DNA of 35,878 bases from a virus. The stretch spans positions 1 to 35,878 of IMG/VR virus record IMGVR_UViG_3300032323_002093; one strand, written 5' to 3'. The position numbers and the translations under genes were made by a program. How positions within the stretch are numbered: position 1 is the first letter of the stretch; each line of letters starts with the position of its first letter. The notes beneath the pieces were generated by a model that saw only the letters and a program-made list of their open reading frames with translations, ran no database searches and was not told the DNA's origin. Of this stretch, positions 1 through 35,878 are shown piece after piece.

Positions 1-1
1 A

Positions 2-52
2 AGCGGCACACAAACTGCTAACCCAGCAAACACTAATACTAACATTCGTTAA
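2..52 (+). CDS. Possible 3' end of an upstream plus-strand gene
   Basis: An open frame enters from the left edge and encodes about 16 residues, ending in NTNTNIR, before a TAA at 50-52. A strong terminator follows ten bases later, as expected at the end of a plus-strand gene. Nothing can be said about function from so short a tail. The frame could be open by chance. Confidence 0.3.
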   Translation, partial: SGTQTANPANTNTNIR

Positions 53-61
53 TTAGGTTAA

Positions 62-95
62 AGCCCCCAAGACCACAAGTCGTGGGGGCTTTTTT
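62..95 (+). terminator. Rho-independent terminator between the left-edge gene and the collagen-like gene
   Basis: AGCCCCCA (62-69) pairs perfectly with TGGGGGCT (83-90) across a 13-base loop, and a run of six T (90-95) follows. It lies immediately upstream of the ribosome-binding site of the next plus-strand gene. That gene therefore has no room for a promoter of its own, apart from one overlapping this hairpin. Confidence 0.85.
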
Positions 96-109
96 GTTAA
101 GGAACTAGT

Positions 110-700
110 ATGCAATATCAAACAATGCCTTTTGGTTGGCCTTTACCAGGATATTTACCACTACCACCAATAATTGATGATCGTGATTTGTTTATAAACA
201 GTGTGGTAAACGGCGGTGCAGGTACACCAGGCCCAGAAGGGCCGCCTGGACCTCAAGGCGAAACAGGTGTAGGAGTTGCAGGAGCAGAAGTAAGCCCCAA
301 TCCAGGAGACTTACTGATACTATTAACTGATGGTACGATAATCAATGCAGGCCCTGTAGTAGGACCAGCTGGACCACAAGGCGACCCCGGACCACCTGTA
401 CCGGGTGGCAGTTGTAATTGTGCTACTACAACAATTACCGAAGACTACTTGGCAACTGAAAAAGACTGCTATATTGGTGCACAGCTAAAAGAGAAGGCAA
501 CGGTTACACTGCCGGGCTCAGTAGCCGCAGGCACCAAGTACACAATCAAATTAGAATTTGGTGCACCAGTGGGTAACCGAAAATTAACCGTACAACCAGA
601 ATCTCCAGCACTAATAAACGGCGTTACTGCAATTACCATGACAACTCCTTATGAGTCGGTTAGTGTAATTTACAATAACGACAACTGGTGGACAATTTAA
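110..700 (+). CDS. Collagen-like phage structural protein
   Basis: This 196-residue protein has two short Gly-X-Y collagen blocks, at about residues 36-55 (GTPGPEGPPGPQGETG and following) and 85-100 (GPAGPQGDPGPP). A Cys pair (CNC) follows, then a roughly 95-residue beta-rich C-terminal domain ending in NDNWWTI. Collagen triplets in phages form trimeric triple helices in fibres or capsid decorations, and the C-terminal domain probably nucleates the trimer. The start is supported by AAGGAA at 99-104, six bases before the ATG. It is followed after 9 bases by the Dps-like gene, so the two are probably co-transcribed. A virion location is inferred. Which structure it decorates cannot be told from sequence. 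Confidence 0.75.
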   Translation: MQYQTMPFGWPLPGYLPLPPIIDDRDLFINSVVNGGAGTPGPEGPPGPQGETGVGVAGAEVSPNPGDLLILLTDGTIINAGPVVGPAGPQGDPGPPVPGGSCNCATTTITEDYLATEKDCYIGAQLKEKATVTLPGSVAAGTKYTIKLEFGAPVGNRKLTVQPESPALINGVTAITMTTPYESVSVIYNNDNWWTI

Positions 701-709
701 AGGAATAAA

Positions 710-1147
710 ATGGAAGACCTAAAAATGGCACTTAAACGTGCTTTTGCAACAACTTATGCGTTTTTGGTAAAAGCCGAAAACTTTCACTGGAACGTAACAG
801 GCCCAGACTTTTTGCAATACCACGAACTATTTGGCAAAATATACGACGAGGTAGACGATGAGCTTGACGACTTTGCTGAGCGTGTTCGCGCAATGCGTTG
901 TTGGGTGCCTGCTAGCTTTTCGCAGCTAGCCGAACACTCTGCTATTGCAGACACACTAGAAGTGTTGCCTAAAAATGAAATGCTGCGCACACTATACGTT
1001 GACAACGGAAAAGTACACGAAGAACTATTAGCAGCCTATGCTTTAGCAGAGCAATATGGTGAACATGGTTTAAGTGCATTTTTAAGTGAGCGCATTGATG
1101 AACATCGTAAACATGGTTGGATGCTTTACTCAAGCATGTCAATGTAA
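710..1147 (+). CDS. dps: Dps-family ferritin-like protein
   Basis: This 145-residue protein has the Dps fold signature: helix A with ENFHWNVTGPDF (residues 23-34), then HELF at 38-41 and DDELDDFAERVRAM (49-62). Dps proteins form 12-subunit shells that oxidise and store iron at inter-subunit ferroxidase sites, and some bind DNA. Aligned by spacing to E. coli Dps, His26, His38, Asp53 and Glu57 match ligands His51, His63, Asp78 and Glu82, but the Asp67 position is Gly42. The ferroxidase site is therefore probably altered. There is no long basic N-terminal tail of the kind E. coli Dps uses to bind DNA. AAAGGA precedes the ATG. The stop codon lies inside the downstream terminator. Dps is an unusual cargo for a phage. 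Protecting phage or host DNA from oxidative damage, or handling iron in the virion, are both conjectures. Confidence 0.88.
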   Translation: MEDLKMALKRAFATTYAFLVKAENFHWNVTGPDFLQYHELFGKIYDEVDDELDDFAERVRAMRCWVPASFSQLAEHSAIADTLEVLPKNEMLRTLYVDNGKVHEELLAAYALAEQYGEHGLSAFLSERIDEHRKHGWMLYSSMSM

Positions 1148-1183
1148 AAAAGCCCCTGGCCAGCAATGACCAGGGGCTTTTTT
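1146..1183. terminator. Bidirectional terminator between convergent operons
   Basis: A perfect 14-bp stem, AAAAAAGCCCCTGG (1146-1159) with CCAGGGGCTTTTTT (1170-1183), has a 10-base loop and gives a T-run on either strand. It separates the plus-strand Dps gene, whose stop it overlaps, from the minus-strand gene ending at 1185. It should end transcription from both sides. Confidence 0.93.
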
Positions 1184-1184
1184 A

Positions 1185-1547
1185 TTATACGTTATAAGTA
1201 CCAAAACCACTAACAAAAGTATTAACTATGCTAGCATCTTTTAATGTTATAGCAAAAGTAACTGTTGAATTAGCAGTGTCCAGGTTTCTAGATATAATTA
1301 TATCTGTTGCTCGGGTATCTCCGGCAGGTACTGTGGTATAGGTTTGATGCGCTCTAGATAAAATAGAAAATAATAGATCGCGAATATCGTTGGTAATAAC
1401 GCTGTCATTGCCGTTGGCACCAACATATGCAGCAACGTTAGCTTTTGGTACCCAAAATCCTTCGCCGGAAGTAGTTGAGCTAGCTTGAATTCCTGCACCG
1501 GCACCTAACCAGGTAGATATTGTAGTATTTAATGGATGTAAAGGCAT
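1185..1547 (-). CDS. Hypothetical protein, last gene of the minus-strand late operon
   Basis: This is a 120-residue protein that I do not recognise. It has no signal peptide or membrane segment. The first 45 residues are rich in Gly, Ser and Thr. The rest reads as alternating strand-forming residues (TVTFAITLKDASIVNTFVSGFG) with one helix around INDIRDLLFSIL-like residues in the middle, suggesting a small alpha/beta or virion-associated fold. GGAAGAA seven bases or so upstream supports the ATG at 1547. It ends two bases from the shared bidirectional terminator. A minor structural role is possible but unsupported. Confidence 0.6.
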   Translation of the reverse strand: MPLHPLNTTISTWLGAGAGIQASSTTSGEGFWVPKANVAAYVGANGNDSVITNDIRDLLFSILSRAHQTYTTVPAGDTRATDIIISRNLDTANSTVTFAITLKDASIVNTFVSGFGTYNV

Positions 1548-1569
1548 AAATTTCTTCCAATAGATTTAT

Positions 1570-2208
1570 TTAATCAGCAGTATCTTCGGTACTATCTTCG
1601 TCGTCTACATCTTCATAGTCAACCATGTCTTCTGGTGCTAGTTCGTGGAATACTAGTACTAAAATATCGCGATATGGTTGTTCTACTAAGTGCAAGTCTA
1701 GTAGATAAGTGTCTAAGTGATTGTTTCGTAACAGCTGTGCATGGTACATAAACTGACCAAAAGCATCTAGCTGTTCTGAAATGTTTTCATTGGCATAGTC
1801 TTCCAGTGTTTGTGCAGCGGCCATTAGCATTATGTGCGGAATCTGCGATTTGGTTACTGTGACCAGGTGCAGGGCTTTGGCTTCACGTGCACGCATAATT
1901 TGATTACGCTTTGCTGTGCTCCACGAGTAGCCACCGTCTCCGCCCCACAAATCCCAAGCTACTCTGCCCTTGCTTGGAAAACCTTCCTCACCACTACGAA
2001 AGCCAGTTGCTTTTTTATCTGGTTCGTGGCGACTAAAGAAACTGTACATTCTTAGTACCACACTCTCCGACAGTGGCTCGCGATCTTTTAGTTGATTAGC
2101 TCTGGCCAAACCAACTAGTGTACCACCAGGCTCGCCTTCTTCTTTCCACTTTAAGGCACGTTTAGCGGCAGTTGCCATGCCGGTTGTTGGTTTGTATGTT
2201 TTTGCCAT
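1570..2208 (-). CDS. Conserved phage protein with a WDLWGGD-type domain
   Basis: This is a 212-residue cytoplasmic protein. The N-terminal 95 residues carry a dense set of conserved-looking motifs: GMATAAKRALKWK, GLARANQL, SFFSRHE and GRVAWDLWGGDGG. I have met this combination in phage proteins, sometimes near or fused to head-maturation proteins, but I know of no assigned biochemical activity. The middle is helical, and the C-terminal 25 residues are very acidic (ending DEDSTEDTAD). I place the start at the ATG at 2208, one base after the phoH stop. An in-frame extension to 2259 would run into the end of phoH and has no better ribosome site. No strong Shine-Dalgarno is visible, so translation is probably coupled to phoH. 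Confidence 0.75.
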   Translation of the reverse strand: MAKTYKPTTGMATAAKRALKWKEEGEPGGTLVGLARANQLKDREPLSESVVLRMYSFFSRHEPDKKATGFRSGEEGFPSKGRVAWDLWGGDGGYSWSTAKRNQIMRAREAKALHLVTVTKSQIPHIMLMAAAQTLEDYANENISEQLDAFGQFMYHAQLLRNNHLDTYLLDLHLVEQPYRDILVLVFHELAPEDMVDYEDVDDEDSTEDTAD

Positions 2209-2209
2209 A

Positions 2210-2965
2210 TTAATTTCTATAAGCCATAATAATTTGTTTACACATCTTTGAACGAACAATGTCTTCGTCTAAGAATTCCACGACCTCAATGCCGTCAATG
2301 TGCTCTAGTCGCTCAACTGCGTCTTCTAGTCCTGAATCAGGAATGTCTGACTGTTCGGTATCGCCTGAAAAAATCATTTTGCAGTTTTTGCCTATTCGAC
2401 TAAGCAGCATTTTCATTTCTTCACGGGTGCAGTTTTGTGCTTCGTCCACTAACACAATGCAGTTGTCAAACGTAGTGCCACGTAAAAATCCCAGCGGAGT
2501 AGGGTCAATGTCCTTGGACTTTAAGCAATACTCATAGAATCCTTTACCTAGTGCCTTTGTAAAAATTGCGTCAAAAGGCAACAGGTACGGTGCGTACTTT
2601 TCTTCTAACGTACCTGGCAAAAATCCAAGCCCACGTCCAGTTTCAATGTTTGGTCTGGTTAAAATAACTTTATCAACACGTTTATAGTATAATTCTCGGG
2701 CAGCGTAATTAGCTGCAATATAAGTTTTACCAGTTCCTGCACTACCTATTCCAAATATAACGTCATTGTTCTCAATTGCATCTAAATATTCACCTTGTAC
2801 AAAGTTTAGTGGTTGAACTTCTTTAAAGGTGTAGTTACGTTGAGGCTGAGGTTCTTCTAGCCCCTCATGCTTACTTTGACGCAGTCTAGACTTTTCTGCC
2901 TGTGAAGGCTGTGTAGACTTTTTTGCTGGAAAGGTGCGATGTGATTTACCACTATTTCTTGCCAT
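2210..2965 (-). CDS. phoH: PhoH-like P-loop ATPase
   Basis: This 251-residue protein has a Walker A motif GSAGTGKT (residues 74-81), Walker B VLVDEAQN (171-178) and a sensor-like FSGDTEQSD (199-207), the order expected of PhoH. The first 45 residues are basic and low in complexity. PhoH proteins are predicted ATPases/RNA helicases, and phage homologues are common, especially in marine phages. Their role in infection is not settled. I choose the ATG at 2965 because AAGGAAGT sits just upstream. The frame is open to 3034, but that extension would cross the consensus promoter. The promoter at 3006-3034 should start transcription about 35 bases before this start, making phoH the first gene of its own unit with the two genes downstream. 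Confidence 0.93.
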   Translation of the reverse strand: MARNSGKSHRTFPAKKSTQPSQAEKSRLRQSKHEGLEEPQPQRNYTFKEVQPLNFVQGEYLDAIENNDVIFGIGSAGTGKTYIAANYAARELYYKRVDKVILTRPNIETGRGLGFLPGTLEEKYAPYLLPFDAIFTKALGKGFYEYCLKSKDIDPTPLGFLRGTTFDNCIVLVDEAQNCTREEMKMLLSRIGKNCKMIFSGDTEQSDIPDSGLEDAVERLEHIDGIEVVEFLDEDIVRSKMCKQIIMAYRN

Positions 2966-3005
2966 GTACTTCCTTGTTGGTTTATAAAATCCGGGGTAAG
3001 CACTT

Positions 3006-3034
3006 ATTATACCACCCCGTATAGCTGGTGTCAA
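3006..3034 (-). promoter_or_regulatory. Consensus sigma-70 promoter for phoH
   Basis: On the minus strand TTGACA (3034-3029) and TATAAT (3011-3006) are both exact consensus, separated by 17 bases. Transcription should begin near 2999, leaving a leader of about 35 bases. No clear terminator separates this promoter from the preceding gene ending at 3043, so read-through from upstream may also reach phoH. Confidence 0.9.
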
Positions 3035-3042
3035 ATAAAAAT

Positions 3043-3243
3043 TTATTTACCCTGCTTTGGTGGCGGTACTGGTGTACCTTCTAGCTTTTTATGTACAGTA
3101 ATGGTTTTGCAAACTTCTTTTACTTGCTTTGTTTTAGGGTCTGTTTGATCAACACATACACGCTTGGTTTCTGCGGCAGCAAAAACTGTTGGTGGCGCCA
3201 ATAAGCATAAAACTGTTGCTAGCACAATTAGTGGTTGTTTCAT
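3043..3243 (-). CDS. Small secreted Cys-pair protein of the envelope cassette
   Basis: This 66-residue protein has a signal peptide (about residues 1-23: Lys, hydrophobic core, then a VFAAA-like cleavage site). The mature part of roughly 43 residues is hydrophilic, with two cysteines 15 residues apart around a DPKTKQVKEVCKTI stretch, and HKKLEGTPVP near the end. The cysteines could form a disulfide in the periplasm. I recognise similar short secreted proteins, with the same DPKT and HKKLEGT wording, from marine phages, where function is unknown. Its ATG directly follows the upstream stop (TAAATG), and GGAG lies seven or so bases upstream. It is the last gene before the phoH promoter. Confidence 0.75.
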   Translation of the reverse strand: MKQPLIVLATVLCLLAPPTVFAAAETKRVCVDQTDPKTKQVKEVCKTITVHKKLEGTPVPPPKQGK

Positions 3244-3696
3244 TTAAATCTCCGGTTGTGGGGCTTGTTGTGGGGCAGGTTTGCCGTTAATCATTCGGAC
3301 TTCTGCTGTGGCAGTACCGTTAAATCCTGCAGTAGTCGATAGACCTGGATTAAATGTAGGCTCTTGTTTTGGTACATAACTAGTTTTGGCTGCAGCTGCT
3401 GCATTTTCTTGCGCTTGTTTCATTAGTGCTAAACTAGCGTCTACTTCTTCTTTGCTGCCGCCTGCCAACATAATACCAGACAGAGTACCAGTTAAAAATG
3501 TAGCAATTGGTACAATTAACTCAAAAAACTTTTGGTCAATTGGTGAAATAGCATTTAGTGGTTGTGTAACAAAAATAAGTGAATATAATACAACAAACAC
3601 GATTCCTGTTAAGGTAAGAGCTAAGCATACCCCAATAAAGAATTTTAAACGAGCCATTAATTGCTCGTCACTATATAAAAATGTATCACTTTGCAC
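3244..3696 (-). CDS. Two-segment membrane protein of the envelope cassette; holin candidate
   Basis: This is a 150-residue protein with two hydrophobic segments, at about residues 16-42 (FFIGVCLALTLTGIVFVVLY) and 57-78 (LIVPIATFLTGTLSGIMLA), joined by SPIDQKFFE. A Pro/Gln/Ala-rich tail of about 70 residues follows. I chose the GTG at 3696 because AGGAG lies six bases upstream and it overlaps the preceding gene by 11 bases. The frame is open to 3753, and an ATG at 3657 would give a shorter form. Similar proteins with the PIDQKFFEL and TGTLSGIM wording occur in marine phages. The two-segment layout and nearby lysis genes make it a holin candidate, but the long soluble tail and missing experimental relatives keep this tentative. 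Confidence 0.75.
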   Translation of the reverse strand: MQSDTFLYSDEQLMARLKFFIGVCLALTLTGIVFVVLYSLIFVTQPLNAISPIDQKFFELIVPIATFLTGTLSGIMLAGGSKEEVDASLALMKQAQENAAAAAKTSYVPKQEPTFNPGLSTTAGFNGTATAEVRMINGKPAPQQAPQPEI

Positions 3697-3955
3697 AGGC
3701 GGCTCCTGGAGTTGGTGTTGAAACAGTTGGGGTATTAGTAGCTTGTGGGTCAAGACGCGGATCTCGCTGACCTTTAAACACGTGATCTGGACAGGTACGT
3801 GTTACGTCACAGATTGGTCGTTTGCATTGTGGAGTGTCCCAGTTTTCTGGGTTTTGGCAAGGATAGCGAAAACGGTCGCCACCAAAAAATGCTAGTGCAA
3901 CTGGTAGTAGCACTAAAACTCCTAGCCACTTAAATAGTTTAAGGTCAGTGTTCAT
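3686..3955 (-). CDS. Cys-rich membrane-anchored protein of the envelope cassette
   Basis: This is an 89-residue protein. A hydrophobic segment at residues 8-25 acts as signal anchor or signal peptide, followed by GGDRFRYPCQNPENWDTPQCK and four further cysteines. The Cys spacing suggests a disulfide-stabilised periplasmic head. The tail is rich in Thr and Pro. AGGAA precedes the ATG, which abuts the stop of the previous gene (3956). I know of short phage proteins with the same FRYPCQ.PENW.PQCK wording in marine phages, with no known function. It ends inside the start region of the two-segment membrane protein, so their translation is probably coupled. Confidence 0.75.
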   Translation of the reverse strand: MNTDLKLFKWLGVLVLLPVALAFFGGDRFRYPCQNPENWDTPQCKRPICDVTRTCPDHVFKGQRDPRLDPQATNTPTVSTPTPGAACAK

Positions 3956-4534
3956 TTATTTTCCTGCTAGTGGGTTATCGATGGCTTTTTGGATTCTGCT
4001 ATCAACTTCTCTTTTAAGTTGTTCAACCTCTCGTGTAATCTCACGACGAGCATCAGCCATTTCTTTGCGGATAGCATTTACTTCTGATCTGGCTTTATCA
4101 AGATCTTCGCGAACATCTTTTCGTGCTTGACGCATCTCGGACTCGGTTTCACGTTGAGCTGACTTAACGCTACGTTCAACTTGCTCAGTTACTGACTCGT
4201 TTCTACGAATATCTGATTTTAAATCATTTTTAATGTCACGAGTATAGTCGCTGGTTTTTGAACTATTCTCTTCAATAACAGCTAGTCGTTTATCAAACTC
4301 CGATAAGTCTGGTGCTTCATAACTAGCAATTTTCTTTTTCATGTTTTGATAGTCTTTGTAGACTTCAAAAGCACCGTAAAGACCCCCTAGCATTGAGCTT
4401 ACTAGAGTAAAAGCTACCATTAATTTAGCGGGCGTAAACTCGTACCCGCCGATACTAATAACAGTATCTTTACTTGCGTACTGTTTTGCGGCGGCTTCTA
4501 GTTCGTCTACTTTTTTGTTTAAATCTTGTGCCAT
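3956..4534 (-). CDS. Membrane-anchored long coiled-coil protein
   Basis: This 192-residue protein has a short N-terminal helix, a membrane segment at about residues 36-56 (LMVAFTLVSSMLGGLYGAF), and then over 110 residues of highly charged heptad sequence rich in Glu, Arg, Lys and Asp. AAGGAG seven bases upstream supports the ATG. The coiled coil is long enough (about 16 nm) to reach from the inner membrane well across the periplasm if it faces outward. With several Arg/Lys residues on both sides, topology cannot be settled by eye. It lies inside the envelope cassette. Spanin-like, scaffold-like or superinfection-exclusion roles are all possible and none is demonstrated. Confidence 0.75.
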   Translation of the reverse strand: MAQDLNKKVDELEAAAKQYASKDTVISIGGYEFTPAKLMVAFTLVSSMLGGLYGAFEVYKDYQNMKKKIASYEAPDLSEFDKRLAVIEENSSKTSDYTRDIKNDLKSDIRRNESVTEQVERSVKSAQRETESEMRQARKDVREDLDKARSEVNAIRKEMADARREITREVEQLKREVDSRIQKAIDNPLAGK

Positions 4535-4543
4535 AACAGCTCC

Positions 4544-4957
4544 TTATTTAGGCGTATTTTCAAACCGCAAATTTTTAAGATTTTGTAGTTCGCGCTCTAA
4601 TCGCTCTACTTCAATACGCTTTTTTCGTAGTTCTAATTGATAAAGCTGATTACAATCTAAGCGATTTTTAGGGGCACCTATTGGTATGGTAAGTCTACCA
4701 TATACACCAACATCTCTGTTTTGTGGAACAGGAGAAGTAGTAATAGTGTTGTTGTTATTGTTTATAACGCCTACAACACCAAACTCTACATTGGTACTAG
4801 ACCCTATTGCCATTGAACAATCAACTCCATCTGCACGAAAACTATCTGATTGAAAGCTACTAAATGAACCTGGCAACGATAAGTTTAGTGAGTTGGGGTT
4901 GGCTAAAGCAACTGAGTTAAACAGGGTTAAAGTGCCAAGTAATATAAGTCTAATCAT
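4544..4957 (-). CDS. Secreted protein of the envelope cassette with C-terminal coiled coil
   Basis: This is a 137-residue protein with a signal peptide (residues 1-19, ending ALA). A beta-rich middle carries two cysteines (in DGVDCSMAIG and RLDCNQL). A roughly 30-residue charged coiled coil (LELRKKRIEVERLERELQNL) lies at the C-terminus. The stretch NNNNNT is an Asn-rich linker. The ATG overlaps the preceding gene by 8 bases and has only a weak ribosome site, so it is probably translated by coupling. Proteins with the same VEFGVVG and YGRLTIPIG wording occur in my memory of marine phage genomes. The function is unknown. The signal peptide places it in the periplasm or outer membrane. Confidence 0.72.
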   Translation of the reverse strand: MIRLILLGTLTLFNSVALANPNSLNLSLPGSFSSFQSDSFRADGVDCSMAIGSSTNVEFGVVGVINNNNNTITTSPVPQNRDVGVYGRLTIPIGAPKNRLDCNQLYQLELRKKRIEVERLERELQNLKNLRFENTPK

Positions 4958-5330
4958 TTTTTACTTTAGAACATATTTTTGAAGATATTACTGTATCCCT
5001 GACGTCTTCTCTGCGAAGTCGTGATTCAGTGCATATATATACTACTCGTTTAACGTCCTGAAATTTAACGTACACGTTTATCTTTTTAGTTTCAAGGTAT
5101 CTTACGTGTATTATCTTATTTTCTGAAGCAAAGCTTACGGGTTTCCAATCTTCTGTGAAAACCCCTACTTCATAATACTCTACTTCACGACGTTTGTTAA
5201 ATAGTTCCATTTTTGTTTGGGCAACATCCTCAACAAAGGAAGGCCCAAACTTAACATAGGTGGGAGTAAATTGATGTGCGTGTACTGAAACGCTCACCCA
5301 CATCAATGCCAATAGTAATAGTCGAAACAT
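4950..5330 (-). CDS. Secreted single-domain PapD-like (fimbrial chaperone-like) protein
   Basis: This 126-residue protein has a signal peptide (residues 1-18, ending VHA). The mature part alternates hydrophobic and polar residues like a seven-stranded beta sandwich: TKMELFNKRREVEYYEVGVF, then a SENKIIHVRYLETKKINVYV stretch. This resembles the N-terminal domain of periplasmic pilus chaperones. Chaperones of that class have two domains and about 210 mature residues, whereas this has one. Cys100 and Cys120 may form a disulfide. I chose the ATG at 5330. A TTG at 5345 would overlap the previous stop and add five residues. It follows the pilin-like gene by four bases. The chaperone reading is a fold-level impression, not a motif match. 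Confidence 0.7.
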   Translation of the reverse strand: MFRLLLLALMWVSVSVHAHQFTPTYVKFGPSFVEDVAQTKMELFNKRREVEYYEVGVFTEDWKPVSFASENKIIHVRYLETKKINVYVKFQDVKRVVYICTESRLRREDVRDTVISSKICSKVKND

Positions 5331-5334
5331 TGTC

Positions 5335-5826
5335 TTATAGGGCAATACACTCTGCTAAAACAACGGCACGATACTCGCCAGCTGGAAAAGACTTGTTAAA
5401 ACCGTACTGTGCTTTTGAAGTAGCACTAAACCAAACTGTTCCTGGGATGGTTAAGTCAAATTCCGATGTATTGTTATATACACGTTTATTTGTTGTATAT
5501 GCAGACATGCTTGGATTAGTAACTTTACTTACCGCAACACTGCCAGTAAAGTTAACGGCGTCTGTTAGTGATGGACTAGTAGTAAACGAACTTGGCACAG
5601 TAATAAGTGCTTTGTAAAATCCTGCTTCTACAACGTCATAACGAATAACAGGCGTAACACCACCGTCTGTACGGTCAGTGCTTAGTAGTCCTGGTGTTGG
5701 GTTACCAAACACACCAGGTGTATCTGTGTTGATAACACACTTGGGTGTTACCATTCCGCGAATAGGGATTTCTGCGGCTTGAACGCTGGTACACAGCGCA
5801 AGTGCTAGTAGTATAGATTTAATCAT
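5335..5826 (-). CDS. Secreted pilin-subunit-like protein
   Basis: This 163-residue protein has a signal peptide (residues 1-18, ending VQAAE). The mature part is almost all beta-strand and loop. It has only two cysteines, Cys30 near the start and Cys160 at the end (VVLAECIAL), a spacing typical of Ig-like fimbrial subunits that close with a disulfide. The start at 5826 has AAGGAA upstream and overlaps the 280-residue gene by 8 bases. A longer frame to 5928 lies inside that gene and lacks a signal peptide. Next downstream is the PapD-like protein, so subunit and chaperone would be adjacent. No usher is present in the window. Pilin-like is my inference. Other beta-sandwich folds are possible. 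Confidence 0.7.
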   Translation of the reverse strand: MIKSILLALALCTSVQAAEIPIRGMVTPKCVINTDTPGVFGNPTPGLLSTDRTDGGVTPVIRYDVVEAGFYKALITVPSSFTTSPSLTDAVNFTGSVAVSKVTNPSMSAYTTNKRVYNNTSEFDLTIPGTVWFSATSKAQYGFNKSFPAGEYRAVVLAECIAL

Positions 5827-6661
5827 TTTTGATTCCTTGGTTATATTGTTGGTCAACCATCCTGGTATGCAGGCGTTCTTGACTAAAACTGATTCTAGCG
5901 CTATTTCGGCTATCGGGCAAGCGCGCATCCCTGAGCTTTAAAGTTTCCAAATAAACGCCACCGGGTAGTGCACGATTATAGCTGGCTATATTTGGTATGT
6001 TGTTTTGTTCAAACAGTGCGGCCGCTATTGCTTGGTCTGCCAGTGAGTTGGTTGTGTTTCTTTTTAATGTTTGAGCTTTTTTGGTTTGTTCTGTTTGCAA
6101 CATTCGTTGTGCTGCAACACGTTCTTCTTCGGTTTGCTGCCACAATCTTTGTGACTGCTGTTCCGGCACTGATTCTGTAAAGGTTACAGGTTGAGCTGGT
6201 GGGCGATAGTTTGGGCAACTTGGATCTTTGGTTTCACCAAAACAAGTATCGTATCTAAAAGAGTAGTTTACTTGTGTGTTTTCTATGCTTCCAATTCCTG
6301 TAGTAGTTATACTACCAGGACCCCACTGAGTGCCTGGTATATTATTAACTGGCACGGTTTTAACCAGTGTGTTGCCGGGTAAACCAGTCCAATCATCTTG
6401 CGATCTAAAAACATACCCCGGGGTGTTTGCGTTGCGGTTTGCAACTGTTACTAGTAGTGGGTCGCTTGGTAATTTTACGGCAGTATAGCTATATCTAACA
6501 GCATCGACAGTTAAACCAGCAGCTTGTGGTAACACATTAGTCATTACCCATGATAGTCCAGTGCTAGCTGCATTTTGCGTACTGCCAATTACTGTTTCAG
6601 AGTAAGAGTAGGAGCAACAAAGCCAATAAACCGCCAGCGCTAAATAGTGTTTTAGTTTCAT
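5819..6661 (-). CDS. Large secreted protein of the envelope cassette
   Basis: This is a 280-residue protein with an N-terminal signal peptide (hydrophobic core LALAVYWLCC, cleavage near SYSE). Residues 22-140 are beta-rich and contain GLSWVMTNVLPQAAGLTV. A short Cys-bearing segment follows (DTCFGETKDPSCPNY, about 138-152). The C-terminal 120 residues are helical and rich in Gln, Glu and Arg. The sequence pattern matches secreted proteins I associate with marine phages, none of known function. The start overlaps the upstream gene by 65 bases, meaning that two signal or membrane segments are coded in different frames over the same DNA. The ribosome site is weak, so coupling is likely. Confidence 0.72.
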   Translation of the reverse strand: MKLKHYLALAVYWLCCSYSYSETVIGSTQNAASTGLSWVMTNVLPQAAGLTVDAVRYSYTAVKLPSDPLLVTVANRNANTPGYVFRSQDDWTGLPGNTLVKTVPVNNIPGTQWGPGSITTTGIGSIENTQVNYSFRYDTCFGETKDPSCPNYRPPAQPVTFTESVPEQQSQRLWQQTEEERVAAQRMLQTEQTKKAQTLKRNTTNSLADQAIAAALFEQNNIPNIASYNRALPGGVYLETLKLRDARLPDSRNSARISFSQERLHTRMVDQQYNQGIKND

Positions 6662-7133
6662 TGCTTATTTCTCGGTTCTTCTGTTTTAGGCCAGGTTGCT
6701 GTGCTTCATTGGCTTTCCAAGCAGCACGAGCTTCTGCACCGATTGTTCCGTCATATGGACAAGGTGTGCCGGCTTGCATCATGGCATCAAATACTCGGCG
6801 GTCTTGACAAAGTGTTGACACAGCTGCTACTTTCATGCCCATATCAAACAGTGTTTTTGAAAGCTTTAATCGCTCGCAATTTAAGTCTGTTACGGTACTG
6901 CCTGCACTAATACCTAAGATTTGGGTTTGCACAGCTCCAGCCACACCTACCACGCACAAGTCTGAGTTGGCTGTATTTATAGTTGGTGAAATAGCTGATG
7001 CAGGTGGCGATCTAACAGTACTGTCGCTACGAGTATTAACGGTACTGTTAGTTGTTACGGTGTTGTTTAAGTCTTGTGCTTGCGTGGCAGTTCCACATAC
7101 CAACACAAGTGCTAAAATTATGCGTTGCAGCAA
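6597..7133 (-). CDS. Secreted protein with a C-terminal membrane anchor; starts with TTG
   Basis: This 178-residue protein has a signal peptide (LILALVLVCG core, cleavage near ATQA), a low-complexity Asn/Thr/Ser stretch (residues 22-57), and a conserved-looking core (SDLCVVGVAGAVQTQILGIS to CQDRRVFDAMMQAGTPCPYD). It ends in a hydrophobic tail of nine leucines among GGLLALLLLLLL. The four core cysteines suggest disulfides. With both ends hydrophobic, the mature protein is probably tethered in the inner membrane facing the periplasm. The start is TTG at 7133, supported by AGGAG six bases upstream, just after the endolysin stop. It heads the envelope cassette. I recall the same core in marine phages without a function. 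Confidence 0.75.
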   Translation of the reverse strand: MLQRIILALVLVCGTATQAQDLNNTVTTNSTVNTRSDSTVRSPPASAISPTINTANSDLCVVGVAGAVQTQILGISAGSTVTDLNCERLKLSKTLFDMGMKVAAVSTLCQDRRVFDAMMQAGTPCPYDGTIGAEARAAWKANEAQQPGLKQKNREISNETKTLFSAGGLLALLLLLLL

Positions 7134-7134
7134 A

Positions 7135-7761
7135 TTATGCTCCTAGTACATGCAGTGCATGGTTGTAGTGCTTGATGCGATCATCTAAGCCAATTGTACC
7201 GCCATTAATACGTTTGGTTAGTGTTAAAATATCGCCACGATCTGCCCACGTATTAAGTTTATTTGTTTCCCAGAACCAGCATGCTGACTGTGCAGCACCT
7301 TCAAAAGTTTCCAAGTACTCAGCCGCCTCTTCAACTGAGATTTCTAGACTAGCAGCAAACCAAGTATAGTTGTCGCGGCCTGTTAATTGGATTAATCCCT
7401 TGCCTGCAAAACGCCAACCATCGCCCGACTCAGGAGGTCCGTTGCCCATACGGTTGGCGTAAACTAAGTTAGCAATTGCTTGTTGCTTGTTTGGCATTGC
7501 AGCATACTGCTGTGCTAGTTCATCTGTTGGAAAATACTTGGGAAATATTTTACGCAGTGTTTGCCAACGGTAGTTTAAATTTTCACGTAGTGCAGTAAAG
7601 TTTCCTGACTCATGTGCACACTGTGCAACAAAAGCTGCAATACGTTGTGGTGTATTGATTTGGTAATCTGGTAGCAACTGAGCCAGTGCACCATGCCACT
7701 GCTTAACATAAGGATTTTTGGGAATTAACTGCTGTAGTTGTTGTAGTGTTAGTTCAGTCAC
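7135..7761 (-). CDS. Endolysin, glycoside hydrolase 19 type
   Basis: This 208-residue cytoplasmic lysin resembles chitinase-class-I-type (GH19) muramidases. The signature AQCAHESGNF at residues 46-55 contains the likely catalytic Glu51. It is followed by NRMGNGPPESGDGWRFAGKG and LIQLTGRDNY, the substrate-cleft region of the family. It should cleave the peptidoglycan sugar backbone after the membrane is opened. No signal peptide is present, so release needs a holin. I place the start at a GTG at 7761, overlapping the o-spanin stop (GTGA) with AAGGA six bases upstream. The frame is open to 7809, but that would lie wholly inside the o-spanin gene. It completes a spanin-spanin-lysin cassette. Confidence 0.92.
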   Translation of the reverse strand: MTELTLQQLQQLIPKNPYVKQWHGALAQLLPDYQINTPQRIAAFVAQCAHESGNFTALRENLNYRWQTLRKIFPKYFPTDELAQQYAAMPNKQQAIANLVYANRMGNGPPESGDGWRFAGKGLIQLTGRDNYTWFAASLEISVEEAAEYLETFEGAAQSACWFWETNKLNTWADRGDILTLTKRINGGTIGLDDRIKHYNHALHVLGA

Positions 7762-8024
7762 TTTAAGTCCTTGTGTATGATTTGTTGTTGTTGATACCAC
7801 CCTTGCCAAGCTTCCAATTTAATCACACACTGGTAGTATTGTGTGTAATTTTGGTTGATTGTTTCTGCTACTTGACTTAGCGTGGGGTTTGCTGGTAGTG
7901 GCTTTAGTTCGCCACAAGGTTGCTGACTTTGCAAGCCTGGAGGTTCCGGCCAACGCTGCGTAACTGGTACTACAGTGGCACAACCGGTTAGTGTTAGGGT
8001 TAAAGCTAATAGTACGGTTTTCAC
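7758..8024 (-). CDS. Outer-membrane spanin (Rz1-like lipoprotein)
   Basis: This 88-residue protein has a lipoprotein signal and lipobox LTGC (residues 12-15, acylated Cys15). A Pro-rich stretch (RWPEPPGLQSQQPCGELKPL) and a short helical tail with two Trp (AWQGWYQQQQ) follow. It should sit in the outer membrane and bind the i-spanin coiled coil to fuse the membranes at the last lysis step. The start is GTG at 8024, inside the i-spanin stop (GTGA), with AAAGG upstream. Unlike lambda Rz1 it is not nested in Rz. The genes only touch over four bases. Confidence 0.88.
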   Translation of the reverse strand: MKTVLLALTLTLTGCATVVPVTQRWPEPPGLQSQQPCGELKPLPANPTLSQVAETINQNYTQYYQCVIKLEAWQGWYQQQQIIHKDLK

Positions 8025-8440
8025 TTAGGTGCCTTTGCTGCCATATTATGTGCTGAAACAAACTCTGGTGGAATTACGCAGCTGTTGTCGTGTTTAACAA
8101 CCTCACGAGTAATGTACTCTGTGGTGTTTTCACCACGTTGCTTTACTACTTGAGTTTTGGTAATTACCCGTTCTTTTATAACTTCATTTACTTGTTGCGA
8201 TTTGGCTTCTGCAACTTCAACTTTGTGTTGCAAGTCACGAGCAGCTTGTTGCCACACGCCATTGGCGTATAACAGTCCCAGTGTAAAAATTACCGCCAAG
8301 ACTACCACACCACCCACAATTTTAATTGGCAATTGGTACGTTTTTATTGGTACTAGGTGTGCTAAAAAATACCCGGAAAATCCAGCTAATAGTAACAGCC
8401 ACCAAAACCAATGTGGAAAAATTTCTAAAATCCAAAACAT
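8021..8440 (-). CDS. Inner-membrane spanin (Rz-like), two membrane segments
   Basis: This is a 139-residue protein with hydrophobic segments at about residues 11-30 and 41-60. A periplasmic coiled coil (ARDLQHKVEVAEAKSQQVNE onward) follows, ending in a conserved-looking tail with CVIPPEFVSAHNMAA. This tail and the coiled coil are typical of i-spanins. Most Rz proteins have one N-terminal membrane segment, so the extra one is unusual but seen in some phages. A single Cys near the C-terminus could give the covalent dimer known for Rz. GGAA precedes the ATG, and a terminator lies just upstream at 8458-8482. It is the first gene of the lysis cassette, yet I see no promoter at this boundary. Confidence 0.87.
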   Translation of the reverse strand: MFWILEIFPHWFWWLLLLAGFSGYFLAHLVPIKTYQLPIKIVGGVVVLAVIFTLGLLYANGVWQQAARDLQHKVEVAEAKSQQVNEVIKERVITKTQVVKQRGENTTEYITREVVKHDNSCVIPPEFVSAHNMAAKAPK

Positions 8441-8457
8441 TTTTTGTTTTCCATAAA

Positions 8458-8482
8458 TAAAAGCGGCACTTGGCCGCTTTTA
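8458..8482 (-). terminator. Terminator between the fibre cluster and the lysis cassette
   Basis: A perfect 10-bp stem, TAAAAGCGGC (8458-8467) with GCCGCTTTTA (8473-8482), has a 5-base loop and gives a short T-run on either strand. It follows the stop of the 133-residue gene by five bases. It may attenuate rather than fully stop transcription into the lysis genes, which have no obvious promoter of their own. Confidence 0.75.
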
Positions 8483-8486
8483 TAGT

Positions 8487-8888
8487 TTAAGCTGCGGGAG
8501 CTTCGGGTGCTGCGGGCACTTCGGCAACAGGTGCCCAAGGCATTGGTGTTGATTGCAGTGCTGCACGGGCAACTTCACGATCTAATACATACTGAATATG
8601 TGCTTTGATGCCAGGCAGTCGTAGTTCGTGAGTTTCAATCCAAGCAATTACTTGTGCTTCTGTTAAGTTTTGCAGCGGAACAAACCCTTCCGCTTGAGGG
8701 TCGGGTACTTGTGTGGTTTGTGGCAGTTCAAACGTTTGTGACGCTTCGCTGCCCCTTAAGGTCCACTCAACTTGTTTAACGGCATCGGCAATGCCGTTAA
8801 TTATAGCTGTGCGTAACCCTGTGATTTTAATTGTAAAATCAGCAGTAAAGTTTTCTGGTTGTTCTGCTGCCGGTACTGAGTCTGTCAT
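8487..8888 (-). CDS. Small fibre-adjacent phage protein (DUF7936-like)
   Basis: This is a 133-residue soluble protein. Its core reads VKQVEWTLRGSEASQTFEL, then VPDPQAEGFVPLQNLTEAQV and AWIE, a pattern I know from short proteins coded next to tail-fibre genes in many phages (I believe DUF7936, unverified). The C-terminus is rich in Pro and Ala. AAGGAA directly upstream overlaps the end of the large fibre gene, and the ATG lies one base past that gene's stop, so the two are coupled. A role as fibre-assembly chaperone or fibre component is a positional guess. Confidence 0.78.
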   Translation of the reverse strand: MTDSVPAAEQPENFTADFTIKITGLRTAIINGIADAVKQVEWTLRGSEASQTFELPQTTQVPDPQAEGFVPLQNLTEAQVIAWIETHELRLPGIKAHIQYVLDREVARAALQSTPMPWAPVAEVPAAPEAPAA

Positions 8889-8889
8889 A

Positions 8890-11800
8890 TTATTCCTTGT
8901 TTAGGAGTGTATTAATTAAGGCTTCTAAGCGCTCAATGCGAGCACGAAGTTCTACGTTATCTTTGGCCAGCTCGACAGCTGACGCTAGTGCTGCGCCACC
9001 GTAGTTGACTGACAGCGTTTTCATTTCGTCTTTGGCTGTCATGATTGCTTGCGGCAACAATTGCTGGAATGACTGAGCCGAAACGCCAACCTGGGTAACA
9101 TCTTCTTCGTCCGTGCGGTCGTAGATACCAACCTTAACCTGAGCCAATCGAGCAACAAAGTTTTCTGGCATATCGCGCCAGTTGGTTTTTAAACGCTCGT
9201 CAGAGTAGGCAGTGATGTTTGCTGAAGCAACAATCGAGTTAGAGATTGCACAACGGAATCCACCGTTATTGATGATTAGCAAACCGTGATCAGTTAAGTT
9301 TCCTGCTGCACCTCCGGCGTTAGGGTGTGACCAAGCCATACCATATAGAGAACCTGTATTTTCCCCACTTGCAGGCAGTTTGTACGAGTCGCCCATGGCA
9401 AACACGCCTTGATAGCGAGTAGATGAGTAAGCACCTACAATACCGCAACCAAAGTTGTCGTCGATGTAAAAATTGCCGTTGGCTCTACTAGATCTATCAG
9501 ATGAACGGGAACTATCAACCCTAACACCGTATGTGTTTGAGCCGTTCCAACCCATCAGCGTAGGATATGTTCCTGCCCAGTTGTTTTGGGGGTTGGTGTT
9601 GCTTATACTTGTTCCATTGGGAGCCGTGCTGTTTGACGCATCAAAAATAACATGACTGTTGCCGTAGTTTTTCCACGCCAATAGGCCAATTACGTCGTCA
9701 ATGACTGTGCTGTCATTCCAGTTTGATTGGGCGCGAAGCGGAACAGCATAGCTACTAATGTTAGCGGCGTGCAGTAATCGTACCCAAGAAGTCCAGCCAC
9801 CAATTCCCTGGTTGTAGTTGCGGATCGCAAGCTGAGGCGTTGTAGCGTTGTACTCGCCAGAAATCTGATACGCGCCATAACGCTCGTAGCCAGACATCGT
9901 CAGCGTTGTCGCCCAGCCACCAAAGTGACCGTGGCTGTTGTGCATTGAAACCGTAGTGGTGCCAAAGTCAGGAGAAAGAGTAAACGCCGAAGTGGAATCA
10001 CTGATCCAGGTACTCTCGTTGTAGTTGTACCGAGAGTACAACCCGCCTACACCAATGTTCTTGTAGTTGCCGCTTAGGCTTGGTGAGTAGCTTGTGTAAT
10101 TGCCTGCGTGTAAAACTTGGTTGCCGGACTGAGTGATCGCACCACTTGCGGTAATTGCGCCACCTGTGATCGTCCCACCACCAGCATTGATCGCGTTCCC
10201 GTTTGTGATGATTTGGCCGTACAGCCAGTTGGTGCTGGTTGAGTAGATACCGGCAGGGTGAAAGCTGGCCTCGCCAGTGCCTGCTACGTTGCTGTGACCT
10301 CGGAATGCGTAGGCGTATGAATTATTGCCAGCACGCGTGTCTCCATTGGAAACGACAGCAAATGAAGACCCAGCAGCAGTAGCAGTACCGTTAGGGTGAA
10401 TTCCGATGGTGTCATTACCACCAATACCAGCACCACCCTGAAAGTAGCTAATGCCGTAGCTAAGAGCGTCCCCAAAAGACCAAATGGGGTTACGCACACC
10501 ACCGTAGTAGACATGGTTTCTGAACCCAGTATTCCCGCCAGAAACTACCGCACCTTCAACGGTCAAGCCGTTCGTCGGGTTGCTGGTTGTAGCGTACCCA
10601 CTGCCAATAGTCATGCCGCCATTAACATGCAGCTTCTTGCCAGACACCGCCGAGCCACCACCACCGATAGCAAACGTGCCGGTCGATCCGTTAAAAAACG
10701 TGTAGTCGGTTGCGAGGTCGTCTGTCCAAGTAATTCCGGCCCAACGTGTTCCAGCCCCACTCAGAATGATCTGCGAGTCACTTGCGTTTGAGAATGTAGT
10801 AACGCCAGTAACTGTACCACCGCTTAGTGGCAGAGCGTAGCTGCTGAAATTGCCAGCGTGCAGTACTTGATTGCTTGATATAAACGCGTTGTTAAAGAAA
10901 ACATTTCGCGCATAATCCCAATCAAAAGTTTTGTTGTATCCGCCGTAAGCTCCCATTAAAGCAATATCGCCAAAAGTCGCGGCGTTGGCATTAGTCCAAG
11001 AAAACTCAAATTCAATTCGAATATGTGGAAAAGCACTGTCGCCACCATAAAGCGGCCAAACGTGGTATCCAGGCCAATTGCTTACATATCCAGAAGTAAA
11101 GCGTTCTATCCACGTAGTTTGATCGGCCGACGTGTAAAAGCGAACTCTAAATGAGTTACCATTAGCACTGCAAGCAGTAGATAAAGTAGACCAAAAACGG
11201 TAGCCAAAATTAATCCATGTAAAACGCACCCTTGCAGTACCGTTTGCAATTGTTAAACCGTCCCACTTACTACTAGAATCTCCGCGAAACGGTAAAGTTG
11301 GTACTGTTTGAGACACATATGCAGTACCGCTCCAAGTTTCATATGTTGTAGGTGCATTATGTTGCAGTAAGTTTTGGACTTGATTAGTTAACAAATACTG
11401 CATGTTGGTACCATTAAGGTTACCACCAGTCACACCGGCTTCCATATTACTATCTGCGTACAGACGCCAAAAACGATCGCTGTTATACCCATCTAAAAGA
11501 TCTGAGTCGGCGGCTTTGCCTGCCGTACTTAATGCTCCAATTTCAGCAAGAGACCAAGCTACGTTTGCACTCCCATCAACAGATTTTCCAGTATTGCCAA
11601 TAGTTAGAGTACGTGCAGTACCCCAGGTTGCAGTTGTAATATTGGCAGAACCATTAAAGTTGGTGCCATTTATAGTACGAGCGGTTTGTAATATTGTTGC
11701 CGTTGCGGCGTTTCCAGTTGTATTCTGATTTAGTGTTGGTACATCGGCTGCTTGAATAGCCGACATAACAACATCTGTACCATTACCTCGAAGGTACTGA

Positions 11801-13194
11801 CCACTAGTAACTGCACCTGCCAACGCATCCATTGCATCTTGGCGAGTTGTAGCACCAGTACCCCCGTTTGCAATGGCAACAGTGCCAGTAACGTTTGTTG
11901 CATTTCCAGTTAGAGGACCATTAAACCCTGCAGCAAATACTGTACCACTAACACCAACACCGCCTGTTACTCTTAAAGTTCCTGTGGTTGTACTAGTAGA
12001 CGCAATATTGGCACGGGCGAAAACTTGCCCAGTAGTGTCTATTTCAAGTCTAGATGTGTGGGTCTGTAATCCAGCTCCGGATGTTATTACACCAGATGTA
12101 TAGAATCGTAATGTGCCGCCAAGACCAGTACCAGTACCTCGGCCTGCAAAAATCATTAAATCTGCGCCAGGTATGTTGGTGCCTTTTGAATCACCGCTAT
12201 AAAGTCTAGCCTGACCCCCATCCCCTGATACAGCCGTGCCTCCTGGCAGTGACAAACTAGCACCAAAACCACCTGTTGCAGAAGTATTATCACCACCAGC
12301 AATTGTTACAGAACCACCGTTTTTACCTGCTGTTGTAGAAACAGAAGTTCCGCCTGTAATGGTTACAGCACCACCAGCTCCGTTAACTGTACTATTACCA
12401 CCCCTAAAAGCATTTGCACCTGCATCGCCAGTTGCATCTGTGCCGGCGTTTGAACCAAAATTAAGTGGATTAGTTGCATTGTAAGGCGTAAAACCTAGTG
12501 CACCAGTAACGTTGGCGCTGGTAATTTCACCACGAATAGTTGCGCTGGATTTGTTTTCTACGTTACCTAAACCAACCATTGCTGCTGTAATGCCGCCAAC
12601 AGTTCCTGTAAATGTAGGTGAGTTTAAGTTGGCTTTTAAGTTTAGTGCTGTTTGTTGAGCAGTGCTTACTGGTTTTGCACTATCAGCAGTATTGTCTACG
12701 CTGCCTAAGCCAACGTCAGCTTTAACCAGTGTAACAACACCAGTTTTACCGGCTACCGAATCTACGGCTCCGCTGGTAATGTACACGTAAACGCTACCAC
12801 CCCAACGGTAAGTTTTGTTGGTATCAAGTGCAACATAGATTTTACCGGTTTCGCCTGTAGCAGGAAAAGCCGCTAAGTTAGCGGCTTCTAGTACATCGTC
12901 AACATAACTTGGTAACTGTATAGCAGGAACTTTACCGTCACTACCAAGTGTGGCAACACCGTTATTCGCACCTTTTGCTGAATTTAGTACGTAGTCTAAA
13001 CTAGGCAGTTGGCTACTTGGTACTTTACCATCGCTGCCAAGTGTGGCAACACCGTTATTCGCACCTTTTTCACTTGCAGGAATGCGTGTGGCAATATCTG
13101 CATTTAAATTGATAAAATTGGTATCAATTTCAGCGTTAGTTAGGGGAGTACCTTTGGCTGTAGCCCCGACTTCGCGTGTTATAATTGTTGCCAT
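8890..13194 (-). CDS. Large tail fibre with C-terminal self-cleaving chaperone (peptidase S74 type)
   Basis: This 1434-residue fibre should bind the host receptor. The N-terminus (GTPLTNAEIDTNFINLNADI) is typical of virion-attached fibre ends. A duplicated GVATLGSDGKVP block (about residues 47-92) and fibre-type repeats (VGLGSVDNTADSAKPVSTAQ) follow. Next come a Gly-rich region (about 250-360), mixed beta domains, and several NQVLHAGN(F/Y)xSY(A/S)xxLSG repeats. The last 104 residues are the intramolecular chaperone of endosialidases: SDERLKTNWRD, with Ser1331 the expected cleavage residue, then a terminal coiled coil. The chaperone trimerises the fibre and then cuts itself off. AAAGGG precedes the ATG. 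Base composition jumps within the gene (see findings), suggesting that the receptor-binding half was exchanged. Confidence 0.92.
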   Translation of the reverse strand: MATIITREVGATAKGTPLTNAEIDTNFINLNADIATRIPASEKGANNGVATLGSDGKVPSSQLPSLDYVLNSAKGANNGVATLGSDGKVPAIQLPSYVDDVLEAANLAAFPATGETGKIYVALDTNKTYRWGGSVYVYITSGAVDSVAGKTGVVTLVKADVGLGSVDNTADSAKPVSTAQQTALNLKANLNSPTFTGTVGGITAAMVGLGNVENKSSATIRGEITSANVTGALGFTPYNATNPLNFGSNAGTDATGDAGANAFRGGNSTVNGAGGAVTITGGTSVSTTAGKNGGSVTIAGGDNTSATGGFGASLSLPGGTAVSGDGGQARLYSGDSKGTNIPGADLMIFAGRGTGTGLGGTLRFYTSGVITSGAGLQTHTSRLEIDTTGQVFARANIASTSTTTGTLRVTGGVGVSGTVFAAGFNGPLTGNATNVTGTVAIANGGTGATTRQDAMDALAGAVTSGQYLRGNGTDVVMSAIQAADVPTLNQNTTGNAATATILQTARTINGTNFNGSANITTATWGTARTLTIGNTGKSVDGSANVAWSLAEIGALSTAGKAADSDLLDGYNSDRFWRLYADSNMEAGVTGGNLNGTNMQYLLTNQVQNLLQHNAPTTYETWSGTAYVSQTVPTLPFRGDSSSKWDGLTIANGTARVRFTWINFGYRFWSTLSTACSANGNSFRVRFYTSADQTTWIERFTSGYVSNWPGYHVWPLYGGDSAFPHIRIEFEFSWTNANAATFGDIALMGAYGGYNKTFDWDYARNVFFNNAFISSNQVLHAGNFSSYALPLSGGTVTGVTTFSNASDSQIILSGAGTRWAGITWTDDLATDYTFFNGSTGTFAIGGGGSAVSGKKLHVNGGMTIGSGYATTSNPTNGLTVEGAVVSGGNTGFRNHVYYGGVRNPIWSFGDALSYGISYFQGGAGIGGNDTIGIHPNGTATAAGSSFAVVSNGDTRAGNNSYAYAFRGHSNVAGTGEASFHPAGIYSTSTNWLYGQIITNGNAINAGGGTITGGAITASGAITQSGNQVLHAGNYTSYSPSLSGNYKNIGVGGLYSRYNYNESTWISDSTSAFTLSPDFGTTTVSMHNSHGHFGGWATTLTMSGYERYGAYQISGEYNATTPQLAIRNYNQGIGGWTSWVRLLHAANISSYAVPLRAQSNWNDSTVIDDVIGLLAWKNYGNSHVIFDASNSTAPNGTSISNTNPQNNWAGTYPTLMGWNGSNTYGVRVDSSRSSDRSSRANGNFYIDDNFGCGIVGAYSSTRYQGVFAMGDSYKLPASGENTGSLYGMAWSHPNAGGAAGNLTDHGLLIINNGGFRCAISNSIVASANITAYSDERLKTNWRDMPENFVARLAQVKVGIYDRTDEEDVTQVGVSAQSFQQLLPQAIMTAKDEMKTLSVNYGGAALASAVELAKDNVELRARIERLEALINTLLNKE
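12944..13069. repeat. 33-bp direct repeat in the N-terminal part of the fibre gene
   Basis: An identical 33-base unit, starting CCAAGTGTGGCAAC, occurs at 12944-12976 and 13037-13069, a 93-base (31-codon) spacing. It encodes the two copies of GANNGVATLGS in the fibre. The repeat is in frame, so recombination would add or remove one fibre unit without breaking the gene. Confidence 0.85.
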
Positions 13195-13218
13195 AGGTAT
13201 CCCTTTAAAAAGTCATTA

Positions 13219-13674
13219 TTAAGCTACAGTTACTTTCCAAGTAATTACTAGTGTATCTAGTGCACCTTTGTTGATAACTGGAAATACTGTGCGGCAAAGC
13301 ATTGTGCCGGCTGTGGCTGCGTTAAAAATGCCGGCTTCTGTTACAGCGCCAGTGCTTTGACCTGCTGCAAAAGTTGCTACATACTGTACTGAATCATTAG
13401 TTGCTGTTGTAGTAACAATAGTTGTTGAGTCTAAAGTAACACGTGTGCTTAGCTGCGAACCAAGTGCTGTGTCAGCTGCAGCAGCTGCAACTGTACCGCT
13501 GCCAATTGCCATGTGTGTCATAACAGCGGCTGTGGTGTCGCGCATACGGCTAGCAATATAAGCTAGACCTGTGTTAACCACCAAGTTGTGTTCGTCTTGT
13601 TGTTTGATATTTCCCTGCGCGTCCAGTAATACTAGTTGCAGAGTGCCTTTGGCTTTGATTGAGTCATTTACCAT
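13219..13674 (-). CDS. Fibre-associated virion protein
   Basis: This is a 151-residue protein. It starts with a strand-rich domain (LQLVLLDAQGNIKQQDEHNLVVNTGLAY). IASRM and MTHMAIGSGT then lead into a beta-rich C-terminus ending VITWKVTVA. The NLVVN.G...IA.RM......THMAIG.G pattern is one I know from phage structural proteins coded beside tail fibres. It probably forms a small connector or cap domain on a fibre. AAAGGA nine bases upstream supports the ATG. It lies between the long repeat protein and the large fibre gene in the same direction. Confidence 0.78.
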   Translation of the reverse strand: MVNDSIKAKGTLQLVLLDAQGNIKQQDEHNLVVNTGLAYIASRMRDTTAAVMTHMAIGSGTVAAAAADTALGSQLSTRVTLDSTTIVTTTATNDSVQYVATFAAGQSTGAVTEAGIFNAATAGTMLCRTVFPVINKGALDTLVITWKVTVA

Positions 13675-13685
13675 GATCTATCCTT

Positions 13686-15737
13686 TTAAGAAATAATAGT
13701 GTTTGTACCTGCGTACCCTGGCTGAGCATAATTTTCAGCAAAGTAACTCTGGTTGTTGATAACTCCCGAACTTTGTGCGGTAATTATCTCGTTGAAGAAA
13801 CGGTTTGTGAACTTGAAAAAGCTCACGGTATCTGAACTTGTTACCAGTTCAGCAGCTACTTTTCTAGCTGTGTTGGCTACAGTATCTGAGCGTGTAAAAG
13901 TAGTTTGCAGTACTTTTGAAGTTCTAGCTGCGGCTGAATCTGTAGTAGTACCAGTATCTAATTTACTGATTCTGGAGTTGAAAACTCGTTGTTCGCTGTG
14001 AGTAGTTTGGCTAGCAAGCTGGCGCACATAAGCAACGGTTCTTGAAAAGCTATCTGTTGCAACAGCGGGTGACAGCAATACTTTTCGTGGTGTTAATTGC
14101 ACAACTTCTGTGGGGTCAACCAACTCCAAGAAACTTCTTTGGTAGTTAACCACACGACTAAATTGGTCCGTTGCAGTGCTGGTATCCAGTAATACTTTTG
14201 TTGCACGTTTGCTGTTTTGATCCGCACTGTTGGTGTTGCTAACCAGTGTTTTACCGGTTCTAAACACACTACTATCTTGTGCAACACTATTGCTTTGTGC
14301 AACTTTTGTTAAACGATTACTTAACACATCAATTCTGGTAAATTGTGTGTTTAGTGTTTTAGCGGATGCAAACTGTAGCTGTTCTTGTGTGTCAACCCAG
14401 TCTATGTTGGTTTTACCTACACGTGCAGTTTGGTCGTCATCTATGTTGGCGCTACCAAAAAAATCGTCTGTGGCATCTACGGTATCGGTGAACAGTCGAA
14501 CATAATTAACAGTTCTTGAAAACACATCCGCAACAACATACCCAGTGTTTAGTGTTTTGCTAAAATTTAACTGTTTTTGATCTGTGGTTGTGCTGGTATT
14601 TTGTAAGCTTTTGGCAACACCAAACTGTAACAAGTGTGCATTGGTTGTTTGATCTGCGAAAGCACGCTTTATATCCCATACAATAACAGCTTGATCGCCG
14701 GCAACAAAGTTACTAATCAGTGGTTTTGTTGCTGTATATCGCAACTGATGTTGCGTAGTACTCGCACTTGCCAGTGTTTTACGGGCAAGCAGTGCAGCAA
14801 CGTCACCAGTTATGCCAACATCCAGTAATCGTTTGTTTGTTGCTTGTGTGGTTAAATCACTGGCTGTGTAGGCAGTAGCCAGGATTTTTTGTGCGCGTGC
14901 TCTGGCTTGATCTGTGGAGGCTGTGGCACTAAGCAGCGGCTTTGTTAACCTAGCCTGCTTTTGGTCTGTGGTGGTAGCCACATCGGCCTTAACCACACTT
15001 AAAACTATGCTTCTAACATCTGTGCTGGCCAACCAACTTATCAGTGTTTTGCCTACACGTGCAGTTTGATCGTCGTCTACGTTGGCATTGCCAAAAAAGT
15101 CGTCTGTGGCGTCTACCACATCACTAAAACTACGATTAAAGTTTACGGTGCGGCTTAAAACATCGGTTGAAGCAACGGTTTCGTTTACCGCTTTTTGCGG
15201 AAACTTAACTACTACTTCACTGCGACTTACGGTGTCTTGTACAACTTTTCGTGGCTGTAGGCGTACTTGGTCAGTTTCATTGACTTGATCTGCGAGGACT
15301 TTTTGTGCTCGCTTGGTGACAAGTTCAATGTCAGCAACAGTATCTACCACGCCCTTGCGTACTACGAAAACTTTATAACTATCGTTGGTTACTTGTAGTT
15401 GTTGAAATACACGTTTATACTGTACTGTTCTGCTAAACTGATCTGTGGCCGCTACAAGGTCAACCTTAATGGATCTGTATGTTAGCGTAATTGTATCATT
15501 AACTTGATAGTAGTCATGCGCTCGTCGAAACAGCTGTGGGTTAGGCAGTATTTCCTCACCCATGTTTGTTATGACTACTTTTGCAAGTAAGTTATTTTCT
15601 GTGCTGGCAACCAGCGGTTGTTCGGGCGGTTTTGCAACAACTAACTTTGGAATTTCTGCTGTGGCAGGTTTTGGCTGATAAGTATAGTTGCCGGTTATTG
15701 GTTTTTGTGCGGTTATTAGTACTATCTTATCTGCCAT
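13686..15737 (-). CDS. Long repeat-built virion protein (TD-repeat fibre)
   Basis: This is a 683-residue protein. After a Pro-rich head of about 95 residues, it consists of some 25 degenerate repeats of about 18-23 residues, each centred on a TD or ATD pair and often followed by FSRTVxYxR or KxLxxxxxxTDQ. It ends in a non-repetitive tail of about 50 residues. Such regular short repeats suggest a beta-solenoid or extended rod, and I place it as a tail appendage from its neighbours. One block, containing DVVDATDDFFGNANVDDDQT, is present twice, 212 codons apart, with close DNA similarity. GAGG precedes the ATG. There are no enzymatic motifs. The adhesin-like build suggests surface exposure. Confidence 0.75.
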   Translation of the reverse strand: MADKIVLITAQKPITGNYTYQPKPATAEIPKLVVAKPPEQPLVASTENNLLAKVVITNMGEEILPNPQLFRRAHDYYQVNDTITLTYRSIKVDLVAATDQFSRTVQYKRVFQQLQVTNDSYKVFVVRKGVVDTVADIELVTKRAQKVLADQVNETDQVRLQPRKVVQDTVSRSEVVVKFPQKAVNETVASTDVLSRTVNFNRSFSDVVDATDDFFGNANVDDDQTARVGKTLISWLASTDVRSIVLSVVKADVATTTDQKQARLTKPLLSATASTDQARARAQKILATAYTASDLTTQATNKRLLDVGITGDVAALLARKTLASASTTQHQLRYTATKPLISNFVAGDQAVIVWDIKRAFADQTTNAHLLQFGVAKSLQNTSTTTDQKQLNFSKTLNTGYVVADVFSRTVNYVRLFTDTVDATDDFFGSANIDDDQTARVGKTNIDWVDTQEQLQFASAKTLNTQFTRIDVLSNRLTKVAQSNSVAQDSSVFRTGKTLVSNTNSADQNSKRATKVLLDTSTATDQFSRVVNYQRSFLELVDPTEVVQLTPRKVLLSPAVATDSFSRTVAYVRQLASQTTHSEQRVFNSRISKLDTGTTTDSAAARTSKVLQTTFTRSDTVANTARKVAAELVTSSDTVSFFKFTNRFFNEIITAQSSGVINNQSYFAENYAQPGYAGTNTIIS
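14416..15166. repeat. Long imperfect direct repeat pair in the TD-repeat gene
   Basis: The segment beginning at 14416 and running to about 14530 reappears at 15052 to about 15166, offset 636 bases (exactly 212 codons). The match is high but imperfect, and many of the differences I compared fall at third codon positions. This marks an old internal duplication of one domain of the repeat protein. Confidence 0.75.
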
Positions 15738-15744
15738 TTACACC

Positions 15745-16368
15745 TCACGCAGTGGTCTGATTTAGTTGATCGGCTGTTACATCGGTTGGACTAAATAAGA
15801 TTTCAACCATACCACGTACAGGTTTAAATGTACGAGTAAATATTTGATCTTGCGGTTCTGTTACACGCAATTCAAAAAATCCATATACTGGTGAGTCTAC
15901 CAGTGGCTGTACACTCCAAGTAGCTGCCAGTGTTGCAGGAAACTGCAAGTAAACAATGTTTAGTGCAGTTTCGATCCAGCGAGGATCAGAACTAGGCACT
16001 GTTGAATTAACACGACCACTGCCAGAAGCTAGTTTGTAGTATTTGTTATTATAAAATACTACATCTTCTTTGTTGTAAGCTGCTGCACTTTGCCATGCAC
16101 CTAAAAATACTGGTAGTCTAACAAATAGTCTGGTTTGCACTCCGCCGTCTTTGGTTGCAACTGGACGCTCTGTTTGTCCTCGGATATTTGCCGCTTCAAC
16201 AACCACTGCTTCGTAAACGTAGTTGTTGTTTAGTTTTACTGATGCGTCTTCAACAAAGTTAAGTGATACAGGAAACTCTAATTGCTCGCCTTTTACAAAG
16301 CTCCATAAAACAGCCCCACTGTCGGCAATAAGATCTTGTGTTGTATTAGTTAATCTTGATCTTGCCAT
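15745..16368 (-). CDS. Tail appendage protein with a carbohydrate-binding-like module
   Basis: This is a 207-residue protein. Residues 1-90 contain GEQLEFPVSLNFVEDASVKL and YEAVVVEAANI, a pattern I know from phage structural proteins of marine phages. Residues 92-131 read WQSAAAYNKEDVVFYNNKYY with a later SSDPRW, which fits the aromatic layout of chitinase-type carbohydrate-binding modules (families 5/12). The last 70 residues are beta-rich. The module could bind host surface glycan, or simply serve as a fold unit in the fibre. AAAGGA precedes the ATG. The gene overlaps the end of the 118-residue gene by 23 bases. Confidence 0.78.
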   Translation of the reverse strand: MARSRLTNTTQDLIADSGAVLWSFVKGEQLEFPVSLNFVEDASVKLNNNYVYEAVVVEAANIRGQTERPVATKDGGVQTRLFVRLPVFLGAWQSAAAYNKEDVVFYNNKYYKLASGSGRVNSTVPSSDPRWIETALNIVYLQFPATLAATWSVQPLVDSPVYGFFELRVTEPQDQIFTRTFKPVRGMVEILFSPTDVTADQLNQTTA

Positions 16369-16702
16369 ACTTTTCCTTTTGTGTAATGGTTCTTAGTTCA
16401 CCTATTTCAGTAGTCAGTGCTACTACTTCACGCTGTAGTCGCTGATTTTCAAGAGTTAATTTTTGTAGTTCTTGGTTAAGTGAAATAACTTCAGTGTTTA
16501 AACGCCCCAGTTCTAGACTAAGTTGAGTATTCTGTTCACTCATGCGGTCTAGTTCTGTGTGCATAAGGGTTATTACATTTGTTTCTGCAGCAGTGCTACG
16601 CCAGTCTTTTAAGATTTTTTGTACTCCAATTAAAACTGCTATAACCGCCAAGGCCACCATGCCCAGACCTTGTACTGTCTGATCTGTTATATTGCTTAGC
16701 AT
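16346..16702 (-). CDS. Membrane-anchored coiled-coil protein, first gene of its transcript
   Basis: This is a 118-residue protein with one membrane segment (about residues 12-29, GMVALAVIAVLIGVQKIL). A continuous heptad coiled coil of about 65 residues follows (LDRMSEQNTQLSLELGRLNT onward), and the tail is Lys-rich. The layout resembles an i-spanin or a one-segment holin, but neither family's signature is present, and the spanin pair is coded elsewhere. AGGAG seven bases upstream supports the ATG. A consensus promoter lies about 125 bases upstream, and the gene leads the fibre unit. The function is not known to me. Confidence 0.75.
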   Translation of the reverse strand: MLSNITDQTVQGLGMVALAVIAVLIGVQKILKDWRSTAAETNVITLMHTELDRMSEQNTQLSLELGRLNTEVISLNQELQKLTLENQRLQREVVALTTEIGELRTITQKEKYGKIKIN

Positions 16703-16827
16703 AAAGATGCTCCTGTTAGTATTATTTAATAATATGTGCGGCCTGCTACGGTTTAGGGTGGTAGTAAGCTTTAAGCCGATTTAAGTTTGTCAAGTAAAAA
16801 TTAACATACCTTTAAAGAATTTGTACT

Positions 16828-16856
16828 ATTATACCACAAGGGCATGGTATTGTCAA
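16828..16856 (-). promoter_or_regulatory. Consensus sigma-70 promoter for the fibre unit
   Basis: On the minus strand TTGACA (16856-16851) and TATAAT (16833-16828) are exact, with a 17-base spacer. The promoter begins four bases past the terminator of the central fibre gene. Transcription should start near 16821. The leader of about 120 bases to the 118-residue gene contains a second isolated TTGACA (16793-16788) without a matching -10, and an AT-rich palindrome near 16719-16733. Confidence 0.9.
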
Positions 16857-16860
16857 TGCA

Positions 16861-16897
16861 AAAAAATACCCAGGGTGTTTAGTCCTGGGTATTTTTT
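16861..16897 (-). terminator. Terminator of the central-fibre transcript
   Basis: A perfect 14-bp stem, AAAAAATACCCAGG (16861-16874) with CCTGGGTATTTTTT (16884-16897), has a 9-base loop. It works in either direction and overlaps the stop codon of the 1092-residue gene. It closes the tape-measure-to-central-fibre unit just before the next promoter. Confidence 0.92.
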
Positions 16898-19800
16898 ATA
16901 CAGTTATACTAATAAACTTGTTGGTTAAGTCAATAACAAACTTACCGTCAGTACTTTGCATTTTACCTGCTGTAACAGTACCCATATCTGCACTAACTGC
17001 TGATAAACTAGTAACACTTAGTTTAGCTGCTGAAATACTACCGCCCTCTATACGGTCTGCGCTAATAAACCCTGCGTTAATCTTGCTAGCATTTAAGTTG
17101 GCGATTTTTGCATTGTCAACAGCAAGGTTTGCAATTTTTGCAGTAGTTACGGCAAGATCAGCAATCTTGGCACTGTCAACTGCAAGATTTGCAATTTTTG
17201 CATTGGTAATAGTAGCATCACGAATAAATGCTGTGTCTATGTAAACGCCAGGAGGTACAGTTACATCATTTATTACTGTTGGGGCAGTTTGAACAATAAA
17301 AGGAAATCTTTGTGGGTCCAAACTCCAAGCAGTTCCTGTATAGTACTTAGTAACTGGTGGACTAGTGCTTGTATCAACCCATACATACCCTGGATATAAA
17401 TTTGTGGTAGGTGCGGTGCTTTGATTAACAGAAGGAGGGGCTATATAGAACCTATCTGCTAAAATTGCGAACTCACTTACAGTCGTTGTACCGGCTTTAA
17501 GATATGCAGCATATTTAGTGGGATTAGCTAGCATTATAACTGCTAGAACATTCTCAATATATGCAGCTATGGTTGGATCTATAGACAGGCCAGCTCCGTA
17601 CTGGTTTACTATGCTTGCGTCTGCGCTATTAACTAATCCGTTATTAGTTACATCGCCAAGCATTCTTCCATTGAAGACTTCTCGAAATATAGCACTATGA
17701 GGAGCAGTCTGTGTAGCAGCTCGTATAATACCAGTAGATGTTGCAGCCCAATCAACTGCAACACTAGTTCTAGAAGTTGATGCTAAACCATATCCTGCTA
17801 CATGCCCAGCTACGTCAGTTTTAACAGTATATTGCGCAGATAAGCCTTCTGGACCAGACACTACATTAGATACTGTTTGTATCGCTGCTGTAAGTTCTTC
17901 GGTATCTGTTACATCGGTGAAAGTAAACCCTTGAACATCCCAGTAACCGGCTGCACCACTATAGTTATCCAAAAAGTCAGGGCGCACAAACTTAACACCA
18001 CTTTGCCAGTCGTCAGAAGTCCACACAAAGTTGTATAGCCCCCACGTATCTCCATAGGTAGCTACGTGCTGTGCACGATTTTGACCACTTGGTTTATAAG
18101 GACTACGACCGCCGTTATCTGGTCCTGGGGTTCCATTGCTGTCAAGAAACTGCTGTAGTGAAAAGTACAATAGTCCAGTTGCGTCGCTTGAGGGCTTGGC
18201 CCAGAATCTAACGCGATACTTTCTTGTACGGTCAATAGGTACGAAGTTACCTTGGTTCGGATAACCGTAATTACCGGATAATCTTAGTGCATTAGTACCG
18301 ACTGGACCATCGGTAACTACTACAATACTTTGACCATTCAAAACCCACTGCTCTAGTGGCAATCCCAGGGAGGTTCCACGAATTGTTGCTTGTACTCTGG
18401 TTAATGAGGTTGCGGCACTGGTGGCACTACCTGCTGCATTTGTTTCACTAATTGCAGCATTTTCAGCAGATATACCGGCAGCAGTAGAGAAACCACTTGC
18501 ATCACTACGAGCTTGTGTAGCGAGTCCAGCTTGTGTACTAGCCGTTGAAGCACTACCTGCTGCATTTGAAGCACTTACTGCGGAACTTGTAGCACTAATA
18601 CTTGCTTGAGTTTCTGAACTAGCTGCAGCATCTCTGGCGCTTGTTGACAGTAAAGAAGCTTGAGTAGCTGTTGAAGCACTACCTTCAGCATTTGAAGCGC
18701 TTGTTGCTGCTTGTGTAGCACTAATACTTGCTTGTGTTTCTGAACTAGCTGCAGCATCTCTGGCGCTTGTAGCCAGTAAAGAAGCTTGAGTAGCTGTTGA
18801 AGCACTACCTTCAGCATTACTAGCGCTTGTTGCTGCTTGTGTAGCACTAATGCTTGCTTGAGTTTCTGAAATAGCTGCGGCATCTCTGGCGCTTGTAGAC
18901 AGTAAAGAAGCTTCTGTAGCTATTACAGCACTACCCTCTGCTAAACCCTGAGCTATAATGGCTGCGGCCTTGGCTTGGTTGGCTTCCACAGCACTAGATG
19001 CAGCAGTTACTGTTGTGCCAAAAACTGTGGTTAAATCATCAGTTTTCTTTACAAGCCCAGTTACAGGGTCATCAATTAAGTTAATACGACTGGTTAATGT
19101 TGAATATAGCTCTGATTCAGTTATTTGGCCAGTTAATACGTCAAGTAGCTTGGATACATTTTGTCCAGTAGTTACTTCAATGCCATTAGTACCTCCAGCA
19201 GGTACCGTACTTATACCACCATCTTTTGAAACCCACTTTATCCACAGTCTCCAGGTAGTTCCAGGATCACTTGGCAGAGTATACGTATTTCCAGTAAATT
19301 CAGCTATTTTTTCAGCGGGATTAAATGGTGTTAATATATCCCCCTCGATAAACTCTTTGCCGTATAACACAGTGTGGCTATGGCCACTACCCACAGTATA
19401 TTCTGGCTGCCCGTGTTGAATTAATACCGTGTTAATTGCAGGAGTAGCGGCAAAATCTGTTGGCGTTGGTGGCGGTGTTAAGTCGATGCCTGTTCCGCCT
19501 TCACGAACTTTACTAATGGTATACGAAACTGTATAAGCTACAAAATTTCGTGTAGCTGTTAGTATAAATGTTTCGTAGTCGCTAGTCCAAGTGTTATCAT
19601 CGTTCTGCGATAGTGTAATTTGTCCTGTAACACTATTAACCTGGCAAGTTAGTCCAGATTTTGTTTGAGTAAGTGGCCCAAAAGTCACTCCTGGAATAAG
19701 TTTAATTGTGCCATTAAACAACTCAATGGAATTAGTGCCTGGTAAATTATAATTATTACCAGCAGAATCAGTCTGTACTAAATCAAAACTTCTTGACAAC

Positions 19801-20174
19801 CTAGCTGTAACTGCGGAAAATGTTTTGTAAGCTGTAACTGGTACAGAGGTATATGTTACACCTTCAAAGTCCAGTTTTGCAGTAACAACAACAGAATCTT
19901 GCGCAAAAGTTTCAGGGTTTAATATTAGCTTGTTCCCTACTACAGTTAGTTGTGTATTTGGGAACAAACCAATAACTTCAAAATAAGGAGTACCTTGTAG
20001 CGACCCAGACATTACCACAGTTAGTTCTAACGTAGCTGGCGCAGGGACGTTATCTGCACCGTACTTAGCTTCTAGGTTGGGCGATACTATAGTAATGTAG
20101 TTACTAGCAATACCAAGTACTCGTGGAACTGTTTGTTGCAAGGATAAGTCTCTTGCATTAATTGGCGTACTCAT
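16896..20174 (-). CDS. gpJ-like central tail fibre / host-specificity protein
   Basis: This is a 1092-residue protein. Residues 1-225 are Ig-like beta domains. A fibronectin-III-like domain follows TPPPTPTDF (about 230-340), then SKLLDVLTGQITESELYSTL. A long Ala/Ser coiled-coil stalk (about 390-590) contains three 42-residue tandem repeats. A carbohydrate-binding-like beta domain follows (about 600-730). The C-terminal part resembles the conserved gpJ domain (RFYIAPP to PPGVYIDTAFIRDATI), followed by a ladder of AKIANLAVD repeats. One dockerin-like calcium loop sits at residues 841-852. This protein should form the tip fibre that carries host recognition. It follows the hub gene with a one-base gap, and its stop lies in a terminator. 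Confidence 0.88.
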   Translation of the reverse strand: MSTPINARDLSLQQTVPRVLGIASNYITIVSPNLEAKYGADNVPAPATLELTVVMSGSLQGTPYFEVIGLFPNTQLTVVGNKLILNPETFAQDSVVVTAKLDFEGVTYTSVPVTAYKTFSAVTARLSRSFDLVQTDSAGNNYNLPGTNSIELFNGTIKLIPGVTFGPLTQTKSGLTCQVNSVTGQITLSQNDDNTWTSDYETFILTATRNFVAYTVSYTISKVREGGTGIDLTPPPTPTDFAATPAINTVLIQHGQPEYTVGSGHSHTVLYGKEFIEGDILTPFNPAEKIAEFTGNTYTLPSDPGTTWRLWIKWVSKDGGISTVPAGGTNGIEVTTGQNVSKLLDVLTGQITESELYSTLTSRINLIDDPVTGLVKKTDDLTTVFGTTVTAASSAVEANQAKAAAIIAQGLAEGSAVIATEASLLSTSARDAAAISETQASISATQAATSASNAEGSASTATQASLLATSARDAAASSETQASISATQAATSASNAEGSASTATQASLLSTSARDAAASSETQASISATSSAVSASNAAGSASTASTQAGLATQARSDASGFSTAAGISAENAAISETNAAGSATSAATSLTRVQATIRGTSLGLPLEQWVLNGQSIVVVTDGPVGTNALRLSGNYGYPNQGNFVPIDRTRKYRVRFWAKPSSDATGLLYFSLQQFLDSNGTPGPDNGGRSPYKPSGQNRAQHVATYGDTWGLYNFVWTSDDWQSGVKFVRPDFLDNYSGAAGYWDVQGFTFTDVTDTEELTAAIQTVSNVVSGPEGLSAQYTVKTDVAGHVAGYGLASTSRTSVAVDWAATSTGIIRAATQTAPHSAIFREVFNGRMLGDVTNNGLVNSADASIVNQYGAGLSIDPTIAAYIENVLAVIMLANPTKYAAYLKAGTTTVSEFAILADRFYIAPPSVNQSTAPTTNLYPGYVWVDTSTSPPVTKYYTGTAWSLDPQRFPFIVQTAPTVINDVTVPPGVYIDTAFIRDATITNAKIANLAVDSAKIADLAVTTAKIANLAVDNAKIANLNASKINAGFISADRIEGGSISAAKLSVTSLSAVSADMGTVTAGKMQSTDGKFVIDLTNKFISITV
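18520..18945. repeat. 126-bp tandem repeats coding for the Ala/Ser stalk
   Basis: Units of 126 bases (42 codons) begin at 18601, 18727 and 18853 on the plus strand, with a degenerate unit to the left of 18601 and decay after about 18910. Each unit encodes SARDAAASSETQASISATQA plus 22 further residues. The first two full units are nearly identical, so the array is recent or kept uniform by recombination. Confidence 0.88.
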
Positions 20175-20175
20175 A

Positions 20176-21654
20176 TTATATTAAAACTCCTATACTTACG
20201 AGTCCAGTTACCCAGTCTCGGGTAATTGAATAAACCATACCCAGTTTACCATTCGCTAAACCAAATCTTGATGTTTGCACTTGTACTACATCACCTAGCT
20301 GAACAAATATTAGCTCAGGTAAGTAATTGGCGGTAACAATGAATCTTTGTTGTTGCCATAATTGTAGTCGTTTGTCTGCTTCTGCCTGCGCACTTGCAGT
20401 GGCTATCAATAGTGTTTCTTCTTCCGCTGTGTCTCCACTATCGCGGTAAAGTGTTCTGGCAGCGGCATTTACTGCAGACACAAAAATATACTGATCTTCA
20501 AACTTACTAACAGGATTTAATCCTGCTGCTACTGTGGTTTGCGGCGTATAGTTTTTACAGTAAGCTAATTTAATACTTGGTTTTACTGGAAACATTTCGC
20601 TAATGGATAGTGAGTCTACTAGCATATTATTGTCGTTTAAGTAGTAAACGGGTGTTCCAGTTGCTTGCTTTATTTCCACTAACTTAAGTTTACTGGTAAT
20701 TACTGTACCATTGCTTACAGTAACAGCAGGACACACTAAATTTGCATTAACGCTTTTTGCAAGCTCTGTGCAAACCTCCAACACGTTGCGTCTTTCAGAA
20801 CAGTATAGCCCTACTGGACTGGTATTGGTAAAATCTCCAAATGCAAGCTCTGAAACTTGAAATCTATTTTCCTCTGTGCCATATTCGGTGACTAGTTTTT
20901 GCACGATTCCAGACACTGTGTTAGTATAAGGCGTGTCGCCTTGTGCGCTGCAAGTTATTGTCCCATATGGTTGAGTAAGAAGTTCAAATGTACCAGTGGC
21001 TAAATCTGGCTCAACGGCAATGGGTATACCGTTATCACGAACTTCAATAACGCCGGCAACGGCGCCATCATGCATCATATAAACTTGGCCACCATTGTTG
21101 GTGCTGCCATTGTCTACTAATAGTGGAGTTATGTTAAAACACTCGCCAAAAAGCAGTGGCAATACATTATCTTGCGTATTTTGTGAATAGCTAGTTTGTT
21201 TTAGTGTTTTTTCGCTTAGTGGATTATTTAAACGCTGTAGTTTATCAAATACACTAAAACTTAGTGTTGATTCGTTTGGCGCGGTTAATTCTTGAATAAG
21301 TCCGTCAAAAATTAATACAAAGTCGGACTTTGCCCATGTAGGGTCGCCTAAGTATATTTTTATAGGGCGCTTATTCCATACGTAATCTATGTAACTATCG
21401 TATATGCCGCCAACATTAGTTATTTCCAAGCTTCCGTAACCCATGCTTGGAGACCCTTCTATACTTAGCGATTCTGAAAAACTAAGTCCACCTGTTACTA
21501 CGGCATTATAAACTTTGTTGTCATAAGTATAGGGCATACTTGACAAGTATAACTCAGATTCTGGCGAATTACCTATTTCAGAAATATCTACCAAAATACA
21601 TTTAATATGTTCTTGCGTGTTTAACCAAGCTACGATATCTTGTACTGTTTTCAT
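20176..21654 (-). CDS. Tail hub / tail-associated baseplate protein
   Basis: This is a 492-residue protein. The N-terminal third has the strand pattern of phage hub proteins (SESLSIEGSPSMGYGSLEIT, RPIKIYLGDPTW, FDGLIQELT). The middle contains LPLLFGECFNITPLL and a TVSGIVQKLVTEYGT region. The end (IFVQLGDVVQVQTSRFGL) is typical of hub C-termini. It should form the ring that closes the tail tube and carries the central fibre. I chose the ATG at 21654. A TTG three codons upstream would begin inside the previous stop region. The ribosome site is weak, and coupling to the Dit-like gene is likely because only two bases separate them. Confidence 0.8.
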   Translation of the reverse strand: MKTVQDIVAWLNTQEHIKCILVDISEIGNSPESELYLSSMPYTYDNKVYNAVVTGGLSFSESLSIEGSPSMGYGSLEITNVGGIYDSYIDYVWNKRPIKIYLGDPTWAKSDFVLIFDGLIQELTAPNESTLSFSVFDKLQRLNNPLSEKTLKQTSYSQNTQDNVLPLLFGECFNITPLLVDNGSTNNGGQVYMMHDGAVAGVIEVRDNGIPIAVEPDLATGTFELLTQPYGTITCSAQGDTPYTNTVSGIVQKLVTEYGTEENRFQVSELAFGDFTNTSPVGLYCSERRNVLEVCTELAKSVNANLVCPAVTVSNGTVITSKLKLVEIKQATGTPVYYLNDNNMLVDSLSISEMFPVKPSIKLAYCKNYTPQTTVAAGLNPVSKFEDQYIFVSAVNAAARTLYRDSGDTAEEETLLIATASAQAEADKRLQLWQQQRFIVTANYLPELIFVQLGDVVQVQTSRFGLANGKLGMVYSITRDWVTGLVSIGVLI

Positions 21655-21656
21655 TA

Positions 21657-22472
21657 TTACCAACTATTAAGAGTAAGGTTAGTATTGTATAGACTATACA
21701 ACTGATATTGAATGCTGTTATTTTGACTTCTACCGTATATGCTGTAAGCTTGTGTTATTTCTGGATTTGTGTTATCTGGAAATACACATAAATAAATTAA
21801 ACCACTAGAACCCAACTTTCGCATTATATCTAACAGCTCAACACGATCTCTATCCGTTATATATTCTAGATTTAAATTCATGGAGTCTGAAATAGGTTTT
21901 CTGTCAACATAAGTATTACCACTGCGAGTGGTAATTACATCACTTGGATCAGAAAAATCTAAAGTAATACCGTTACTTGCTTGACGCGAACTTTCCCAGT
22001 ACGTGCCACATACAATTCTTGAGCAGTCAATAGGGTGTGTGTTAGTTATGGTTATAACCAACTTTTTTACTGTAAGCACGCGCGACAACCATACACTGGT
22101 TTTTGTAGCTCCACCAAAACCAAAATCCACATAAGTAGGCGTGGCAGCAGTATTTTCAAATATATTAGCGCGATTTCTACAAGCTGTTAACACGCCTGTA
22201 TCTGCAACTACTTCTGTGTCAGAAACTTCTGTGTACGCTTGCACACGTATAGTAGCTCCACTAATTAAATTAGTAGCAGGTAAAGCCACTGCACTTATTT
22301 TTTGAGCAGTATTCCAAACCAGTGTATAAGCTACCGTGTTGCCAGTACTGCGATGTACTTGGGTTTTTTGCGTACTCTTTAAATTATTTACACTAAAACC
22401 TGCAGCAGTAGTACTAGCTGTTATAGTTGCAATATCTGCCGCATTGTTATAAATTATTCTTAGATTTGACAT
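21657..22472 (-). CDS. Distal-tail (Dit-like) or minor tail protein
   Basis: This is a 271-residue protein directly after the tape measure, the usual place of the distal tail protein. It is beta-rich throughout: a galactose-binding-like N-terminal part (VSVNNLKSTQ-type start, FGFGGATKTSVWLSR) and a C-terminal part with ITDRDRVELLDIMRKLGSSGLIYLCV. Dit proteins join tail tube and hub as a hexameric ring. The assignment rests on position and fold impression rather than a signature. The start at 22472 has AAGGG upstream. A longer frame to 22511 would run through the palindrome at 22487-22516. Confidence 0.7.
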   Translation of the reverse strand: MSNLRIIYNNAADIATITASTTAAGFSVNNLKSTQKTQVHRSTGNTVAYTLVWNTAQKISAVALPATNLISGATIRVQAYTEVSDTEVVADTGVLTACRNRANIFENTAATPTYVDFGFGGATKTSVWLSRVLTVKKLVITITNTHPIDCSRIVCGTYWESSRQASNGITLDFSDPSDVITTRSGNTYVDRKPISDSMNLNLEYITDRDRVELLDIMRKLGSSGLIYLCVFPDNTNPEITQAYSIYGRSQNNSIQYQLYSLYNTNLTLNSW

Positions 22473-22486
22473 ACGTACCCTTATAA

Positions 22487-22516
22487 AATAAGTGCCAAGC
22501 ATGCTTGGCACTTATT
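22487..22516 (-). terminator. 30-bp perfect palindrome after the tape measure precursor boundary
   Basis: AATAAGTGCCAAGCA (22487-22501) is followed immediately by its exact reverse complement (22502-22516), giving a 30-base palindrome with no spacer. It starts four bases after the tape measure stop. Its 3' side on the minus strand is U-rich, so a terminator or attenuator between tape measure and Dit-like gene is likely. The strand run is short, so it may only reduce downstream expression or act as an RNA-processing site. Confidence 0.75.
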
Positions 22517-22520
22517 ACAC

Positions 22521-25500
22521 TTACCTTATACCAGCCTTGGCTTGTAGCCTATTAGCTTGTATAGCTTTGCCCGAACTATCAACAACAGCTTGAGCAATTT
22601 CTGCTGTATTGCGATCAGTTGCTTCAGCATTCATTACAGCACCTTGTGCTACTGTTTGCTCTAGCGACTGTATTTTTTGATTTAGCTTTTTGATTTCTAT
22701 TACTAGTACTTCGTTAGTTCTGTTGCGGTTGCCAATACTTGACATTAGCTCCAAGTTATCTGCGGCAGGAATAATTCGCTCGCCACGATGAATTTGAGCT
22801 ACCATGTCTTGCGGCACAAAGTTTGTACCAACTGCAAAACCTGGTGCAGTAATTGGCGTACCGCCTAAGCTTAAGTATGCTTGTAACAGTTGCGCAGTAG
22901 TTTTACTTGCAGTATCAATACTTTGTAAGTATGTGTTAGAAGCTTCTAATGCATTTAGCTGTTTTTCGGCATCGCTTAACTGAGTCTCTAAACCACCGCT
23001 AACAGTGTTAATAATTGACATTATAGCACTAAAATCGCTGGTATACTGTGCTCCGCTGGCAAATAAGTTTCGTGATTGGTTCAGGAACTTATCGCTAACT
23101 GAAGTTAGTTTTCCTATTGCCACATTACGAGCTTCTATTTCCTCTGGAGTAGTTGCTGTTTTACTAATAGTAGCTACCAGACCTTCTACTTCTGATTTAG
23201 CTAAACGATACTGTTGGGTAGCGGTTAGTGTAGAACTGGCTCCACTTAGTAGTGAAGTTTTGTAGTCTTTAAGGGCTAGTACTTGTGACTTAAGAGTGTT
23301 TGTTACACCTTTTAAGTTAGACTGTAAGGCCTTTGCTGCCGAAATCTGATCTTCTCTTAACCAGATTTCACGCTGCAATTCGCGATTATTAGCAAACAAA
23401 CCTTCTAGTTCGCGTTCACGAAGTTCCTCGCGTGTTGCTGTTAGTGCAAATAGTTTTTGCTCTAGCTGCTTGCGTTCATCTGCTTCTTGCTGTGCTAGTT
23501 TGGAGGCTTCTTCGGCTTGCTTAACTGCTTCGGCTGTTACTTTTATAAAACCATCGGCAACATTCATTAGTGCTTGGTAGTTTTGTCGACCGGCATCTGT
23601 GGTTAGGTCTAGGCTCTGTACTAGTTGCTTAAACTCTTCGCGAGTGTCAACAGTTGAGTATCCTAGTCTAGCCATTTCCTCTGTTACTGCTTTTTGAACT
23701 GGTGCTAAACGTTCAGCTTCTGTTAAAAAGTTTTCACGGAAAAAGTTAGTTTGGTCTAAAAAGTTTTCTAAGCCGCCAGCTAAGTTGGCCAATGTTTCGG
23801 TTATTGCAAAACTTAGTTTACCAGAATCTATGCCAATGTTTTTAATTTGTTGGTTTATTTTGGTGTTTGTGTCTACAACACGCACTACTGTTTCCAGCAT
23901 GCCTTCGCCAAAGTTAGCAAAACTCTCAAAGCTTGAAAATATAGCGGAAGCGGCATCGTCTAACACAGTACCAATAACGGCACTTAGTTCTTTTTCAAAG
24001 TCTTCGCCTTTTAAGCCGCGTAAGCTGGTAAAGTTTTTACCAACATCCATTCCGCCAAGAATTTGATTAATTGCATTGGCGTCAACACCTGCTTTGGCTC
24101 CAACTTCAATAAACATTTCAGTAGCATTACCGAAAATATCTTGGAAGAAGTCTGAAGTGGCGTCGTCAATTTCTCTGCGATTGGTTTCAACCCAAGTTTT
24201 AGTTTTACCGTACCAAGATCTTTTTGATACAGTTACTTGCTCAAAGAAGTCAATAACTGCTTTGTTGGTGTCGCTTGCAAGTTGTGCAAAAGTACCTTCA
24301 ATTAACAAGCCGCTGTCAGTAATACTGCGCGAAGTTTTGCTACTTAAAAATCCAGTACCTAATAAACCGCCACCGCTTTGTGAGCCGGTTACGGTACCAA
24401 ACATTGAACCACCACGTAAACCTTGAATACTGTACAACCCTTTGGCGGTGTTATTAATACCTTGGTCAATACTGGTTAGTAAATCAACCATGCGGTTGTT
24501 ATAGCTTAAACCGTCTACAGAGTTATCTTTTAAGATTGCCAGTGAGTTAGCAATTGATTCTGACTTAGCATCTGTGTCTCCAAATACACCGCGGCGTACT
24601 TGCACTTTATTGCCTTGCGAATCCCAACCCATTGCAGTACCTTGAGTTTCTTGACGCTGTTGTGCGTTTGGCTCAAAGCTTGCTCCGCCACCGCCGCCAC
24701 GTCCAAGAAACGCAGCAATCATAGCTGCAGCAACTGGGGGTCCGAAGATACCTAGTTGACCAATAGTAGCTGCATAAATCTTAGGGATGTTAATACCAAT
24801 AGACATTAAAGCATTGTTAGCTTGCATTGCTAAGTCTTTAGCACTTGCGGCCATACTAGCCACCTGTACTTGAGTTAGTAAACCTAATTTAATAGCCGCC
24901 TCTTTGATGCTTAAGGCAATAGATTGTGCAGCACGAAGCTTTTCTAAGTTGTTTAAGACCTTAAAAGCAGCGGTTTTCTCTTTAAACATTCCTTTTGCAA
25001 CACCGGCAGCCTTCATTTGACCAGTAATTTCAAATTTAGTGCGTTCGTCAGTGTTTTCTTTAAACTTCTGCTTATACGCTTCACTGTCTTTGTCCATACC
25101 TGCCAGGCTTTCGGCATGTCTTTTTGCCATAGCTGTAGAACCCATACTGTACTTAACTAGTTCACTAACAGTTTCACCTATTTTAGTACCTAGGTCGCCA
25201 AACAGAGCTGACAAAGACTGTGTAGCTATAGCGACTTTATTTAGTGCTAGGGCTTGTTCATTTGTTGCGGCATTTAGCTGTGTACGTATACCGAGTTGTG
25301 TTAGCAGACTTTGTACTTGCGTATCGCTGCTGGCATTTGTGCGCTCAATTAGTGTTTGTTGTTCACGAATTTTTTCGTTTAAGGCAGTTTGATCTTTAGG
25401 AGTTGCTGTCTTTAACGCTATTCGTGATTGGCTAATAACCTGTTCTGCACCAGCAGTAATATCATTAGCACTTTTTCGAATTTGGTCAATTCTAGTTTGT

Positions 25501-28500
25501 GTTTCTAGTCTTGCTTTGTCGTTATCTAACAATAGTTTTTCACGCAGGTAGCTTTGTTCGCTGATTGCACCCAACTGTTTAGCTGCTTCAAGCTGAGACT
25601 CTGCCATGTTTAGTCTGTCAGTTTCTAGTGCTTGAGTTTCTTGTAAACGTGTAAATAGTCTTTCTTGTTCTTTTGTTTGCAACGCAAACTGAACATTAGA
25701 AGCTTCTAAAACTTGCTTGTTGGTTAAATTCTTTTCTGCAATTTCACCATCAATCTTTAATTGCTTTAGTCTTTCTTTTACTCGCTCAATTTCTATACCT
25801 ATTTGAGCTTTTTCTGATTTTTCTTTAGCCTTATCTTGTAGTATCTCAAAAGCACCAAGCTGTATACGTAAATCAAAATTCTTTTTCTGGCTTTGAAACT
25901 TTAATTCTTCTTGGTCTATACTTTGTTTTTGTCTTAATACTAGTCCGGATTCGGTACCGACTATTGACTCTAAGGTGCTTAGCCCTTCTTTGTTTAGCTT
26001 TAAACGATTAGCGGCTGCGTCTAATTGTGTTTCATCGGATTTTAGTCTAACTCTTGCCAAGTCTACGGCGGCTTTTATAGCAACTACATCCATTTGAGCA
26101 CTAATTCCTGCCATTTGTGCAAAAGCGGATTCTGCTGCTTGTACGTAGGTTAAGCTTTCGCGAGCACCCATTACATTTTTATTGATATCTTCCACCAGTT
26201 TTGCTGTAGCACCTTTAGTAACTTTAGTATCAAGTACTGATCGGCGTCTGTCCAAAGCTATTTGGCGGTCTGCATATGGTCGTAAGTCTTTTGCGTCTAT
26301 ATTTGGGCCCAGTGCTGCTACTTGTCTGTTTAAAGAATCTTGCTCAATAGCAATTGCTAAACGTTCGTTTGACTGGATTAATAGAATTTGAGTTCTGATT
26401 TGTTCGCGCTGGCCTTCTAGGGCAAGCGTTTCGTACTTGGCACGCATTCTAATGCCTGCTTCAGTATCACCTAACATTCCTGCAATGGCATTACCAATAA
26501 TGCTGCCAGCTTTAGCCCATTCGGCGCTTAGTCTATCACTAATTAGTTTAGCACCATAAGCAAACTGATCTGTTAGTACTTTATCAAATTGTTTGCTTAA
26601 TGTCTGTACGTCTGTCTGTACCTTAAAAAGCAAATCTGTTTTAACTTTCTTAACACTAGATAGCTTTGAAAGTTCTGCGTTGATTTCCTTTATTTGATCG
26701 CGCTCTACACCGTAGAGTCCGGCACGTTGTTCTAGGTCAGCACGCTGCTTAAGTAAAGAAGCCACTCGTTTTTCGGTATCTTCTATTTCGCTAGTTGTGT
26801 TGGCGTAACTTTCTGTTAGCTTTTCTAGTTCTCCACGTAAACCGACCAACATTGTGCCAGTTTCTGGAGGGAATAAGCTTAAACTATTTGCGTCTCGCAC
26901 AGCAGCATTCATTGCATTTAGTGTCTGAACCGGATCTTGCAGTGCAGTACTTAATTTTTCAGCACTTGAAACGATTGTAGCACCTAAACGGCTTACGGCG
27001 TCTGTTGGTATAAAGCTTGTACGTAAGTCTTGTAGCTGTCTTGTTGCAGCTGTGTATATTTCTGTTAGCTCTTTGCCTCTAGCTGCAGTAATTTGTGCAG
27101 CTAGTGCTGCTTCTTTTAAGTCCTTGGTAAGCTTATCCATACCTACTTTACGAACAGCCTCAGGTAGCTTGTCTAATGCTTTTTCGATACTTTCTGTATC
27201 TATTGTATCGATTCCAAGAATGTTCTTAAAAGTTTCGCGTAGCTTATCTGCGGAAGGGCCTCTTTCTAAAGCAGTAAATGCACTGGCGAAACCTTCTGCT
27301 GTTCGCTCATTTAGTTTGCTTTGGACGTCACCGCTCCACAGTTTGGAGATAAAGTCTACAAACTTATCTGTACGACCCATTTTGTCTAGCTCTGCTACTG
27401 CGCGTGTATTTGCCATGGCAATACTATCAGCTAGCTCACCGAACGCTGTTGCGCGAGCTTCAATAGCTGTTATAGTAATTCTTTCAAGCGGGTCTTTTTT
27501 GTTTAAAAATTCAAGAGTTCTAGCAACGTTTTCTACTGAGCTAGTTACTCCATCTAGGGCTTTTGCTGTAGCTGCGGATTCTTTCTTTGTTTCTGATAAC
27601 CAACTTACAAATGTCGAAATAATAGTAGTGGCTATACCAATAGCGGCAATCCATCCACCAAAAGCGTTTAAGGCAGTCATAGCAGCAGAACCTGCAATAC
27701 CAATAGAGCCTTGCAACATCGTAAACGTTTTGGCGGCAGGACCCGCATCTAGTTTGCTGGTTTCTACACGTAATTGTCGGAAAGCGGCAACAGGACCCAT
27801 TACTGCAGCTGTGTCAGCTACGTCTGCTAATAACATACGCTTTTTAGAATCACGGTTAAGTTTTTCTAAGTTCATTTGCATTTGCTTTGCGTGACTAAAC
27901 ATTTTATTGTCACGAGCTTCGCTGGCGTCTGCTGCCCTGTTTCCTACTTCTACGCTTTCCTGCTTTAGCGCATCCATGGCCGCTAAATGCGCTTGTAGCT
28001 TTTTACCTTGCTTTTGTTGTGTGGCTGAATCAGAATCCAACAGTGCCTGAGAGCGTGCTTTAAGTGCCGCTGTTTCTTCAGGAGTAATATCAAAAGCACC
28101 CTTTTTAAGAGTACTACGCAGGTCTTTGCCTAGCAGTTCTTGACTGAATCTGGCTTTCTGTAGTTTTGCTATTCTGTCTTGTGTGGACTTTTCAGTTTGG
28201 AATGCTTTTTCTGCGCTCATAGCGCGTGCAGCATCTATTTGTGAAGCAGCTTCAATTTGGTCTGCTACGCTTCTGGCAACTCGCTCGCGAGTTTCTTCTG
28301 CTAGTACGCGTGCATTTTCACGATACATGCCTAACGCAGGAATTGCTTGTTTTAATAGTATAGCAGCAACGCCAGCCATAGCTGCGCCAAGCGCAGTTGG
28401 GCTTGCTGACAGTAACTCCACCAGGGGACCTAGTGCAACGTTAATGGTTTCTAGGATCTTTTGGGATAAGTTTGTTATGCTTGCCAGTAGCTTGCTGTAA

Positions 28501-29315
28501 GGGTTACTGTCTAGTTCGATAACGCCGAACTTCTTTTCACCTTGTTCAATAGCTAACATTGCAAAAGCGTGACGGCGTTCAAAGTCTGTTAACTGAGACG
28601 CGGCTTTGCCTACGCTACGAGCGTATACAGTAACAGCATCATCTACTTTTACAAACAAACCAATTTCGTCCAGCAATTCTGGTTCAATTTTAGTAATACC
28701 ACGACTTAAACGACTTAACGCATCAGGCATTGCTACACCAAGTGCTTGGCTGGCATTTTTTGCTACTTTGGCTAAGCGTTCAAAGTTCTGTGAACTCATA
28801 CCAGCAGCCGTTGCTTGTGCTGTTGCTGTCATTGCTTCGCGCAAGTTAACAGCACCGTCAGTTATATCAACAATACGTGATGATAGTGCACCAAGGTTAC
28901 GGCCAGCGGCAGCACCTAGTTGATCTAAGCCTTTTACCAGGTTTGTGGTATCAGCTGCATTTTTAAGTGCAGTAAAAGCCGCACTAACTGCAAACAAGTT
29001 AGCAGCAAATGTGGCGTATACACGTACCAATCCACCCAAGCCTTGAGCTTGGTTTGCAAAGTCACGAGCGCTTGCACCAGTTAAACCAGCACTACCACGA
29101 GCACTTCCGTACTCTCGTCCACTCATTAGTTCTGAGCCACTGGGTGCTGCACGTGCAGCTACCATGCGCGAACCAGGGGTACCTGCATTTAACTTTTCTG
29201 TTACTTTTTGAGCTTGTGCAGCCGCTTGCGTTATTTCTTGAAGGTTTTTTACAACTTTTTTGGCGGTTCCGTTGTCACTTACATTAACGCCAATATTTAC
29301 ATTTTGTGTTGCCAT
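22521..29315 (-). CDS. Tail tape measure protein
   Basis: This is a 2264-residue protein, long even for siphophages. It is mostly helical coiled coil rich in Ala, Lys, Glu and Leu. It has a hydrophobic pair around residues 550-585 (GGWIAAIGIATTIISTFVSW) and another around 1515-1540 (IFGPPVAAAMIAAFLGRGGG). The C-terminal segment contains FAVGTNFVPQDMVAQIHRGE, a common tape-measure signature, then a short coiled coil. It sets tail length during assembly and is ejected ahead of the DNA. At about 0.15 nm per residue it predicts a tail near 340 nm. The ATG has AGGAG eight bases upstream. A dedicated promoter lies at 29382-29410. Confidence 0.96.
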   Translation of the reverse strand: MATQNVNIGVNVSDNGTAKKVVKNLQEITQAAAQAQKVTEKLNAGTPGSRMVAARAAPSGSELMSGREYGSARGSAGLTGASARDFANQAQGLGGLVRVYATFAANLFAVSAAFTALKNAADTTNLVKGLDQLGAAAGRNLGALSSRIVDITDGAVNLREAMTATAQATAAGMSSQNFERLAKVAKNASQALGVAMPDALSRLSRGITKIEPELLDEIGLFVKVDDAVTVYARSVGKAASQLTDFERRHAFAMLAIEQGEKKFGVIELDSNPYSKLLASITNLSQKILETINVALGPLVELLSASPTALGAAMAGVAAILLKQAIPALGMYRENARVLAEETRERVARSVADQIEAASQIDAARAMSAEKAFQTEKSTQDRIAKLQKARFSQELLGKDLRSTLKKGAFDITPEETAALKARSQALLDSDSATQQKQGKKLQAHLAAMDALKQESVEVGNRAADASEARDNKMFSHAKQMQMNLEKLNRDSKKRMLLADVADTAAVMGPVAAFRQLRVETSKLDAGPAAKTFTMLQGSIGIAGSAAMTALNAFGGWIAAIGIATTIISTFVSWLSETKKESAATAKALDGVTSSVENVARTLEFLNKKDPLERITITAIEARATAFGELADSIAMANTRAVAELDKMGRTDKFVDFISKLWSGDVQSKLNERTAEGFASAFTALERGPSADKLRETFKNILGIDTIDTESIEKALDKLPEAVRKVGMDKLTKDLKEAALAAQITAARGKELTEIYTAATRQLQDLRTSFIPTDAVSRLGATIVSSAEKLSTALQDPVQTLNAMNAAVRDANSLSLFPPETGTMLVGLRGELEKLTESYANTTSEIEDTEKRVASLLKQRADLEQRAGLYGVERDQIKEINAELSKLSSVKKVKTDLLFKVQTDVQTLSKQFDKVLTDQFAYGAKLISDRLSAEWAKAGSIIGNAIAGMLGDTEAGIRMRAKYETLALEGQREQIRTQILLIQSNERLAIAIEQDSLNRQVAALGPNIDAKDLRPYADRQIALDRRRSVLDTKVTKGATAKLVEDINKNVMGARESLTYVQAAESAFAQMAGISAQMDVVAIKAAVDLARVRLKSDETQLDAAANRLKLNKEGLSTLESIVGTESGLVLRQKQSIDQEELKFQSQKKNFDLRIQLGAFEILQDKAKEKSEKAQIGIEIERVKERLKQLKIDGEIAEKNLTNKQVLEASNVQFALQTKEQERLFTRLQETQALETDRLNMAESQLEAAKQLGAISEQSYLREKLLLDNDKARLETQTRIDQIRKSANDITAGAEQVISQSRIALKTATPKDQTALNEKIREQQTLIERTNASSDTQVQSLLTQLGIRTQLNAATNEQALALNKVAIATQSLSALFGDLGTKIGETVSELVKYSMGSTAMAKRHAESLAGMDKDSEAYKQKFKENTDERTKFEITGQMKAAGVAKGMFKEKTAAFKVLNNLEKLRAAQSIALSIKEAAIKLGLLTQVQVASMAASAKDLAMQANNALMSIGINIPKIYAATIGQLGIFGPPVAAAMIAAFLGRGGGGGASFEPNAQQRQETQGTAMGWDSQGNKVQVRRGVFGDTDAKSESIANSLAILKDNSVDGLSYNNRMVDLLTSIDQGINNTAKGLYSIQGLRGGSMFGTVTGSQSGGGLLGTGFLSSKTSRSITDSGLLIEGTFAQLASDTNKAVIDFFEQVTVSKRSWYGKTKTWVETNRREIDDATSDFFQDIFGNATEMFIEVGAKAGVDANAINQILGGMDVGKNFTSLRGLKGEDFEKELSAVIGTVLDDAASAIFSSFESFANFGEGMLETVVRVVDTNTKINQQIKNIGIDSGKLSFAITETLANLAGGLENFLDQTNFFRENFLTEAERLAPVQKAVTEEMARLGYSTVDTREEFKQLVQSLDLTTDAGRQNYQALMNVADGFIKVTAEAVKQAEEASKLAQQEADERKQLEQKLFALTATREELRERELEGLFANNRELQREIWLREDQISAAKALQSNLKGVTNTLKSQVLALKDYKTSLLSGASSTLTATQQYRLAKSEVEGLVATISKTATTPEEIEARNVAIGKLTSVSDKFLNQSRNLFASGAQYTSDFSAIMSIINTVSGGLETQLSDAEKQLNALEASNTYLQSIDTASKTTAQLLQAYLSLGGTPITAPGFAVGTNFVPQDMVAQIHRGERIIPAADNLELMSSIGNRNRTNEVLVIEIKKLNQKIQSLEQTVAQGAVMNAEATDRNTAEIAQAVVDSSGKAIQANRLQAKAGIR

Positions 29316-29381
29316 TTGTTCTCCTAATAGCTGTACACCTTCCCAGGTTTAAAATCAAAAATGGGATTTATAGTTAACACG

Positions 29382-29410
29382 ATTATAGCACACAGGCAAC
29401 AATTTGTCAA
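29382..29410 (-). promoter_or_regulatory. Consensus sigma-70 promoter for the tape measure unit
   Basis: On the minus strand TTGACA (29410-29405) and TATAAT (29387-29382) are exact, with 17 bases between. It follows the chaperone terminator by about 20 bases. Transcription should start near 29375, giving a leader of about 60 bases before the tape measure ATG at 29315. Confidence 0.9.
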
Positions 29411-29429
29411 ACCAAATTTTTTTAGCTAC

Positions 29430-29466
29430 AAAAAAGCCCGCAAGCATTTTACTGCTGCGGGCTTTT
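29430..29466 (-). terminator. Terminator after the tail chaperones
   Basis: The stem AAAAAAGCCCGC pairs with GCGGGCTTTTT, extended by AGCA/TGCT past a one-base bulge, with a loop of about six bases. T-runs are present on either strand. The stop codon of the chaperone frameshift product (29449-29451) lies in the loop, so ribosomes finishing there could cover the hairpin. Confidence 0.88.
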
Positions 29467-30227
29467 TGCTTTTATTTTTTCGGCAATTAACTTTTGACGT
29501 ACGCCGTCCATGTGCTGTAAGAAGTCTAGGCATAACAAGATTTCTTCGGCTTCGGTTATGTTATAAACTTGAAAAAGATTAAACACTAGTCCGTAGTCTT
29601 TGCCCATATACCCACCACCCATAGAATCCCAGGTATCCGCAAGTATTCCATAGATTATAAAACACTGCTGAACTAAGTCTGGAAAATCTGCGACTTCAAC
29701 AGGTATTTCTTCTTCAATGGGTTCATGCCCCATCATTTCACACATTTCAAAGTAACTGTCCTTTGTCATGCGCACATCCGAATTTTGAAAATACCTGCGA
29801 AGCTGATCACGTATTACAGTTATTTGCTCGCTGAAAAGTTTCCCAGGTCCGTTACCTGCTCACTTACAAAGCTGTCAAAGTTTGTTGAATTCTTCATCAA
29901 GTACAGTGCGTTTTCTTCTGAGTATTCTAACTCTGCATCTGCGTCTTGACCACTTAAGTCAACAGGAGCTAGTTGCTCTAAGTACTTAAGCTTTAAACCA
30001 CTCCAACCTTTAACTGCATTCTTAACATATAGTTCTAAGAATAGTTCATCGTTTAGCTCTTCTACTGGCTGACGATTTTTAAAGCTGGTTTTTGTAGACT
30101 TTTTACGGATTGTTTGCAGCGTTTCGCGTGACAAGAAAGCAATCTGAATTTTAAAGTCCGGCATCCCTGGGTATTCTACCTCAAGAGATTTTGAAGGAAC
30201 TAACAAGTTTTTTAAGGAAATTGACAT
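29449..30227 (-). CDS. Tail assembly chaperone, long form made by -1 frameshift (gpGT-like)
   Basis: The first 130 codons are those of the short chaperone. At GGGAAAC (29844-29838) a -1 slip enters a second frame that stays open to 29451, adding 129 residues for 259 in total. The added part reads LFSEQITVIRDQLRRYFQNS and continues through DSYFEMCEMMGHEP to AEKIKAKSPQQ. In lambda, gpG and gpGT coat the tape measure and recruit tail-tube subunits. Here the order tube, chaperones, tape measure is the same. A separate start (GTG at 29775) in the second frame has no convincing ribosome site, so frameshifting is the better reading. Confidence 0.88.
29820..30227 (-). CDS. Tail assembly chaperone, short form (gpG-like)
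   Basis: This is a 135-residue acidic protein with the helical core typical of gpG/gp13-type chaperones: FKIQIAFLSRETLQTIRKK, then ELFLELYVKNAVKGWSGLKL. It should bind the tape measure in the cytoplasm and be removed as the tail tube polymerises. The last five codons lie beyond the slippery heptamer, as expected when most ribosomes do not slip. No clear Shine-Dalgarno precedes the ATG at 30227, which lies about 30 bases after a terminator hairpin. Expression from the tube transcript by read-through is likely. Confidence 0.88.
   Translation of the reverse strand: MSISLKNLLVPSKSLEVEYPGMPDFKIQIAFLSRETLQTIRKKSTKTSFKNRQPVEELNDELFLELYVKNAVKGWSGLKLKYLEQLAPVDLSGQDADAELEYSEENALYLMKNSTNFDSFVSEQVTDLGNFSASK
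29838..29844 (-). promoter_or_regulatory. -1 ribosomal frameshift site GGGAAAC
   Basis: In the gpG frame the codons are CTG GGA AAC, so the heptamer has the X XXY YYZ form needed for simultaneous tandem slippage. Lambda uses the closely related GGGAAAG. After the slip the next codons are CTT TTC AGC GAG, and no stop occurs until 29451. A possible stimulatory stem (GCGAGC with GCTTCGC, one bulge) lies just downstream. Confidence 0.88.
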
Positions 30228-30255
30228 ATGTAATATTTATGGTTATCAAACAAGG

Positions 30256-30286
30256 AAAAAAGCGGTACCGGGGATCAGCCGGTACC
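30256..30286 (-). terminator. Terminator after the tail tube gene
   Basis: On the minus strand GGTACCGG (30286-30279) pairs with CCGGTACC (30271-30264), followed by GC and six T (30261-30256). The loop is seven bases. It probably limits read-through so that the chaperones are made in much smaller amounts than the tube protein. Confidence 0.9.
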
Positions 30287-30303
30287 TTGAAAAATAACGC
30301 TTA

Positions 30304-31440
30304 TTAGGTCGCGTTAGTTGTAAAGTAACGAACTTCTAATTCGTTTGCAGCACCAATCTCAAAAGCTCCTGCGGAACTACCTTGAGCTGTAAAGTTAATT
30401 GTTGTTGAAATAACTTGTTCAGTTGCAACTGTTGGAATAGTCAACACAGTTGCTGGCATTTCAAATTCAACGCGTGTTGCATTTGCAGCGCCGCCAACTT
30501 CTAGTTGCACAGAGAAAGCTGGGTCAACATCAGTTGTAGAACCTGCTAACATATCAGCTAACAATCCTGCTGAGTTTGAGCTTCCTGCACGTAGGTAGCA
30601 GTTTAGGGTACCTGTAATAGCGCGAGTACCTGTAAAGTAAGTAAACGGACGGTTAACAACGCCTAGGTTAGCTGGTGTTAAGTAAGTTAGGTTATTGGCG
30701 ATTGTTAGCGAACCACCAGTAATTGCTACGTTGAAAGTAGCTCCTGTACCGTCAATTTCTTTCTTCAGTGTTAGTGTGCTTAGTTTATTAGCAATAAATG
30801 GTGCAGTTGTATTTTTGCCTTTGGCAGTTCCAGTTAGACCACCACCAAATGTAACTGTAGTACCGCTTGTGGCAGTTAGACCGGCTACTTGACGTAGAAT
30901 AGAACCTTTACCAGCCCAAGCAACCATAGCAATAGCGTCTAAGCCAAAATCTACAGTAGCAGTGTCCAGGGCGCAGTTGTCGATGATATAACTCACACCG
31001 TCAATAACAATAATCAAACCAAACTTTTGTAGTTGGTGTGACTGTGAGTTACCTGCTGTTAATACACAGTTTGTTACGCCTTCAACCCAAGCAGGATTAG
31101 TTCCGCCGATTGGGTCTGTTGCAAATAGTGCGTTCCACAATACTGACTCTTCAGCAGTAATGTTTGTGCCACCATCAGCTGGGCGCATGTAAGTTGACAT
31201 TGAGAAGTCAACTGGCTCTAGTGCCGTGTTAAAGCTACGCTGTCCACGAACTGGTGCTGCACCTGCTTCGGTTAGTGTAACAGTTTCAGCTGTTGTGTTT
31301 TGTGAGAATGAGAAACCGTCCAATACTTGGATTTCGCGAGTGTTTGCTGGTAAAAAACCACTTGCAGCTACTACACCTGTTTCAGCATTTACGTTAGTCG
31401 TGAAAAATACGCGACTATTACGAATTAAATTAAATGACAT
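30304..31440 (-). CDS. Major tail tube protein
   Basis: This is a 378-residue beta-rich protein. Its features include VLDGFSFSQNTTAETVTLTE near the N-terminus, FNTALEPVDFSMSTYMRP (about 70-87), and a C-terminal domain (VEFEMPATVLTIPTVATEQV) with Gly/Ser/Thr-rich loops. The position between the putative tail terminator and the chaperones is diagnostic of the tube protein. Hexameric rings of it build the tail. At 378 residues it is larger than the lambda gpV class, and the extra Ig-like part may decorate the tail surface. A ribosome site (AAAGGAA) precedes the ATG. A strong terminator lies downstream, as expected for a highly expressed gene. Confidence 0.88.
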   Translation of the reverse strand: MSFNLIRNSRVFFTTNVNAETGVVAASGFLPANTREIQVLDGFSFSQNTTAETVTLTEAGAAPVRGQRSFNTALEPVDFSMSTYMRPADGGTNITAEESVLWNALFATDPIGGTNPAWVEGVTNCVLTAGNSQSHQLQKFGLIIVIDGVSYIIDNCALDTATVDFGLDAIAMVAWAGKGSILRQVAGLTATSGTTVTFGGGLTGTAKGKNTTAPFIANKLSTLTLKKEIDGTGATFNVAITGGSLTIANNLTYLTPANLGVVNRPFTYFTGTRAITGTLNCYLRAGSSNSAGLLADMLAGSTTDVDPAFSVQLEVGGAANATRVEFEMPATVLTIPTVATEQVISTTINFTAQGSSAGAFEIGAANELEVRYFTTNAT

Positions 31441-31519
31441 ATTTCATTTCCTTTTTTAGTTTGGCGTTGTAGCACTTTAACTAGACTTTTATCTGTTGCT
31501 GTTGCTGTAACGCTGGGGC

Positions 31520-31957
31520 TTACATTATGGCATAGCGCACTTGTAAGTTAACTTCTCCTACTGCATAAGGCGCTAACAACCCCTCATCAGTAGTAATTGA
31601 CTGAATTAATATTTCAGTTGTTTCATAGTTTGTGGTGCTGTCGTATACAAGCACACGATTAGCGTCTACACAAACTTCAATGTCTTCTAGTAACCGTTCC
31701 AGTTGTTCGCTGGAGTCTTCGCCGTGGCAGTAAACTTTTACTGACACACCTAAAAATCCCCAAGTAAAGTCACCTGGATGGTACTCGCGCTGTTCCGAAC
31801 CTGGCGTTAAGTATACGGCTGGAAAGTCTTTTACTTCATCCCAGAACTTTAGCTTGGCATAAGCGTTTTGGAATAAGTTGGTTTTGTAAGGTGCTTGACC
31901 GTTTATTAGCTTTAGCTTAGCGGTCAAGGCTTTTATAATTGAGGTTCTACGACTCAT
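31520..31957 (-). CDS. Putative tail terminator protein
   Basis: This is a 145-residue protein. It has an N-terminal helix (TSIIKALTAKLKLING), then strands (FPAVYLTPGSEQREYHP, FLGVSVKVYCHG), a helix (SSEQLERLLEDIEVCV) and closing strands, the alternation seen in tail terminator and completion proteins such as lambda gpU. It should cap the finished tube and join it to the neck. The ATG overlaps the upstream gene's stop (ATGA). The gap of 79 bases to the tube gene holds nothing beyond a ribosome site. The assignment is by position and fold pattern. Confidence 0.75.
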   Translation of the reverse strand: MSRRTSIIKALTAKLKLINGQAPYKTNLFQNAYAKLKFWDEVKDFPAVYLTPGSEQREYHPGDFTWGFLGVSVKVYCHGEDSSEQLERLLEDIEVCVDANRVLVYDSTTNYETTEILIQSITTDEGLLAPYAVGEVNLQVRYAIM

Positions 31958-33615
31958 ATGTTGACTGCCCTTAAACGATTGCCGACTTGTTGTGCTGCAA
32001 TTTCACGAATTGACTTTGAGATCAGCAATTTAGGGTCTCGTGAGCGTGGGTTTTGCTGTTGCCCACCCTGTGAAAATGTTGCGTATGGGTTTTTCATGTA
32101 ACTGTAAAAAGCCGTAATCATACCTGCACGCGACTCTGTCATAGTTTCGACTTTTGCTGAGGCAGCAAGTCGTCCTGTTCTGAAGTTTAGTACGTCTCGG
32201 CGACTTCCATCACCCATGTTGGCGCTGATTACATCTTGCAGTTGTTGATTGATCAAATTTTGTAAACTAACTAAGTCTAAAAATACTCCGGAAGCTACTT
32301 GAGCTTTTGCCGATTTACTAGCACCTATATCTGATTTGATCTTGGCCAGTTTTGTTTTCATATTAGCTAAAGGTATTTTTACCTTTGCTAATACTGAGGG
32401 TACTTTAGTATCTAATTTTTTAGACTTTGCGGCAGAGACTAGTGGAGTGGTTTTTTTAATCTGTCGATTACTACCTTTGGACTCCAAAACATCTTTATAC
32501 AATTTACCAAGATACTCTGGTACATTATCAGAAGTTCTAAGTTCTAATAAGTAGTTTGGGTTAGTGGTTTTTGTTAATACTTTGTTTAAGTCTTTGCTGT
32601 ATGCTTCTAGTTTTTTATCTAAGTCTGTTAATGCTTTTTCAAACTCTTTTAAAGAAGCTGCAGCAGGTTGGGTTAGCAATCTTTTACCATCTGCACTTAG
32701 TGTAGTGTTTTTTACTAAACTTTGCAAAAATCCAACAATACGAATTTTAGAGCTTAAGTCTCCAGTATCTCGGTTACCTAAACCAGTTTCAATATCTCGT
32801 TTAACCTGCAACTGAATATTCATTGCAATATGGTTACTAGTAAAGTCTTTGTGTGCTCTGGCTAGTAACTCGTTGTACTTTCCGTTCATTTGACTTAAAC
32901 TACTGGAGCCTTCGTCAAGTAGCTTGTACAAGCCAATTATCTTGTTTAGTAAGTCGTCCTGTGCTGTTAGGTTTCTAGCCGAAATTATAGCACGTCCGTA
33001 TGTTTGGGCGTATACGTGGCCTCGGTCATAATGTCCAGATAATGTTTCTTCTATATCTTTTCTTGACTTACCGGGCATAGCATCTATACTATGTATAAAG
33101 TGTGCTACGTGTACTAAAGTATTGCGGTGACTAAAATTTAAGCCTCTTACAGCTATAATATCAGATATTTGTTCTGGCTTTAAAGCGTTTACTACATCCG
33201 ATATTTTTCTACGTTGCTTTTCGATTACGGTACCATCACTGAAATATATTTCATAGTGACTGGCCATTTTGTTTGGGAAGTTCTTAGCTAAAAACTGCAA
33301 GTATAAGGCAATTGGTTTTGCGCTAGAAGAAATATTTAAGGTTTTAAATATTTCGTTTAAATCGTCTTCGGTTAGGATTAGTCTAGTTCTGCCTTGAGGT
33401 TCGCCCGCGTATCGAAATTCTTCTGATAAGTTTACAGTCTTGCCACCAACAACAACTTTACCGGCAGATAAAATAGAGGCTTTCTTGGATAAACTTCCGG
33501 CACGAAAAGCACCTTCGGCTCCCTGTACTAATCTATCCAACATGCTTTTGGTGCTGGCCTGTACTTCAAGGTTAGACTTATCTCTTAGTGCTGCTGTGAA
33601 CTCCGATATACTCAT
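31954..33615 (-). CDS. Large neck / tail-completion protein with unknown N-terminal region
   Basis: This is a 553-residue protein. The last 110 residues (INQQLQDVISANMGDG, NFRTGRLAASAKVETMTESRAG, KNPYATF, LLISKSIREIAAQQV) have the pattern of HK97 gp10-like neck or tail-completion proteins, which are normally about 110-180 residues in all. The preceding 430 residues are charged, largely helical and not recognised. They include SHRNTLVHVAHFIHSIDAMP and DRGHVYAQTYGRAIISARNL. The ATG overlaps the connector stop (ATGA), and the downstream gene overlaps its own stop in the same way. The extra domain could be a portal-neck spoke, a decoration or an ejected cargo, none of which is supported. Confidence 0.72.
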   Translation of the reverse strand: MSISEFTAALRDKSNLEVQASTKSMLDRLVQGAEGAFRAGSLSKKASILSAGKVVVGGKTVNLSEEFRYAGEPQGRTRLILTEDDLNEIFKTLNISSSAKPIALYLQFLAKNFPNKMASHYEIYFSDGTVIEKQRRKISDVVNALKPEQISDIIAVRGLNFSHRNTLVHVAHFIHSIDAMPGKSRKDIEETLSGHYDRGHVYAQTYGRAIISARNLTAQDDLLNKIIGLYKLLDEGSSSLSQMNGKYNELLARAHKDFTSNHIAMNIQLQVKRDIETGLGNRDTGDLSSKIRIVGFLQSLVKNTTLSADGKRLLTQPAAASLKEFEKALTDLDKKLEAYSKDLNKVLTKTTNPNYLLELRTSDNVPEYLGKLYKDVLESKGSNRQIKKTTPLVSAAKSKKLDTKVPSVLAKVKIPLANMKTKLAKIKSDIGASKSAKAQVASGVFLDLVSLQNLINQQLQDVISANMGDGSRRDVLNFRTGRLAASAKVETMTESRAGMITAFYSYMKNPYATFSQGGQQQNPRSRDPKLLISKSIREIAAQQVGNRLRAVNI

Positions 33616-34178
33616 GTATAGTCCGCTACGTGTAGGTCTAACACACGCTTAATGTGGGCAGGTAGACTGGTAGTTGAAATATACTCAATTTGCACAGCGT
33701 TTGTGCCAGGTGCTTTTGTTGAGTGAACTGCGCTATCGTTTTGACGATAGTAAGTAATCAAATCCATAATCGCTAGTTCGACGTCATTTGGTACGTCTTC
33801 GTAGCCTGCTAAATAAGTAACACGGTAACCGTTTAGTAAGTACTTAAATCCACCAGTGGCTGTACTAATAATAGTATCTCCACGAACTACGTATTCGGAA
33901 TTTTCCAGCAACGGAACATTAGTAATTCCGTAGTTTGTGCTGTAAGTAACGCTTTGAACTGTAACAACAGGTGTTTCTTTTAGTAATAGTGTTTTTGTTC
34001 CGCCATCAAACGTTTCAGTTAGTGGCTCGTCCCAGTAGTCTACAAAACTTTTGCGGCAGTAGTTCTTTACCAGAGCCGATACTTTTGGAATAAGTGCGTC
34101 AATCTCGGCATCATAATTAGTGCTTTTGATTCCAGCATAAGCTTTATAATCAGCTCTTGTTGTTAGGTTTAATGCCAT
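33612..34178 (-). CDS. Head-tail connector, gp6-like adaptor
   Basis: This is a 188-residue protein with the usual gp6/adaptor start (LTTRADYKAYAGI), the helix DALIPKVSALVKNYCRKSF, a central beta domain (TETFDGGTKTLLLKETPVVT and so on), and a closing helical pair (PNDVELAIMDLITYYRQND). Adaptors form a ring under the portal and start the neck. I take the ATG at 34178 with AAGGAG six bases upstream. A longer frame to 34214 would run through the hairpin. The ribosome site overlaps the foot of a 15-bp hairpin, so translation may be controlled by it. Confidence 0.85.
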   Translation of the reverse strand: MALNLTTRADYKAYAGIKSTNYDAEIDALIPKVSALVKNYCRKSFVDYWDEPLTETFDGGTKTLLLKETPVVTVQSVTYSTNYGITNVPLLENSEYVVRGDTIISTATGGFKYLLNGYRVTYLAGYEDVPNDVELAIMDLITYYRQNDSAVHSTKAPGTNAVQIEYISTTSLPAHIKRVLDLHVADYT

Positions 34179-34186
34179 AGAATCTC

Positions 34187-34226
34187 CTTGTTTTATAAAT
34201 GCACCCAAGTACATTTATAAAACAAG
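34187..34226 (-). promoter_or_regulatory. 15-bp hairpin covering part of the connector ribosome site
   Basis: CTTGTTTTATAAATG (34226-34212, minus strand) and CATTTATAAAACAAG (34201-34187) are perfect inverted repeats around a 10-base loop. The 3' arm ends in AAG of the AAGGAG ribosome site (34189-34184). The first four bases of the 5' arm are also the last four of the terminator stem at 34223-34242, so the two structures compete. A role in RNA processing or translation control is inferred. Confidence 0.7.
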
Positions 34227-34242
34227 ACCCCGAAGGGTCTTG
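34217..34242 (-). terminator. Terminator of the capsid gene with UUCG tetraloop
   Basis: On the minus strand CAAGACCC (34242-34235) and GGGTCTTG (34230-34223) enclose a UUCG loop, a very stable tetraloop, followed by TTTTAT. It lies 15 bases past the capsid stop. The U-run is also part of the 5' arm of the adjoining hairpin, which could compete with termination. Confidence 0.88.
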
Positions 34243-34256
34243 CTTATTGCTTAGTA

Positions 34257-35878
34257 TTAAGCTACGTAACGTAGGGCAGAAACTGCTGGTCCTAGGTTAG
34301 TTGTAACTTGAGTCATACCGGTACGTAGGCTAGCTACCATAACACGGCGTTGTGTTTCTACTAAGTCTTGTGTGTCAACACGCAGACCGCGCTGGTTACC
34401 AACCAAGAAGTTACCTGGTGCGAAGCAGATAGCGCCAACAGCGTCAGCTGCCTTGTCTGCAAATTCGGCGCTTACAAGAACTGGTGTGTTACCAATTGCA
34501 CCGATTTGACCGGTTAACAGAGTGGCTCTGTCGTTACCAACTTTGTCGACTGTTAGGAAGTTTGTGTCTTCTAGCAGATCGTAGTAACCTTCTGTGCTTA
34601 CGATGTAAACTAGTTCTGCTGGATCTAGACCCCATGCACCTAGGTCACGACGCATAGCTTGCAGTCTTGCAACTGTCATTTTAGCAGCGTCACTGATATC
34701 TAGAGTAACTGCGCTGATAGCGTCATATGCTGCTAGACCTTTAACTGGATCTGCACCGGAACCAGCACCACGTAGCATAGCGCGATCAACTGCGCGAGCA
34801 ACACGGCGAACCATAGCGTCACGAATAACAGGCATAATAGCAATTAGGCTGTCTTCTTCTTCTTCGTAAGCAACATATTCGTTTGTTGCAACTTTGTACG
34901 CGTTTAGAGTGATTTCTTTTAGCGCGTGTGTTGCTGTAGTACCAGCGGAAGCTGTTGTACCGAATGCTGAGTTAGCCATCCATGTTGCAACACCAGCTTC
35001 TGGGTTCACAGGAATAGTCATCACGTTGGTTTGCATTGCAATACCACGTAGGGTAGGAGCAACAACTAAACGACGGCGAACTTCGTTTTCCATGTTTAGA
35101 GAAACTTCTAGTTCCCATGTGTCGCTTGGTAGGTGAGCACCGTACTTTTGTACCATTTCACGGCCAAACTTAGTGTCGGCTAGACCTTTACCTGCCATCT
35201 TTGCGAGAATAACGGCCTTCTCTTTGTCGGCATAAGACATTTCACCGGCTTTGCCGTCTGTGAATTGCATACGTGACTTCTGGATAGCTTCTAGTTCAGC
35301 AGCCTTTTCCTTCAGGCTAGCTTCTAGGCCTGCAACAACAGACTTAGTTTCGTCAGCTTGAGCAGCGAAACGCTTCTCAACTTCGGCTAGTAGTGCTTCG
35401 GCACCGGTTGTGCTTGGTGTTGCTAGTGCAACAGCAGCTTTGATTTTTGCATCTAAGTCAGCTTGTGCAGCGTCAGCAGCAGCTTTTTCAAGAGCAGCTT
35501 TTTCTTGTGCAGCTAGCAGAGACTTAGTGGCCTGGTCGGCGGCAGCAGTAGCAGCGTCAGCCAACATTTTTTGTAATTGTTCTGGAGTCATTTCCAATTC
35601 CTTTGTGATATCGCTTTTTGCTTCGCCGGAGGCTTCTAGCCCTTTAGCTGAGTCGCTTGGGTTAGCAAATTGCATTTTGAAACTTTTAAATTCTTCGGCT
35701 GTGTCAAACGCCTTAGAAAGACTAAATAGTGTATTTTGATTAGCTGGCACAGACACAACTGAGATTTCGTGCAGTTCCAGTTCTTTTACAACAAACAGCT
35801 CTAAGGCTGAATTATATTCCGCATCAGCGATACGGAAACCAATGCTAAAGGCGGTTAGCACGCCGTCTTTTACAAGAT
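34257..35878 (-). CDS. Prohead protease-major capsid fusion (5' end outside window)
   Basis: The frame is open through the right edge, so the gene is partial. The visible start, LVKDGVLTAFSIGFRI and then ELHEISVVSVPANQ, is the C-terminal end of an HK97-type prohead protease. It is joined without a stop to a scaffold-like delta region with a long Ala-rich coiled coil (about visible residues 95-210). Next comes the HK97-fold capsid (MENEVRRRLVVAPTLRGIAM, YVAYEEEEDSLIAIMPVIRD, APGNFLVGNQRGLRV). The 539 visible residues cover most of the capsid. The protease cleaves the delta region during maturation. An internal ATG at 35591 with a good ribosome site may also make scaffold-capsid without protease. 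The protease catalytic residues lie mostly outside the window. Confidence 0.92.
   Translation of the reverse strand, partial: LVKDGVLTAFSIGFRIADAEYNSALELFVVKELELHEISVVSVPANQNTLFSLSKAFDTAEEFKSFKMQFANPSDSAKGLEASGEAKSDITKELEMTPEQLQKMLADAATAAADQATKSLLAAQEKAALEKAAADAAQADLDAKIKAAVALATPSTTGAEALLAEVEKRFAAQADETKSVVAGLEASLKEKAAELEAIQKSRMQFTDGKAGEMSYADKEKAVILAKMAGKGLADTKFGREMVQKYGAHLPSDTWELEVSLNMENEVRRRLVVAPTLRGIAMQTNVMTIPVNPEAGVATWMANSAFGTTASAGTTATHALKEITLNAYKVATNEYVAYEEEEDSLIAIMPVIRDAMVRRVARAVDRAMLRGAGSGADPVKGLAAYDAISAVTLDISDAAKMTVARLQAMRRDLGAWGLDPAELVYIVSTEGYYDLLEDTNFLTVDKVGNDRATLLTGQIGAIGNTPVLVSAEFADKAADAVGAICFAPGNFLVGNQRGLRVDTQDLVETQRRVMVASLRTGMTQVTTNLGPAVSALRYVA
35589..35604 (-). promoter_or_regulatory. 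Probable internal translation start for scaffold-capsid
   Basis: AAAGGA (35604-35599) lies seven bases before an in-frame ATG (35591-35589) that opens MTPEQLQKML, exactly where the delta region begins. Starting here yields 444 residues. Capsid is needed in hundreds of copies and protease in few, so a separate start would solve the stoichiometry problem of the fusion. No promoter is visible nearby, so control would be at translation. Confidence 0.7.

Follow-up and report, generated by a model that had tools for sequence, protein, structure and literature searches.

The window, by which we mean the whole 35,878-nucleotide stretch of viral DNA that was analysed (IMG/VR record IMGVR_UViG_3300032323_002093), carries nine small genes, here lettered a to i, in the interval between an endolysin gene and phoH. 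The features of this region, all on the minus strand, are as follows.

8457..8483 (-), terminator-like hairpin directly upstream of the i-spanin gene (-14.8 kcal/mol, z -2.6)
8021..8440 (-), i-spanin, Rz-like, two hydrophobic N-terminal segments (phrog_2536, E 4e-5; phrog_4952, E 1e-7)
7758..8024 (-), o-spanin, Rz1-like lipoprotein (phrog_456, E 2e-5; phrog_4952, E 1e-7)
7135..7761 (-), endolysin, GH19/chitinase-like (phrog_181, E 5e-76)
6597..7133 (-), i, 178 aa, TTG start (phrog_20531, no named function)
5819..6661 (-), h, 280 aa, sharing 65 bp with i
5335..5826 (-), g, 163 aa, secreted, two Cys (phrog_25895, no named function)
4950..5330 (-), f, 126 aa, secreted, predicted single PapD-like (Ig) domain
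4544..4957 (-), e, 137 aa, secreted (phrog_37374, no named function)
3956..4534 (-), d, 192 aa, one transmembrane segment (~38-58), long coiled coil, C-terminal DNPLAGK
3686..3955 (-), c, 89 aa, N-terminal anchor, Cys-rich
3244..3696 (-), b, 150 aa, GTG start, two-transmembrane hairpin (phrog_25359, no named function)
3043..3243 (-), a, 66 aa, signal peptide and cationic peptide
3006..3034 (-), perfect sigma-70 promoter in the interval between a and phoH (TTGACA-17-TATAAT)

All nine ORFs of a preliminary description of 3043-7133, which had them packed on one strand between endolysin and phoH, were confirmed with their lengths. Each belongs to a protein family whose members recur in the same order, so the nine ORFs are not a product of chance. 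Perfect TTGACA-17-TATAAT sites number three in the window against 0.02 expected; since one of them separates a from phoH, the latter lies outside the unit. A longer endolysin ORF begins at 7809; the GTG at 7761 (208 aa) is nevertheless the likelier start, to judge from homologues and from where the o-spanin gene stops. The Rz-like inner-membrane protein gene overlaps that of the Rz1-like lipoprotein, and both have PHROG matches, as in a spanin pair.

Envelope targeting, also part of the preliminary description, held up. Counting non-redundant family members, an N-terminal hydrophobic segment is present in 92 of 99 for i, 77 of 82 for g, 82 of 94 for f, 61 of 79 for e, and all 30 for c and all 28 for a; b has two transmembrane segments and d one. 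On this crude measure h scored lower (67 of 130). The genes are likewise undescribed as far as the libraries and open-licence literature searched can tell: searched against Pfam, all nine proteins stayed below the cutoff, the six proteins i to d have no naming match in Pfam, PDB sequences or that literature, and no published description of their module was found there.

The idea that all nine make up a single lysis-cassette machine fared less well. That conserved envelope genes are kept together was borne out, but the nine genes are, judging from co-occurrence among relatives, two modules: six genes in the order i-h-g-f-e-d, and c-b-a. We rejected a single module because i is missing from 18 of 51 dereplicated c clusters (and present in the other 33), and c from 80 of 99 dereplicated g clusters. 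GH19 endolysin was absent within ~8 kb of g in 81 of the 99. By these counts the two modules can occur apart, although they are frequently neighbours.

Of the nine genes, only c-b-a qualify as lysis-associated: the trio travels with the endolysin and lies 3' of it in many phages. Genes b and c are on the same strand and at most 150 bp apart in all 131 loci that have both. The b protein (median identity 92% among relatives) carries SPIDQKFFEL in the loop of its transmembrane hairpin and has a polar C-terminal tail. By hydropathy and position it is a small two-transmembrane hairpin adjoining an endolysin, as holins are, and we infer from this topology that b is a holin candidate, albeit one that matches no known holin family in PHROG or Pfam. 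The c protein has the motif RYPCQxPxNW...C..P.C....CP; it is a lipobox lipoprotein in five of 30 non-redundant relatives, the window's copy not being among these. The mature part of a is cationic (pI 9.6), with ~43 residues, two Cys and HKKLEGT. Thus c-b-a resembles holin/spanin cassettes in having a two-transmembrane hairpin beside an endolysin and in following that gene in many phages, but differs in that b falls outside the holin families and c and a match nothing described. It may be a separate lysis-cassette accessory, in which b would be holin-like, c its Cys-rich (lipo)protein partner and a a cationic periplasmic peptide.

The six-gene module has a much wider distribution. Its first gene, i, is encoded in 139 dereplicated phage-contig clusters, and the i pattern has more than 600 matches among the IMG/VR matches listed. 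All six genes occur in 88 dereplicated clusters, with order and orientation identical in every one and none shuffled, while another 22 contain i-h-d alone; g-f-e were found only alongside a short h. Median gaps between successive genes are -68, 11, -11, -4 and 5.5 bp, which looks like co-transcription, and the pairwise distances of the six genes correlate (r 0.48-0.72). On the bacterial side, 85k species genomes yielded 27 matches, all on MAG or single-cell contigs, and i was absent from the isolate genomes among them. The module thus appears to be virus-restricted and phage-borne, in unrelated aquatic phages. The i-h-d core is also present, as unnamed ORFs, in cultured Pelagibacter and Roseobacter phages, the former being HTVC023P, HTVC033P, HTVC202P, Mosig and Baldr.

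These observations agree with the earlier view of a conserved module as opposed to random cargo, and homologues scattered outside a shared neighbourhood were not seen. That unrelated small morons had simply gathered in a permissive spot is scarcely credible and already contradicted: each gene is indeed small and outside any named family, and marine phages vary in the DNA around them, but neither the fixed order nor the correlated divergence would be expected, nor would locus L053, where the module is inverted as a block after c-b-a. The sequence motifs named in the preliminary description proved widespread in uncultured phages; in cultured marine phages only SDLCVVG (of i) was clear, FRYPCQ and SPIDQKFFEL giving two and four matches, respectively, that were weak or partial.

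Could the entire stretch, six-gene module included, be an envelope-breaching lysis machine, acting with endolysin and spanins to open or weaken the outer membrane or to set the time of lysis? In the window's relatives the module does sit inside the lysis cassette, either between endolysin and c-b-a or ahead of c, b and endolysin, and the HTVC023P and HTVC033P copies have a gene for a peptidase, lysozyme or amidase close by. On the other hand, the window already has a full spanin pair and endolysin, and the genes upstream of the module are often for tail fibres, tail-fibre assembly, glycosyltransferases or replication. The frequent lack of a nearby GH19 gene points the same way, although this count is not a strong exclusion because other endolysin types were only tallied. 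We consider a lysis machine unlikely.

The constant elements of the module are in i, h and d. The i protein consists of a signal peptide, a Pro/Ser/Thr-rich stretch, a Cys domain (C60, C86, C109 and C125 invariant in 82 of 82 sequences) and a hydrophobic C-terminal tail whose coding DNA overlaps that of the h signal peptide. The d protein ends in NPL in 66 of 69 non-redundant homologues; its topology is ambiguous under the positive-inside rule. In h, a signal peptide is followed by a beta-rich N-terminal domain (GYxFRxxDDWxG...YDTC), a variable linker and a constant C-terminal motif (GGxY...H..M...QY). In six-gene loci h has 244-334 aa and the DDW motif is found in 73 of 88, while in i-h-d-only loci it has 446-873 aa and the motif is found in none of 22. 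On these figures h is modular, its C-terminus constant and its N-terminal domain exchanged. It is also the fastest-diverging of the genes: median identity between close relatives is 50% for h versus 91-92% for endolysin, b and phoH; such fast divergence fits an exposed part.

Hints of carbohydrate binding come from pelagiphage h proteins and not from the window's short h. HTVC033P gp45 is annotated as carbohydrate-binding by its depositors, and in HTVC202P gp25 a CBM_4_9 match falls below threshold (E 0.02); the other h proteins gave no credible match. With one sub-threshold match in one pelagiphage protein, the label was dropped for h as a whole. The idea that h is a piece of tail fibre was also rejected, since it does not resemble the fibre protein of the window.

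Of the three remaining proteins, g has invariant Cys (C30 and C160, 81 sequences) and a first conserved strand that starts at the mature N-terminus; it matched nothing beyond chance in Pfam and nothing by PDB sequence profiles. Mature f has 108 residues, predicted by AlphaFold2 to form one Ig-like domain (pLDDT 90.9, pTM 0.79). Foldseek's best PDB matches to this model were the pilus chaperones Caf1M, SafB, FimC, DraB and FaeE (E 8e-4 to 1e-2), with query TM-scores of 0.50-0.61, which are moderate, and MSP/ASH domains also matched. From the model, f is probably a single PapD-like domain, nearest to pilus chaperones. The PapD-like idea for f had preceded the structure prediction. C100 and C120 are invariant in f, and the mature protein begins with His19 in 91 of 91 sequences, nearly always just after an A-x-A type cleavage site. 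A copper histidine-brace protein (CopC, LPMO) would share this His, but none of the other His residues is conserved across the 91 sequences to supply the second ligand, and that reading was rejected. Sequence searches for chaperone-usher or SCPU/pilin relationships of f and g (91 and 81 sequences; Pfam and PDB profiles) gave chance-level matches only. Compared with chaperone-usher pili (FimC/FimD, Caf1M, SafB, FaeE), f has a PapD-like fold and is encoded directly after a small, Ig-sized secreted protein, g, itself at most a candidate pilin. However, f has one domain and not two, and the nine genes encode no usher-sized or usher-family protein and show no sequence match.

Pilus-like features raise the alternative that the complex makes extracellular fibres or an adhesive gluing infected to uninfected cells, an idea termed 'sibling capture' (PMC7029224). 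Many i homologues have long Asn/Thr/Ser/Gly repeats (i reaches 277-487 aa in many i-h-d loci), h has CPGY Cys repeats or lectin-like domains, and f is similar to pilus chaperones. But the window's i is free of repeats, g is single-copy with no obvious N-terminal donor-strand extension, and the usher is absent. We consider adhesion quite improbable.

The e protein (C47 and C102 invariant) is predicted to form an amphipathic beta hairpin (~55-64, ~84-93) and then a helix (102-134). Its AlphaFold2 model, from a seven-sequence alignment, was of low confidence and unusable (pLDDT 51), although the strand pattern is conserved across the homologue alignment. We infer that e is a candidate oligomeric outer-membrane hairpin protein. 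This hairpin and helix, like those of oligomeric pore subunits, would suit a conduit through the outer membrane by which molecules are secreted or taken up in infection, analogous to the CsgG/CsgF pores proposed for pelagimyophages, and pelagiphages do carry such a secretion-pore operon (curli, or type VIII secretion) (PMC7029224, PMC9004378, PMC9599517). Yet the module shows no sequence similarity to either CsgG or CsgF, and a pore built of e cannot be the common function, as the i-h-d form lacks e; we regard a conduit as highly doubtful. Like the curli operon, the module is a multi-gene, virus-borne envelope operon of aquatic phages, moves as a block between phage families and has a putative function. 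Unlike it, the nine genes include no CsgG, CsgF, CsgA/B, FecR or kinase; the gene sets differ. HTVC008M, which infects the same host as Mosig, lacks the module at the place where Mosig has it. A swap of i-h-d in Mosig for a curli operon of HTVC008M was rejected, the primase-adjacent segment of the latter having no CsgG or CsgF.

Our preferred reading, which we advance tentatively, is that i-h-g-f-e-d is a mobile accessory operon whose products form an envelope complex that would show an exchangeable h domain at the surface of the infected cell. The h N-terminus would be this exchangeable, probably glycan-binding, domain; the constant parts would be i (disulphide-rich, secreted), the C-terminus of h, and d, anchored in the inner membrane and bearing a coiled coil with DNPL at its end. 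The short h N-terminal domain comes with three extra secreted proteins, of which f might chaperone or cap g or h, and e might form oligomers within the outer membrane. An outer-membrane translocator of a familiar kind (usher, CsgG, secretin) is missing from the module, which counts against surface exposure of h. The likeliest benefit would be an altered cell surface to which competing phages, or the phage's own progeny, fail to adsorb. Tail-fibre and tail-fibre-assembly genes among the upstream neighbours speak for this reading, but the neighbours vary and so do not by themselves indicate exclusion.

The superinfection-exclusion envelope proteins Llp of T5 and Cor of T1/N15 are secreted, single and small, and often encoded near receptor-binding genes. 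Secretion is common to both cases; here, in contrast, six genes are co-inherited.

It is possible, if doubtful, that marine and freshwater lytic phages share in this operon an undescribed class of envelope-spanning display machine, with a constant base, swappable payloads and g/f/e specific to a payload. In it, i, the h C-terminus and d would make up the base, and g, the PapD-like f and e would assemble one payload. If the proposed role is right, a large proportion of uncultured aquatic phages would rebuild the host-cell exterior through a dedicated multi-protein apparatus, with a bearing on phage-phage competition and virocell surfaces in oceans and lakes. Regardless of mechanism, a virus-restricted six-gene operon of invariant order and without a named protein is a clear target. 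Since cultured Pelagibacter phages carry the i-h-d core, the proposal is testable now; in one of them, Mosig, the module lies directly upstream of a coiled-coil gene and the DNA primase gene.

The phage of the window, a linear IMG/VR record of 35,878 bp, is siphophage-like; it encodes a tape-measure-like ORF (22521–29315) and a major capsid protein ~36% identical to T5-like phage counterparts. A minus-strand series runs from the tail fibre gene through those of a 133-aa protein, i-spanin, o-spanin and GH19 endolysin to nine further genes and then phoH, and contains two regulatory features:

8457–8483, minus strand: terminator-like hairpin between the 133-aa protein gene and the i-spanin gene
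3006–3034, minus strand: perfect sigma-70 promoter between the nine genes and phoH

All nine ORFs lie where the preliminary description had placed them, with products of 178 (i), 280 (h), 163 (g), 126 (f), 137 (e), 192 (d), 89 (c), 150 (b) and 66 aa (a). Perfect TTGACA-17-TATAAT promoters occur three times on the minus strand (3006–3034, 16828–16856, 29382–29410; chance expectation 0.02). The i-spanin, with two hydrophobic N-terminal segments, and the o-spanin (together 7758–8440) match, respectively, the beginning and the end of a single 171-aa profile, phrog_4952, so that the pair is probably a fused spanin elsewhere. On the plus strand, a 196-aa protein with collagen-like Gly-Pro-X repeats (110–700) adjoins a Dps-like gene (710–1147).

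The nine genes, first proposed to form one machine, belong to two separable modules, i-h-g-f-e-d and c-b-a. Viral contigs scanned with c yielded 79 loci, to which the window proteins were compared by tblastn. Even in distant phages without the other six genes (endolysin 55–59% identical), c-b-a lies directly 3' of the endolysin, and in c-bearing loci the genes i to d sit as a separable block between those for endolysin and c. In one locus (L053, 10947–13973) d-h-i is inverted as a block and sits downstream of c-b-a, on the other side of a, which is direct evidence that this core moves as a unit. Scans added with g, i and e (at least 600 matches listed for i) brought the set to 313 loci at family assignment, and dereplication on i at 90% identity gave 139 clusters among the matches listed. 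Among these, 88 held all six genes, without exception arranged i-h-g-f-e-d on a single strand (88 of 88), and 22 held i-h-d only; the rest were incomplete, several probably through contig ends. The six-gene form is favoured in this sample, since loci were fetched by similarity to window proteins. Of 99 clusters with g, 80 lacked c and 81 lacked the GH19 endolysin, while i was present in 33 and absent from 18 of the 51 clusters with c. Thus each module occurs alone, yet both are often neighbours: the expected conservation of gene neighbourhood was borne out, but not the single nine-gene unit.

Within the smaller module, b adjoins c in 131 of 131 loci holding both. The c protein is cysteine-rich, with a lipobox in five of 30 non-redundant members; b is a two-TM hairpin, and a is cationic (pI 9.6). 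Actinomycetia phage DSL-LC01 (L090), whose recorded host is an actinobacterium, has a c-b pair in which c is a clear lipobox lipoprotein.

In the larger module, i carries a signal peptide and four cysteines invariant in 82 of 82 sequences, and its homologues at many i-h-d loci contain extended Asn/Thr/Ser repeats. In the window i overlaps h by 65 bp in a different frame (6597–6661), where the hydrophobic tail of i shares its DNA with the h signal peptide. This C-terminal tail is tied to the overlap, being present in 110 of 115 clusters with an overlap of at least 40 bp and in one of nine without it. The h protein combines a constant C-terminus with an exchangeable N-terminus: short forms (244–334 aa; DDW motif in 73 of 88) pair with g-f-e, and long forms (446–873 aa; DDW motif in 0 of 22) occur in loci without g-f-e. 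Among 13 close relatives h is the most divergent gene (median identity 50%, against 91% for endolysin and 92% for both b and phoH).

For f, sequence searches alone reveal no fold relation. When an AlphaFold2 model from 91 sequences (pLDDT 90.9) is compared with the PDB by Foldseek, pilus chaperones head the hits together with other PapD-like domains, an affinity proposed before the structure was predicted. The mature N-terminal residue of f (4950–5330) after predicted cleavage is His in 91 of 91 sequences; no second conserved His is found among them, and hence f has no histidine brace. The model of e, a hairpin plus helix, is of low confidence, and d has a TM segment, a coiled coil and NPL near its C-terminus (66 of 69).

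The six-gene module is packed like an operon, keeps a fixed order, moves as a block and encodes secretion signals; its h is modular, and a fold is predicted for f. We tentatively suggest a role in surface display and exclusion, though the odds are somewhat against it: the six products would form one complex displaying h on the cell exterior, where its N-terminal payload may bind glycans (one sub-threshold CBM match and one depositor annotation point this way), and the phage might benefit by excluding competitors. A role in lysis is unlikely; immediate upstream neighbours of i, among those outside the assigned families, include tail fibre and tail-fibre-assembly genes and a few glycosyltransferase, endolysin and replication genes, which argues against a strictly lysis-bound function of the six genes. 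This neighbourhood fits a cell-surface role without proving it, and downstream neighbours are mixed. That the module builds an adhesive fibre is less probable again, and that it forms a conduit slightly more doubtful still. Near the module in 42 of 197 loci is a ~109-aa protein (for example L208, 7333–7662) with an EF-hand-like DTNGDG loop and two TM segments, possibly a calcium-responsive membrane protein.

Two systems are nearest in kind. Pelagiphage curli operons (PMC7029224, PMC9599517, PMC9004378) have no gene in common with the module as far as Pfam shows. Chaperone-usher pili share only the chaperone fold of f; two of their defining features, a two-domain chaperone and an usher, are lacking. 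No description of the module was found in the published open-licence papers searched; within this scope its features match no known kind of system, which falls short of proving a new mechanism.

Among 85k species genomes, only 27 contigs matched i, all from MAGs or a single-cell genome and none from an isolate. With g, tblastn found no match in the phage collection; by profile, the cultured Vibrio phage Morian proved to encode remote homologues of g (24%) and e (30%) close to an endolysin gene (L089, 4109–4579 and 4887–5264), and neither i nor h turned up in the vicinity. The Morian e ORF carries no annotation in its record. Six Pelagibacter phages encode i itself (HTVC115P, HTVC202P, HTVC023P, HTVC033P, Mosig and Baldr), and the Roseobacter phages CRP-207 and CRP-810 carry more distant versions. 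Reading the neighbourhoods of cultured phages carrying i revealed i-h-d-like triplets:

HTVC023P: gp45-gp46-gp48
Baldr: gp1-gp3-gp4
Mosig: 202-201-200
HTVC202P: gp24-25-26
HTVC033P: gp46-45-44

In these triplets the d-like protein is short, has a single TM segment and a coiled coil, and ends in NPL plus 1–2 residues. CRP-810 gp51 (L087, 6210–6632) and CRP-207 gp73 (L085, 3292–3873), both annotated as lysozyme, show no such domain in Pfam; each is a d-like protein with a TM segment and a coiled coil, and ends in NPL. In Mosig the triplet immediately precedes a conserved coiled-coil gene and the DNA primase gene, a place where HTVC008M, which infects the same host, lacks it; the module is therefore accessory.
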